Shown: positions 1 to 64,000 of the stretch, piece by piece
How positions within the stretch are numbered: position 1 is the first letter of the stretch
Layout: every line of letters begins with the position of its first letter
Source: Agapetus fuscipes
Lineage: Eukaryota; Arthropoda; Insecta; Trichoptera; Glossosomatidae
Direction of reading: 5' to 3'
Length of the DNA: 64,000 nt
NCBI GenBank assembly: GCA_951799405.1
Contig: OX637363.1
Location: forward strand, 4,898,001 to 4,962,000
The notes under the pieces: model-generated
The model's database searches: none
What the model was told of the DNA's origin: nothing
What the model saw: only the letters and a program-made list of their open reading frames with translations
Program-made: the position numbers and the translations under genes

Positions 1-176
1 ACCAGACCAGTCTACTATCATCTATTTAATCATTATCCTAGAGGCGGACACATAACACAAGCAAACCTCTCAAAGTCTAACGTTCGAAACAGTATAATTT
101 GTAAAAATGAGTCGTGTAGAACTAAAGGCGGTGATCTAGATGTTTTTTTTTTTCTGAAAATGAGGTATAAATGTAT

Positions 177-490
177 AAAAAAACCCCCGAGAATTATATT
201 TTTTGTATTTTCGTTCCAACAACCAACCTAATGTTCCTTGACTTATACGTTGGTATGCGGCTGACCATCCATGCTGTAAAAATGGTTCACTTTGCCAATG
301 TCACCCCTGTTACAGGGAAGGACGACAAGAGTTGCAGGGTGTATGTTCATTTGAGAATTGTTTTTTATGTTGTAGGTTCACATGAGGCATGTGCAAGCGC
401 GAACTTGTACGTGTCTGGTTGTGAGAATGCATGTTATGTGAATCTCCAATGTAACATATCTTTGCAACTTAGATTAGATTAGATTAGATC
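177..490 (+). repeat. RTE-A 3' module with TTAGA tail
   Basis: Type copy of the window's commonest repeat. It opens at TTCCTTGACTTATACGTTGG (near 230), runs through GGTTCACTTTGCCAATGTCA and a small CCCTGTTACAGGG hairpin, and ends in tandem TTAGA units. At 19.5, 30.4 and 39.2 kb the same module follows the coding end of an RTE-like LINE, so it is that LINE's 3' end. A short open frame across it is incidental. Confidence 0.85.
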
Positions 491-523
491 GTATTATCTC
501 CCTCGTTATTGTCTCTTTCTAAA

Positions 524-680
524 AAAAATCTAGATTGTGCTCTTTGGTTCTAAGCTACTCAGTCGATTAAATTATAGCTAATTTTAACAATCGGCAATCT
601 AAATCACAGAATTTTTTGTAGATTCAAGATTCAATCGGCAATCTAAATCACAGAATTTTTTGTAGATTCAAGTTTTTGGC
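524..680 (+). repeat. Dispersed repeat with 44-bp tandem duplication
   Basis: A 44-bp unit beginning CAATCGGCAATCTAAATCAC is present twice in tandem (588 and 632). The enclosing sequence, from CTAGATTGTGCTC onward, recurs once at about 49115-49225. No coding potential is seen; 681-990 holds nothing else I recognise. Confidence 0.6.
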
Positions 681-990
681 CGACATGCTCGTTTTTAAAC
701 ATGTATTTGTATTCATTGAAAGAAATCTGAAATGTACAAAAACTTTGAATATTTCTGTTTTTACCATATAAAAGGGGTGGTATTTTAATTTATTGGTATT
801 CAGCCTCATACGAGGCGTGTAAATTATAAAAAATAAAATCGTTCTAATGTGATTTGAAAGCAATATCTAAAATGCTTTGAAAGGTTGTGGAAAATGTCGA
901 AACCGTATATATTTTAAGTCCTACTAAAATTGTTCGGATTACGAACTAATGTTCATACTTACACATTGTACTTACACCAATGACTTACAC

Positions 991-1460
991 CATGGGTCGG
1001 CAACCTGCGGCCCGCGGGCCGCATGCGGCCCTTGGGGCGTCTTGGTTCGGCCCGCAAGATATTCGCCGCAACGCACCACGTGCCGGGCGATATCATACAC
1101 ATACACAATGGAGTGAAAAAAAACAATAAATGTCATAAAAATGGACAAAAAGAATTTTATTTTTAAAACTAAAATATTTATATACAAATACCTATTTTAG
1201 GTAATGACATGTGATCCAAGCGTAGGGGCGGGTGGTAGAATCAATAGTGAATTTCATTTGTAGTTCGTACGTATATTTATTAATGCTAACGCTGCATGAC
1301 AAGAGGGCCACAGGGGGCGCGGCAGGGGTAGGGGGGGGGGGGGGGTAGTCAGCATTTGCTGAAATGCTGCCCGTTAGATCCGCCACTGCTCAAGTGCGGC
1401 CCGCACTAAGTCCCACGTAAAATATTTGGCCCTTATACAACAAAAGGTTGCCGACCCCTG
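991..1460. mobile_element. Non-autonomous hAT element
   Basis: The ends are near-perfect inverted repeats, CATGGGTCGGCAACC and GGTTGCCGACCCCTG, flanked by an exact 8-bp duplication ACTTACAC (983-990 and 1461-1468). The CA(G/T)GGGTCGGCAACC terminus and 8-bp duplication are typical of hAT. The 470-bp interior has GC-rich GGCCCGC stretches near both ends and a run of G at about 1330-1345. It has no transposase. Confidence 0.88.
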
Positions 1461-1679
1461 ACTTACACCAAAGCGCTCGTATTTTAAAATTAATTAAAGT
1501 AATTAATTTTTCGTGTATATAACACAAAATAATCTAAGCAATGTCGTAAATTTTGAATCTAGGTAAACAGTTTCTTGAATGTTATTTAAGTTTGAAATTC
1601 AAACTCCATGTTTTTTTGCCAAAAACGGAAATGTATGGATTAAAAACGCAGCCCGGCTCATTCCTCCCGAAAACTGCAA

Positions 1680-2000
1680 GCTCGTATTTGTAAACACGCA
1701 TCGCGCGTCTCTGTCTGGTGCGTGCACACGCATCGCGCGTCTCGCTCGCACGCACGCCACTACACGTCACGTGGTCCGCTGTGCGTGCTCCCATTGGCTG
1801 GGCGAAGCGCGTGCAACGACAGATGTGCAAACTTCACAACGAATAATCAGTTGACGACCGAACGCGGCGCGTGCTGCATGTGTTCCACGCATGCTGCGAT
1901 ACACGTGAATCTGAGTAAACGCACGCGGACTTCGTGGACTACAACAAATGCGTGTTTAGCTGCTAAGGATTCTGTATTAGAGCACGCATGTGAATGAAAG
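1680..2000. promoter_or_regulatory. CpG-rich island, promoter-like
   Basis: This block stands out from AT-rich surroundings by dense CpG. It contains a near-direct repeat (ACGCATCGCGCGTCTC at about 1698 and 1729), CACGTG E-box cores (about 1768 and 1903) and a CCAAT-type box in CCATTGGCTGGGCG (about 1791). No downstream gene is identifiable, so promoter function is inference. 2001-2875 is AT-rich with nothing recognised. Confidence 0.35.
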
Positions 2001-2926
2001 AAAGCACGAAAAGTACGTGCATATAAACAACTACAAAAAAAACCCGTGTTTAGTTTGTAAGGATTATTGTTTTAATTTTGTGTGAAAGCGCCAACAAAAT
2101 GTGGATTTGAAGTGTTGTGAAATGTTGTTTACATGAGGTATTTATTATTTTTTTTATTTTATAGCAATGAATTATGTTTACTTACATAAAGAATGCTTTG
2201 GAAATCAAGCATTCTTTCAACATACACGAGTATAAGTTTATTTAATTGGTAGATGATTTAAAAATAATATATATAACATATACTTTTATGGTTGCACTTC
2301 GCTTCCTCAAAATAATGTGTTCGTGAAAACAGAAGCAAATCTTGTACCAGGATACTTTTTTGTATAAAAGAAAAGAATTAATAAGTCTTACACGTATTAT
2401 TTTGTAAAATTAAACCATTACTAAGTTTACTAAGTAATGTTAAAAGGTTTTGTTACAATAATCAAAAATGGAAACAATATATTTAGGTAGTTATTAATTG
2501 AAATTCATTTATGTTAATTATTTTTAATAATAGTAATAATAAACTAAATTTATCTACTACGCATTTTTGTGATTAAACCACTACAAAGAATTAGCAATGA
2601 TGTCTTCCTTTAAAATAGTAAATCAACAATTATTATAGCATAACAGATAACATATTTGTTGTACTTTTGCAGCTTTTTGCGAGTACGAGCTTTTACCTTT
2701 ATAGCGTAGCCATGTTTTCTATTCTAAAGCTGCCCGCGCAAAACGAGTTTTCATACAAATTGTTCAAAGTCCATACTAAATTGTAAAAAATTTTTTTTCA
2801 AATTGATAAAATGGGCATTTTTTACCGGAAAGATTGTAGGACGTATTTAAAGAGAAATTAAATTAGGCTTATTTATCTGGTGAGCGCTGATTTTGTGTGT
2901 ATCACACCTCAAGAGCCCTCTAACAT

Positions 2927-3175
2927 TATTATCTATAATCTAAGTAGCAAGGATATATTCATTTAAAGCTCTCAGATGTATGCCCACAAACAAACACGTG
3001 TAGTTCGCGCTTACAGATGCTGAATGTGTACTTACAAATAAAATCCAAACCGCAAATGAACATAAGCCCTACAACTTTTGGCGACCTTCCCTGAAACAGG
3101 GGTGACATTGGCTAAGTGAACCAATTTTTACAGTATGGGTGGTCAGCCTCATACCAACCTATAAGTCAAGGAAGG
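2927..3175 (-). repeat. RTE-A module
   Basis: Tail side at 2927 (TCTATAATCTAAG), 5' side at CCTATAAGTCAAGGAA. Just before it, 2876-2926 reads as the reverse of a SINE-B/CR1 tail (GTGAGCGCTG...CACACCTCAAGAGCCCTCT). Confidence 0.8.
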
Positions 3176-3470
3176 TACTTATCAATCAATAACAATATTA
3201 GCATTCGCCCTAGCAACCCGGCCTTGTAGCATCACAACTTTTTTGATTGTGGATCTCATTGAACTATGTAAAATTATATCCTTTAGCGAATAGGTTTGTT
3301 TGAGACTGACCACAAATATTGTAAAAACGTTTTTACGTTTCCAGAATAAATGTTACTATTTTTGTATGTGAAAGTACGCCTGCAGCATATGCAATCTTGA
3401 ACATACACGTGGCTGTTACGGATATGTGTGCTTACAAATCGAATCCCAAAATTGGTAAGATCTGAAATCC

Positions 3471-3655
3471 AAATTGCAAAGATTTATTATTATTTAAGTT
3501 TCATATTAAATGCATGCTCACAGGCTCAGAAGCTGATACGTGTAAGTTGGCGCATGCGTACGTACAAAGTAAAACCAATCTAAAAATAAACATGCAACTT
3601 TTGCAGCAATTCAATTTTTACAACATGTGTGATCAGCCTCATACCAACCAATCAT
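3471..3655 (-). repeat. Diverged RTE-A module
   Basis: Recognisable by AAATGCATGCTCACAGGC, TTTTTACAACATGTGTGATC and the end CCTCATACCAACCAAT. It is more degraded than its neighbours. The 3176-3470 interval may be a still older relic. Confidence 0.55.
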
Positions 3656-3659
3656 ATTT

Positions 3660-4270
3660 GATTCAAGTTGCAAAGATAAGTAACATTTGGGATTCACATT
3701 ATATGCATTCTCACAAGCAGACACGGATAACCGTATGTGGCCGCATGTGAACATAAAAGCCCAAATCTCAAATGGACATACACCCTGCAACTCTTGCCAA
3801 TCTTTCTTGAAACAAGGGTGACGTTGGCAAAGTGAACCATTTTCTACAGCATGAGGGTGGTCAGCCGCATACCAACCTATAAGTCAAGGAACATACAAAA
3901 CAAATTTCATTTTTTAAATCAGCAAATAATAACATGCATGGACATCAAAACTAAAACAAAATTCTAATTTAAAAAACCCTAGTCCTAGCCGCCAACATTA
4001 CAGATCAACCGCCATTTTGTTCTGTCCTCAAATATTTATTTTATTTCATCCAGGTTCCTGTCATATAATATTTAGATTACATTGATCCTGAATTGATTTG
4101 TTTTAATATTAATATCACTTATTTGATCATTCTACATTTGTTTGGGTCTTCCTCTTCCACGGCCGTTCCTTCCTGTGGTGGATGCACAAACTGGTTTTAA
4201 AGGAAACAGAGTCACGCTTTGTGGAAGCGCGAAATGCTAGATCGGAGATTTTGATTGTTCCTCTTCTTCT
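3660..4270 (-). pseudogene. RTE-A LINE, 3' module plus decayed coding end
   Basis: The module covers 3660-3893. Further 5' in element sense come the 3' UTR and remnants of the conserved C-terminus: the reverse complement at 3996-4060 encodes a diverged CKDRKKW..ICN end, and 4140-4200 a GRGRPK-like stretch. Frameshifted and non-functional. Confidence 0.7.
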
Positions 4271-4335
4271 TTCTCTCCTATCGGAAATTGAGCATCAAAA
4301 TATTTACATCTTTAATTTTTTTTTATAAAATATAT

Positions 4336-4530
4336 TTGTGAAGAGGAATGCAATTCACCAACATATTTTGCCTGATCAGTTGTCTTCATACGAAAGTAGA
4401 ATTTTGTGTGTATACCTACAATGGCTGGCATCTGTTGAAGTAAGGTCGAAGTTATGGTCAGATGGGCAAGACGTGATTTGAACCAACGTTATTGAAACAT
4501 GCGACTTGACTCCCACGGCCACAATTTAAT
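4336..4530 (-). repeat. SINE-C copy
   Basis: Shares blocks with 8203-8420 and 34630-34825, in reverse: GTGAAGAGGAATGCAATTCACC, CATCTGTTGAAG, GGTCGAAGTTATGG and a diverged GTTCGAATC-type box. The tRNA-like box hints at a pol III origin, but a full tRNA head is not evident. Confidence 0.6.
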
Positions 4531-4550
4531 TTTCATACGAATCGCATTTT

Positions 4551-4875
4551 TTATTGACTCTCGATAGCTTAGTTGGTAGGATGCTTGACGGAAGGCTATG
4601 GTTCGATCCCCAGCAAGAGAGTCAGAAATGATTTCCCGTACTGTGTTTATTTCAACCCAAAATCAAAATACCAGAAAGGTTTACTCAACCTGCTCAAGAA
4701 ATGAGAACCGGCCCCCTTCGGGAGCTGGGAAAACCTTCAACACTTCAGGTGAGGTGTTTGCCGTAAGGACGGGGCCCTTAGGTACCTGTGGAAGTAAATA
4801 GGCTCCACGCATCAAGTCCAACTCCTCCGGGGACAACTCTGTAAAAAGTTTGCCTATATGTGCAGCTTTGTTACT
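4551..4875 (+). repeat. SINE-A copy (tRNA-derived)
   Basis: A-box-like GATAGCTTAGTTGGTAGG and B-box-like GGTTCGATCCC form a tRNA-like head. The family body follows (GTCAGAAATGATTTCCCGT, AATACC..AAAGGTTTACTCA, GAGCTGGGAAAACC). Confidence 0.8.
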
Positions 4876-5084
4876 TTTTATTTACGTTAAGAATTAACTA
4901 TGAGGCTGATTATCCATACAAGGCAATGCAATCTTGCAGCAAAATCGCAATCTCGGTATTTGCGAGATTATGTAAATCCGATCTCGCGAGATCTCGGTAT
5001 TTGCAAGAACATGGTTACATTTTTTTGCTAAAAAGTGTCATTTTGCTTTAGGTTGACAAGGAAAGTATATTAAAATAGTTATTT

Positions 5085-5230
5085 ATGCCACTGCCAAGTA
5101 ATGATAGTCTTTTTAACACGAGTGCTAGTTTGTGCCATGAGGCGCAGCCGAATGGCACAATAGAAAGCACGAGTGTTACAAAGACTAATTACGTGCAGTG
5201 GCATACAATACTTTTTCTACGACCATGAGA
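5085..5230. repeat. Imperfect inverted repeat
   Basis: TATGCCACTGCC..AGTCTTTTTAACACGAGTGCT pairs with AGCACGAGTGTTACAAAGACT..GCAGTGGCATA. Likely a small foldback insertion within the hAT element. Confidence 0.6.
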
Positions 5231-5334
5231 GAATTAACAAAATAGTGAATAATAGTCATTATAATGTACTCGTCCATTTGAAGTAATTAAAACCTTACCT
5301 TTGTCAAAACGTGTGATTTATCATTCCCTTCGAT

Positions 5335-5566
5335 TATCTAATCTAACCTAAGTTGTAAAAATAAATTATATTTAGGTTTCATATTGAATTCATGCCCACA
5401 AGCCGACACATATGTATAAGGTCGCGCTTTTACATCCTGCATATAAGCTTAAACATTCAAACCCAAAACTCAAATAAACATATGCCCTGCAATTGTATTG
5501 GCAGGTGAACCAAATTTGTACAGCATAGGTGATCAACCTCATACTCACCTATTAACCAAGTAACTT
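5335..5566 (-). repeat. RTE-A module
   Basis: Runs from TATCTAATCTAACCTAAG to ACTCACCTATTAACCAAG inside the hAT element, so it inserted after it. Part of the GTCACCCCTG segment is missing. Confidence 0.75.
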
Positions 5567-5754
5567 TTTGAGTTTGTTTATTTTTTGCGGTGAAATTTTT
5601 TGTATTGTTTTCCTTTCAAGCCTTTTATTTTCCATTGAAAAAAGGAAAGCTTTATTTGGAGCAATCCGATAAATAAATTCGATAAATTTTAGCACTATTA
5701 ACAATTTTTATTTGACTCTACACATAAAATATACTTATTTATTTTCATCTGAAC

Positions 5755-5876
5755 AGGGCTGAAAGTCTCATCACCACGGTAATTCCTACCTACCGAATAT
5801 CACTAATATTGTATGAAGCCTAATCAGCTGATCGCTTGCGGCCATCTTGGATTGACAGGTCTTCATACCCCCATAC
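5755..5876. mobile_element. FB1 MITE, truncated
   Basis: Left arm GGGCTGAAAGTCTCATCACC and core GCGGCCATCTTGGATTG are present. The right arm is lost after GGTCTTCATAC. Confidence 0.75.
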
Positions 5877-6810
5877 AAGGTTGACATTTGAAATTAAAAA
5901 ATGGTTCCAATTCTGACAATGCGCATGCGCACATGTTCATTTTAACACGGTTACCGGTTGCATAATGTAACATTATGCAACGGGTGTAGAAATGTATGGC
6001 ATTGTGATTGCGTTAGCCGTTTTGTAATTAGTAAATTACCAAATGGGAGTAGAAAAAAACTTTTATTGTGATTTTTTTTTTATTAGAATCCGAAATACAA
6101 GCTAATCAGAATCATAGACTATCATTGAATATGTCAGTTAACTCATGGCATGGATTTTTGAAAAAAACTCCTTAAGAAGCATAGTATGTCAATCGTGGCA
6201 TCAGATAATCTGCTTCTTACGTGAGACAATACGTAGCCTGCTGAAAAAAATGCCCTCTCAGATTCCACGCTCATCGGCACTATTGTCACCAGACTATCAT
6301 AGGCATACTGTTAATATCTTCCTCTTGATCCGCCATATTAAAAAAGAGGGGGCATTTCTTTTTGGATGTTGGATTCTAGGGTCGACATTGAAGTGTGCAT
6401 TGGAACCGGAGTAGAGCGTTTACAAGATTTCAGGGTATTTTCCAACTCTTCCTGAAGTGATTGGTTAAAGAACCGTCGCTGTGTTTAAAGCTGCAAGTTT
6501 CTAGCAGAGACTGCAGAGAGTGGCACTTTGTCATCTTTGTCGATTTGTATTAACACAGAAGTAGATTGGGTAGGTGTAGGAGCAAGAGAGGCAACACCAA
6601 CAGGAACAGCATTGCGTCCACCCGCGTCGTCACTCGCGCGCTGATAGCACGTACGTGGCGCGCTGTCGCTTGATCTCGCAAATCTTGCGAGATCTCGCAC
6701 TGTTTTCGATGCGAGATTGGTCTTTCAAGATTGATGCGAGATCTCGGTATTTCAAGATCTCGGTATACCGAGATTGCATTCCCTAATCCATACTGTAAGC
6801 ATTGCTATTA

Positions 6811-7190
6811 TATACAACGTTTTGGTATTAGATACAACGTTTCGATATTAGATACAACGTTTCAGTATTAGATACAACGTTTCAGTATTAGATACAACGT
6901 TTCGGTATTAAATACAACGTTTCAGTATTAGATACAACGTTTCAGTATTAGATACAACGTTTCGGTATTAAATACAACGTTTCAGTACTAGATACAACGT
7001 TTCAGTATTAGATACAACGTTTCGGTATTAAATACAACGTTTCAGTACTAGATACAACGTTTCAGTATTAGATACAACGTTTCAGTATTAGATACAACGT
7101 TTCAGTATTAAATACAACGTTTCAGTATTAAATACAACGTTTCAGTATTAGATACAACTTTCTAGTATTATATACAACGTTTCAGTATCA
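6811..7190. repeat. 20-bp minisatellite, 19 units
   Basis: Nineteen exact-length copies of GATACAACGTTTCAGTATTA with substitutions but no indels. Units 5-13 show a 3-unit (60-bp) periodicity: a CGG unit, then an AATAC unit, then a consensus unit, three times. It begins just past the right end of the hAT insertion. 7191-7350 has no recognised feature. Confidence 0.95.
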
Positions 7191-7351
7191 GATACTGCTT
7201 TGGTTCCTGATACTACAGTATTGACCTAGCCCACCGCGCCGTGAGTCACCCAAACTCCCTTATTACAAATAAGGCGGGAAACCATGAGCGGATGAAAGTC
7301 ACGTGTAGTACTAAGCATTTGGGACTTCATTCTGGAACAAGCAGAACAATC

Positions 7352-7432
7352 TATCTATAATCTAAGCTGCAAAGATATGTTAACATTTAAGGCTCATATT
7401 AAATGCATGCCCACAGACAGGCACATATGTTG
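7352..7432 (-). repeat. RTE-A module tail fragment
   Basis: Only the last ~80 bp remain (ATCTATAATCTAAGCTGC to GACAGGCACATATG), cut at the start of the next copy. Confidence 0.7.
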
Positions 7433-7444
7433 GTTCTATGAGCT

Positions 7445-7845
7445 AATATAGAAATGGCGGTTGATCTGTAATGTTGGCGGCTAGGGTTTATTAAAGTGAA
7501 ATTGGTTTTATGCTTCAGTTTTTTTTTATGTCCATGTATATATTATTATTTATTGATTTAAAAACTGTAATTTGTCATGTATGTTCCTTGACTTATAGGT
7601 TGGTATGCGGCTGACCACCCATACTGTAAAAAATGGTTCACTTTGCCAATGTCACCCCTGTTTCAGGGAAGGACGGCAAGAGTTGCAGGGCTTATGTTCA
7701 TTTGAGATTGGGTTTTTATAATGTAGGTCCGCATGCGGCATGTGTTAGCGCGAAATTATACATGTCTGTTTGTGGGAATGCATTTAATATAAATCTTAAA
7801 TGATATATATCCTTGCAGCTTAGATTAGATTAGATTAGATTAGAT
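7445..7845 (+). pseudogene. RTE-A LINE 3' end, short coding remnant
   Basis: Starts in the last codons of the LINE frame (AAATGGCGGTTGATCTGTAA), then the 3' UTR and a full module ending in four TTAGA units. Confidence 0.8.
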
Positions 7846-7894
7846 AACATATTTGTATACTTGTAAGGCGCATTTATACTTGTAACTTAGATTT

Positions 7895-8130
7895 ACATTT
7901 AGGGGCTGGCCTTGCGCCATCCACTTCAGTTGAAGTGGGAGTTTCCCGGCTCCCGATGAGGATGGTACTCAGTTCTTGTAAAGGCTGAGTAAACCTCGCC
8001 GGTATTTTATTGTGGGTTTTGAAATAAACACTGAAACGGCAAATCATTTCTGACACACTCGGTGGGATTCGAACCCGGGCTCACGGCATTGAACGCAAGC
8101 ACTCTACCAACTGAGCTATCGACCTTTCAC
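7895..8130 (-). repeat. SINE-A copy
   Basis: The head is at the right: GAGCTATCGACC (8114-8126) and GGGATTCGAACCCGGGCTC as B box. The body ends leftward at GGGGCTGGCC. It resembles a tRNA gene only in the head. Confidence 0.85.
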
Positions 8131-8202
8131 GAGTTATGTTAAATATTAGTGAAAGTTTTGATCGATTAATGTCACATACATAAAAATAAACTGGAAAAAA
8201 AG

Positions 8203-8420
8203 TCGGTGTTATGGCCGAGGGGGCCAAGTGCGCTGATCTTTCTAGCGTGCTTGGAATTTGACCATAACTTTGACCCTGGTTCAACAGATGTTAATTGGGT
8301 AATTATTTTTTAATAATTCATTAAAATTAACAATCATGAATTATTAATTGATGATATTAATACCTGTTTCTGGCCAGGCAGAATAGGTTGGTGAATTGCA
8401 TTCCTCTTCACAAATCTTTT
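8203..8420 (+). repeat. SINE-C copy
   Basis: Blocks GACCATAACTTTGACCCTGG, TTCAACAGATG, CTGGCCAGGCAGAATAGG and GGTGAATTGCATTCCTC are shared with the 34.7-kb copy. An AT-rich 70-bp stretch interrupts the middle. Confidence 0.65.
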
Positions 8421-8439
8421 TTTTTTAAATAAATAAAAA

Positions 8440-8650
8440 ATGGACATACACCCTGCAACTCTTGCCGTCCTTCTCTGAAACAGGGGTGACATTGGCAAAG
8501 TGAACCATTTTTACAGCATGGGTGGCATTTGGTTTTTATGTTGTAGGTTCACATGAGGCATGTGCAAGCGCGAACTTGTACGTGTCTGGTTGTAAGAATG
8601 CATGTAATGTGAATCTCCAATGTAACATATCTTTGAAACTTAGATTAGAT
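8440..8650 (+). repeat. RTE-A module with inverted 5' part
   Basis: 8440-8524 is the first part of the module in reverse orientation, ending CAGCATGGGTGG. From 8527 the downstream part runs forward from CATTTGGTTTTTATGTTG to TTAGATTAGATT. An inverted 5' segment joined to a sense 3' segment is the signature of twin-primed LINE integration. Confidence 0.75.
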
Positions 8651-8967
8651 TACAAAAAAAAATGAAAAAAGTATAGAGAATAATAATTTGTACTTATTAC
8701 AACTTTTAAATCAGAAATCTCAACCGTTCCGAGCTTCCATTCTTTGTCCCGTATAAAATCCTTTTCAATATAAAAGTAATAATAATACCAGATGTATAGG
8801 ATATAATGTATATTATATGCGTATATATATTATGTATAATATGACACTCAGGACACGTGTGAAGTAAAAAACCGATCTCATATAATCATCATAAAGGATA
8901 TACCTAGCGAAGCAGTGAAGAGAAACCAAAGGTTTGCAGTTGATTCAACTGCCAGAAAAATTAACTG

Positions 8968-9143
8968 CAGGGCTGGAAGTCTCATCATCACCACAGTAAT
9001 GCTTATCTACTGAATATCGTCAATATTTGTATGAAGACCTGTAAATCCATGATGGCCGCAAGTGAAAAGCTGATTAGTCTTCATACAAATACAACCGATA
9101 TTCGGTAGGTAAGAATTACCATGGTGATGAGACTTCCAGCCCA
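8968..9143. mobile_element. FB1 MITE, near complete
   Basis: Arms GGGCTGGAAGTCTCATCATC and GATGAGACTTCCAGCCC enclose GATGGCCGCAAGTG. TATTTGTATGAAGAC..GTCTTCATACAAATA pairs inside, making almost the whole element one hairpin. Confidence 0.85.
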
Positions 9144-9299
9144 GGTAAATTTAAGGTTCTTAAAAGGAAGCATCTAATTAGCAAGTGAAATAATGCAGTT
9201 TTAGTTAAACTCAAATGAACATAAGCCTGCAACTCTTGCCGACCTTCCCTGAAACACGGGTGACAATGAAATGTAAAATTAAAGGTTATTTTAATTGTT

Positions 9300-9940
9300 T
9301 GTATTCCTTGACGCATAAGTTGGTTTGAGGCTAACCACCCAATACTGTAAAACATGGTTCACTTTGCCAATGCCTCCCCTTTTTTCAGGGAAGGTCGGCA
9401 AGAGTTGCTGGGCTTATGTTTATTTGAGATTGGGTTTTATATAATGTAGGCTCACATGCGGCATGTTTAAGCGCGAACTTAAATGTGCTTGCTTGTCGGA
9501 CTACCGACCGGCCATCGGCCCGATCGGATACGCGGACTTTGTGGCCAACAAATCCAACTTTGAGGCTTTCTCAAAAAAGTTTCAGTAACATCTCGAATTT
9601 AGGCTTTAAGTCACATGTGAAGACGCTCAGAATCACTTTGCATTTTTGTTTGTAAATTTAAAATCCTCGAGCCCCAAACCCTCACGACTATAACCTTTCA
9701 GTGATTTCTGAGCCTCCTTTGCTTTGTGCAAACACTTGGGAAAATGTAGCTTCTCGGGAGGGCCTTCTGCCACTCGTATCTCACATAACTTTTGCATGCG
9801 AGTCCTGTGACACATCCCCGGATGGGATGGATATACAGGGCGTGGGTCAGTGGAGGGGAGACTGACCCTGATAGAAGGTGTTGTCGGACTACGTTTAATA
9901 TTAATCTTAAATGTAATATATCTTTGCAACATAGTTTATA
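9300..9940 (+). repeat. RTE-A module split by an insertion
   Basis: The module runs 9300-9504 and resumes at 9893 (GTTTAATATTAATCTTAAATG) to about 9936. The break is filled by the 9505-9882 insert. A reverse fragment of the same family lies just upstream at 9216-9270. Confidence 0.75.
9505..9882. mobile_element. Unclassified 378-bp insertion, 10-bp duplication
   Basis: The exact 10-mer GTCGGACTAC occurs at 9495-9504 and 9883-9892 and brackets 378 bp with no match elsewhere in the window. The left end is GC-rich and partly self-complementary (CGACCGGCCATCGGCCCGAT). I see no terminal inverted repeat, poly(A) or pol III box. Open frames crossing it also cross LINE sequence and are not genes. 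Confidence 0.6.
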
Positions 9941-10190
9941 GATCCTTTGATTTTTTTCTTGCTGCGTTTCGGTGCACCACTGGCACATTGATACAAAATG
10001 TTGCGCACCACTTCTGTCCACACTGTACGTACTTGCCAAGCGTTCAAGTAACCCATATCCGCTGCTGGTTGTACATATTATATATCTAGCTGTACTTGTA
10101 CATATAATGTACCTGCATATCATAATATAAAACATCCTTTTCACATACATCATATTTGTATGTATAAAAACCATCACCAATAAAACCAGT

Positions 10191-10381
10191 GCTTACCTAT
10201 GGAATATCCAGAGTCATAATAAAAGGAGAGCCTGTATGAAGAAGGTTATGACTCTGGAGGAAATGAAAGAAGTGTGTAAGGACAGAAAGAAATGGCGGTT
10301 AATATGTGATGTTGGCGGCTAGGGTTTTTTAAATTAAAGTTTGTTTTCTGTTAGTTTTTGATGTCCATACATAATATGTAT
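10191..10381 (+). pseudogene. RTE-A LINE, 5' half of split copy
   Basis: Encodes the decayed end of the LINE frame (IQSHNKRRACMKK-like, CKDRKKWRLICD) and UTR up to CATACATAATATGTAT, where the Gypsy element entered. Continues at 17527. Confidence 0.85.
10378..10381. repeat. Gypsy target-site duplication, left
   Basis: GTAT here matches GTAT at 17523-17526. Both sides join into one uninterrupted RTE-A LINE 3' end, confirming a clean single insertion. Confidence 0.9.
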
Positions 10382-10958
10382 TGTTACGTTTTTCCTGGGT
10401 TCTTTTAATTAAAACACAAGTTTAACACAAGTTAGCCATACAGTTTATTTACACAGACTTTCTTACAATAGATTTATTTTAACAGACTTATTCTAACAGA
10501 TTTATTTTAACACACTTATTTATTTCGCACAGATTACATTTATTTTACACCATATTGGTCGCCCTAGTAACTAGATATTCCACTGTGTGAGTGCTTCGAA
10601 AGACTCTATGATACTGGCCCGCTCTGCAGGCCATTCGCACCTTTATACTCTTCAGAGCAGTATGATCCAGAACTAAAGTCGCCAGACGGTTCCAGAGTAA
10701 TTATTACTTCTCGACGCTTCACGTACTACCTAGAGATACAACCAAAATCCTACCTACCAATGCAATACAGTATTCCTATAATTATAACAAATACCTACTT
10801 AGCCTAGAGAATTCTACACTTATACATAATTATCGATCTTACCTACCTATACCTATGAGGACTCTTATAACTATAACTACCCATACTTATTTCAATATTT
10901 ATATTTACATAACACTATAACTACCCATACTTATTTCAATATTTATATTTACATAACA
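10382..10958 (-). repeat. Gypsy 3' LTR
   Basis: The 577-bp LTR downstream in element sense. In window orientation it begins TGTTACGTTTTTCC and ends TTTACATAACA. About 45 bp (ACTATAACTACCCATACTTA onward) are duplicated in tandem near 10868-10958. Confidence 0.95.
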
Positions 10959-10972
10959 CTACCCCCCACCTA
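10959..10972 (-). other. Polypurine tract overlapping the stop codon
   Basis: In element sense AGGTGGGGGGTAG lies directly against the 3' LTR. It encodes the last three glycines and the TAG stop, so plus-strand priming sequence and coding end coincide. Confidence 0.85.
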
Positions 10973-13900
10973 GACTGTTTCGTCCCGGAACAGTCTTGAC
11001 TCTGTGTAGGTAGGGGCATGCTGATCCACGTCGACACCCTGTGGTCAGGAAGAAGTGGCAGTCCACGGATTTCTCCCCACTGGCTCTCGGCTGCGCTTGC
11101 TCGCAGCACACCATGACGCTGATGCCGACTCCCGAGAACACTGCTTCAATCATACTCCGGATTATCCGCCAGTCTCGATTAGCGCGGCCGCCACCCATCT
11201 TCGGTATTGCCAGACGCGCCTGCTGATCCTCCAACATGTAGTCACGCAGCTCAACAAGGCCGTCCCACAATGCCTTGTAGTCCTCTTCCAGGTTGCTGGA
11301 ATCCGGGACAACCAGGCAGTATGCTTGTTGACGCCCCTTCGGTAGTCTCAGAGCTCTTCCTTGCGGGCTGCTCGAGGGTTGCGGTTCTCCGAATTTGTAT
11401 CGGAAGACCCGTGCAATTCCTCTAGACATATCTAGATCTTCCGGTACACTGCATGCCAGTGTGTGGTCCCTAGTGACCTCAAATAAGTCCTTGTGGACTT
11501 CTGTGGTCACTCCATGGCGAAACTTCTGCCCTGCCTTCGCGTTCTCCCAAAACGTCTCAAAGGCTGGTGATCTTTCGGATGCGACGCACTGTCGTACTTT
11601 TTGGGCTGGTTGGTCATCATTATCGCCTAGGTATGGTGAGAGGCGATTGTAGTGCACGACCCTTGGTTTTCCGTTTGGTCTCTTTTTTATGCGGTAGACC
11701 ACATCGTTGATGCGCTCCAAGATCTCGTACGGCCCGTCCCAGGAACGCTGAAGTTTCGGACAGTATCCTTGGCGCCTCTTGGGGTCAAAAAGCCACACCC
11801 AGTCACCAGCTTTGTACCCCATGCTGTCAGCTCTGGTGTCATAGCGCTCCTTCATTTGATCGCTGGCTTCCCCGATGTTCATGCGGACCTGATCATGGAT
11901 GTCATCCAGCCTCCTGCGAAGGTCTGTCACATAGTCTTCTCCGGCTAGGTCTTCACCTGGTTTGCAGCCAAATTTGAGATCACAAGGAAGTCGCATTTCT
12001 CGCCCAAACAGTATGCTGCTGGGAGTCTTCTTCGTCGTTTCCTGAACAGCCGACCGGTAAGCCAATAAGAACAAAGGCAGATGTCGGTCCCAGTCCCGCT
12101 GATGGCTGGACACTACTTTGGCTAAGTACCTCCCCACGGTACGGTTCATCCTTTCCACCATTCCATCAGACTGTGGATGTAGCGCAGTGGTCCTGGTCTT
12201 GTAGATCCCTAGCCGCTCACACATTTGCTGGAAGATAGCAGCTTCAAAGTTCCTTCCCTGATCAGAATGTAATTCCAGGGGTACGCCAAACCTGCTGATA
12301 AATTCGGTAACTAGAACTTCAGTCACGGTTACGGCCTCTTGGTTAGGGATTGAGTAAGCTTCCACCCACTTGCTGAAGTAATCCATCACCACCATGATGT
12401 ACTTGTTACCCTTCTCAGTTGTAGGAAATGGGCCAGCTATGTCGATGGCAATTCTTTCAAAGGGGCTGCCAACATTGTACTGACGCATTGGTGCTCGCCT
12501 TTTCCTTTGCGGTCCATTGGCCGTTGCACAGGTTACACATTTTCGACACCAATCTTTGACGTCTTCGCTGCAGTTGATCCAGTAAAATCGCTCTTTCACT
12601 TTCTCCAGCGTCTTCTTAACGCCTAGATGTCCTCCAGAAGTTCCTCCATGCAGCAGTCCAAGGATTTCCGGTACTCGGCTCCTCGGAACGAGGGTTTGCT
12701 TTCTTCTAAGTGTGCCGTCTTCCTTCTCGATCTTTCGTTTCAGAAACCCTCCTTCTATCACTATGGATCCCCATTGAGCCCAATAAGCCTTGACAGTTGG
12801 TGATAAGGGGGCGAGTTTTTCCCAGGTTGGCCTTTCTCCTTCTCGCGCCCATTCCATCACATACTTCAAGTCCGGATCATTCAGTTGGTCTTGCGCCAAT
12901 TTTTCATCTTGCCAGTCCTCATCTTCGGTGGTCGTCCTTTGGACAATTGCTACCTTGTCCTCCATCTTGCTGCAATGTTTGCAGTCACTGGCGCATGGTC
13001 GTCTGGATAATGCATCCGCATTTCGATGAAGCGTGCCAGGTCTATGTTCGGAGTCATAATCATACTCCTGGAGCCTTTCAATCCATCTAGCCACTTGCCC
13101 TTCTGGGTTTTTGAATTTCAGAAGCCAAACCAGTGCAGCATGATCAGTCCGTAGTGTGAATTTTCTCCCGTACAAGTATTTGCGGAAGTGTTCCACTGAT
13201 TTTATCACGGCAAGAAGCTCTCGTCTGGTCACGCAATAATTTCGTTCTGGCTTGGAAAGCACTTTACTGAAGTAACCCAGAACAGTCTCATGCCCATCCT
13301 GTATTTGGGAAAGGACGCCTCCTATCCCCACATTACTAGCGTCGGTATCCAGGATGAACTTTCCATCTTTTCGTGGGTAGCTCAAGATGGGGGCACTTGT
13401 TAATCTTCCCTTAAGCTCTTCAAATGCTTGTGCGCAGGAATCACTCCAATGGAAGCGAGTGTTTTCTTCCGTAAGCTTGGTGAGCGGTTTTGCAATGTCC
13501 GCAAATCTTGGCACAAACCTCCTGTAATAAGTGCACAGCCCCAGGAAACTCCTAGTTTCATGTTTGTCCTTCAGCACGGGCCAGTCTCTTACTGCCTTGA
13601 TTTTGGCAGGGTCAACTTCAACTCCACGTTGAGAAACTATGTGTCCCAGGTAATTTACTTGTTTCTTGAACAGGTTACACTTTTTCGGGTTGAGCTTCAG
13701 TCCAGCGTCTTGTAGTCGCCCGAAAACTTGCTCCAGATTTCTCAACTGATGGTTGAAGTCCTTTCCCAGGATGATTATGTCATCCAAGTATACCAGGCAG
13801 GTTTCCCATGATAGTCCTCGCAGCACATTCTCCATCAGCCTTTCAAACGTGGCGGGGGCATTGCATAAGCCAAATGGCATCACGGTGAACTGCCAAAGTC

Positions 13901-16508
13901 CAGATCCAGTCGAGAATGCAGTTTTCTCCTTATCTTTGGCATCCAATTCAACTTGCCAGTAGCCACTTTTCAGGTCCAATGTGGAAAAAATGGTGCATCC
14001 TGCCAATGTGTCCAAGGTGTCGTCAATCCTTGGCAGAGGGTAACTATCCTTTTTCGTAACATCGTTGAGCAGTCTGTAGTCCACACAAAATCTCGTGGTA
14101 CCATCCTTCTTTTTCACCAGTACCACCGGGGATGTCCAAGGGCTACTTGATGGTTCTATGATGCCATCCTTGCTCATGTCTTTGATGATCTTGTCAGCTT
14201 CTTCCCGCTTTGCAAAGGGTAGTCTTCTTGGAGCCTGTTTTATTGGTCTCGCTTCTCCGGTGTCTATGCTATGTCGCACTACCTTGGTTCTTCCCAGACG
14301 GCCATTAGAGTCCTCGAAAATGTTCTGGTAGCGGCAGATCAAACTCCTCACTCTCCGTTTGTTTTCCTCGGTTAGACCTTGGGAAGCGTCGTGGACCAGG
14401 GCTTCCAATTGTGTTGACAATTTGTTTCCTTCGCATGACATGTTTGTCATCTGTTGCACAATGGAAGTTATCCTCTCACATCTGCCCAAAACAAAACCTT
14501 CATTCATTTTAACTGGGTAGCTGTTCACATTCATGATCTTGACAGGAATGGTCTCCTTTGCGCGAATCACTGTTCTTGCCACCATGACTCCTTTGTTAAC
14601 ATTGTCCATGTTCTCCGGTTCTATCATACAGATTTGGTCATTTGTACTACTGGAATCCAGGCGGGCACTCACTATCATCTCGGATCGCCCCTTCACTTCG
14701 GTATTCTTGGCTAGGATAACACGTGCAGCCAGTTCTTTCCGTCTTTGCAGGATGACTTCTTCATTTCCAATTTTAATGGACCCTTTCTTTAAATTTAAAC
14801 TGCACCCAAATCTGTCCAGTATGTCCATTCCCAATATAACGTCTTCTTCAATGTTGGCCACCAACGTCCGATGATCAAAAGTGGTGCTGCCAATTTGGAA
14901 GGTGGCAATCGTCTCCCCATACACCTGTGCTGACTCTCCCGTGGCGGTGTGCAGAGACCACTTTGTTGGTGCAATCTGCTTACCTCGTGCCACTATGTCG
15001 CGTCTCAGAATTGTCCTGGTTGCTCCCGTGTCCACCAGTAGTTCACGAGTTACTCCATCTATTATGCCATTGATAAAAATGCTGCTGGCTTTTCCTCTCA
15101 CGGTTGCGACAGTAGCAGCAGATTTCAGGGCCTCTCCAGCGTGGGTCAACGGTTGCCCCTTCCCATTAACCCTTTCTAGTTTTCCGCAGCCTGGTTTCTG
15201 AGGCTTGGGACACTTGGTGCTAAGGTGGCCCAGCTGTCCGCAGTTCCAGCAGCGTGGGTCTCGTCTTCGAGGTCTCAGACGTTCCAGCACTTTTTCAATT
15301 AGCTCCTCGGTTGTAGGTAGCTTGACCTCCTCTGCCTCGACTGCACGAACCCTGGCGTGGCCCCTGATGGACTGTTTGACAGCCTCAAACTCGAGAGCTT
15401 GGCTGAGCGCCTCGTTCAAAGCCTTGGGATGGGCCAGTTTTACGGCTTGTTGCGTCTCCCATTCCCGCAATCCATTTAGGAACTTGTCCACTGCCAAGCT
15501 CTCACAGATGTCGTCGGAGGCTGTCGGGTAAGCGTCTCGTACCAGGCGGGCGATGTCCATTTCAAACTCCTGGAGGCTCTCGTTGGGCTTCTGCACCCTT
15601 GTGTTCAGCTGCGACTTGTACAGCTGCTCCAGGCACTTGTGGCCATAGCGCATATCCAAGCGCTGCTTCAGCTGCCCAAAGTCACCACGGTTGTCCAGGG
15701 GTATGGCCTGCAGAACCCTGAGAGCGTCTCCTCGGAGCGACAGGCTGAGAACCGAAGCCTTCTTCTGCTGGCTCCAGGCTCCCATCATGGCAGCCGTTTC
15801 AAAGAGGGTCAAATACTCCTCCCATGACGTCTTCCCGTCGAAGGTCGGGAGGTTGTGCTTCGCGAGCGAAGGGTCATCATCCCCTCTAGTGACCCTGGTT
15901 GGAGTTGAGCATCCCTGGTCGGTCTCGTCGTGAAGGCCGTCTTTGGGGGATATTCTGGTGGACTCCATCTGGCACTTGTCAGCCAGCTCGGCACGCAGAC
16001 GGTCCTCCAGGCTTGATATACGAGTCTCCATTTCCCCCTTCAGGGCTGTCATCTTCTCTTCCATTTCTCCTTTCAGGGTTGTGAGATTTCGGGACACCTT
16101 TTCCTCCAGATTCCTGGCGTTGTCAGCCATTTCCACCTTCAGGTCGGTCACCACTTCCTTCAGGTTGGTGGTCATCTTCTCCTCCAGCCCAGTCATCTTC
16201 TCCTCCAGCCCGGTCAGGTCCTCCTTCAGGGTCTTGGCGTTGTCAGCCATCTCAGTCTTCAGTCCTGTCAGGTTACTGTTTAGCTCCTCCTTCATGGACT
16301 TTGTGATGCTGATATTTAGCTCGTCCAAGGCGCGGTCCCCTCCAGACGCCATGACAAAATATGCCGGGTCTTCGCCTGATTGTTCCAAGGCCTCTATGAG
16401 GCGTGCTTGTAAGGCTGCCTTTCCTCCTGAGGTCTCCAGGTCCCTCTCCAGAAGCTCATTTTTAAGCTCAGTGACTTTGAGGTCCTTGACGTTCACTTTA
16501 GTTGCCAT
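10959..16508 (-). CDS. Gag-Pol polyprotein with macrodomain and CCCH finger
   Basis: A single 1849-residue frame. Visible in order: SAP-like helix-loop-helix (7-42); heptad-rich coiled coil (about 65-180); Gag core (about 215-380); CCHC knuckle (C420 to C433); aspartic protease (DTGA, 493-496); reverse transcriptase with YLDD (907-910); RNase H (D1054, E1097, D1122, D1165); integrase HHCC (H1287, H1294, C1321, C1324) and DDE (D1356, D1416, E1452); GPY/F-type domain ending about 1628. The last 221 residues are unusual: 1674-1803 resemble the TARG1/OARD1 macrodomain fold (DLDMSRGIA, IPKMGGG), and 1817-1835 form a C-x7-C-x5-C-x3-H finger. By eye, the TARG1 catalytic Lys and Asp positions are Pro1735 and Ala1776, so ADP-ribose binding is more likely than hydrolysis. 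Gag and Pol share one frame. The start ATG has an A-rich context (AAAATGG), and the stop touches the LTR. All enzymatic motifs I checked are intact. Confidence 0.95.
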   Translation of the reverse strand: MATKVNVKDLKVTELKNELLERDLETSGGKAALQARLIEALEQSGEDPAYFVMASGGDRALDELNISITKSMKEELNSNLTGLKTEMADNAKTLKEDLTGLEEKMTGLEEKMTTNLKEVVTDLKVEMADNARNLEEKVSRNLTTLKGEMEEKMTALKGEMETRISSLEDRLRAELADKCQMESTRISPKDGLHDETDQGCSTPTRVTRGDDDPSLAKHNLPTFDGKTSWEEYLTLFETAAMMGAWSQQKKASVLSLSLRGDALRVLQAIPLDNRGDFGQLKQRLDMRYGHKCLEQLYKSQLNTRVQKPNESLQEFEMDIARLVRDAYPTASDDICESLAVDKFLNGLREWETQQAVKLAHPKALNEALSQALEFEAVKQSIRGHARVRAVEAEEVKLPTTEELIEKVLERLRPRRRDPRCWNCGQLGHLSTKCPKPQKPGCGKLERVNGKGQPLTHAGEALKSAATVATVRGKASSIFINGIIDGVTRELLVDTGATRTILRRDIVARGKQIAPTKWSLHTATGESAQVYGETIATFQIGSTTFDHRTLVANIEEDVILGMDILDRFGCSLNLKKGSIKIGNEEVILQRRKELAARVILAKNTEVKGRSEMIVSARLDSSSTNDQICMIEPENMDNVNKGVMVARTVIRAKETIPVKIMNVNSYPVKMNEGFVLGRCERITSIVQQMTNMSCEGNKLSTQLEALVHDASQGLTEENKRRVRSLICRYQNIFEDSNGRLGRTKVVRHSIDTGEARPIKQAPRRLPFAKREEADKIIKDMSKDGIIEPSSSPWTSPVVLVKKKDGTTRFCVDYRLLNDVTKKDSYPLPRIDDTLDTLAGCTIFSTLDLKSGYWQVELDAKDKEKTAFSTGSGLWQFTVMPFGLCNAPATFERLMENVLRGLSWETCLVYLDDIIILGKDFNHQLRNLEQVFGRLQDAGLKLNPKKCNLFKKQVNYLGHIVSQRGVEVDPAKIKAVRDWPVLKDKHETRSFLGLCTYYRRFVPRFADIAKPLTKLTEENTRFHWSDSCAQAFEELKGRLTSAPILSYPRKDGKFILDTDASNVGIGGVLSQIQDGHETVLGYFSKVLSKPERNYCVTRRELLAVIKSVEHFRKYLYGRKFTLRTDHAALVWLLKFKNPEGQVARWIERLQEYDYDSEHRPGTLHRNADALSRRPCASDCKHCSKMEDKVAIVQRTTTEDEDWQDEKLAQDQLNDPDLKYVMEWAREGERPTWEKLAPLSPTVKAYWAQWGSIVIEGGFLKRKIEKEDGTLRRKQTLVPRSRVPEILGLLHGGTSGGHLGVKKTLEKVKERFYWINCSEDVKDWCRKCVTCATANGPQRKRRAPMRQYNVGSPFERIAIDIAGPFPTTEKGNKYIMVVMDYFSKWVEAYSIPNQEAVTVTEVLVTEFISRFGVPLELHSDQGRNFEAAIFQQMCERLGIYKTRTTALHPQSDGMVERMNRTVGRYLAKVVSSHQRDWDRHLPLFLLAYRSAVQETTKKTPSSILFGREMRLPCDLKFGCKPGEDLAGEDYVTDLRRRLDDIHDQVRMNIGEASDQMKERYDTRADSMGYKAGDWVWLFDPKRRQGYCPKLQRSWDGPYEILERINDVVYRIKKRPNGKPRVVHYNRLSPYLGDNDDQPAQKVRQCVASERSPAFETFWENAKAGQKFRHGVTTEVHKDLFEVTRDHTLACSVPEDLDMSRGIARVFRYKFGEPQPSSSPQGRALRLPKGRQQAYCLVVPDSSNLEEDYKALWDGLVELRDYMLEDQQARLAIPKMGGGRANRDWRIIRSMIEAVFSGVGISVMVCCEQAQPRASGEKSVDCHFFLTTGCRRGSACPYLHRVKTVPGRNSLGGG
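11100..11489 (-). other. Macrodomain region of Gag-Pol (residues 1674-1803)
   Basis: The pattern KDLFEV..DHTLACSVPEDLDM, then GIARVFRYKFG, then LAIPKMGGGRANRDW and MIEAVF follows the TARG1/OARD1 order of ADP-ribose-binding loops. It lies downstream of the integrase C-terminal domain and in frame, so it would be made as part of the polyprotein. Confidence 0.8.
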
Positions 16509-16927
16509 TTTATTTTCAAAATTTACGTCAAAACAAAAATATTTTCAAATTTATTTAATACAAGTTTTGAGTTTTATATATATAGCTGTTTTGAATACGT
16601 ACTTTAGCAAAAATAATAATTTGTCTGATTACACTGATTGGTAGGTACTGTCTTTTAATATTTATTTTTAAATCACCAAATAATGATATTAGATAATGAT
16701 TATTTACTTTGCTTCGTCAGATCGGCTAATGAGTATTTACTAATACTAACACAATATTATTAACACGTTATCTATCCACACTTCAATCAAATTTTTAGTG
16801 GGTAACCACACGATCGTTTTTAATTCAAGTTTAATCAGTTTTATTTAAAACTTTTTTTTTATTATGTTGTCCAGATATATTTTTCAATACTTTCAAGCAC
16901 AGTTTTTACTTGGTACTTGGTTTTAAA
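16509..16927 (-). other. Gypsy 5' leader
   Basis: About 420 bp between primer-binding site and Gag ATG, AT-rich, with no upstream frame of note. It would hold any packaging signal; none is recognisable. Confidence 0.6.
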
Positions 16928-16944
16928 CTTCACACCGGACACCA
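16928..16944 (-). other. Gypsy primer-binding site
   Basis: TGGTGTCCGGTGTGAAG starts one base inside the 5' LTR, with the expected TGG matching a tRNA CCA end. I could not assign the tRNA species. Confidence 0.75.
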
Positions 16945-16945
16945 C

Positions 16946-17522
16946 TGTTACGTTTTTCCTGGGTTCTTTTAATTAAAACACAAGTTTAACACAAGTTAGC
17001 CATACAGTTTATTTACACAGACTTTCTTACAATAGATTTATTTTAACAGACTTATTCTAACAGATTTATTTTAACACACTTATTTATTTCGCACAGATTA
17101 CATTTATTTTACACCATATTGGTCGCCCTAGTAACTAGATATTCCACTGTGTGAGTGCTTCGAAAGACTCTATGATACTGGCCCGCTCTGCAGGCCATTC
17201 GCACCTTTATACTCTTCAGAGCAGTATGATCCAGAACTAAAGTCGCCAGACGGTTCCAGAGTAATTATTACTTCTCGACGCTTCACGTACTACCTAGAGA
17301 TACAACCAAAATCCTACCTACCAATGCAATACAGTATTCCTATAATTATAACAAATACCTACTTAGCCTAGAGAATTCTACACTTATACATAATTATCGA
17401 TCTTACCTACCTATACCTATGAGGACTCTTATAACTATAACTACCCATACTTATTTCAATATTTATATTTACATAACACTATAACTACCCATACTTATTT
17501 CAATATTTATATTTACATAACA
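16946..17522 (-). repeat. Gypsy 5' LTR
   Basis: Same length as the other LTR and no difference seen on direct reading. It would hold the element's promoter. The outer flank is GTAT (17523-17526). Confidence 0.95.
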
Positions 17523-17526
17523 GTAT

Positions 17527-17822
17527 TATAATTTAGTGATTTTAAAAATGTAATTTGTCATGTATGTTCCTTGACTTATAGGTTGGTATGCGGCTGACCA
17601 CCCATACTGTAAAAAAATGGTTCACTTTGCCAATGTCACCCCAGTCTCAGGGAAGGACGGCAAGAGTTGCAGGGCTTATGTTCATTTGAGATGGGTTCTT
17701 ATAATGTAGGTCCACATGCGGCATGTGTCAGCGCGAAATTATACATGTCTGCTTGTGGGAATGCATTTGATATAAATTTTAAATGGTATATATCCTTGCA
17801 GCTTAGATTAGATTAGATTAGA
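17527..17822 (+). repeat. RTE-A module, 3' half of split copy
   Basis: Continues the copy cut at 10381 (TATAATTTAGTGATTTTAAA), followed by a complete module and TTAGA tail. Confidence 0.9.
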
Positions 17823-17874
17823 CCTATGCATCTGAAACATATGGGCATAGAAAAGATTGTTGCTAGTATAAGGT

Positions 17875-18305
17875 TCTGTACTGTATTGTACTGTATCCTG
17901 CCGCCGTTCCACTAGGGGTGGCAGGTACCTCCGCAGATGCGCCTCCACTTTTTTCTGTCCTTACAAACCACTTTCATTTCCTCAATATTCATCACCTTTT
18001 TCATACATACTCTTCTCTTATTCTCACTCTGCAGGTTCCATTCTTTCGCAATCTCACCTATTTGGTCTAACCATTCTTTCCTCGGCCTTCCCCTTCCGCG
18101 CTTTCCTCTGACATTTCCTTTGTACACTTTCTTCGTTAGTCGTTCATCATCCATTCTTTCGAGATGTCCGAACCATCTCATCGTACTTTTTTGTACTTTC
18201 ATACACATATTCTATTTTATACCACACTCGTTCATCACCCAATCATTACGTACTCTATCATTCAGTGTCTTTCCAGCCATTGCTCTCAGGTAAGCCATTG
18301 AACGT
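17875..18305 (-). pseudogene. LINE family C, C-terminal fragment
   Basis: Reverse-strand frame 17912-18208 encodes MRWFGHLERMDDERLTKKVY, GRGRPRKEWLDQI and CKDRKKWRRICGG, the conserved C-terminus of RTE-like LINEs. An in-frame stop near 18209 separates it from KTLNDRVRNDW upstream. The 3' tail is TACTGTATTG-like repeats at 17875-17895. 5'-truncated. Confidence 0.8.
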
Positions 18306-18317
18306 ATTTCATAACGG

Positions 18318-18453
18318 ACCGGTCCGTAGTCCAGTGATATCACTTCGGACTCGTGAATGGAAGGTTGTGGGTTCGAATCCCGGTAGAGCATAAAAAATAT
18401 ACCATTTTTATTTTCAAATTTGCTCTTCGCTGGGTTGAAAAATTCATAAACCG
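18318..18453 (+). repeat. SINE-B copy, 5' half
   Basis: Head ACCGGTCCGTAGTCCAGTG and B box GGGTTCGAATCCCGG, then AAATTTGCTCTTCGCTGGG. It breaks off into the tandem array at AAACCGTTTGTC. Confidence 0.85.
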
Positions 18454-18803
18454 TTTGTCTTTGCTGGTCGCCATTCTCTTGTGAAGGTAGTGCCTTGTTA
18501 ATAGCCATTTGAATCTGCTGATATATATTCTCTTGTTAAGGCAGTGTCTTGTTGTACTAGCCAATTGTCTCTGATAGTCGTAATCCTCTTATAAAGGCAG
18601 TGTCTTGTTACTAGCCATTTGAATCTGCTGATATCTATTCTCTTGTTAAGGCAGTGCCTTGTTGTACTAGCAATTTGTCTCTGATAGTCTTAATCCTCTT
18701 GTAAAGGCAGTGTCTTGTTACTAGCCATTTGAATCTGCTGATACCCATTCTCTTGTTAAGGCAGTGCCTTGTTGTACTTGCAATTTGTCTCTGCAGGTCG
18801 AAG
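18454..18803. repeat. Tandem array of ~110-bp dimeric units
   Basis: Two alternating ~55-bp subunits, one with TAGCCATTTGAATCTGCTGA and one with TGTACTAGCAATTTGTCTCT, each starting CTCTTGT(A/T)AAGGCAGTG. Three dimers are present. 18804-19154 has no recognised feature. Confidence 0.9.
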
Positions 18804-19154
18804 ATTTTCTATATTTTTAATTTGTAAATGTTTTAACCCTACCATAACGGATTACATTTTTTGACAAACGTTATGACTGAGTACAAACGTAAAGCTTCAT
18901 ACTTGGGGAACTGAAGTAAGAAGTGTGGGGAAAGCTTACGCTGAAGTAAGAAGTGAAAGTGAAAGCAATGAAACGAAGTGAAATGCCGGGCTATTTTTAA
19001 CGTGAAGCTGCCTGAACGGGTGGTAGGAGGCTGTATACTTCTGTGTACATAACGTATAAAAGCTGTATACATTATATACTCTCATTTTATATACTTTTTA
19101 ACGATTTTGCTCAGCTTTTTAACAAAGCCGCTGATAATAATAGTAATAATATTG

Positions 19155-19423
19155 GGATGATTTATTTAGTGAGCGCTGTCTTTGTGTTAATAACATCTCA
19201 AGAGCCCTCTGCGAGCTTGGTCATCGCTGTAGAAAGTGCCTATTCTCAAGCAAGACTCAGTTGCTGTAAGGCTGGATGGACCTTTATGGTCTTTGGTAAA
19301 GTTATACGAATTTTTCACCCAGCGAAGAGCATATTTGAAAATATAAATGTTTTTTTTGTGCTGCGCCGGGATTCGAACCCGCAACCTTTCATTTACGAGT
19401 CAGAAGTGTTGACCACTAAAGAC
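19155..19423 (-). repeat. SINE-B copy interrupted by hAT
   Basis: Full body and tail (GTGAGCGCTG at left), B box GGGATTCGAACCCGC. The head is cut at CCACTAAAGAC by the hAT element; the last bases (CTATAGACTACGGA) reappear at 20457. Confidence 0.85.
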
Positions 19424-20456
19424 CAGCGGTTGCCAAAGTGGTGGTCCGCGAGAAAATTTCGCTGGTCCGCAGAAAAATGTGGAATAACTTACTACAATTA
19501 CAATTTTTGTTTATTTTATTATGGTTCATTAATAAAGCTTTCATAAGTATGAAGTATGATTGGTAAAAGACGGAGTGATAGGGTAAGGAATGATTTTGTT
19601 AGAGAGGAATGTGGTGTGAGAGAAGGTGTGAAAGTAAAGATTAAAAGAAGTATGCTTAGATGGTTTGGACATTTGGAGAGAATGAATGAGGAAAGACTGA
19701 CGAAGAAAGTATATGCTGCGAGAATTGATGGATGTCGTGGAAGAGCAAGACCGAGAAAGGTATGGATGGACCAAATTTTCGAAATAGCGAATGAATGGGA
19801 TATCCAGAGTCATAATAAAAGGAGAGCTTGTATGAAAAAGGTTATGGCTCTGGATGTAATGAAAGAAGTATGCAAGGATCGAAAGAAATGGCGGTTGATC
19901 TGTAATGCTGGCGGTTAAAGCTGAGGCTTTTAAATTAAAAAAATATGTGTTGTAGTTTTTTAATTTTTTACTGTTTAATTGCTTAGAATTTATTTGTTTT
20001 ATATATTTGATTGTATTAATTGCTTGTACTCCTTGACTGATAGGTTGGTATGCGGCTGACCACCCATACTGTAAAAAAATGGTTCACTTTGCCAATGTCA
20101 CCCCTGCTTCAGGGAAGGTCGGCAAGAGTTGCAGGGCTTATGTTCATTTGAGATTGGGGTTTTTATATTGTAGGTCCACATGCAGCATGTGTAAGCGCGA
20201 AATTATGCATGTCTGCTTGTGGGAATGCATTTAATATGAATCTCAAATGATACATATCTTTGCAGCTTAGATTTAGATTTAGATAACTTGGTTACTATTA
20301 AAAGTTTCATTTTATTAACTAGGTACATTTTATGTGTTCTTTGATCACAATTTTTTTTATAAATATATTTTACACTTAAAAAATCCTATTAGTGGTCCGC
20401 GGGATTTAAATTATGAGTTAACTGGTCCGTAAGGTCAAAAAGTTTGGCGACCGCTG
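19424..20456. mobile_element. hAT element with nested RTE-A LINE
   Basis: Ends CAGCGGTTGCCAAAGT and GTTTGGCGACCGCTG, with 8-bp duplication CTAAAGAC/CTATAGAC (one mismatch) in a SINE-B. The subterminal GGTCCGCG motif occurs at both ends. Without the LINE the element is about 300 bp and non-autonomous. Confidence 0.85.
19550..20285 (+). pseudogene. RTE-A LINE, 5'-truncated
   Basis: Encodes 120 residues to 19918: IGKRRSDRVRNDFVREECG, LRWFGHLERMNEERLTKKVY, GRARPRKVWMDQIFEIANEW and DRKKWRLICNAGG, then stop, 3' UTR and the module with its tail. These residues lie downstream of the reverse-transcriptase core and carry no catalytic motif. Third layer of a LINE-in-hAT-in-SINE nest. Confidence 0.88.
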
Positions 20457-20519
20457 CTATAGACTACGGACTCTAATAATTTCAAAGTTTCTGGTAATAA
20501 TTTAAAAGGTGTTTTAAAT

Positions 20520-20727
20520 CATTGTCCATGCTTCACTTCCGTACATGCATTTTAGCAATTCACAAATCAAAACAAGGTAAATCCACGCGTTGACATTTAG
20601 CCACAGGCTGATAATCTTAGATCTCACTGTCCAGTGTCCATGCTTCACTTCCATACATGAATTTCAACGATAGCAAATCAAAACAAAGTAAGTCCACGCG
20701 TTTACATTTAGATGGTATGTACGAGGT
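20520..20727. repeat. ~115-bp satellite, left segment
   Basis: Two units with GTCCATGCTTCACTTCC and GGTAAATCCACGCGTT, separated from the main array by an RTE-A module. Confidence 0.85.
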
Positions 20728-20985
20728 CTAATCTAATCTGATCTAAGTTGCAAAGATATATTAACATTTAAAGCTTATATCAAATGCATGCCCATAAACA
20801 AACACGTGTAGTTCGCGCTTACAAATGCTGAATGTGTAGGTACTTACAAATTGAAATCCAAACCTCATATGAACATAAACCCTGCAACTCTTGCCGACCT
20901 TCCCTTAAAAAGGGGTGACTTTGGCAAAGTGAACCATTTTTTGCAGTATGGGTGGTCAGCCACTTATCAACATATAAGTCATGGA
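20728..20985 (-). repeat. RTE-A module inserted in satellite
   Basis: TCTAATCTAATCTGATCTAAG to ATATAAGTCATGGAAC; satellite sequence resumes directly after. Confidence 0.8.
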
Positions 20986-21700
20986 ACTAATGATATCTGA
21001 ATGCTATTATTTAACCCGCTGTCCATGACGCACTTCTATACATCAATTGCAACAATTAATTAATCAAAACAAGGTAAATCCACACGTTAACATTTCTCCA
21101 CAAGGTGATACTCTGAATGCTATTATTTAACCCGCTGTCCATGCCTCACTTCCATGCATAAATTGCAACAATTAATAAATCAAACAAGGTAAATCCACGC
21201 GTTAACATTTCTCCACAAGGTGATACTCTGAATGCTATTATTTAACCCGCTGTCCATGCCTCACTTCCATGCATAAATTGCAACAATTGATAAATCAAAA
21301 CAAGTTAAATCCACGCGTGAAAATTTCGCCACAAGGTGATAATCTAATGCTATCCCGCTGTCCATGCCTCACTTTCATACATCAATTGCAACAATTCATA
21401 AATCAAAACAAGGTAAATCCACGCGTCAACATTTCGCCACGAGGTGATAATCTAATGCTATTTGTTAACCCGCTGTCTATTCCTCACTTCCATACATGAA
21501 TTTCAACAATAGCAAATCCAAACAAAGTAAATCCACGAGTTTACATTTAGATGGTACGAAGTGATAATCTGAATGCGATTATTTAAACCACTGTCCATGC
21601 TTCACTTCCATACATCAATTGCAACAATTGATAAATCAAAACACGGTAAATCCACGCGTTAACATTTCGCCACAAGGTGATAATCTGAATGTCTACTTTT
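20986..21700. repeat. ~115-bp satellite containing RT-derived segment
   Basis: About six units (starts near 21011, 21135, 21250, 21357, 21473, 21590). On the reverse strand each unit reads through LMYGSEAW-like codons, the same segment that the 30.4-kb LINE encodes as TLMYGSEAWTV. Frames over it are repeat artefacts. 21701-22530 is unassigned, with a C-rich stretch near 21725-21770. Confidence 0.85.
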
Positions 21701-22537
21701 ATAATATCACTTTCTCGCTGTTTCCTCCCCCCCTGGGGATCGATCTCCCCACCCTCCCCACTCTTGCCGTTCACCGCGCATGCGCAGCGGGTGCACACTA
21801 GTGGTAGGTAGTTATAAAGAACACTTAGCGCACGCTTTACGACTGTGTACTGTATAGTGCGTACGCACCCAGTCACTATGCTAAGGGTTAGATAGGTCTT
21901 GTACAAGAAATCGGTAGAAAGAAAACTGGAACTGACATTTGATTAAGAACGGTTTTTTTTCGTCAAAAAGGCATTGTGTAATAGGGTAATTTCACATTTT
22001 TTTATTTCACAAAATGATAGACTATATCATTCTTAAAAATGCATCAGCATTTAAAAAAATATATATATATACGGCTTAGTTTTCAAACTATAGCTCTTAA
22101 AAATTCGCGCATTTTTGATTTCCGGTAAAAACATGGCATTTTTTATTTAGGCGGATATGACGTCGACGGATCTTCCGATCTTCGGAGTGTACCGTTGGTC
22201 CAGGCAGTCGTCGGATCCATCAACGTCATTTTGACGTCACGGCGTGGCTAGCCGGCCACGCTGCGTTTTGGCGGGACTCAAATTCTCGGCATTTTATTTT
22301 TGAAAATTATCAATGATATCTTTATTTTTACTACTTAAAAAAATATATGGTTGTGATTCTTAGAATGTACTTTACACAACCATATTATTTTCAACCGTTT
22401 TCTCTACCACTGCAATACCCCATTCCAGATTCAGGGAATGGTCTCCAGATTTGCAGAGTTTCCAAGATAACCAGAATTAATTTGTGTCGATATAAGGAAA
22501 TATGAAAGGCAAAATAGCAATAGGAAGACCGTTTTTC

Positions 22538-22801
22538 GTACAGCATGGGTGGTCAGCCTCATATCAACCTATTAGTCAAGAGATAATTTTTCATAACGAT
22601 ATTTTATTTTGATCTTTAGGCTATAATAATCTATAATCTAAGTTGCAAGGATATATTCATTTAAAGCTCTCAGATGTATGCCCACAAACCAACAAGTGTA
22701 GTTCGCGCTTACAAATGCTGAATGTGTACTTACAAATAAAATCCAAGCCTCAAATGAACATAAGCCCCACAACTTTTGCCGACCTTCCCTGAAACAGGGG
22801 C
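22538..22801 (-). repeat. Two RTE-A module fragments
   Basis: 22538-22584 is a 5' tip (CAGCATGGGTGGTCAGCC). 22625-22801 is a 3' part ending abruptly at GAAACAGGGG. Confidence 0.7.
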
Positions 22802-22974
22802 ATCTTTAGGCAATTTGCAAATTCAATTTTAATTTCTTCAAATTGCATAACTTCTACTATTATTTGATATGGATTTCGCCACTGGGCTACGAGTATTTAA
22901 ATACGAGAACAAATGGAAAATAAATATTCCAATAGTACTTTATTCTTCCTTTTCTTAAAGCTATGTTAAGTAAA

Positions 22975-23040
22975 TGGAGGCAGCTCTGCAAAGGCTCTGG
23001 CCACCCCTAGCGGAATGGCGACAGAGTAACAGTTACAGTT
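22975..23040 (+). repeat. LINE family B, 3' tip
   Basis: AATGGAGGCAGCTCTGCAAAGG, CCCTAGCGGAATGGCGACAG and tail CAGTTACAGTTAC: the final ~60 bp of family B. Confidence 0.75.
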
Positions 23041-23089
23041 ACTGTCAATGCTTGGTTTTCATTTTAATTGTTTTCGTTTTTTGTTTCAG

Positions 23090-23146
23090 AACCCATCACT
23101 TTCCGCTACGCCATCAGGCACAGGCTGTCCACCACAAAATATCTAA
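23090..23146 (+). CDS. Candidate short exon
   Basis: A strong pyrimidine-rich acceptor (TTTTCGTTTTTTGTTTCAG) precedes a GC-richer stretch. In one frame it encodes NPSLSATPSGTGCPPQNI and then a stop; the other two frames stay open slightly longer. AATAAA signals follow at about 23297 and 23327. It could be a terminal exon of an upstream or TET isoform, or chance. No homology recognised. Confidence 0.3.
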   Translation, partial: NPSLSATPSGTGCPPQNI

Positions 23147-24188
23147 ATAATACCAAAGTTCAAACTTACTAACTTATTTATATTAGAGCATAGTCGAAGC
23201 CGTATTTTTAAACGCCAAAAAATACATAATAAGTCAATAATAATAAGTAAAAATACAAGAAAACAAACCGTCAGTACAAACTACAGAAAGCCTTGAATAA
23301 AATTTATGAATTATAAAAAAAAAAATCAATAAAAATAAACTTATGCGCTTTACAATATTTGTAACCTTAAAGTATTTTTCTAATCCGAAGTATTGAAGAA
23401 AAAATTGTAATTTTGTAACACAAATAATAAGCCTTAAAAATCATGTTGTAAAAGTAATGCTCAAAAAATTAAATTATTAAGTATTTAAAACCAAAGATTT
23501 AAGTCCATGACTCAAAAAAAAAACACATGAAATAAACCTCAAAAATTCCAAAATAATATAATTTTTGTAGATCTTTCTCGTAGATTTAAAAAATAGTGTT
23601 AACCCCCCGTGTGCCAGTGAAACAAGTCATTTTTTAAATTAACTTTTGTATGCTTTTAATCAAAATATTCCACGAAGTGATTTTTTTAAATTAATTTATT
23701 AAAAAAAGGTTCCAATGAAATCGAGTACAAAAAAATCTGCTTATTAATAATTAAAAATAATGCTAATTCAATGTTTGTGAAGTGAAATAAATAATATAAT
23801 TAAAAAAAACACAAAATATAATAATATATTTTCGTATAAACTTTTGAATGTATGTTAACAAAGTGTGTTCAAATTTTTTTGATCATTTTTACATTTGCCA
23901 TTTTTTTGGCAACAATTGATTGTCGAGATCTATCACCAAAAGCCATACATTTTGGGATCTATTGTTCACCGTATTCGATCTAGAAAAAGACATCCATCAA
24001 CATATTCATTCCGTAAATAAAGTGTAATTTGGATTCAATCATTGTTCGAATGACTGCTTTACCAAAAGGTTGAAAGATTAAAGTTTCGGCAACCTGAAGC
24101 AAATGCTCGTTTACTCAACCAGTTTTGAAGCAAGCTCTACCTTTTTTGCTTTGCTGAAGGGATAGTTTCTATCAAGCTTTGGGTGCAG
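23147..24188. other. AT-rich interval upstream of the TET exon
   Basis: Very AT-rich, several AATAAA and poly(A) runs, no recognised repeat. It could be 3' UTR of the candidate exon or intron/5' flank of TET. A plausible acceptor AG sits at 24187-24188. Confidence 0.4.
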
Positions 24189-25261
24189 AAAAGCGCAAGT
24201 TGTTTGCAATTGATGGTAAATTGGCAGTCAGGTCTGAGAATGGAGTTTTGTGGTTAATAGGAGGGATGAGCGAAGCTCTGGGTCCTGGAGGAGGCGGGGG
24301 TGGGGGCTTCACAGGATCTGAACACCTCCCACCCTTCAGCTCCTTCCAAGAAGACGGCGAACCGAGACTAGTCCAAGACCCAAGACTGCTAGACATATCC
24401 TGGGATTACTACGGAGATCCCAACCGCCTGGTCGAAGCTAGAACAGAAAACGGAATCGCGATCTTGGGTCAACCTCAATACAGACCTTGGGAACCTGCAG
24501 GGAAAGATGCAGCTCTCAGAGGAGGATTCGGAGACGCTAAGTTGCCTTCATTTCAAAGCCAATTCCAAGTATTTCCCGAGCCAGGAGAACCTTCAGCCGT
24601 TGGTGTCAGTTCTCCAGGTCCTGCGCCTCCTACTGCCACTTCTCTAACTCCTCTAGCTCCAGCCGCTTTCCACACGTTGACAGCTGTGAATCCACGAGCT
24701 TATTCCTTGCCTCTAACACCACAGTACATAGATGAACGACATTTGTTGTATCAACCAAACCTAGCAATCAATTTCCAACCGCAAAACGGGATTCTGCACC
24801 AGAATGGAACTCTCATCCAAAACATTCCAAACCAGACTGTTGTGCACGTCCTGAAAAACGAACCGCCAGCTTTTGAGATGAAGATCGGCAACACGACCAT
24901 CCCGATCTCTCAAGACACGAAATTCCTGCCGAACGGACTGCATCATTCCAATTTCCACAATCCAATCACAACTCTATTAGACAGCAATAGTTATGAAAAG
25001 AACAAGAACAACGGGTTCCAGAATGGAAGTTCTCCAACTAGGAGCGACTTTAGAAAGAAGGAGAGGAGAAAAATCAGAGCTAACAGTTTGGAGTCGAACG
25101 GGGAGTCTGATGGATCTGGGATGGAGGTTGGCTCTGAGAGCAGTGGCCAAGTGGCTGCAGTGTCTTCTACTGCAGGTGCTGGGTTCAAGTCCCCGCTGCA
25201 CGCGGGACCAGGCCAACCTAGAGACGCTCCGGATTTGGATGACATCTCAAGTGAAAAACAG
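24189..25261 (+). CDS. Tet: TET dioxygenase, N-terminal exon (partial gene)
   Basis: A long + frame with clear coding bias. It ends at the donor CAG|GTAAAT after codon ...SSEKQ, phase 0, matching the phase-0 CXXC exon 2.7 kb downstream, which is the basis for assigning it to TET. The encoded stretch has a Gly run (about 24290-24305), Pro/Ser/Ala-rich low-complexity sequence, a basic cluster RKKERRKIR (about 25051-25077) that may act as a nuclear localisation signal, and Ser/Gly/acidic sequence before the junction. No catalytic domain is expected here in the family. The 5' boundary is uncertain. The frame is open from 24158 but has no upstream ATG; the first ATG is 24266 (MSEALGP), giving 332 codons to the donor. 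Acceptor-like AGs at 24187-24188 and 24259-24260 would instead make it internal. TET proteins oxidise 5-methylcytosine (or N6-methyladenine/RNA in some insects) in the nucleus. Confidence 0.75.
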
Positions 25262-26027
25262 GTAAATTTAAATAACATTTTACAGTACCTTTGTTGCTAC
25301 CTTTGTCTCTCATCTATTCAATTATTGAATCCTAGAGTTTTCCTTATAGTCTTTATATGATCCTCCAGATATATAAATTTGAATAGTTTCATAATTTTCC
25401 ATCTCCAGAACTCTACCTGTTGAATTCTTCCATTTGTACGAAAATTCTTCATCCAATAATTTGTTTACACATATTTTATTTTATTTTTGTTGAATAATTT
25501 ATTTTAATTACTTTTAAATTGCTCCCTACAGTTGTTTTTACAATCAATTCTTTATATTTGAAACTGTTTTTCGCAAATATAAGCGAGTTGGAACAAAAAA
25601 CCGCTCCTTGTTATCTCAAATATAACGAGCTCCAGGCGTATCAATTTGCGAAGTCCAGAATCTGAAATAAATTGATTTGATTGCAAAAAAAAAACATTTT
25701 AAAAGGTTCATTTGTTCGGTTTTGATTATAATTATCAATGTTTCGAATATAAAAGGTTAAAAGTTAAGTAAAGTAAAAAAACCAGGGTGGAAATTTCTTG
25801 AGCTGTCACTGAGCGATTTTCGCGAGGAAGCGGGATGGATGCATTGAATGTACTAGCAAGTGCGAGGGAGACAGATAACAAAACGGTAAACTTTCATTAA
25901 AGGGTTTATTGCTTGTGTGCGTAATGGTTTTCAAGAAAAGGTGAACAATCTATTGACATATTGTGTCAAGAGTGTTTGCGAAAAATGGATATGTATTTGT
26001 GAAAACTCTATCTCGATTAATATTACA

Positions 26028-26325
26028 CAAATCGTTTTTGTGTTCTTTCAGCTTTGACCATGTTCTTTTTGCAGCTCCTACATCTGTCGACGTTTCGCTT
26101 TCCCTATCCCCCACCCCAGAGTGAAGGAAGATGAGAACAACGCAACGTATTTCCAACCAGTTAACACCAACGCGCGTCCGCGAAGACAACGAAGACCGCC
26201 ACGGCGCTTTGATAACTCGCCTCGAGGATGCTTTCTGCTCGTGAAAGCGAAACGTCAGCAGATGTAGGACCTGTAAATAGAATTAGAATGGTCAAACCCG
26301 AAAGAACACAAAAACGATTTGTTTA
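26028..26325. mobile_element. Penelope-type ends in head-to-head inversion
   Basis: Left arm 26028-26102 and right arm 26241-26325 are inverted copies (shared CGAAACGTC, CAGATGTAGGA and AACACAAAAACGATTTG). The 26103-26240 spacer continues the right copy upstream and contains a GC-rich, Arg-rich open stretch. Arms have diverged by several substitutions. Confidence 0.7.
26216..26262 (+). ncRNA. Hammerhead-like motif (decayed)
   Basis: CTCGAGGA in place of CTGAGGA, stem GCTTTC/GAAAGC with loop TGCTCGT, then GAAACGTC. One core substitution makes activity doubtful. Confidence 0.5.
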
Positions 26326-26654
26326 TTATTAACACTGGCCATGATAGTGAAAGTAAAAGTTTTAAACTTTATCTATCTATCTCTATTGCTGAAATACTGC
26401 CGCTAGGGGTGCTACCAAAATTGCGGCCTAGGCCTTCGTTTGACTTATAACTTGAAAGTGAGCCAGTATTTTAATTAATTTTGACTTGCACTTCGTCGCT
26501 TCGCCTTGTACCTATACTAAGCTACTTTCCTCAGACTTCCTGTGCACCTGTCACGGGTTCTGTTCCTTGTATGGCCTCATAATAATCATTACTGCTCTGC
26601 AAAAAGGTTAATTCAAATAATGACCTTTACATTAATGTTTTGGTCATTGAGTTG

Positions 26655-27010
26655 AAATATAAAAGAGAAGGAAAGACACTGAATGATAGAGTCCGCAATG
26701 ATTGGGTGATGAACGAGTGTGGTATAAAAGAGAATTTAAGAATGAAAGTACAAAAAAAGCACAATGAGATGGTTCGGATTGAAAGAATGGATGATGAACG
26801 ACTTAAGAAGAAAGTGGACAGAGGAAAACGTGGAAGGGGAGACCGAGGAAGGAATGCATAGACTGATAGACCAAATAGGTGAGATTGCGAAAGAATGGAA
26901 CCTGCAGAGTGAGAATAAGAGAAGAGTAGGTATGTATGAAGAAAGTGATGAATGTTGAAGAGATGGAAGAGGTATACAAGGACAGAAAGTGGAACGGCGG
27001 CAGGATACAA
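26655..27010 (+). pseudogene. LINE family C fragment, degraded
   Basis: KTLNDRVRNDWVMNECGIK is readable, then frameshifts through ERMDDERL, KRGRGDRG and IGEIAKEWNLQSENKRR. It is followed within 50 bp by an RTE-A-type module. Confidence 0.75.
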
Positions 27011-27060
27011 CAACACCAAATAAAATGTTTTATCCACGATTTCTCAGGAAATCAGCCGTT

Positions 27061-27316
27061 CTTTGACTGATAGGTTGGTATGCGGCTGACCACCCATGCT
27101 GTAAAAAATGGTTCACTTTGCCATTGTCACCCCTGTTTCAGGGAAGGACGGCTAGAGTTGCAGGGTGTATGTGCATTTGAGATTTGGGTTTTTATGTTGT
27201 AGGTTCACATGCGGCATGTGCAAGCATGAACTTGTGCGTGTCTACCTGTGAGAATGCATATAATGTGAATCCCAAATGTAACAGATCTTTGCAACTTAGA
27301 TTAGATTAGATTAGAT
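27061..27316 (+). repeat. RTE-A module
   Basis: Complete, from CTTTGACTGATAGGTTGG to three TTAGA units. Confidence 0.85.
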
Positions 27317-27350
27317 ATTCGGTAGGTAAGAATTACCGTGGAGATGACTG
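27317..27350. mobile_element. FB1 MITE end fragment
   Basis: ATATTCGGTAGGTAAGAATTACCG directly follows the TTAGA tail, suggesting the module inserted into an FB1 copy. Confidence 0.6.
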
Positions 27351-27520
27351 GTTCAGTTTTACCTTAAAGGAGACGATGTCTTCGTTTCTCCAACTTCTCG
27401 GTGTTCTTGCACAGCTTGATGAGTGATTAAAGATTTAAAATTATGATTACGGTCATTAGACGTTTTATAGAATGAAAAAAAACGGATTTTACTGACCGTG
27501 CAAAAGAGAAGAACGGTTTT

Positions 27521-27560
27521 CTCTACGTTTCGTCGGAGTCATATCCGACGTCCTCAGGAG
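27521..27560 (-). ncRNA. Hammerhead ribozyme motif, Penelope-associated
   Basis: Reverse strand: helix I CTC, core CTGAGGA, one extra C, stem II GTCGG/CCGAC with an 8-nt loop, then GAAA, palindromic ACGT, cleavage triplet GTA and GAG closing helix I. It lies just after the stop of the Penelope frame. The 4-nt ACGT suggests stem III could form only between two copies. Confidence 0.7.
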
Positions 27561-27571
27561 GCGTGTGTCTT

Positions 27572-27990
27572 CTACAAAGAAGAACCACGAACTGTTAAAT
27601 TATTGTTGTTTGATCGAGGCCGAAGGTTGTAGGTATTTTTATTAACCTTCGGTGATGCGTCCATAGATGTCGCAATACCTCCACTTGTGCAGAAGGACGA
27701 TATTATGTCTGGCCTCCATATACTGGAAAGTTTGTAGCTGTCATCTCTGTTGAAGTTGGGGTGCCTGTGTTTTTCGATTGCTTCCTTCACAAGTCGAGGA
27801 ATGAGAAATCTTTCTTTAGATAAAATTTTTGTTTTATCAAATCTGATCAGATGATTCACCCCTTTCTGTGAATGTTCACAGATAGCAGACTTGTTCGGGT
27901 TATTCGTCTTAACTGCACCAATATGTTCCTTCAATCGGGTGTAGATGCTGCGCTTGGTTTGTCCAATATATCGATGAGTGATGTTTTGTT
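27572..27990 (-). pseudogene. Penelope-like element, GIY-YIG C-terminus
   Basis: The frame reads [19 protein letters not shown], then KSAICEH, TKILSKERF, VKEAIEKHRHPNFNRDD and LSSIW. This is the GIY-YIG nuclease end of a Penelope protein: Arg in TR, Glu in KEH and Asn in FNRD are family features. The reverse-transcriptase part is missing. Its 5' edge lies within about 12 bp of the TET CXXC acceptor. About 120 bp of 3' UTR follows to about 27400. Confidence 0.88.
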
Positions 27991-28001
27991 GTTGTCTTCA
28001 G

Positions 28002-28142
28002 ACAAAGAAGAAACGCAAGAGGTGCGGCGAGTGCATTGGCTGTCAGCGCAAGGACAACTGCGGAGACTGCGCCCCCTGCAGAAACGACAAGTCCCACCAG
28101 ATCTGCAAGCAGAGGCGATGCGAGAAGCTCACCGAGAAAAAG
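28002..28142 (+). CDS. Tet: TET CXXC zinc-finger exon
   Basis: A 141-bp exon, acceptor CTTCAG|ACA, donor AAG|GTAGGC, both phase 0. The 47 residues hold the eight CXXC ligands: [15 protein letters not shown], then C at exon residues 35 and 40 ([10 protein letters not shown]). The lack of a KFGG segment and the QRKDNCGDC and [10 protein letters not shown] stretches match the TET/CXXC4/5 class rather than DNMT1, KDM2 or MLL. The domain binds CpG DNA and brings the TET protein to chromatin. It joins in frame to the upstream exon ([10 protein letters not shown]). Catalytic cysteine-rich and double-stranded beta-helix exons are not in the window. Confidence 0.93.
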
Positions 28143-28290
28143 GTAGGCCCAGCAATTATTATAGCAACTCATGACTTGAACGCAGCCTTTTCATCAGACT
28201 CGTGGCCATCCAAGAGAATCTTCAGCCTCTTCGTCATTATGCTCTCCAGAATCGTTATTCTGCTAAATTCATTACGACCTTTATGGCAAC

Positions 28291-28548
28291 TCGCTGCCTT
28301 AGTTCTTGTTTATCGTATACGCCATTGAGAAAATTTTACATGAGCAATGTTTGCATGTGTACTGGACCAATGTGTCTTATGAAAACAAGAAATTTATTTA
28401 AAAAATATTTAAAAGAACTCTTACATTATCGAGTTTTACGGTTTTTCTTAGCTCAGATTGTGTAGAATTTGATTCATAAGACAACTGCATGAAAAAGTCA
28501 TATTTGACAAGATTGGCGTATACGATAAACAAGAACTGGGGGAGCGAA
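28291..28548. mobile_element. MITE with TTCTTGTTTATCGTATACGCCA ends
   Basis: Inverted termini: AGTTCTTGTTTATCGTATAC on the left, GTATACGATAAACAAGAACT on the right, extending imperfectly to TCGCT/AGCGA. A half copy is at 57235-57322. No coding. 28143-28290 is unassigned. Confidence 0.75.
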
Positions 28549-28648
28549 CTACGTAGCGATTCGTGTCCAAAAGCAAGGTGTACTTACTGTGATTTTATTT
28601 TTTTTAATCTATGGAGATCTTGCAAAAGCGCTAGCAAGCTCTGACAAG

Positions 28649-28818
28649 GGGTGGAAGTCTCATCACCACGGTAATTCTTACCTACCGAATATCGGTAATA
28701 TTTGGATGAAGAATATAATCAGCTGTTACTATGCGGCCATTTTGGATTGACAGGTCTTCATACAAATATTACTGATATTCGGTAGGTAAGCATTACCGTG
28801 GTGATGAGACTTCCAGCA
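28649..28818. mobile_element. FB1 MITE, complete
   Basis: Arms GTGGAAGTCTCATCACCACG and CGTGGTGATGAGACTTCCAG; core GCGGCCATTTTGGATTG. Confidence 0.88.
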
Positions 28819-29019
28819 GGTCAGAAACGTGCCTACCGCCTTTGTCTCTAAAAGTGAGTGGTTCGACGTTACTGATCGAAATATTGCCGTTCTTGTAGCT
28901 TGCAGTTACAGGAGCATGTCTTTATGTTGCTCGGAATCTGTCAAGTCACAGTTGTTACAAATTTTATGGAACATATTTGACTGCCCCATCAGCTGTTCAA
29001 AAGCAACCACGTTTTATAC

Positions 29020-29254
29020 TGTTACGAGCTTATGGTAGTATTAGTGTATACGTGATTCTAATCACGCTGGTGAAACAACAGTATTATCCACTATGTTCGA
29101 GAAATCGAGAACAGCCGAGGAACGTCCTTTAGACGCTATATTTTTGGACCGCAATCGTGTGAGGAGGAGTTTCGATTGAAACACCTTGTGTTAAATAAAT
29201 CTTGAAAAATAAATTGCAGTTTAATTAAAAAGAAACCCAAATAAAATCATAACA
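29020..29254. mobile_element. Solo LTR, Gypsy type
   Basis: TGTTACGAGC...ATCATAACA, 235 bp. Flanks ATAC and ATAT agree at 3 of 4 bases. The last 70 bp share an AATAAATTGCAGTTTAATTA-like block with the 54.7-kb LTR. No internal region survives. A CR1/SINE-B tail fragment follows at 29265-29345. Confidence 0.65.
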
Positions 29255-29800
29255 ATATTCATGATTAGGAGGGTCCTTGAGGTGTGACACACAAAAAAGG
29301 CGCTCTTTTGTCATGTATCAAATTTTAATTAAATAAATTATCCTCATATATATATAATACATTATGGACCAATAGGATCGCTAGAAAAGATATGCTCATC
29401 CGCTAGCTGGTTTACAATAACGATAAATGCTTCAATTATTATCGAATGTACGATTTTTAAATCGGTCTCATACTGGATTCATCTCATTACAATTAGCAGA
29501 TTGTGTTTTGGCGGTTACATAAGTACGTATAATTGCCAAAAAGAACGGCGCATTATGAAATTCTTAATTTCTTTTGTATTTAAAAAAAAAGATGGCCGCC
29601 ATCCCTTCACGCGCAATTAAATTTTTTCTCTTACGTTCTTTTATATGAATTTTATGATAATAACCAAAGCGCTGCAATTAAATATTAAAATAAAGATTAC
29701 GAAAAAATAATATTTGTAAAATATTTAGCACGTTTGGAAATTAAATTAATGTACGACTTTTTGACATACCTACGTTGTAGGAGAACTTACTTAATTTTAG

Positions 29801-29836
29801 AAGTTTCGTTGGCATCGTAGCCAACGTCCTCAGGAG
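29801..29836 (-). ncRNA. Hammerhead-like motif
   Basis: Reverse strand: CTGAGGA, extra C, stem GTTGG/CCAAC, GAAAC. The family's ACGT after GAAA is changed to ACTT. No Penelope frame remains. 29346-29800 is otherwise unassigned, AT-rich. Confidence 0.55.
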
Positions 29837-29935
29837 ACAATCTTTGTTGTGCGGTGATTAAGGATGAAAATTCATCTTGGCTACCTTCTACGAATTTTAT
29901 AAATTAATTTAAAAATGATTATAACTGCAAGCTTT

Positions 29936-30190
29936 CGAGTTGGGTCGATAGCAGAGAGCTCGGGTTCGAATCCCACCGAGGGTATCAGAAATGATTTCCC
30001 GTATCGGTGTTCATTCCAAACCCAAAATAAAATACCATCAAGCTTTACTCAGCCTTCACAGGAAAAGAGTACCAGCTCCTTCTTCAATTGAAGTGGTTAA
30101 CGTAAGGCCGCCCCCTTACCTGTAGAAATAAATAGGTTCCACTCGCAACATGCGCCCCCTTCAGGGAAAGTGAGGCAAGAAGTTCAACTA
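29936..30190 (+). repeat. SINE-A copy with deleted head
   Basis: GGTCGATAGC joins directly to AGAGAGCTCGGGTTCGAATC, losing about 20 bp between the A and B boxes; the body is normal. Confidence 0.8.
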
Positions 30191-30359
30191 AAGATTAAAT
30201 AATAATCGCCTTTTTAATGCCTTTTTAAGATAGATTCGTTTTTTTTTTCAAATTTTCGCAAGAGGCATACGGCCTAACATTTTATCGTGTTCCTTCTCTC
30301 AGGCAAGCTTACACCCAATTATCTTTTATTTATTTAAGTATTTTTCGCAAAGAAAGTCC

Positions 30360-31314
30360 AATAATTAAAAAGGATGACCGGTGAATTTCAAAGAAGAATA
30401 ATGAAAGGCAGGTGCGTACTGGGTGCTACCGCTAGCATCGCCAAAAACCAGAATCTTTCAAAAAATGTTCGACTGGTGGTGCACGGTGGTATACTAGTGC
30501 CCACTCTGATGTATGGAAGTGAAGCCTGGACGGTGAGTGAAAGTGAGATTAGTAAAGTCCATACGGTAGAAATGGATTACTTAAGAAGTATGATTGGAAA
30601 AAGACGGAGTGATAGGGTGAGGAATGATTTTGTTAGAGAGGAATGCGGTGTAAGAGAAAGTGCGAAAGTAAAGATTAAAAGAAGTATACTTAGATGGTTT
30701 GGACATTTGGAGAGAAGGAATGAGGAAAGAATGACGAAGAAAGTATATGCTGCAAGAATTGATGGATGTCGTGGAAGAGGAAGACCGAGAAAGGTATGGA
30801 TGGACCAAATTTTCGAAATAGCGAGTGAATGGGATATCCAGAGTCATAATAAAAGGAGAGCTTGTATGAAAAAGGTTATGACTCTGGATGAAATGAAAGA
30901 AGTATGCAAGGACAGGAAGAAGTGGCGGCTAATCTGCAATGCTGATTTTTAATGTTGGTTTATTGGCTTACATTTTTTGCATAAGACATTTTTTACTTTT
31001 TTTGTATAGATTTATTTTTAAGGTTTTGTTGTTTTCTTGTACTTAAATGTTATTTATTACTCGTATTCCTTGACTTATAGGTTGGTATGAGGCTGACCAC
31101 CCATACTGTAAAAAATGGTTCACTTTGCCAATGTCACCCCTGTTTCAGGGAATGTCGGCAAGAGTTGCAGGGCTTATGTTCATTTGAGGTTTGGATTTTA
31201 TTTGTAAGTACACAATCAGCATTTGTAAGCGCGAACTAGACGTGTTTGTTTGTGGGCATACATTTGAGAGCTATGAATGAATATATCCTTGCAACTTAGA
31301 TTATAGATTATAGA
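30360..31314 (+). pseudogene. RTE-A LINE, longest coding copy
   Basis: A 192-residue open stretch (30374-30952) covers the post-RT part of ORF2: PTLMYGSEAWTVSESEI, DYLRSMIGKRRSDRVRNDF, LRWFGHLERRNEERMTKKVY, GRGRPRKVWMDQIFEIASEW, and DRKKWRLICNADF before the stop. The YxDD catalytic core and endonuclease are absent (5' truncation). 3' UTR, module and TTAGATTATAGA tail follow. The conserved W-FGH and GRGRPRK motifs recur at the C-terminus of RTE-type LINEs. Best intact representative of the family here. Confidence 0.88.
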
Positions 31315-31419
31315 TAACTTATCCTTATAAATCCCGCTAACTAGAGCAGAGCGTTACCTAGTATACAAACTAAACTCGTCTTGCGACATTTTCAACGTTA
31401 GCATAATATGCGACTTTTA

Positions 31420-31631
31420 ACTAATCCTAATCCAAGCTGCAAAGATATGTAACATTGGGGATTCACATTGCATGCATTCTCACAAGCAGACACGTACAAG
31501 TTCGCGCATGCACATGCCGTATGTGAACGTACAACATAAAACCAAATCTCAAGTGGACATACACCTTGCAACTCCTGCAAACATTTCCTAAAACTGGGGT
31601 GACATTAGCAAAATAAGTCAAGGAACATACA
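31420..31631 (-). repeat. RTE-A module, internally deleted
   Basis: Jumps from GACATTAGCAAAATAAG to TCAAGGAAC, losing about 50 bp near its 5' end. Confidence 0.75.
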
Positions 31632-31674
31632 CAACAAATAACATCATTATGCATGTATTAAAGATATGATGATG

Positions 31675-31965
31675 ATGACTTGATAAAGCGCCGTTTCGTG
31701 AAGATTGTCACTCCAAGGGCGCTTTCTGTGCTATCGCGTCGAAGAAGTGTGTCTTGAGGGATGTCTTGAGGTTTTCCCTGGATTTCGATGCTCGAACTTC
31801 CGGTGGCAGCTGGTTCCACGAAGAGGGACCCGCAACAGCAAACGCACGATTGCCAAACACTGTGTAGATTATAGATTGCCCAATCCTCGTCACTTCTTTT
31901 TCAGATAGAAATGCAATATTATGATAGTTGTTTAAAATCATCAATCTATTTTTTAACTCAACCAT
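31675..31965 (-). pseudogene. CR1-like LINE C-terminus
   Basis: Reverse frame encodes FGNRAFAVAGPSSWNQLPPE and LKTSLKTHFF, the hallmark end of CR1/L2-type ORF2. The 3' tail AGCGCCCTTGGAGTGACA..GGCGCTTT closes with TCATCATCAT repeats at 31669-31680. Confidence 0.82.
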
Positions 31966-32284
31966 TCGCTTTTCTTATATAATATAACAAAGCCTCTATA
32001 ATCTATATATATAAAAATGTCCACAGTAAATATCCAAGATGGCTTCACGCAATAAACTCGTATCAAACTTTTTAAAACTTAACACTTAAATCATCTGCCG
32101 TTTGTTATATTCAAGTCATCCAACTTTTTGTGTTACCGCCATGCAAAACCCAGCCAACTCGGATACGCCAATGTATCATTTCTGCAAAGGGCGTAACCGA
32201 AAACCACTTTTATTTTGCACAGAAAAAAAATCGTGTTGTTTGACTATGTAGGAATGTAGGAATAGTTTACTATGGGAATGAATT

Positions 32285-32380
32285 GAAAGAGGTATGTCAG
32301 GATAAGAAAAATGTAGGCAGCTCTGCAGAGGCTCTGGACACCCCTAGCGGAATGGCGACAGGGACACAGTTACAGTTGCT
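32285..32380 (+). repeat. LINE family B, 3' tip
   Basis: GAATTGAAAGAGGTATGTCAGG, GGCAGCTCTGCAGAGGCTCTGG and tail CACAGTTACAGTTG. 31966-32284 is unassigned. Confidence 0.75.
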
Positions 32381-32431
32381 GTATATTTATTATTATTTTT
32401 TCTATTATTTTCTATATCCTTTTTTATATTT

Positions 32432-32935
32432 TCGACCGGCCGTAGTCCAGTGGTAACACTTCGGACTGGTTAATGAAAGGTTGTCGGTTCGAATCCCGGC
32501 GGAGCACAAAAAAATATACCATTTATATTTTCAAATTTGCTCTTCGCTGGGTTGAAAAATTCATAAACCTTTACCAATGACCGGTCACCAAAGGTCCATC
32601 CAGCCTTACTTAGTGGGTCTTGCTTGAGAATTGGCGCTTTGTAGCGACGACGACCAAGCTCGTAAAAAGGTCGATAGCTCAATTGGTAGAATGCTTGCAT
32701 TCCATGCCGAGAGCAAGGGTTCGATCTCAAGGCTTACTCAGCCTTCACAAAAAATAAGAACCAGCCCCTCCGGGAGCTGGGAATTCCCCACTTCAACTGA
32801 AATTAGTTGGTGTGAGGCCGGCCCCCTTAGCCGTAAAAATAAATAGGTCCCGAATCGCCACATGCTACCCCTTCGGGGATTACGCAGGCAAGAAGTTACA
32901 CTATATGTGTAGCTTAGTTGCGTTTTTTGCATTGC
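32432..32935 (+). mobile_element. SINE-B/SINE-A heterodimer
   Basis: SINE-B head CCGGCCGTAGTCCAGTGG, body to GACCAAGCTCGTAAAAAGG, then directly the SINE-A head TCGATAGCTCAATTGGTAG and body to GTGTAGCTTAGTTGCG. Two tRNA-like heads in the same orientation within ~500 bp. Confidence 0.85.
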
Positions 32936-33013
32936 CAAAAACTTGTAGGTATACATTAAATGATTAAATTTTAATTTTAAGTCCTCGATGGATGGCATAT
33001 AGTCCATCTTGAA

Positions 33014-33450
33014 TCACCGGTCCCTATTCTAGTGGTTAGCACTTCAGACTCGTAAATGGAAGGTAGTAAGCTCGAATCCCGGCATAGCACAAAAAATATA
33101 CCATTGACATTTGCAATCATGTTCTTCGCTGGGTTGAAAAATTCATATACCTGTACCAAAGACCGATCACCAACGGCTCCTCCAGCCTTGCAGAAACTGA
33201 GTCCTGCTTGAGAATTGTTTTGTTTCCTTGAGTTTGTATGAGGCTGACCACCCACACTGTAAAAATAGGTTCACTTTGCCAGCGTCACCCCTATTTCAGG
33301 ATAGAGTTGTGGAGTTTAGTTCATTAGAGACTTTGGTTTTTATTTTGTGAGTGCACATGCTGTATGTATAAGTGCGAACTTACACGTGACGCTTGTGAGC
33401 GTGCATTGTGTATCAATCTTAAACGCCAATGTGCAACTTGGATGTATAGT
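33014..33450 (+). repeat. SINE-B followed by RTE-A module
   Basis: SINE-B 33014-33220 stops at GCTTGAGAATTG. The module starts at CCTTGAGTTTGTATGAGGC and runs to about 33450 with decayed tail. Confidence 0.75.
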
Positions 33451-33600
33451 TCATTATTAAGGTACGCTTCTGACTTTTTAAGGTTTTCGTTCTAGCAGTT
33501 CGGTTCAACTTTTTTTTTCACATTTTTCCTTCAATATAGCGAAGTGACTTTTTTGTAGTGAGGTACGTAGTGTTATCATGTAGCCTCTTTTAGGTTTTAA

Positions 33601-34030
33601 CATGTTTCCTTAACTTATATGTTGCTGTGCGGCTGGTCGGCTAGATATTTACTGAAAGTTTAACGTTTATAAATGAATAATTTAACTTGTGTAAATAAAA
33701 AGTTCCTTGACTTATAGGTTCGTATGCGGCTGACCACCCATGCTATAAAAAATGGTTCACTTTGACAACATCACCCCTGTTTCAGGGAAGGTTGGCAAGA
33801 GTTGCAGGGCTTGTGTTCATTCGAGATTGGGTTTTTACGTTGTAAGTCCACATGCAGCATGTGCAAGAGCAAACTTATACGAGTCTGCTTGTGAAAATCC
33901 AAACGTCAAATGAACATACACCCTGAAACTCTTCCGAACTTCCCTGGAATAGGGGTGACATTGGCAAAGTGAACCATTTTTTCTGGTTGGTCAGCCGCTT
34001 ACTAACCTATAGATAAGTCAAGGAACTTTT
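33601..34030. repeat. RTE-A modules in opposite orientations
   Basis: A + tip (33605-33640), a + copy (33701-33895) and a - copy (33898-34030) abut. The +/- junction lies at GTGAAAATCC|AAACGTC, so the DNA could fold over about 110 bp. 33451-33600 and 34031-34553 hold nothing recognised. Confidence 0.7.
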
Positions 34031-34553
34031 TATTTAAATAAGTTAAATTATCCAATTATTAATGAAATTTTCAGTAAATATCTAGCCGTGATTTATATTT
34101 CTCAGCCTGTTCGTTACAATAACTGTATTTGTATTTTATCATGCATCTTAGATTACAGATGGATCGATATCGCAGATAAGAAATCTTTATCTGTCATGTT
34201 AACAGCTGGTCTTTTGTTGCAACGGCCGGCCGCCCGCCGAAAGTCTTTTGTGAAAATCATTTTTATTTGCCAACTCTATAAAGTGAGTAGCTGGCAGCTC
34301 GTATTGTTGTTATCTTTGGGTTTTATTTAGTGGAGTATCGAGGCACGCGACAAACTGTAGAATACCGAAAAAAAAATACAGAAAAAAATGACGTCAGATG
34401 TTTCCCGTTTTAATATTATTATAACAGTAAAACCTCGGCTGTCGTTCGTAATCCTGAAATCGTAAACCAAAGCATTAATCATTTACTATGTCAGTATTTA
34501 AGGGTTTGATGATTTTTTGAGCACTGTAATAAATGGCTCACAGGTTCTATGGT

Positions 34554-34945
34554 TGGACCGGTCCGTAGTCCAGTGGCAACACTTCGGACTCGTTAATGGA
34601 AGGTTTGGGTTCGAATCAACAAAAAATATAGGTACCGTTTGTATGGGGTAGAGGCGCGGTATTTGGAACCGGACAACGTTGGTTCGAATCTTGCGACTGG
34701 CCCACTTGGCCATAACTTCGACTTTGGTTCAACAGATGCCGTTGCATGCACACAAGCTTCTGCTTTCGCATGAAGATAACTGGCCAGGCAAAATAGGTTG
34801 GTGTATTGCATTCCTTTCCACTATGTAAATGGTATATTTAAAGAAAATATAAATGGTATATTTTTTGTGTTCCGCCGGGATTCGAACCCACACCCTTCCA
34901 TTTACGAGTCAGAAGTGTTTACCCCTAGATTACGGACCGGTCAAT
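34554..34945. repeat. SINE-B, SINE-C, SINE-B cluster
   Basis: + SINE-B head 34554-34625, + SINE-C 34630-34825 (GTTCGAATCTTGCGACTGGC to GTGTATTGCATTCC), - SINE-B 34840-34945 with head AGACTTACGGACCGG-like at right. Confidence 0.78.
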
Positions 34946-35846
34946 GATGGGATGATTGGAAGTATGTCTGAGAATATTCATCACAAAAAAGTTGGTTCAA
35001 AAGTACGAATTTTTAGTGCACAAAAATTCGTGCTCGTATATCGAAGCGAACTAGTGTCGAGGTTTCAAAATAATGTCAGATGTTTTGCCAAGTACATACG
35101 TATATAGGTTACGTATAATATGTAGTGTGTATGTGTTGGAAGCAGATGTTGAAGCAAATGAATGAAAGGTGTAACTTTTGGTAGCGGACAACCTTTTCTC
35201 GTAAATGTGACAAAAAATATTCTTTTACATTAATTTTTACCTCATCGTTTCGCACGTTTAATAATAAAGAGCAATAACTCAAAAAACATTAATTTTGGGA
35301 AATCTCGTTTGAAGTTCAGACAACCAGTACAACTTGTATAAGGGATGAAAAAGGCGACCGATGTTTTATCTCGGTCATATTCGTCCAAATTGAACGGCTG
35401 TCGCATTCTACCTATTCTTCTCGCATTGTTCTTGCGTTTTATTACAAAATCTCGATTTTCCCAATTTTCGAGTTATTTCTCTTTATTATTAAGCGTGCGG
35501 TTTATTGAAATCTACGATTTAATCAGGCTGCACATTCGGTTAAAAATATGAGTTCCACAATCCAGGTTGATACACAATTATGTACTTTAGGAGAAAATCT
35601 GAACCTCGCATGAATACAAGCTTTTCAATTTTGAAACTTCTTCCAAATGTAATATTTAGTTTTGAAAGTTTTATAAACAGAATGTAAAAAAATTCAAAGA
35701 GTTTTTTTTATGATTATCAAAAATATAATTTTTCTCTAAATTTCTCTACGTATCTTGATACCGTTCATGCCTTCTAATCTACAATCCATTTTTTTTACAA
35801 TGGGTGTAGCTAAAATATCATAACCTAAATATAGAAAGATAGATAT
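34946..35846. other. Unassigned AT-rich stretch
   Basis: No repeat, splice-linked frame or RNA gene recognised. The longest frames (35345-35551, 34853-35107) lack coding bias. Confidence 0.5.
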
Positions 35847-36056
35847 AAAATATGGTTCACTTTGCCAATGCCACCCCTGTTTTAGGGAAGGTCGGCAAGA
35901 GTTGCAGGGCTTATGTTCATTTGAGATTGGGTTTTTATATTGTAAGTCCACATGCGGCATGTGTTAGCGCGAACTTATACGTGTCTGCTTGTGGGAATGC
36001 ATTTTATATAAATCTCAAATTATATACTATATCCTTGCAACTTAGATTTAGATAGA
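35847..36056 (+). repeat. RTE-A module, 5'-truncated
   Basis: Starts at ATGGTTCACTTTGCCAATGC, tail TTAGATTTAGATAGATA. Confidence 0.85.
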
Positions 36057-36262
36057 TAAAGAGCGGATTCTATCCAGAGTGTCATAAAAAGATAGCTTAA
36101 ACATTCAAATTCGCAACATTTATTTGAAAGGTTTTTTTTTCAAACTGAAGTATGGGCTTGGATTTGTATAATTTGTATGTTAAAACCAGCCCTTAATATC
36201 ATGGACCTGAATAACTCCGGAAAAAAATTAAGTTCTTTTTTCAAAGGTTGTCGATCTCTGCG

Positions 36263-36326
36263 GTTGCCATGCAACGCGCCCGTCGCCTAGCAACAAAGGG
36301 CCGCCATATTGCAGTCGCGCGGGAAA
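36263..36326. promoter_or_regulatory. X-box pair with YY1- and E2F-like sites
   Basis: Two RFX X-box-like palindromes 6 bp apart, GTTGCCATGCAAC (36263-36275) and GTCGCCTAGCAAC (36282-36294). Then comes GCCGCCATATTG (YY1-like) and CGCGCGGGAAA (E2F-like) within 32 bp. The density resembles a TATA-less promoter; no adjoining gene is visible, and the 36057-36660 interval is otherwise unassigned. Confidence 0.4.
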
Positions 36327-36663
36327 TTATAAAAACTTCCAGATTTCACGATAGCCATGCCATTACAATTTTGTTTATTTTTGTATAATACATAGCGAAT
36401 CGACGCACAAACCCTTCACGCCGAAAGCTCTAAACGGATTCCGAGACAAAAATGAACAAATCACACTAAACAAACCAAGAATCAATGTATTTCTAGGCGG
36501 GAAAACGTCACACTTGAATGTGATCAAGGTCCTTTGCAATCAAAACCAAAATATTCGTTTGCCTTTTCCCTGGCAACCCGGCCGCGTGACGACACTATTG
36601 TATTGTTTATGAGAATTACTCCGAGTCTATTTTATCTTCTTTTTATTTGTGGCGGTAGAGCAG

Positions 36664-37085
36664 GTCTATTCTATAATCTATAATCTAAGCTGGAAAGATA
36701 TGTTAACATTTAAGAGCCCGTTCCCACTTGTCGGGTGTCGGATCCGTATATTAATCGGAGGTTCCAGTGGCAGAACTTTTCGGACAAAATCGGTTTCCGA
36801 TAAGTGCGAATAGCTTCATACATAATGTTCTGCCACTGGAACCTCCGATTAATATACGGATCCGACTCCCGACAAGGGGGAACGAGCTCTATGGCGCACA
36901 TGAAATGCATGCTCACATACAGGCACATGCAGGTTCGCGCCAACACATTCTGCATGTGTGCATACAAATAAATAAAACCTTGCAGCTCCTGCCGCCTTTC
37001 CCTGAAACCGGGATGGCATTGGCAAAAGTGAACCAATTTGTACAGCACGGGGGATCAGCCTCATACCAACCTATCAGTAAAGGAG
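36664..37085 (-). repeat. RTE-A module split by MITE
   Basis: Tail portion 36664-36712, then MITE, then 36891-37085 ending ACCAACCTATCAGTAAAGG. Confidence 0.8.
36713..36890. mobile_element. MITE, Harbinger-like ends
   Basis: Long inverted arms: AGAGCCCGTTCCCACTTGTC on the left, GACAAGGGGGAACGAGCTCT on the right, continuing through GTCGGATCCGTATATTAATC. Flanks TA(A)/TAT are compatible with a short TA-rich duplication. Classification as PIF/Harbinger is inference. Confidence 0.75.
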
Positions 37086-37169
37086 CTGTTAACGCCCATA
37101 TAATAACTTACGATAAATAGGTTTATTTTGTATTAAAATTTGCGAAAAAAAAACAATAGATTCTGAAAA

Positions 37170-37440
37170 ATGATAAACCATTTCGGACTCGTATTCGGAA
37201 TATAGTGGTTTGGATTCACGGTGAAGAGCAAAAAAAAAACATTTGATTTCTCGAATAATATGCTCTCAGCTGGGTTGAAAAAAGTCACCTGTCTTTCCAA
37301 AAGATCGGTCACCAAAGGTCTACCAGCTTTACAGAAAATGGGCCTTTCTTGTAAATTCGCGCTTTCTATAATGAAAACCAAGCTCGCAGAGAGTTCTTGA
37401 GGTGTGATTCACACAAACACAGCGCTCACCAAATAAATAA
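37170..37440 (+). repeat. SINE-B copy with CR1-like tail
   Basis: Decayed head, body AGCTGGGTTGAAAA, and tail AGAGTTCTTGAGGTGTGATTC..CAGCGCTCACCAAATAAATA. Confidence 0.75.
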
Positions 37441-37490
37441 TCGAAATTGTGAAATAGTTACATTCCATAGTAGGTACCTATCGGTGCTAT

Positions 37491-37717
37491 TCTTAGACAT
37501 TTTAGATGCCCGTTGAGCCCACGCTTTGACAAACTAATGATGAATTTGTATGAAGATCTTTTAATACAAGATGGCCGCAAGTAAACAGCTGATTAGTCTT
37601 CATACAAATATTACCAAAATTCGATAGAAAAGAATGACCGTGGTGATGGAACTTCCAGCCCAGGCATCATTAGTTTGTCAAAGCGTGGGCTCAACGGACG
37701 ACTAAAATGTCTAAGTA
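37491..37717. repeat. Inverted repeat enclosing part of FB1
   Basis: CTTAGACATTTTAGATGCCC..CACGCTTTGACAAACTAATG is repeated inverted at 37667-37717. The centre is an FB1 lacking its left arm (37538-37662). Confidence 0.75.
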
Positions 37718-38135
37718 TACGTATGTGTAAAAGGTTTTCGCTGATATCTGTAAAAAAATCCAATGAAAATTGTAAGCCCCAAGCCACAACGCTTAACATC
37801 CAATTTTGCGCTTGATTTGAAATCCATGCGGTATTCGCACATCCACTCAGATATTGAAATCAAATCGAATCATCAACAATTTTATGGAAAAAAAATCAAA
37901 ATCGGCAATAAAAAACTTGTCGAAATAGGTGATGCAAAAATCTGTAATCTAAGTTGCTACGAGTAGAAAATAAGCTTTTGTAAAAAACGGAAGGATTTTT
38001 TATTTGTGAGAATCACACATCAAGAGCGCGCTCTGTGTGCATGTTCCTTGCTTTTCAGCTGCAATTTTGCACGTAAGACCCTATCGCTGTAAGCCTGGAT
38101 GGAACAATGTGTCATGGTATAAGTAAATTAATTGT

Positions 38136-38440
38136 CCGGTCGATAGCTCAGTTGGTAGAGCTCGGGTTCGAATCAAACCGAGGGTGTCAGAAATGATTTC
38201 CCGTTTCGGTGTTTATTTCAAAACCTAAAATAAAATACCGGCAAGGTTTACTCAGCCTGTACAAGAAATGAGTACCAGCCCTCTCGGGAGCTGGAAAACC
38301 ACCACTTCAATTGAAGTGGTTGGCGTAAGGCCGGTCCCCTTACCTGTAAAAATAAATAGGTTCAACTCGCCACATGCGACGCCTTCGGGGATAACGCGGC
38401 ACGAAGTTACACTATGTGTGTAGCTTAGTGTTTTTTCTTT
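38136..38440 (+). repeat. SINE-A copy with short head deletion
   Basis: GTCGATAGCTCAGTTGGTAG passes straight to AGCTCGGGTTCGAATC; full body and 3' end GTGTGTAGCTTAG. Confidence 0.85.
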
Positions 38441-38449
38441 TAGTCAATT

Positions 38450-38560
38450 ACAATTTTTGTGCTCCGCTGGGGATTGAACGCATAACCTTCAAATAACGAA
38501 TCTGTAGCGTTAAAACCACTAGACTACCAGTAACAGAGTTACTGACCGGACCATAACTAG
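38450..38560 (-). repeat. SINE-B head fragment
   Basis: TGTGCTCCGCTGGGGATTGAACGC and ACCACTAGACTACCAG. 38561-39245 is unassigned. Confidence 0.65.
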
Positions 38561-39245
38561 ATATACCTTTTTCAAATTAGTTTTTTTCTGTCAGCGTACA
38601 ATGTGTAATTTTAAATTGTCAGAATTTTATTGATTATCCTCGATGTAAAATTGTAAACGTCATAATGGTAGAGTGACAGATGTGCCGGCCATCTTTTAAA
38701 AATGGCGGTTAGCTCGTCCTTTGTGTACCAACTGCTTAATAATAAATAATTGTTTTTTTTTGTGTGCGCTGTGTCTATGGCCTTTCAAAACATTTTTTTT
38801 TCTAAGCTGTAAGCATGCGTATCTAACTGGATTAATGTCAGTGAAATTTGATAAAAGAATGGTAAATTTTGATATTACATAATACGTTGTACATAAGTGA
38901 GTCTATTACGGCTCATTCTGTAGAGATAGTATTCCATCTTACCATATCGACGGTTAAAAGGAAGTATAAGCGACGTTTTGGTCAAAATGAGTAACGAATG
39001 CTATCCTACTTAAAATTTTCCTCTCTTTGCTTTCTAATGCGCAATATCCCACAGCTCTACGATGATTTTTTTGGTGTTTTCGCGTTTTCGAAGTATGGTT
39101 TTGGTGTAACTGATAAGATTTTGGCCTTTTTTGCCCTAAAGGCGCTTGTGACAAAAAAAATCGTTAAACCACATATGTAAATAGGAATGCCAATAAATGC
39201 TTGAATATTTTAAATTTTAGAGCTGTTTTGATTTTAGCGATATGA

Positions 39246-39680
39246 TAATATGAAATTAATCTCTGAAATAGCGAATGAATGGGATATCCAGAGTCATAAC
39301 AAAAGGAGGACTTGTATGAAAAAGGTTATGACTCTGGATGAAATGAAAGAAGTATGCAAGGACAGGAAGAAGTGGCGGCTAATCTGCAATGTTTTTAAGG
39401 TTTTGTTCTTTTTTATATTTGAATGTAATTTATTATTCGTATTCCTTGACTTATAGGTTGGTATGAGGCTAACCACCCATACTGTAAAAAATGGCTCACT
39501 TTGCCAATGTCACCCCTGTGTCAGGGAAGGTCGGCAAAAGTTGTGGGGCTTATGCTCATTGGAGGTTTGGATTTTATGTTCACATTCAGCATTTGTAAGC
39601 GCGAACTACACGTGTTGGTTTGTAGGCATACATCTGAGAGCTTTAAATGAATATATCATTGCAACTTAGATTATAGATTA
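39246..39680 (+). pseudogene. RTE-A LINE 3' end
   Basis: Encodes EIANEWDIQSHNKRRTCMKK and CKDRKKWRLICN, then module and TTAGATTATAG tail. Confidence 0.85.
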
Positions 39681-40427
39681 TATTATTTTTATATTATTAT
39701 ATAAAAAATAAATAAGTTAACCTTTTTATATCTTGTATTCCACAGACTTTTATGTGGTCTTCCAGCTGGACGTTGACCAATATTCTTCTCATAATAATCT
39801 ACGGTGTGACTGAGTCCATCATAGTTGATTCTGAAAACAATGTCTCGCATTTATCAAGTAATTTTTAGAGGTTTCATATCAAGTTTTAATAGCTTTGGGG
39901 CCATCGTAATTTTTTACTTTCCCGTCGTCACCAAATTTAATGAAATAATATGTGCGTCATTGCTTTATCTGGGGAGCGTGTATTGCTATGGCGATAACGG
40001 TCATATTGCGAAATGGCATCCCCATTCAATTGCGTGCATAACTTACAAACATAAAAAATAACAAGGGACGATGCAATAAAATAAAACTGCCCAGTTGTGT
40101 GAAAATTGGAATGCTTTTTTTGTATTTTTTTTTATGTTTCCAATACACATATATATTATATATTGAACCGTTTTCACGTCCTAACTCAGTTGATTGCTAC
40201 CTTTTCCGCTTAACAAATATTTACTATCGACAAAATGACGCATCCCCTGTCATCTTCTTCTTTTAGTGCCACTTCTATCGAAGATCGGCGACCATCATGG
40301 CAATTGTGAACTTGAATTCTACAGCTTCTTTTATAAAGCCAAAGATCCATGGTTCAAAGTCCTGGGATGACGTCAGGCCGCAGTGCAGTAATGTTCATCG
40401 GAAAGTAGTGCGTTCGATTCTCAGCGG
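39681..40427. other. Unassigned stretch
   Basis: No recognised element. The frame 39825-40061 has no family motif. A GATCGGCGACCATCATGGCA segment (about 40283) looks like old repeat debris. Confidence 0.4.
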
Positions 40428-40780
40428 ATATAACCTAAATCTGCCGTTTTTGTTTCTTACACTTTATGGTCTTAGCAAAAGAGTTACAGGAATGAAAAAA
40501 ATCATGCATGTTTATTATTTTTTATCTTAATTATATAGTTTGAACTAAATCCACCACAAAAAAATATTTAAAAAAATACACGTTTTTTTTTACATTTTTA
40601 GCTACTTTTTCGTGTGTGCTATATTTTGGAAATATTTTTTTTCTTTTTAATTACAGAACTATACATTGTTTAGTGAATTTTTTTTTATTTTTATAATGTC
40701 AATAGTTTTTGAGTAAATATGGAAAAACTGTGTTCTTTGATTTAATTAAAATTTAATTCATGTAAGTAGTTTCAGTCGCT
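40428..40780 (+). repeat. Unknown dispersed repeat, copy 1
   Basis: Colinear with 57323-57690: CTAAATCTGCCGTTTTTGTT, TTTTTCGTGTGTGCT, ACAGAACTATACATTGTTTA, TTGAGTAAATATGGAAAAAC. No terminal repeat or frame. Confidence 0.75.
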
Positions 40781-40794
40781 TTTGTGTAGTGTAT

Positions 40795-40945
40795 GCTTTT
40801 CGCTGGGTTGAAAAATTCCTCAGTCTTGACCCTACTCAATGGGCTTTTTAAGGACTGATCTTGCTTGTGATTTGGCGCTTTCTATTGCAGCGACAAGTCT
40901 CGCAAAGAAGATTCGGAAAATAAACAAAGCTCACCAAATAAATAA
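40795..40945 (+). repeat. SINE-B 3' half
   Basis: TTTTCGCTGGGTTGAAAAATTC to AGCTCACCAAATAAATAAT. 40946-41478 holds nothing recognised. Confidence 0.75.
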
Positions 40946-41478
40946 TAAAAAACATACGTTTTATATTCCAAAAAGGTTGGCTAGGAATTCTGCAGTAATA
41001 TTAAAATTTTATTGCTTATAATATCTTTATTTTTGTATTTCCGCTAGCAGGAAGTGACAAATATATAAAAGTAATTGATGCTAAAATAAGTTACCATATT
41101 ATGGAGTCCGCACATTCGCCATGGGTAAAAAAATTGTGACGTCACTCGTTCGTGTTGCTAGGACAAAGATTATTTATCGTATGCTTTTATTGGTTTCCAA
41201 AAATGGTATGATATCGCCTCGCCGAGAAAAATCAAATTTGGAAAATCCGTGCCGAAATCATTCCAATGATTTGTTTTGCGATTTAAATTTTGAAAAGTTT
41301 TCCAACCATAGATAAGGGTCAAACTGAGGGAAAGAAGAAACCATAAATGAAAAGCTTAGAAGTGTCTGTCAGATTTTTGGACAAAAAACACTTTACTCTT
41401 TTATCCGCTACTATTTTGGTACAAACTGTCGTTCAGCGTGCTGGGTATTTAGTGCCTCTTGTAGATTTTTTTAAATTC

Positions 41479-41660
41479 ACCAGGGCTGGAAGTCTCATCA
41501 CCACGGTAATTCTTACCTACCGAATATTTTTAATATTTGTATGAAGACTAATCAGCTGTTCACTTGCGGCCATCTTGGATTGCGAGGTCTTTACCGATCA
41601 AAATTACCGATATTCGGTAGGTAAGAATTACCGTGGGGATGAGACTTCCAGCACTGGTAG
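41479..41660. mobile_element. FB1 MITE, complete
   Basis: CAGGGCTGGAAGTCTCATCA at left, TGATGAGACTTCCAGC-like at right; core GCGGCCATCTTGGATTG. Confidence 0.88.
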
Positions 41661-41814
41661 TATTCAAACCATTTTTTGACTCAAAAAATATTTTTACGGA
41701 CTTGGGCCATATTTCAGTTATTTGCCTAGGCATAGGTAGGCATAAATTTTTTAATTTTAAGTTGATTGAATTTAAGTTTATTTTATTCGACTTTTTCGTA
41801 TTCGATGATTTTTT

Positions 41815-42366
41815 GTATTCATTGACTAATAGGTTGGTATGAGGCAGACCCCCCATGCTGTAAACACTCTGTTCACTTTTGCCAATGCCAACCCCGTTTT
41901 CAGGGCGGTGCTAAGTTTGTGTCCATGTGTGGTTTGGTTTATTTTGCATGCACAGCGTGTGTAAGCGTAAACTTACATGTGCCTACTTACGGGCATGCAT
42001 TAAATATGGGTCATATCTTTGCAACTTAGATGATAGATATTGAAGCAAACTACATACTTGACTTATTTTATTTTTTTATACCTTGTATGTAAAATGTAAT
42101 TTGTCGTGTATGTTCCTTGACTTATAGGTTGGTATGCGGCTGACCACCCATGCTGTAAAAATGGTTCACTTTGCCAATGTCACCCTTGTTACAGGGAAGG
42201 GCGGCAAGAGTTGCAGGATGTATGTCCATTTGAAATTTGATTTTTATGTTGTAGGTTCACATGAGGCATGTGAAAGCGCGAACTTGTACCTGTCTGGTTG
42301 TGGGAATGCATGTAATGTGAATCTCCAATGTAACATGTCTTTGCAACTTAGATTAGATTAGATTGT
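41815..42366 (+). repeat. Two RTE-A modules in tandem orientation
   Basis: 41815-42045 is a diverged copy (tail TTAGATGATAGATA). 42108-42366 is a better preserved one with TTAGATTAGATTAGATT tail. 42367-42848 is unassigned. Confidence 0.82.
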
Positions 42367-42849
42367 GCCGTATTTGAATCTACCATTCATTTACGTTTTT
42401 AAAATGTCCTTTTTAACAGTTAGTTCTTAGCGCTCCATCCAACCCTCATCTAAAAACTAGTTTTTTTTTCATAGTCTGGTATAACTTTAATGGGAATCCT
42501 GTCGACAAAAGGATCCTTAATGTTGGACACACCTTTCGGAATATTTTAATAAGTTTAACGAACATGTTATGCAAAAATAGGCGAAGTCGACAAAAGAGAT
42601 CAGATCAGAATTAAAAAATAAACGAGCATCCATCTTAAGTTTATATACCATGTGAAAAAAAACGAACTTTTAATTTATGAATATTCATGTTTTGTTTTAA
42701 TATGCGCGAAGCTGGCCACCTCAACTGTAGAAATAAAGTCAATTTATCTTATAAAAATTCCTAGACATTCGTGTGAAAGAAAAGTAAGTTTGGTGTGTTC
42801 ATTTATTTTTACAGGTAATGTGACCATTTGCTAACAAGGATGACCGATC

Positions 42850-42986
42850 TCTAATCTAATCTAATCTAAGTTGCAAAGATATGCGACATTGGGGATTCAC
42901 ATTATATGCATTTTTACAAGTAGACGCGAACTTAATCGTTTTCTACAGCATGGGTGATCAGGCACATACCAACCTATAAGTCAATA
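42850..42986 (-). repeat. RTE-A module with internal deletion
   Basis: Passes from AAGTAGACGCGAACTTAATCG to TTTTCTACAGCATGG, losing about 110 bp. Confidence 0.78.
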
Positions 42987-43149
42987 AACAAATTGATAAA
43001 ATAAACTTCTCAAATGTCATTTTGTTGGTCTTCTTAATTTTTTGGTGTAACCTTGTGTCTTTTTTTTCATCCTCTTATATCGGATGTGTTTAAATTAATC
43101 AATCTAGTTGTCGAAAAACAATTTCAGATTGCTGCCTTTGGTTCTAAAC

Positions 43150-43372
43150 GATTCTATAACCTATCATCTAAGTTGCCAAGGTACATTACATTTAAGATTC
43201 ATATTACATGCGTTCCCATAAGCAGACACGTATAAGTACCTAATATGTACGTAATCCGTGCAACTTTTGCCGACCTTCCCTGAAATAGGGGTGGCATTGG
43301 CAAAGTGAACAATGTTCTACAGTATGGGTGGTCACTGGTCAGCATCATACCAACCTATTAGTCAAGGAACTC
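43150..43372 (-). repeat. RTE-A module
   Basis: ATCATCTAAGTTGCC to CCTATTAGTCAAGGAAC; carries a local GGTCACT duplication near 43335. Confidence 0.8.
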
Positions 43373-43671
43373 ATACAAAGGCTACATATCTTATTTTGCG
43401 TTATTTTTTTAATCTTATTTAACGCATATTATGTTCATTTGAAATTTATGATAATCTCATTTTAAAAGTCCTCCTTTCAATTCCTTTCATACCCTGTCCG
43501 TTTATTTACCTTGATTTTTTTTTTAATACTCACAGTTAAACCTTCTAAGTTTTTACAGCTTTTCCTTTCAACATTATTTTTTGTACGAACAAAAATCCGA
43601 CGAGTTTTTTTTAATAAATCAACAGAGAAACGCTTCGCTACTAATATAGACATTTTGTGTAACTTCTTGAT

Positions 43672-43930
43672 ACAATTTCCCCGAGGGGGTCGCGTCAGAT
43701 TCGTACAAATTTCGGAGACCGCGCTTTCCGTGTTGCGGGTCCGGTGGAGTGGAACAGACTGCCACCCGGAGTGAAGAACTCCAAATCTGTGGATGTATTT
43801 CGCGGAGCACTCAAGACACACCTTTTAAGAAAGTCTTATCCATGATCGAAGAGGGCCCTTGAGGTGTGACACACACAAAAACGGCGCTCTCTTATCATTT
43901 GTAATTTAAAATAAATTAGCCTGATATTAT
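43672..43930 (+). pseudogene. CR1-like LINE C-terminus and 3' tail
   Basis: Encodes FGDRAFRVAGPVEWNRLPPG and FRGALKTHLLRKS. The 3' tail GAGGGCCCTTGAGGTGTGAC..ACGGCGCTCTC is the block shared with SINE-B. Ends in ATTATTATTATTA. Confidence 0.85.
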
Positions 43931-43939
43931 TATTATTAC

Positions 43940-44205
43940 TATGTGACTAGTGGGGCCTATTTATTCTTACAGACAAGTGCCTTACGCTAACCACTTCAAT
44001 TTACTTAGGATTTTCCCGGCTCCCGAGGTGGCTTGTACTTATTTCTTGTGAAGGCTGAGTTAACCTTACTCGTATGTTGTTTTGGGTTTAAAATAAACAC
44101 CGAAATGGGAAATCATTTCTGACACCTTAGCTTCGGTGCGATTCGTACCTGAGCTCTCGGCATGGAATGCAAGCACTCTACCAACTGAGCCACCGACTGG
44201 ACAAG
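43940..44205 (-). repeat. SINE-A copy
   Basis: GAGCCACCGAC head at right, TGCGATTCGTACCTGAGC as decayed B box. Confidence 0.8.
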
Positions 44206-44404
44206 TACCCTATAAGATATTTTGAAATGTAGTTGGGAGAGATTTCCGTACTTGAAAAATATTTTTTTCTCGACCGACAAGTGTTAGCAACCCCGCAGTT
44301 TATAAAGGAGGTCAAGACCCACCCCGGGTTTACACGCTATTGATGATGATGGTGATGATGAATTTCAAAGAGGGAATGATAGTTTTCTTATCAATTATCC
44401 ACAA

Positions 44405-44645
44405 CAATGTATATTTTCCTTGACTTATAGGTTGGTATACATGCTGAAGAAAATGGTTCACATTGCCAATGTCACCCCTGTTACAGGGAAGGTCAGCAGG
44501 AGTTGCAGGGTGTATGTTCATTTGAGATTCGGTGTTCTATATTGTTGGTCCACATGCGGCATGTTTAAGCGCGAACTTATACGCGTCTGCTTGTGAAAAT
44601 GCATCTAATGTGAATCTTTAATGTTATATATATTTTAGATTAGAC
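44405..44645 (+). repeat. RTE-A module
   Basis: Lacks the GCGGCTGACCACCC segment (GGTTGGTATACATGCTG); tail is one TTAGATTAGA. Confidence 0.8.
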
Positions 44646-44782
44646 ATTATATTTATAGGACTTGTTCATAAAAAAAAATCCGTTATTAGTTTTACCTCAG
44701 CCCTAGAAGCGTTTATTATTTAAGAATATTCTACGAACTCTGGGTCCTTTGACTGTTCACTAGAACCCCTAACATTTCTGTA

Positions 44783-45128
44783 CCTTATAGCATAAACAAC
44801 GGTAGACGAGTTTTAGTGAAAATGTGCACTTTTTTAAACCATCATAACTTCTAAACTAGACGAGAACTTTTTGATTTGTAAAAACTGTTTATCTTCTTTT
44901 ATCGATATTTCTTTAATGTGAAGTAATGTGAACAACGCATGTGGAACTTCCGTGGTTTAAGCTCGCACTTTTATGTGCATCCCATATTTATTACACTTGA
45001 TATCTCAGTAACTATGAGTCCGAGGACTCCAATATTTTTACCACTTATAGAACAGCTAATTATAATAATTTTTGCATCATTAACTCAAAAACGCAAAAAA
45101 GTGAACATCCGTTGTTTATGCTCTAAGG
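44783..45128. mobile_element. MITE with TA target sites
   Basis: TA|CCTTATAGCATAAACAACGG at left and CCGTTGTTTATGCTCTAAGG|TA at right: 20-bp inverted ends with TA flanks, as in Tc1/mariner derivatives. Interior AT-rich, non-coding; 45129-45424 unassigned. Confidence 0.75.
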
Positions 45129-45424
45129 TAGGTACAGATTTGTATCTTAGACTAGAGGTTAAAAAAAAATTAATATGTGGACCGGTTTATTCCGTATATA
45201 TTCCTGTAACGTTTGTGATATGCGTAATGTTTTACAGAGCGTAATCTTTAGTAGTACATTCCTTTGAGATGTATACCTACAATTACGCATGTGCAAGCTT
45301 TTCCCTGAAGCTTTTCTTTTCATGAAAGCAGGAAGGCTTGAAGCAGTGTTTCGCAACCTTTCGAAAAAAATAAATTTATGTAACTTTAATCAATAAAAAA
45401 ATGAATGGGTAAAAAAATAATGTA

Positions 45425-45760
45425 ATTTGAGGATGTGAAAGTTAAGGTACAAAAGAATGTGATGAGATGGTTTGGGCATGTGGAAAGAATGAATGATGAT
45501 AGACTGACGAAGTATGTATACAAGAAAGTGTGAAAGGAAAAAGAGGGAAGGGACGACCGAGAAAAGTATGGAGTGATCAGATTGAGGAGATTGTGAAAGA
45601 ATGGGATATACAAAGTGAGCGTAAAAAAAGAAAATGCATGAAAAAGGTGATGGATATGAATGAATTCAAAGAGGTATGTAAGGATAGGAAAAAATGGAGG
45701 CAGCTCTGCAGAGGCTCTGGCCAGCCCTAGCGGAATGGCGACAGAGTTACAGTTACAGTT
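45425..45760 (+). pseudogene. LINE family B 3' end
   Basis: Encodes VMRWFGHVERMNDDRLTKY then, after a frameshift, KGKRGKGRPRKVWSDQIEEI, CMKKVMDMNEFKEV and CKDRKKWRQLCRGSG. Tail ACAGTTACAGTTTACG. Confidence 0.82.
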
Positions 45761-45843
45761 TACGAAAGAAAATCGTCAATAAATTAGTTGGTACAAAAGC
45801 ATTTGAAAATTCAGAAATGCGAAAGCTCTCTTCTATTCTATAA

Positions 45844-46195
45844 TCTATCTATAATCTAAGTTGCAAAGAAATAATAACATTTAAAGCTAATATCAAATGC
45901 ATGTCCACAAATAAACACGTGTACTTTGCGCTTACAAATGCTGAATGTGTACTTACAAATAACATACAAACCTCAAATGAACATAAACCCTACGACTTTT
46001 GCCGACCTTCCTTGACACAGGGGTGACATTGGCAAAATGAACCATTTTCTACAGCATGGGTGGTCAGCCGCATACCAACCTATAAGTCAAGGAACATGTA
46101 CATCAAAATACATTTTTAAATCACAAAAAATCAAATGTATACAAATCAAAAGAAAAATACGGAATTCAAAATTCTAATTTCATAAACCCCAGGCC
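45844..46195 (-). repeat. RTE-A module with upstream UTR
   Basis: Module to 46097 (AAGTCAAGGAAC), then LINE UTR to TCATAAACCCCAGGCC. Confidence 0.82.
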
Positions 46196-46326
46196 TAATC
46201 TAATCTAATCTAATCTAAGTTGCAAAGATATGTTACATTGGAGATTCACATTGCATGCATTCTCACAACCAGACACATACAAGTTCGCGCTTGCACATGC
46301 CTCATGTGAACCTGCAACATAAAAAC

Positions 46327-46433
46327 TTTTTTCTATTTACACCTGAAGATGGGAGGTACTGCTTCTCCCGAAACTGGTCGTGTCCAAAAATAAACTCATG
46401 TGAATTAAAACAAAGCAATTTTTATTTTATTGT
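46327..46433 (+). mobile_element. 107-bp hammerhead-bearing insertion
   Basis: Exact duplication ATAAAAAC (46319-46326, 46434-46441) brackets 107 bp inside an RTE-A module. It starts TTTTTTCTATTTAC, contains a hammerhead motif, and ends in an A/T-rich stretch ATTTTTATTTTATTGT. No frame. Likely a very short non-autonomous relative of a Penelope 3' end. Confidence 0.75.
46339..46383 (+). ncRNA. Hammerhead ribozyme motif, all core elements
   Basis: Helix I ACAC/GTGT; core CTGAAGA (46343-46349), one extra T; stem II GGGAG/CTCCC, 9-nt loop; GAAA (46370-46373); minimal stem III within ACTGGT; predicted cleavage after GTC at 46379. Very short stem III is typical of Penelope-associated variants. Confidence 0.72.
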
Positions 46434-47342
46434 ATAAAAACCAAATCTCAAATGGACATACACCCTGCAACTCTTGCCGTCCTTCCCTCAGACAGGGGTG
46501 ACATTGGCAAAGTGAACCATTTTTACGGCATGGGTGGTCAGCCGCATACCAACCTATAAGTCGAGAAACATACATGACAAATTACATTTTATACATCACT
46601 AAATAATAATATCTATGGACAACAAACAGAAAACAAATTCCAATTTAATAAACCCTAGCCGCCAACATTACAGATCAACCGCCATTTTTTTCTGTCCTTA
46701 CATACTTCTTTCATTTCCTCCAGACTGCACCTAGCTGCCAACATTACAGATCAACCACCATCTCTCTCTGTCCTTACATACTTCTTTCATTTCATCCAGA
46801 GTCATAATCTTCTTCATACAAGCTCTCCTTTTATTATGACTGGATATTCCATTTATTCGCTATTTCTGGAATTTGTATATTTCAGAAACCATCCATACCT
46901 TTCTCGGTCTTCCTCTACAACGACATCCATCTATTCTTGCAGCATATACTTTCTTCAGTCAGTCTTTCATAATTGCAAAATCCAATTCTTTTAGAAATTT
47001 TCTTAAAATTTTCGTAGACCTACGCTTGGGGAAAGCTTTCTTTAGGTACATACATATCTACGCACATGGTCTGTGAAGCTTTGGACTCGAGTGCGTGAAG
47101 GCTCTAAGAGGCTGTACACAGGTTGTATAACTATTCAGTTCACAGAGCATTCGCAATTAAAAGCAACTTCAAAAAGATACGCGTAGGAAATGTAGGGCAG
47201 CTTTTGAAAGACTGGCAAAGTGGATGCATTTTGTATGGAAAATGCACTAGGAGGTACTAGAAATCTCCTTTGAACGTATACGTATCTTTTAATCTAGGAA
47301 AAAGCTTTTTCAAGAAATGTACGTAATTAACATGGGCCATCT

Positions 47343-47733
47343 AAATCTAAGCTGCAAAGATATGTATCATTTGAGATTCATATTAAATGCATTCTTACAA
47401 GCAGACACGCATAATTTTGCGCTCACACATGCCGCATGTGGACCTACAATATAAAAAACCCAATCTCGAATGAACATAAGCCCTGCAACTCTTGTCGACT
47501 TTCCCTAAAGCTAATCTAATCTAATCAAAGCTGCAAGGATATATATCATTTAAGATTTATATTAAATGCATTCCCACAAGCAGACATGTACAATTTCAAC
47601 ATTATAAAAACCCAATCTCAAATGAACATAAGCCCTGCAACTCTTGCCGTCCTTCCCTGAAACAGGGGTGACATTGGCAAAGTGAACCATTTTTTACAGT
47701 ATGGGTGGTCAGCCGCATACCAACCTATCATGC
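47343..47733 (-). repeat. Two RTE-A modules in tandem
   Basis: 47343-47512 is cut at CGACTTTCCC. 47513-47733 starts afresh with CTAATCTAATC and ends ACCAACCTATCA. Confidence 0.82.
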
Positions 47734-47814
47734 TATGCGTAAACCTACGCGTGCCTGCGTAAGCAAATTTATGCAAAGTACCTAATTTTTTTAAAGAAAA
47801 CTTGTGCGGGAAAC

Positions 47815-48117
47815 TCCCTAGATTTCAGAGACTCTAAGGGTCTTTGACACTTGTTGTAGTGCCGCAGAGGTGTTTACGAGCTTGTTCATCGCTACCAAGC
47901 GCCAATACTCAAGCAAGACTCAGTTGCTGTAAGGCTGGATGGGCCTTTTGATGACCAGTCTTTTCACTCTTTGGTAAAGGTTTTAGATTTTTCAACCCAG
48001 CGAAGAGCATATTTGAAAACATTAATGCTATTTTTTTTGTGCTCCGCCAGGATTCGAACCCACAACCTTCCATTTACGAGTCCGAAGTGTTACCACTGGA
48101 CTGCGGACCGGTTTTGT
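47815..48117 (-). repeat. SINE-B copy with alternative 3' tail
   Basis: Head at right (GGACTGCGGACCGG). Beyond GAGCTTG the tail is GTAAACACCTCTGCGGCAC-like, shared only with 51690-51895, instead of the CR1-like tail. Confidence 0.78.
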
Positions 48118-48409
48118 TTGATATGTATTTTTTTGATCGTATTTAATGTTCCCAATGTAGATGTATGTAATGCAGTAAGTATATATAGATAGTCATGTTA
48201 AGTATATTGTATATTTTAGTGTATACATAGAGTATCGATCGCAAGTGGGGAGATATCTACACAAAAGCAAACTGCATTTGACACACAATGAGATAGGAGA
48301 TTCCATAGTTTCAAGCTTTTTAATTGTTGTTCTTTTTCTATTTTAAATTTTCTATTAAAATGGAAACTCAGCTCACAATAAGGTATCGGCAAGGTTCACT
48401 CAATTTTTG

Positions 48410-48755
48410 CCGTTACGCAGTCAAGTGGTTAGCGTTTCGGACTCGCGAGGTCGTGGGTTCGAATCCCGCCGGAGCACAAAAAAATAACATTGATATTTTC
48501 AAATCTTATAGGTTGGTATGAGGCAGACCACCCATGCTGTAGAAAATGGTTCACTTTGCCAATGTCACCCCTTTTTCAGCGAAAGCCGGCAAGAGCTGCG
48601 AGGCCTATGTTGATTTGTGATTGGGTTTTTATATTGTAGGTCCACATGCGGCATGTGTTAGCGCGAACTTATACGCGTCTGCTCGTGGAAATGCATTTAA
48701 TTTGAATCTTAAATGATATTTATATATCTTTGCAACTAAGATTTAGATTTTTAGT
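48410..48755 (+). repeat. SINE-B head fragment then RTE-A module
   Basis: SINE-B 48410-48508 (GTTACGCAGTCAAGTGGTTAGC, GGGTTCGAATCCCGCC) runs straight into CTTATAGGTTGGTATGAGGC; module ends TTAGATTTAGATTT. Confidence 0.78.
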
Positions 48756-48774
48756 CGTATAGAACCAAATAATA

Positions 48775-49065
48775 ATAATAATATTAGGATGAATTATTTG
48801 GGGAGCGCTGTTTTTGTGTATATCACACCACAAGAGCCCTCTGCGAGCTAGGTCGTCACTCTAGAAAACGCCAATTCTCAAGCAAGACCCAGTTGCTGTA
48901 AGGCTGGATGGACCTTTTGTGACCGGTCTCTGGTAAAGGAATATGAATTTTTCACCCAGCGAAAGGCATATTTGAAAATTTAAATGGTATATTTTTTGTG
49001 CTCCGCCGGGATTCGAACCCACAACCTTCAGTCAGAAGTGTTAACCACTAGACTACGGACCGGTT
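48775..49065 (-). repeat. SINE-B copy, full length
   Basis: CR1-like tail GAGCGCTGTTTTTGTG..CCACAAGAGCCCTC at left, head ACCACTAGACTACGGACCGG at right. Confidence 0.88.
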
Positions 49066-49114
49066 TTTACCTCATTGTACCTCACCGTCGTATTTACCTC
49101 ATTTTCCAAAAAAA

Positions 49115-49225
49115 GTCCTAGATTGTGCTCGCTGGTTCTATTCTACTCAGACGATTAAGTTATGGATAATTTCAACAATCAGCAATCTAAGTCGCAGAAT
49201 CATCATTTTTTGTAGATTCGGGATC
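49115..49225 (+). repeat. Dispersed repeat, copy 2
   Basis: Matches 524-680 (CTAGATTGTGCTCGCTGG, TTTTTTGTAGATTC) with a single unit. A C-rich, low-complexity patch follows at 49355-49400. Confidence 0.6.
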
Positions 49226-49514
49226 GATTGTAGATGTGAGAAGCTCGGCACGTTTAGTGGTAGGTAGATGCATGACGTATTATAATAATAAGTCGTCTAT
49301 GGTGCGCGGGGTTAGGCGCTGGTGGTGTGCGTGAGACTCTGTGCAAGCGGAATGGCAGCCCCCCCCTTCCCTCCCCGCCACGTCTTCCTTCATCCCCCCC
49401 TGCAGCAGTGCGTAGTACGCATTTCCAGGGACTGACAACCGCAGCGGTAAAAAATATTTACAATATCAATCCAAGTCGGAGCTTGCTAGCGCTTTTGAAA
49501 GCACTCCATGTGAC

Positions 49515-50060
49515 CGGTCCTTAGTCCCCACGGTCCTTAGGTAACACTTCGGACTCGTGAATTGAAGGTTGTTGGTTTGAATCCCGGCGGAGCAAAAAAA
49601 TAAACTATTTATATTTTCAAATTTGCTCTTCGCTGAATTGAAAAATTCATAAACCTTTACCAAAGACCGGTCATCAAAAGGTCCATCCAGTCTTACAGCA
49701 ACTGGGTCTTGCTTGAGAATTGGCGCTTTGTAGGGATGGCCAAGCTTCTAAAAACTCCAGTTGATAGCTCAGTTGGTATGCCGAGAGCAAGGTTTCAATG
49801 CCCTGCGAGGGTGTCAGAAATGATTTCCCGTTTCGGTGTATATTTCAAACCCAAAATACATACCGGCAAGGTGTACACAGCCTTCACAAGAAATGAGAAC
49901 CAGCTTCCCCAGGAGCTGGGAAACCCCCACTTCAACTGAAAGTGATTGGTGTGAGACCGGCCGTAAAAATAAATAGGTCCCGAATCGCCACATGCAACCC
50001 CTTGGGGGATAACGCAGGCTAGAAGTTACACTATATGTGTAGCTTAGTTGCGTTGCGTCC
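49515..50060 (+). mobile_element. SINE-B/SINE-A heterodimer
   Basis: Diverged SINE-B head, junction GGCCAAGCTTCTAAAAACTCC, then GTTGATAGCTCAGTTGGTA and SINE-A body to GTGTAGCTTAGTTGCG. Confidence 0.8.
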
Positions 50061-50174
50061 TTAGAAAAAAAAAATCACGGTACACCTTATTTTTCTCCAC
50101 CAATCACTCTCTGTCGTACCGACCTCCGACCGAGCAGGTTGGGTTGTGGCGTATGTAAATTTCGATTTATAATA

Positions 50175-50427
50175 ATTCCTTGACTTATAGGTTGGTATGA
50201 GGCTAACCACCCATACTGTAAGAAAAGGATCACTTTGCCAACGTCACCTCTGTGTCAGGGAACGTCGGTAAAAGTTGTAGGACTCATGTTCATTTGCGGT
50301 ATGGATTTTATTTGTAAGTACACACATTCAGCATTTGCAAGCGCGAACTACACGTGTTTGTTTGTGGGCATGCATTTGAGAGCTTTAAATGTTAATATAT
50401 CTATTCAACTTAGATTATAGATTATAG
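50175..50427 (+). repeat. RTE-A module
   Basis: ATTCCTTGACTTATAGGTTGG to TTAGATTATAGATTATAG. Confidence 0.85.
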
Positions 50428-50766
50428 AATACATGACTTTGATTTCTGCGAGTTGTACAGTCCTCTCTGGTGTTCATCCTTAATTCCGATTCCCGATCCC
50501 CGATCCCCGTCGGGATTCCTATTAGTGTTATTATTTTTTTAAGTTAATCTAAATATGTAAAGATTGTTCGTTGCATATTTGGTTGCGTACCCCTGCATGT
50601 AGTTGCACCCTGACAGTACCTACCCCCAGCATTGCGTGCGGCGTTGCCGGATCTGCTTCAACACATTATAAAGCAAGCCACCGGATCCACCCGGCAGTAT
50701 AAAACTTCCAAAAGCCATGTAAACTGCAACGCACGCTGGAGGCGCTGCTTTAGTTTTTGATGCACG

Positions 50767-50822
50767 CAGTGGTACTGTGCGGTACCACTGTACCTACGTG
50801 AAACTATTATGCACGTAGGTAC
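50767..50822. repeat. Two adjacent perfect hairpins
   Basis: CAGTGGTAC/GTACCACTG (6-nt loop) is followed at once by GTACCTACGTG/CACGTAGGTAC (11-nt loop). The surrounding 50430-50929 is unassigned; 50600-50760 is relatively CpG-rich with a TATAAAAC at about 50698. Confidence 0.7.
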
Positions 50823-50929
50823 TTATAGCAGTGCATTTCAGCGACATTATGGATTTTTATAGAGACTGGATGCGTGCGTGTGAGGCCGGCCTTCTTTTTC
50901 CTCTAATCCCTCTTGAAGAAGGTGGATAT

Positions 50930-51219
50930 GGGGCCGTCCATTAATTACGTCATCGATTTTGGCCGATTTTCGACCCCCTCCCCCTTACAATCATCTTATA
51001 GTCATTATCTAATGACCCTCCCTCCCCCTCTTGCTGTAATAATGGATGAGCTTAATAATTAATAATGATATATTACTTACATAGTATTTTGTATATTTTG
51101 TAGAAATTGGTATTTACAAGAACGACGTCATTTTTGGTACTCGTACATCATTTGCCATCATCCGCAGACCAGCACCCCCTCCCCCCTTAATGCGAATGAC
51201 GTAATATATGGACAGCCCC
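50930..51219. mobile_element. MITE with GGGGC(C/T)GTCCAT ends
   Basis: GGGGCCGTCCATTAATTACG at left, CGTAATATATGGACAGCCCC at right; TAT on both sides (50927-50929, 51220-51222). Ends resemble ISL2EU/Harbinger-type MITEs, from memory. C-rich blocks lie inside both ends. Confidence 0.8.
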
Positions 51220-51267
51220 TATGGTTGTAAGGTCTGAATTTGAAGAAAGCCAATACAATTGGATTAC

Positions 51268-51690
51268 ATAGTTCATTTAAAATCGCAACGCAACTATAGT
51301 GTAACTTCTTGCCTGCGTTACCCCCGAAGAAGTTGCATGTGGCGATTCAAGACCTATTTATTTTTACGGGTAAGGAGGCCGGCCTCACACCAACCACTTT
51401 CAGTTAAAGTGAGGGTTTCCCAGCTCCCGGGGGGGCTGGTTCTCATTTCTTGTGAAGGCTGAGTAAACCTTGAGACCGAACCATGGAATGCAAGCATTCT
51501 ACCAATTGAGCTATCGACCTTTTTACGAGCTCGGTCGTCGTCGCTGCAAAGCGCCAATTCTCAAGCAAGATCCACTCGCTGTAAGGCTGGATGGACCTTT
51601 GGTGACCGGTCATTGGTAAAGGTTTATGAATTTTTCAACCCGGCAAAGAGCAAATTTGAAAATGTAAATGGGACATGTTTTATGCTCCGC
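51268..51690 (-). mobile_element. SINE-B/SINE-A heterodimer, 5'-truncated
   Basis: SINE-A part 51268-51525, junction GAGCTATCGACCTTTTTACGAGCT, SINE-B body to 51690; the SINE-B head is missing at TATGCTCCGCC. Confidence 0.8.
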
Positions 51691-51895
51691 CTGCTGGGTG
51701 AAAAATTCACATTCCTTTACCAGAGACCGGTCATCAAAAGGTCCATCCAGCCTTACAACGAGTTAGTCTTGCTTGAGTATTGGCGCTTTGTAGCGACGAC
51801 CAAGCTAGTAAACACCTCTGCAGCACTACAACAAGTGTCATAGACCCCTAGAGTCTCTGAAATCTAGGGAGTCTCCCGCACAGGATTTATTTTAA
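51691..51895 (+). repeat. SINE-B 3' half with alternative tail
   Basis: GCTGGGTGAAAAATTC onward, tail GTAAACACCTCTGCAGCACT and TAGAGTCTCTGAAATCTAGG. Arranged head-to-head with the preceding copy, giving an imperfect palindrome. 51896-52249 is unassigned. Confidence 0.75.
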
Positions 51896-52249
51896 AAAAT
51901 GCTTTGTTTTTGCCTGTATAATTACGAGTATGTAATACGTCTACCACACAGCGTTCCAACAATAACAGCAGGACTTGCACTTTTACCGTTTTGTCTGAGA
52001 GTCCCGTATTCAGTAAGCAGTAGGTATACTACGATATTAACTATACCATAGTGCGGGGTTTTTTTTCGACAGATTGTGCAACAAAAAGCTGCCAAATGCA
52101 GCCGGCCGGACACGCGTTAACGCGATCACGCACATTTAGGCAGGGCATTGTTAATTTTTTTCTTCAAACGTCGTTTTTTCGGTTTTATTTGTCATATGCC
52201 CGGTATTTTCAACGTCAGCATAGCAACTTTATGCTGAGTGAAAAGGACG

Positions 52250-52665
52250 CTATCTATAATCTAAGCTGCAAGTATATTTTAACATTTAAAGCGCATATTA
52301 AATGCATGCCCACAGACATGTAGGTGCATGTGTGTATACGAATAAAAAAAAACTCCACATGAACATAAACCTTGCAGCCTTTCCCTGACACGGGGTGGCA
52401 TTGGCAAAAGTGAATCAATTTTTACAGCACGGGGGGTCAGCCTCATGCCAACCTATCAGTGACGGAGCTTATCTAAATCGAAGCTAAATATATATATCAT
52501 TTAAGATTCATATTAAACGCATTCCAATAAACACGCACTCAAATGAACATAAGCCCTGCAACTCTCACCGACCTTCCCTGAAAAAGGGGTGGCATTGGCT
52601 AAGTGAAACATCTTTAGCAGTATGGGTGGTCAGCCTCATACCAACCTATAAGTCAAGGAAAGCCT
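52250..52665 (-). repeat. Two RTE-A modules in tandem
   Basis: 52250-52472 (ATCTATAATCTAAGCTGC to CCTATCAGTGACGG) and 52474-52665 (decayed tail, end AAGTCAAGGAA). 52666-53039 is unassigned. Confidence 0.8.
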
Positions 52666-53039
52666 TACTTTTTAAATTTTCCAATTCACAGTCGTAGAAA
52701 TTATTAAACTGCCGAAACGCATATGATAACGCAACTATTTCTCGGGGTCTGAAATTTCAAATTTTGCATTTGTGTTAGTTTTGAGGATCGCCAGAGTTCA
52801 GCGACCCCAGCTGTCTGACAGAAAAAAAAGGCCCAATGGGTCTATCCTATTATTATAGACCTTTACATATAACATATGCACACATGTCCTGTATACTCAT
52901 ATTGTTACCTCTGCTTACAAAAAAGGTTCGTTCGTCGATGTGTGTTCGTATTGAAAACAAAAGTGCGCGCACCTTAGCTGCACATATTGTACATCTTCTT
53001 GTCCCCGAAAGGGTCGCATGAAGCTTGTAGAGCATATTT

Positions 53040-53280
53040 TTTACACAGTTAAGAGGGTCGGCCTTACGCCAACCACTTCACTTGAAATAGGGAGTTTCCC
53101 AGCTCTCGAGGGAGCTCGTTCTCTTTTCCTGTGAAAGCTGGTTAAACCTTTCCGGTGTTTTGATTTTGGATTTGAACTAAACACCGAAATCATTTCTGAT
53201 ATTCTTTTAGGGGATCGCACCGTAGCCCTTTGGCATGGAACGCAATCAATCTACCAACTGAGCTATCGATCAATTTATAA
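53040..53280 (-). repeat. SINE-A copy
   Basis: Head GAGCTATCGATC at right with decayed B box GGGATCGCACCGTAGCC. Confidence 0.8.
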
Positions 53281-53339
53281 GGTAAATGTGGTGTTTGTCA
53301 GTTTTTTTAGAATAGATACTGTAGTAGTGTAGGCATAAA

Positions 53340-53825
53340 ACTAAGCTACACATATAGTGTAACTTATTGCCCGCGTTATCTCCGAAGGGGTCACATGTGG
53401 CGATTCGGGACCTATTTATTTTTATGGGTAAGGGGGCCGGCTTCACACCAACCACTTTCAGTTGAAGTGGGGGTTTTCCAGCTCCCGGTGGGGCTGGTTC
53501 TCATTTCTTGTGAAGGCTGAATAAGCCTTGAGATCGAACCCTTGCTCTCGGCATGGAATGCAAGCATTCTACCAATTGAGCTATCGACCTTTTTACGAGT
53601 TTAGTCATCATCGCTACAAAGCGCCAATTCTCAAGCAAGATCCAGTTGCTGTAAGGCTGGATGGACCTTTGGTGACCGGTCATTGGTAAAGGTGTATGAA
53701 TTTTTCAACCCAGCGAAGAGCAAATTTGAAAATATAAATGGTATATTTTTTGTGCTCCGCCGGGATTCGGACCCCCAACCTTCCATTCAGAGTCCGAAGT
53801 GTTACCACTGAACTACGGACCGGGC
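53340..53825 (-). mobile_element. SINE-B/SINE-A heterodimer, full length
   Basis: SINE-A end AGCTACACATATAGTG at left; junction ATCGACCTTTTTACGAGTTTAG; SINE-B head ACCACTGAACTACGGACCGG at right. Cleanest dimer. 53826-54295 is unassigned. Confidence 0.87.
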
Positions 53826-54295
53826 TTGCAAGTAAACATTATATTATAAATGAGATAACATTATTTCTTATACTTTAAAGAGGAGGCGTTAAAAATCAAC
53901 GATTTTGGTTTGACAGTTCTCGTTGACGGTTGCGTGGAAACTGATCGTTAGAAGACCTCGCTGATTCCCACGGCTTAGCTCTCTTTTTGTACATTTTTTC
54001 ATTTTTGAAAAGATTGTATCCTGAAAAATGTACGCTGTCTTCTGGTTCGTACACTCGCTCGTATTACGAATAAAATAATTTTCACACTCGGCATAATTAT
54101 GATTATGTCCCATACTTGGCTGTGTTTTGTGTGCCAGGTATAAAAATCCTGAAGCGCGAGTGTGTTGGTTAGTCCGGGACACGAACCTATAAGTGCGCGC
54201 TTACACATGTGCAAGAAAAAATAGGATAATATGACGCAAGGATATACCTAACATCCTAGAGGTACAGTGACGGCGAGGAACTATTTTTTATCCAT

Positions 54296-54640
54296 GTGCT
54301 TGCATGCAAAAGATTTTGACTCAGGATGAAATGAAAGAAGGATGTAAAGACTGGAAAAAGGCCGTTGAACTACAATGTTGGCAGCTAAAGCGGTAAAACT
54401 TTGAATGTTCATTTATTCAATAGTTGAATTTATTTTTAGTTTTTATATCGTTGATTTTTTCCTTGACTCATAGGTTAGTATGCTGACTACCAATACTGAT
54501 AAAATTGGTTCATTCTTGCCAATATCACCCGTGTTTCAGGGAAACTCTACAAGAGTTGCAGGGCTATTGTTCATTTATGGTTAAGGTCTTTGAACTTGTA
54601 GGACTGTACATGTATACCTACATAGTGTATAGAACGATCT
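54296..54640 (+). pseudogene. RTE-A LINE 3' end, old copy
   Basis: TTGACTCAGGATGAAATGAAAG and AATGTTGGCAGCTAAAG mark the coding end. The module is heavily diverged and loses its tail. Confidence 0.65.
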
Positions 54641-54662
54641 ATCACTAGTATGATGTTAGTAG

Positions 54663-55018
54663 TGTTACGAACTACGAACTTCGAAGTGCCCACGTTCGCC
54701 TGTACAGGTACAATAGTGTGTGTAAAACCGTCTGGTATAATCCATCATGGTAGTGGAACAGTAATCTACTCGTAGTATAATCTAGAACAGAGATCGAATA
54801 ATTTGGAAGATGCAAGAAAGATCTCTTTTGTACCTATATAAATGGACTGCAATGGGGCATCAGCATTGTATTCGCTTCAAGCATTTTGCCGCGAAAGACC
54901 GATAAGCAGTGATTGTCAATTGTTGTAAATTGTGAACCAAACCGTGTAAAAATAATTCTATAATATTAAAATAAATAATTGCACTTTAATTAAAAGTGAA
55001 CCCAGTAAAACCGTAACA
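54663..55018 (+). mobile_element. Solo LTR, Gypsy type
   Basis: TGTTACGAACTACG to AACCGTAACA, 356 bp, with TATATAAATGGACTG (about 54835) as possible promoter and AATAAATAATTGCACTTTAA near the 3' end. Flanks GTAG and CTTC do not match, so recombination between copies or decay is likely. 55019-55279 is unassigned. Confidence 0.72.
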
Positions 55019-55745
55019 CTTCATATATTTAGTCATCTTATAAGGAAAAAAATAAGTTGTTTTTGTCTGCACCCTACGACACTGTTCTCCTATTTTTTGT
55101 ACACTAGATTACTATAAGGATGTGAAGGTACATGCTTCAGGTACCTCCTAGAACCTTTTCGGAAGCAACATATGGCGAGTCTAGCCAGCAAGAGTTTTTT
55201 CTATACTTTTACCTATATACTTCTATCCAAGCTTAGCAACACGTTTAAAAAACTTTTTTTTTTTTAATCTTATTTTGAATTTGTATTCCTTGACTAATAG
55301 GTTCGTATGAGGCTCACCATCCATACTATAAAAAAAATCACTTTGCCAATGTCACCCCTGTTTAAAGGAAGGTCGGTAAGAGTTGCAGGGTTTGTATTAA
55401 CATTCAAAGCTCATATCAAATGCATTCCCACAAACAAACACGTGTAAGTTCGCGCTTACAAATACTGAATGTGTACTTACAGATTAAAATCCGAACCTCA
55501 AATGAACATACACCCTGCAACTCTTGCCGACCTTCCCTGGAACAGTGGGGACATTGTCAAAGTGAACCATTTTCTACAGCATGGGTGGTCAGCCGCATAC
55601 CAACCTATAAGTCAAGGAACATAGACGACAAATTTCATTTTTTAAATCAACAAAAAATAATATGTATAAACATATAAACCCTAGCCTTAGTCGCATTACA
55701 GATCAACCGCCATTTCTGTCTGTCCTTGCATACTTCTTTCATTTA

Positions 55746-55946
55746 ATTTTTTTTTTTTTTTTTCAAAAACGTAGTTTTATTTTCACAATAATATTTTCTA
55801 CCTCAAGCACTTTCGACCTTCAATATTCAGGTCATTATCAAGAGTATTGAATATTGAGTAGTGAATATTGAAGGTCGAAAGTGCTTGAGGTAGAAAATAT
55901 TATTGTGAAAATAAAACTACGTTTTTGAAAAAAAAAAAAAAAAATT
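55746..55946. mobile_element. Palindrome of two Penelope-like ends
   Basis: Arms of about 84 bp (55746-55829, 55862-55946) match perfectly apart from the length of the terminal T/A run. Each arm carries AGGTCGAAAGTGC, the distal half of a decayed hammerhead, and reads outward to a poly(A)-like end. Loop about 32 bp. Confidence 0.85.
55800..55850 (-). ncRNA. Hammerhead-like motif (decayed)
   Basis: Reverse strand CTTGATAA, T, stem GACCT/AGGTC with loop GAATATTGA, then GAAAGTGC. The core deviates (CTTGATAA), so probably inactive. Confidence 0.4.
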
Positions 55947-56154
55947 TAATAAAATGAATTTTCACCGTGTGAATACACAACCCCTACAAAATCTAATACT
56001 TCTTTTATTTCATAACCTTCTTCATACAAGTTCCCCTTTTATAACGACTCTGGATATCCACATGCCTTTAAATTATACTGTGTTCACCTTATATTTAATT
56101 CGCCACGTTTGCCAGACGGATTAGTGCCATTAACTTATAAAATAATTGTATTTT

Positions 56155-56945
56155 AGACCGGTCCGTAGTTCAGTGGTAACACTTCGGACTCTGAATGGGA
56201 AGGTTGTGAGTTCGACTCCCGGTGGAGCACAAAAAAAAACATTTATATTTTCAAATTTGCTCTTCGCTGGGTTAAAAAAATCATAAAACCTTAACCAATG
56301 ACTGGTCACCAAAGGTCCATCCAGCCTCACAGCAACTGGGTCTTGCTTGAGAATAAGCGCTTTGTAGCGACGACGATCAAGCTCGTAAAAAGGTCGATAG
56401 CTCAATTGGTAGCATGCTTGCATTCCATGCCGAGAGCAAGGTTTCGATCTCAAAGGTTTACTCAACTTATCTAATCTAATCTAATCTAAGCTGCAAAGAT
56501 ATATATCATTTAAGATTTATATTAAATGCATTCCCACAAGCAGACATGTATAATTTCGCGCTAACACATGCCGCATGTGGACCTCCAATATAAAAACCCA
56601 ATCTCAAATGAACATAAGCCCTGCAACTCTTGCCGTCCTTCCCTGAAACAGGGGTGACATTGGCAAAGTGAACCATTTTTTACAGTATGGGTGGTCAGCC
56701 GCATACCAACCTATAAGTCAAGGAACTACCAACCTATAAGTCAAGGAACTCAGCCTTCACAAGAAATGAGAACCATCCCCCCCGGGAGCAGGGAAACCCC
56801 CACTTCAACTGAAAGTGGTTGGTGTGAGGCCGGCCCCCTTACCTGTAAAAATAAATAGGTTCAACTCGCCACATGCGACCACTTCGGGGATAACGCGGCA
56901 ATAAGTTACACTATATGTGTAGCTTAGTTGCACTTTTTGCGTTTT
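56155..56945 (+). mobile_element. SINE-B/SINE-A heterodimer split by RTE-A module
   Basis: SINE-B 56155-56390, junction GCTCGTAAAAAGGTCGATAG, SINE-A to 56468. An RTE-A module intervenes, then SINE-A resumes at CTCAGCCTTCACAAG (56746) to GTGTAGCTTAGTTGC. Confidence 0.85.
56470..56748 (-). repeat. RTE-A module inserted in dimeric SINE
   Basis: Tail CTAATCTAATCTAATC at left. At its 5' end the 24-bp ACCAACCTATAAGTCAAGGA block is duplicated. ACTCA on both sides is the probable target duplication. Confidence 0.85.
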
Positions 56946-57234
56946 TTTTTTTTAGCAGCTCACATTGCTGGTGCGTTAGTCAGTTTGCTGCTGCTGCACT
57001 TCGCACCCTTTTTCATACAAACGATCGATATTCCGGTTGCATATACAAGCTCACTCATTTTTATATACACCAGGGTGTATTTGGAGGGGAGGGGAGGGGT
57101 GCGGGGATATCCGAACAGAGTTTGATTGAAACTCTACGCGGAATATGAGTCATCCCGTCGGTGACTATATAAGAGTACTAAATAACCTCGACGTTCGACT
57201 GTTCGGTCAACGAAAAAAAACATTTATTCCATCC

Positions 57235-57322
57235 ACCTTCGCTTCCTCAGTTCTTGTTTACCGTATACGCCAATCTTGTAAAATATGACTTTTTCATGCA
57301 GTTGTCTTAAGGCGTGTTATAA
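57235..57322. mobile_element. Half copy of the 28.3-kb MITE
   Basis: TTCGCTTCCTCAGTTCTTGT and TTTACCGTATACGCCAATC match the right-hand arm of 28291-28548. 56946-57234 is unassigned; its GT-rich frame at 56915-57148 has no motif. Confidence 0.7.
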
Positions 57323-57690
57323 AGCTAAATCTGCCGTTTTTGTTTCTTACACTGGTCTTAGCAAAATAGTTACAGTAATGAAAAAAATCAAGCATGTTTA
57401 TTAATTTTTTATCTTAATTATAAAGCTTCAACAAAATATATAACTTAAGAATTGCCACCACAAAAAAATATTTTTAAAAACGCGTTTTTTTTACATTTTT
57501 AGCTTTTTTTTCGTGTGTGCTGTATTTTGGATTTTTTTTTTGCTTTTTACTTACAGAACTATACATTGTTTAGGTTCAATACTTAACATTTTTTCAATAA
57601 TGTCAATAGCTTTTGAGTAAATATGGAAAAACTGAAACTACTAAATGAATTAAATTTTAATTAAATCAAAGAACACAGTTTTTCACCTAC
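57323..57690 (+). repeat. Unknown dispersed repeat, copy 2
   Basis: Same blocks and order as 40428-40780, with an extra TAAAGCTTCAACAAAATATA segment. 57691-58093 is unassigned. Confidence 0.75.
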
Positions 57691-58093
57691 ATAATATGCA
57701 TATTATGCAGCTTACATTAGTTACCTCAATATGATGAAGCTCGTATTTCAAAGCATTCGAGTTATAAATGTACGACTACCGAGTGAAGATGTCTATAATA
57801 TGTGAATAGTGCTGTAACTATAAAATGCGACGTTGCATTGCCGGTATATATATTTTTTCGCCCTGGATTAAAGTTAGGGGTGGCAGGAATCGCATTAGAC
57901 GATTTCATTACCGAAAAATTTAATTACGCACATATCGACTCACCGGTAAATTTTTTAATTAGTTTCCATTCAAATTACAATAGGTAGATATAAATTTAAA
58001 TTCATTTTTAAACATACTGGATTGTATTTTTTTCTCGTCAGGAAAACGTCACAGGTCTATGTGACTAGGGTCCTAAGCAACTTATTTACATTG

Positions 58094-58270
58094 TTACGAA
58101 CTAAGGATTTGAAGAACCCACGCGTGCCTGAACATGTACGCTAGTGTGTAGAACAATCTGGCTCTAGTGTGTGCATAGAATGCGGTGTGGTATGAGCGAT
58201 CAATCGAATGATCTGGAATAAGCAAGAATGATCCCTTTTGTACCTATGTATACGGACTTTCATTGTGTTA
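58094..58270 (+). mobile_element. Truncated Gypsy LTR
   Basis: TGTTACGAACTAAGGATTTG, GTGTGTAGAACAATCTGG and TTTTGTACCTATGTATACGG parallel the 54.7-kb LTR up to its TATA region, then stop. Confidence 0.68.
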
Positions 58271-58325
58271 ACAGAGATACCCTTAAAAATCCATTATCAA
58301 AGTTGCAGAAATGTTTTTACGTTTA

Positions 58326-58680
58326 TGTTTCTTCTAAATCTAAATCTAAGCTGAAAGGATATGTATAATTTGAAATTCATATTAAATGCATTCCCACAAG
58401 CAGACACGCATAATTTCGCGCTCACACATGCCGCGTGTAGACCTACAATTATTACAATTACTTGACTAGTGGGTAGTTATGAGGCTGACCACCCATACTG
58501 TAAAGAATGGTTCACTTTGCCACTGTTTCAGTGAAGGTCGCGGCAAAAGTTGCAGGGTTTATGTACATTTGAGATTTGAATTTGTAAGCAAACATGCAGC
58601 GTTTTGTAAGCGAGGACTTGCACGTGTCTGTTTGTGGGCATGCATTTAATATGAATTTTTAACGTTAATATATCGATACC
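58326..58680. repeat. RTE-A modules head to head
   Basis: - piece 58326-58453 (tail at left) meets + piece 58455-58680 at CTACAATTATTACAATTACTT. Confidence 0.72.
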
Positions 58681-58889
58681 TCAAAGGTGCATGGCTTTCT
58701 TAGATAAGTGCACCTTTTTTCATATTTTCTACGAGAGAAAACACTTCAAATGTGTGAAAATCCTGCAGGGTACAAATTCATTTTCATGAGCACTGCCTTA
58801 TAATTAGTTCACTTATTATGAGTTACTCGCAATGAAAGATTCAATCCAAGATATCTCAAATCAGTGAATCTGTACTTATTCACTTTTAC

Positions 58890-59180
58890 CTTTCTAATCT
58901 AAGTTGCAAATATATGTTACATCAAGGATTCACACTATATGCATTTTCACGAGCAGACACGTATAAGTTCGCGCTAAAAACATGCCCCATGTGGACTTAC
59001 AATTTAAAAACCCAAATCTCATACGAACTTTCCCCCGCCGACCTTCCCTGAAACAAGGGTGACATTGGAAAAGTGAACCATTTTCTACAGCATGGGTGGT
59101 CAGTTGCATACCAACCTATAAATCAAGGAACATACACAACAAATTACATTTTTTAAATCAACAAATAATAATACGTATGA
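58890..59180 (-). pseudogene. RTE-A LINE 3' end, outer part
   Basis: Module 58890-59135 plus UTR to ATAATAATACGTATG. The same 15-mer reappears at 59902-59916, where the LINE continues, so 59181-59901 arrived as a later insert. Confidence 0.8.
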
Positions 59181-59192
59181 TGATGATAAGGA

Positions 59193-59470
59193 TGTAGAAT
59201 CCATCTTTCCGGGCTTGTAGACCATGTTCAATAATTCTTTTGTAGGCTGCTTTATTCTTTTTGGAAGGCTGCTACGTTTCGTCAGCAACATACGACTGAC
59301 TTCTTCAGGGCTTGTACTTAGACTCAGGGCTTGTACTTAGACAAGTCATTTCATATGTATGAAGTCAGTCGTATGTTGCTGACGAAACGTAGCAGCCTTC
59401 CAAAAAGAATAAAGCAGCCTACAAAAGAATTATTGAACATGGTCTACAAGCCCGGAAAGATGGATTCTAC
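59193..59470. mobile_element. Perfect palindrome of Penelope-like ends
   Basis: Arms of 110 bp (59193-59302 and 59361-59470) are identical in inverted orientation. The 58-bp loop holds a tandem 18-bp repeat CAGGGCTTGTACTTAGAC. The left arm reaches a hammerhead motif at its inner edge. Confidence 0.88.
59268..59311 (-). ncRNA. Hammerhead motif, Penelope-associated
   Basis: Reverse strand: CTGAAGA, extra A, stem GTCAG/CTGAC with 10-nt loop, GAAA, palindromic ACGT, then A. Helix I is weak (one pair visible). The right arm lacks the CTGAAGA part. Confidence 0.6.
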
Positions 59471-59473
59471 ATA

Positions 59474-59870
59474 CTGTAACTGTAACTCTGTCGCCATTCC
59501 GCTAGGGGTGGCCAGAGCCTCTGCAGAGTTGCCTCCATTTTTTCCTATCCTGACATACCTCTTTCAATTCCTTTATATCCATCACCTTTTTCATGCATTT
59601 TCTTCTTTTACGCTCACTTTGTATATCCCATTCTTTCACAATCTCCTCAATCTGATCACTCCATACTTTTCTCGGTCGTCCCTTCCCTCTTTTTCCTTTC
59701 ACACTTTCTTTGTATACATGCTTTGTCAATCTATCATCATTCATTCTTTCCACATGCCCAAACCATCTCATCACATTCTTTTGTACTTTAACTTTCACAT
59801 CCTCTTTCAAATTACATTATTTTTTTACCCATTCATTCCTAACTCTATCCCTCCCTTATCATCATCATCT
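59474..59870 (-). pseudogene. LINE family B 3' end, longest copy
   Basis: Reverse frame 59502-59810 encodes VMRWFGHVERMNDDRLTKHV, GKRGKGRPRKVWSDQIEEI, CMKKVMDIKELKEV and CQDRKKWRQLCRGSG. Tail CTGTAACTGTAACTCTG at left abuts the palindrome arm. Confidence 0.85.
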
Positions 59871-59901
59871 GAAGCCGGCCATGAAAGCCTAAAAACACTT
59901 A

Positions 59902-60060
59902 TAATAATACGTATGTTGTACATAATTTAAAAAATCTTAGTCCTGGCCGCCAACATTACAGATCAACCGCCATTTCTTTCTGTCCTTACATACTTCTTTC
60001 ATTTCATCCAGAGTCATAACCTTCTTCATACAAGCTCTCCTTTTATTACGACCTTTAAGT
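59902..60060 (-). pseudogene. RTE-A LINE 3' end, inner part
   Basis: Resumes after the 15-bp duplication; encodes the CKDRKKWRLICN end in reverse. 60061-60287 has a short TTAGATTGTAGATA relic, otherwise nothing. Confidence 0.8.
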
Positions 60061-60287
60061 TGGTGATATCTTGGCAACTTAGATTGTAGATACAGATTAC
60101 GAAAGAAATCCCAGATAACCGACTTTGGTTCTGTGCCTCACAAGTGCCCGGCAATCTTTTGTGTGAATAAAATGTAATAAAGGTTTTAATCGAGTATATT
60201 TGTAATCCAAAAACAACACAGTTCTTCCATTAATGGACAAACAAGTTAGCTGGATTTAGCAAAACATCCAAACATAATCAAGTAATA

Positions 60288-60425
60288 GAGTCATAATAAA
60301 AGAAGAGCGTGTATGAAGAAGGTTATGACTCTGGATGAAATGAAAGAAGTATGTTAGGACAGAAAGAAATGACGGTTAATCTGTAATGTTGGCGGCCAGG
60401 ACTAGGTTTTTTTAAATTATAATTT
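60288..60425 (+). pseudogene. RTE-A coding end fragment
   Basis: AGAGTCATAATAAAAGAAGAG to GGCGGCCAGGACTAGG, with an internal stop (TGTTAGGAC). A SINE-C tip follows (GACCTGGCAAAATAGGTTG). Confidence 0.75.
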
Positions 60426-60464
60426 TTCTGACCTGGCAAAATAGGTTGATACATTGCATCTAAA

Positions 60465-60718
60465 TAATCTATAATCTAAGTTGCAAAGATATATTTTATT
60501 TAACATGTATATTAAATGTATTCCCACAAGCAGACACGTATAAGTTCGCGTTTAAACATGCCGCATATGAACCTACAATATAAAACCCAATCTTAAAGGA
60601 GCAATAAGCCCTGAAACTCTTACCAACATACCCTGAAACAGGGGTGACATCGGCAAAGTAAATATTTTTTTACAGTATGGGGGGTCAGCCTCATACTAAG
60701 CTATCAGTAAAGGTGCTC
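60465..60718 (-). repeat. RTE-A module
   Basis: AATCTATAATCTAAGTTGC to CTAAGCTATCAGTAAAGG. Confidence 0.82.
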
Positions 60719-60734
60719 ATTACAGATATATATA

Positions 60735-60862
60735 TATATATTTGGATGACTTCTTTTGGGCGCCGTGTAGTGGCTCCAGCCACCCCAAGGGCGCCCACCG
60801 CTCACTCTCTTCTTGTGAAGATGGTGGTCTTCAGCTCCTTCCTGAAGTTGAAGTTCCGTGAT
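60735..60862 (-). pseudogene. CR1-like LINE, last codons and tail
   Basis: Reverse frame gives FNFRKELKTTIFTRRE then stop; tail GGGCGCCCTTGGGGTGGC..GGCGCCCAAAAG. A TATATA run sits at its 3' end. Confidence 0.7.
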
Positions 60863-61045
60863 AGTTCACGCTTAAACATGCCGCATGTAGTCCTACAATA
60901 TAAAAACCCGAATCTCAAATGAAAATACACACCGCAACTCCTACCAACCTTCCCGTAAACAGGGGTGACATTGGCCAAGTGAACCATTTTCTACAGCATG
61001 TGTGGTCAGCCGCATACCAACCTATTAGTCAAGGAACATACATAC
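60863..61045 (-). repeat. RTE-A module, tail lost
   Basis: Starts mid-module at CGCTTAAACATGCCGC, ends CTATTAGTCAAGGAAC. 61046-61394 is unassigned. Confidence 0.8.
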
Positions 61046-61394
61046 ATAGCTCATTAATTATAAAAATGACAAAACTCGTTAGTTTTTGTGACTCAATCTC
61101 AATAACCTGGCTGAGATGGACGAGAAATGAACATTATTTTGATTAAAAATAAGTAGATGAATGTAATTTTTTTGTAACTCAATACATCGATGAGTAATGC
61201 TTATCGATTTTACTCACAACTAAAAATATATTCTTCTTATTTTGTATGTACAGTACAGTGAAGTAAGGGAAACAAAGTATGAGTCATTTTAATATGGATC
61301 GATCTTTGACTCAACCAAAATTTCTATGTACAATGGGAAAAGTACGTGCGTATAGCATGATAATAAATAGCTAGATGAGAGACCATGTTTCCAC

Positions 61395-61695
61395 AATGAG
61401 CCATGATAGAGGAAGACTGAGAAAGGTATGGATGGACCAAATTCTTGAAATTGCGAATGAATGGGATATCCAGCGCTTTTATGAAAAAGGTTATGACTCG
61501 AATGAAATGAAAGAAGTATGTAAGGACCGAAAAAAATGGCAGTTGATCTGTAATGCTGGCGGTTAATGCTAAGGCTTTCAAATTTTTCATTTTAATTTTA
61601 TTGTTTTATTGTTTAATGATGGTTTGTTTTATATACTTAACTGTAATTAATTGTTTATATTCCTTGACCTATAGGTTGGTATGAGGCTGACCAGG
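61395..61695 (+). pseudogene. RTE-A LINE coding end, module truncated
   Basis: Encodes GRLRKVWMDQILEIANEWDIQ, a deletion, then CKDRKKWQLICNAGG; the module stops after GAGGCTGACCAGG. 61696-61904 is unassigned. Confidence 0.8.
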
Positions 61696-61904
61696 TTCGT
61701 GCATAGGGTACAGGCAAATACATTTCAGAATAAATATTTTCTCCCTTTTCTCTAAAATAACTCATTTGAAATTGACTGAAGTGCTAACGATGGCTCCAAT
61801 CGAACTTAAATTTTGAATTTTAAATCTGAATATCAAACTTAAATGTTTTTTTTTATCATAGATTGCCTACCTATTAGGCGCATTTTCCTGTATGGGATGC
61901 ACGC

Positions 61905-62035
61905 CCCTGCCTGCAACTTTTGCCGACCTTCCCTGAAACAGGGTTGACATTTGCAAAGTGAACCATTTTTTACACTATGGGTGTGTCAGCCTCATACCGA
62001 CCTATTAATCAAGGAATACCAACTTATAGGTCAAG
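61905..62035 (-). repeat. RTE-A module 5' part
   Basis: CAACTTTTGCCGACCTTCCC to GACCTATTAATCAAGGAA, followed by two more short ACCAACTTATAGGTCAAG repeats. Confidence 0.75.
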
Positions 62036-62143
62036 CAAGAGTACCAACCTATAACGCAGTAAGACGTTTTGCTTTATGTGCAGTTTAGTTAATTTTTTAG
62101 CTACTTTATTTAGTACGATTTTAAAATGTTGTAGGATGCTTGA

Positions 62144-62430
62144 TGGGGCTTCCACACGCTTGCCAACCCATCACAAGTCAAGCGCACAGTGTGTCGTCTA
62201 GAACATGCTAGCTGGACAAAATTTTGTCTAATGGACTAATTTTGTCCAGCTAGCATGTTCTAGACGACACACTGTGCGCTTAGCTACAAGCCAAATGTGC
62301 AGTGTGTCGTCTAGAACATGCTAGCTGGACAAAATTAGTCCATTAGACAAAATTTTGTCCAGCTAGCATGTTCTAGACGACACACTGTGCGCTTGACTTG
62401 TGATGGGTTGGCAAGCGTGTGGAAGCCCCA
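62144..62430. mobile_element. Palindrome-within-palindrome foldback element
   Basis: Outer arms TGGGGCTTCCACACGCTTGC / GCAAGCGTGTGGAAGCCCCA with TGA on both sides (62141-62143, 62431-62433). Inside are two further ~96-bp palindromes (62182-62279, 62298-62393), each with arms CAGTGTGTCGTCTAGAACAT..GCTGGACAAAATT, so the same ~40-bp arm occurs four times. No frame. Confidence 0.9.
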
Positions 62431-62629
62431 TGATGTTGGGCGCTCGCGGTTCCTACAGGGACTCGGTCTTGCACAAGGGCGTACCCAGGATCAAAACTAG
62501 GGAGGGGGGGGGCAAGTTTTGAAAACTTTAAGATCACCTAAATTAATAACGATTTATCGAGGGTATGTTAAAATTTTGTCTTATATATCGTCGACGGGGG
62601 GATAGGGAGTTGACATAAATAATCTTTAA

Positions 62630-62895
62630 TATATCTATAATCTAAGTTGCAAGGATATATTCATTTAAAGCTCTCAGATGTATGCCCACAAACCAACACG
62701 TGTAGTTCGCGCTTACAAATGCTGAATTTGTACTTACAAATAAAATCCAAACCTCAAATGAACATAAGCCCCAGAACTTTTGCCGACCTTCCCTGACACA
62801 GGGGTGACATTGGCAAAGTGAACCATTTTTTACAGTATGGGGGGTCAGCCTCATACCAATCTATAAGTCAAGGAATACAACCTATAAGTCGAGGA
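62630..62895 (-). repeat. RTE-A module
   Basis: ATCTATAATCTAAGTTGC to AATCTATAAGTCAAGGAA plus a second short CCTATAAGTCGAGGAA. 62434-62629 is unassigned, with a G run at 62503. Confidence 0.82.
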
Positions 62896-62944
62896 ATATC
62901 GATATTTATAATATCGCAAATCAGTAGCTCTGATATATCGCTCA

Positions 62945-63215
62945 TCCGGTCCGTAGTCTAGTGGTTAACACTTCTGACAAGTGAATCGAAGGTTGTGGGT
63001 TCGAATCCCGGCGGAGCACAAAAAATGTACAATTAATATTTTCAAATATGCCACTTCGCTGGGTGAACAATTCATATACCTTTACCAAGGCCGGTCACTG
63101 AAGGTTCATTCAGCCTAACAGCAATTGGGTTTAGCTTGAAAACTGGCGCTCTCTACAGCGACAACCAAGCTCGCAGAGGTCTCTTGTTGTGTGATTCACA
63201 CAAAAGTAGCGCTCA
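62945..63215 (+). repeat. SINE-B copy, full length with CR1-like tail
   Basis: Head CCGGTCCGTAGTCTAGTGGT, B box GGGTTCGAATCCCGG, tail CTCTTGTTGTGTGATTCACAC..AGCGCTCA. It is the best reference for the family. 63216-63554 is unassigned. Confidence 0.9.
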
Positions 63216-63554
63216 GGGGGGTGCAGGCCATAGTCGTACGATGGTTATTTCAATAATTGTAATAAAAAATCATAGCGATTTAGGTATTACAGCTGCCCCT
63301 CCCTGGCCCTCCCTGGGTACGCCCATGGCCTTGCATGTAGTGGCACAGCGTCGTTAGCACCTGGCCGCCCGACCATCTGCCTGTCGGTACAAAGCCCCAC
63401 TCCTGCCGCCTTTCCCTGCCTCGGCTCTTGCGCATAATATCAGTCCGTACTAACTACGCAAAGCAGACACAAAAGCCATGTCAATAAACTTTGTTTGAAG
63501 ACAATCAAGATTATTAATGTTGTTAGTCAGAAATAAATATGGAATTGCAGTCGT

Positions 63555-64000
63555 CGTGTATAGGTTGGTATGTGGCTGACCACCCATGCTGTACAAAATG
63601 GCTCACGTATGTAAGGACATAAAGAAATGGCGGTTGAGGATGTTGGTGGCTAGGACTAGGGTTTTTTTAATTGGAATTTTGTGTTATGTTTTAGTTTTGA
63701 TGTCCATACGTATATATTATTTGTTGATAAAAATGTAATTTGTTGAGTATGTTCCTTGACTTATAGGTTGGTATATTGTGGCTGACCAGCCATGCTGTAG
63801 AATGTTTCACTTTGCCAATTTCACCCCTGTTTTAGGGATGGTCGGCAAGAGTTGCAGGGTGTATATTCATTTGAGTTTGGGTTTTTATGTTGTAGGCTCA
63901 CATGCGGCATGTACAAGCGCGAACTTATACGTGTTTCCGTGTGAAAATGCATATAATGTGAATCCCCATATTTACATATCTTTGCAGCTTTGCAATGTCC
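63555..64000 (+). pseudogene. RTE-A LINE pieces running to the window edge
   Basis: A module tip (63558-63604) joins a coding end (GTAAGGACATAAAGAAATGG, 63610), UTR and a second module reaching CTTTGCAGCTT at the last bases. Confidence 0.8.

Follow-up and report, generated by a model that had tools for sequence, protein, structure and literature searches.

A TARG1-like macrodomain and a CCCH finger behind the integrase of an Agapetus fuscipes Gypsy element

Why would a retrotransposon carry a domain resembling the hydrolase TARG1 behind its integrase, and what could this domain do there once its catalytic residues are gone? The question is raised by a Gypsy element on the minus strand of a 64,000-nucleotide stretch of Agapetus fuscipes DNA (the window). 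To answer it, we searched the 618 Mb genome (148 contigs), compared the element with proteins of other species, and examined the history of the domain and the selection acting on it.

The element and its C-terminal extension

The element has the features of a Ty3/Gypsy LTR retrotransposon, namely LTRs, a short target duplication, the domain order protease, reverse transcriptase, RNase H, and integrase, and no envelope (Table 1). Because the LTRs are identical, with GTAT duplications on either side, the insertion is young. The stop codon (10959-10961) abuts the LTR, and the final glycines are encoded by the purine run. Since the reading frame extends up to this run and the LTR, there is no space for a downstream env gene. 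Chromoviruses are Ty3/Gypsy elements with a chromodomain, a chromatin-type reader, at the integrase C terminus. The four scanned pieces of the window protein gave no chromodomain among their Pfam matches, taken up to E 1, and the element thus does not classify as a chromovirus. Related repeats lie on both sides of the element (window positions 8530-8652, 9385-9500, and 17612-17815), and it seems to sit within a dispersed repeat. The window also contains an inverted repeat at 8985-9130, with 54-nt arms that are 83% complementary, and, on the plus strand, a 393-aa open reading frame (24179-25360) with no Pfam match at E 0.1.

Table 1. Features of the Gypsy element, in window positions; amino acids (aa) are numbered along the window protein.
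Feature	Position	Strand	Basis or detail
Target-site duplication GTAT, left copy	10378..10381	.	sequence reading
3' LTR	10382..10958	-	577 nt, 100% identity to the other LTR
Intact ORF, 1849 aa, gag and pol fused in the window copy	10959..16508	-	
GGGGGG purine run, putative polypurine tract, doubling as last codons	10962..10967	-	sequence reading
C-terminal extension, 221 aa, aa 1629-1849	10962..11624	-	
CCCH zinc finger, aa 1817-1835	11004..11060	-	Pfam zf-CCCH over cut-off
TARG1/OARD1-type macrodomain, aa 1666-1803	11100..11513	-	sequence and fold matches
Ala1776, place of TARG1 catalytic Asp125	11181..11183	-	TARG1 alignment
Pro1735, place of TARG1 catalytic Lys84	11304..11306	-	TARG1 alignment
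Integrase core and C-terminal domain, aa 1349-1626	11631..12464	-	Pfam rve, p58_C, SH3_Tf2-1
RNase H, aa 1021-1149	13062..13448	-	Pfam RT_RNaseH_2 E 1.1e-34, RT_RNaseH E 1.5e-33
Reverse transcriptase, aa 798-958	13635..14117	-	Pfam RVT_1 E 2.7e-37
Aspartic protease, aa 479-566	14811..15074	-	Pfam gag-asp_proteas E 2.1e-10
CCHC zinc knuckle, aa 419-435; copy-specific gag-pol fusion shortly after	15204..15254	-	
Gag capsid region, aa 254-349	15462..15749	-	Pfam Retrotrans_gag E 3.4e-5
SAP domain, Gag N terminus, aa 7-42	16383..16490	-	Pfam E 3.8e-8
Putative primer binding site, begins TGG, 1 base off the LTR	16928..16944	-	sequence reading
5' LTR	16946..17522	-	577 nt, identical to the 3' LTR
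Target-site duplication GTAT, right copy	17523..17526	.	sequence reading

The initial annotation described Gag and Pol as one open reading frame. This is true of the window copy and a few more, but is not a trait of the family. When the genome was searched with the extension, the most frequent open frame was 1422 aa long, and frames of at least 1834 aa occurred in 5 of 150 rows. We aligned the gag-pol junction of six family B copies and 14 copies of the window's own family, A (five of 1834-1861 aa, one of 1663, one of 1535, and seven of the 1422 type). In all seven fetched copies of the 1422 type, gag stops shortly past the CCHC knuckle, and pol lies in a different frame. A small length difference at the junction fuses the two frames in the window copy and a few others.

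Beyond the integrase, where the last Pfam integrase match ends at about aa 1626, the annotation had proposed 221 in-frame residues with the TARG1 motifs in order, and both claims were borne out. A phmmer search aligned extension residues 41-172 with human OARD1/TARG1 (E 8e-11), with the motifs collinear. The fold check it had suggested gave a concordant result, with TARG1 as the best structural match, and nearest solved structure, to an AlphaFold model of the extension (mean pLDDT 81; ten-residue blocks within the macrodomain ranged from 68 to 96, about half of them at 93 or above). The segment thus combines a macrodomain fold with sequence homology to TARG1. The Pfam Macro profile gave no match to the window protein up to E 1; in alignment A3, it matched 27 of 40 members with an E of 0.01 or below, and some of these are likely cellular homologues. 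The worry that profile searches would find no macrodomain did not materialize, since sequence and fold searches both found one, even with Pfam Macro negative on the window protein. Scans of IMG/VR with the extension and with a two-sequence alignment as queries confirmed nothing.

The finger has the anticipated spacing, C-x7-C-x5-C-x3-H, and scores 21.6 bits against PF00642, over the curated cut-off of 20.5. The catalytic residues were correctly described as replaced: in the TARG1 alignment, Lys84 corresponds to Pro1735 and Asp125 to Ala1776. The window protein therefore lacks the pair that characterizes a TARG1 hydrolase; both residues are present in P0001, a protein described below, and in most relatives. 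All of D20, G43, I44, and G123 of the pocket are retained. We take D20, S35, and T83 to be ADP-ribose pocket residues of TARG1, and because the window has Pro for Ser35 and Val for Thr83, ADP-ribose binding may be weakened.

Copies in the genome and relatives in other species

The annotation allowed that the extension might be absent from other copies of the family. Searching with the extension yielded 1412 candidates in a first look, and the 150 that were scored were all protein-identical and stop-free in this segment; such a query finds extension-bearing copies only, and copies without the extension are invisible to it. An integrase query, which is blind to the extension, yielded 2300 candidates, and all 122 that were scored were 100% identical. 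Among these, 92 lay in a frame whose length, exactly 1422 aa, is one seen in extension-bearing copies. The remaining matches lay in frames of 629 to 1861 aa, where length alone does not decide whether the extension is present. From the other direction, 42 of the 48 loci fetched via the extension also had the integrase, and in 40 the two adjoined in one frame. Copies of the family do have the extension.

Extension DNA was identical or one base off in the first eight fetched copies (L001-L008). In seven of these, the best match to the window's LTR was 86-97% identical; in L001, it was 100% identical over only 124 nt. In these copies, the LTRs diverge or recombine at a much higher rate than the coding DNA.

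Further families were found in the same genome. Family B, to which the rows of at least 155 bits (49 of 150 rows) belong, was represented by 20 fetched loci (L009-L028), in which the extension is 48-49% identical to that of family A; the printed copies have Arg in the place of Lys and Ala in that of Asp. A related family, L062, is 72% identical to the window in the extension and 88% in the integrase. In one rearranged family A copy (L098, C21:1443353), gag is joined to the extension via a coiled-coil-like stretch, the pol enzymes are absent, and the frame is open over 561 aa. The host's own TARG1 exons, which have both Lys and Asp, are located at other places in the genome. The assembly contains three occurrences of the host TARG1 exon, L035 (C31:266686), L034 (C31:352969), and L033 (C52:33039), two of them on the same contig as the window.

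A genome search with Pfam Macro gave eight rows and led, through L032, to nine rows of a separate Gypsy lineage, C, with open frames of up to 1266 aa (loci L078, G000:C21:11274390; L081, C12:10913154; and L077, C1:26557373). In this lineage, the macrodomain sits between RNase H and integrase and matches the TARG1 profile (hhalign 99.9%). Lys and Asp are retained in the eight of nine loci that were aligned, and the dN/dS of the domain is well below 1, with dS near saturation. A sister family, D (nine rows, six of them fetched as L092-L097), has a degenerate macrodomain at the same place in pol, with 86.9% against TARG1 and 96.6% against C, compared with at most 1.4% for 20 shuffles. The window lineage and lineage C are 46% identical in reverse transcriptase and 32% in integrase. 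A common origin of the post-integrase and lineage C macrodomains was not rejected (AU p 0.161); the data thus establish two positions in two pol lineages, and two captures from the host are unproven.

Outside Agapetus fuscipes, the first two protein searches returned one protein each, P0001 and P0002. P0001 (EPUL_004988) is an integrase-macrodomain-CCCH protein deposited under a fungus, the powdery mildew Erysiphe pulchra. In the integrase, it shares 70% identity with the window element, and contamination or horizontal transfer from an insect seems likely. An alignment-based search recovered 61 proteins, cellular homologues among them. These included matches in the beetles Aromia, Molorchus, Gonioctena, Brassicogethes, Leptinotarsa, Pyrocoelia, Acanthoscelides, Callosobruchus, and Aquatica, in the leafhopper Macrosteles, in the cockroach Blattella, and in the aphid Sipha, as well as matches on many other contigs. 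The Blattella and Sipha matches look like cellular TARG1. Proteins from several beetles and a leafhopper, among others, have the same architecture as the window element, many with the integrase C terminus and some with the CCCH finger in one protein. The exact finger spacing recurs in 18 of the 24 post-integrase proteins that have at least 35 residues past the macrodomain, a count that includes several closely similar copies from a single species. Two relatives, P0021 and P0030, have no finger at their end, and the catalytic pair is present in both. Proteins named OARD1-like, macro-domain, or methyltransferase (P0027, P0029, P0047, and others) contain pieces resembling the element's extension. 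Such names call for caution, as several insect OARD1-like or macro-domain gene models look like pieces of retroelements.

Capture, loss of the catalytic pair, and selection

We built a tree of the macrodomain from 47 rows, after dropping 23 of 69 as short or near-duplicate and adding L062. The 27 post-integrase rows form one branch (support 97/98), and the window family A, L062, family B, and P0004 form one sub-branch (100/99). Both catalytic residues are missing in all four rows of this sub-branch. Of the 23 post-integrase rows outside it, all have the Lys and 21 have the Asp, which P0009 and P0016 lack. Of the rows left out of the tree, P0002, a member of the window family, is without the pair; P0058 and P0059, both fragments, deviate at a single catalytic position.

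The integrase-macrodomain unit is common to insect elements that form a well-supported branch, and its origin is most simply explained by one old capture of a TARG1-like gene from a cell. The pair is present in most of that branch and is missing as a pair in the window sub-branch alone, so that one later loss is likewise simplest. The simplest account is therefore a single capture of a catalytically competent TARG1, followed by a single loss of the Lys-Asp pair. The initial proposal, that this retrotransposon captured a host macrodomain, stands in part: a cellular TARG1-type domain and a CCCH finger do lie at the end of a Gypsy pol, with the pair lost, but the capturer was not the window element, as the domain is common to a well-supported insect-element branch in which most rows have the catalytic residues. 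Descent from the host genome's own TARG1 gene was neither established nor rejected (p 0.457 for the post-integrase branch and 0.143 for lineage C).

The macrodomain stayed open and under protein-level constraint after the pair was lost. Between the window family A and L062, it has a dN of 0.17, a dS of 0.97, and an omega of 0.18 (bootstrap 0.10-0.29; 300 of 300 below 1); omega for the integrase of the same pair is 0.04. In five closer pairs of family B, the macrodomain values range from 0 to 0.15. For B against L059 and L071, they are 0.06 and 0. Between families A and B, synonymous sites are saturated or nearly so, and 52% of macrodomain residues are retained. Constraint was not seen in two very close comparisons within families, the window against L075 (omega about 0.9, with very few changes) and L059 against L072 (omega 0.46; below 1 in 224 of 299 bootstraps). 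Taken by itself, the finger segment is too short for a constraint signal in four of five pairs and is informative only for A versus B. None of the compared rows has the Lys-Asp pair, so what is constrained is a non-catalytic domain.

Possible functions and known systems

With its fold conserved and both catalytic residues lost, the window macrodomain probably recognizes ADP-ribose or RNA rather than cutting. The best explanation of the observations as a whole, which we hold with moderate confidence, is that it is a pseudo-hydrolase that may still bind ADP-ribose and help the element from the integrase end of pol. The purposes put forward in the initial annotation, action against PARP-linked defense and targeting of ADP-ribosylated chromatin, stay conjectural; what speaks for a binding role is protein-level constraint on the non-catalytic form, together with the retention of pocket residues. 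In the rows without the pair, the TARG1 pocket glycines G43 and G123 persist in four of four and D20 in three of four, with Glu in place of Asp20 in L062; G43E and G123E are described as TARG1 pocket mutants in the available part of PMC5928194. The putative ligand would be mono-ADP-ribosyl groups or the ends of poly(ADP-ribose), and the CCCH finger and macrodomain surface may contact RNA or DNA. Whether it remains beside the integrase or is cleaved off, the macrodomain would keep the complex that replicates or integrates the element at host proteins or nucleic acid carrying ADP-ribose. Relatives with an intact Lys-Asp pair would instead erase the ADP-ribose mark. Tethering to chromatin or repair sites is a possible purpose, which we put forward tentatively; protection of the element's nucleic acid is another that may apply. 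A fuller scenario of ADP-ribose targeting or evasion is unlikely: the captured TARG1 would have served first as an eraser within pol and then, in the window branch, as a reader behind the integrase, steering integration to ADP-ribosylated chromatin. Such steering, for example to repair sites, would resemble that of chromoviruses by their chromodomain. Beside this scenario may be set the TARG1-like domain elsewhere in pol in lineage C and the same decay of the catalytic motif in D.

Could the domain instead counter a host defense? The ancestral form would have removed ADP-ribose that host ADP-ribosyltransferases placed on element RNA, cDNA ends, or proteins, and the window branch would mask or soak up such marks. 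The lineage C domain, with its catalytic pair and constraint at another position in pol, fits this possibility. ZAP, a CCCH-finger protein, belongs to the PARP family. Retrotransposition is restricted by ZAP, according to the available part of PMC4441479, and the available part of PMC7050489 describes TARG1 as stripping ADP-ribose from acidic residues of proteins and from nucleic-acid ends, along with a review suggestion that ADP-ribosylation of RNA may serve as a mark on transcripts of transposons or viruses. However, the pair is gone in the window branch, and we regard counter-defense as somewhat doubtful. It is rather improbable that macrodomain and finger now serve only RNA or cDNA binding, in packaging or in integrase-DNA contact, with ADP-ribose irrelevant. 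CCCH fingers typically bind RNA, and the loss of the pair in the window branch also suits this idea. As described in part of PMC5928194, TARG1 binds RNA and PAR competitively, and RNA not, or not only, via the pocket, so that constraint need not mean ADP-ribose. The persistence of both pocket glycines in every non-catalytic row points the other way, as do the finger-less relatives P0021 and P0030, which retain the pair.

That the extension merely hitch-hikes without a role is very unlikely: young copies would be open whatever their function, but an omega of 0.18 between diverged families, the sharing of about half of the residues by A and B despite saturated synonymous sites, and the retention of fold and finger across insect orders all oppose it. 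Chance resemblance or an assembly artefact is hardly credible. The lack of a Pfam Macro match would agree with it, but the sequence and fold matches, the presence at 150 or more genomic places, and the occurrence in independent species do not.

Retroelements with captured macrodomains have a precedent in fish, where macro-domain ORFs are reported from epsilon-like endogenous retroviruses of teleosts (Basta et al. 2009, as cited in the available part of PMC4977317). By that description, the teleost macrodomains are additional ORFs, which sets them apart from the insect Ty3/Gypsy form, in frame with the integrase. Extra domains are likewise carried by insect retrotransposons with virus-derived RNA helicases (PMC5563155), by crocodilian retroviruses with KIT-ligand or nectin3 (PMC4299795), and by elements in a review of retroelement accessory domains (PMC6338049), but in the available portions of these sources the domains are other than macrodomains. 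The available text of PMC5563155 contains neither "macro domain" nor "macrodomain", and "ADP-ribos" is absent from the available texts of all three. In the open-licence literature, outside which most subscription papers lie, our searches turned up no description of a macrodomain fused to the integrase of insect Gypsy elements and no paper on ADP-ribosylation as an interface between host insects and LTR retroelements. Captured host domains and fish-retrovirus macro-domain ORFs were thus already known, and the integrase-fused insect Gypsy form, of which no report was found, appears new.

The findings suggest that ADP-ribosylation is important for insect LTR retroelements in the course of their life cycle. 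They provide, within one fused domain, a natural gradation between an intact and a lost catalytic pair, in which reader and eraser roles are separable, and two macrodomain insertion sites in pol within one genome. Like chromoviruses, the window element has a reader-type domain after the integrase, but this is a macrodomain with a CCCH finger in place of a chromodomain. Retroviral dUTPase is placed between RNase H and integrase; the lineage C macrodomain occupies the same position in pol, with a different fold and from a different host gene. The closest known system, by both sequence and structure, is TARG1/OARD1 (C6orf130, of the ALC1-like macrodomain class), which shares with the window domain its fold, motif order, and pocket glycines. 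The window family differs from it in having Pro and Ala at the two catalytic places and in lying within a retroelement pol, followed by a CCCH finger.
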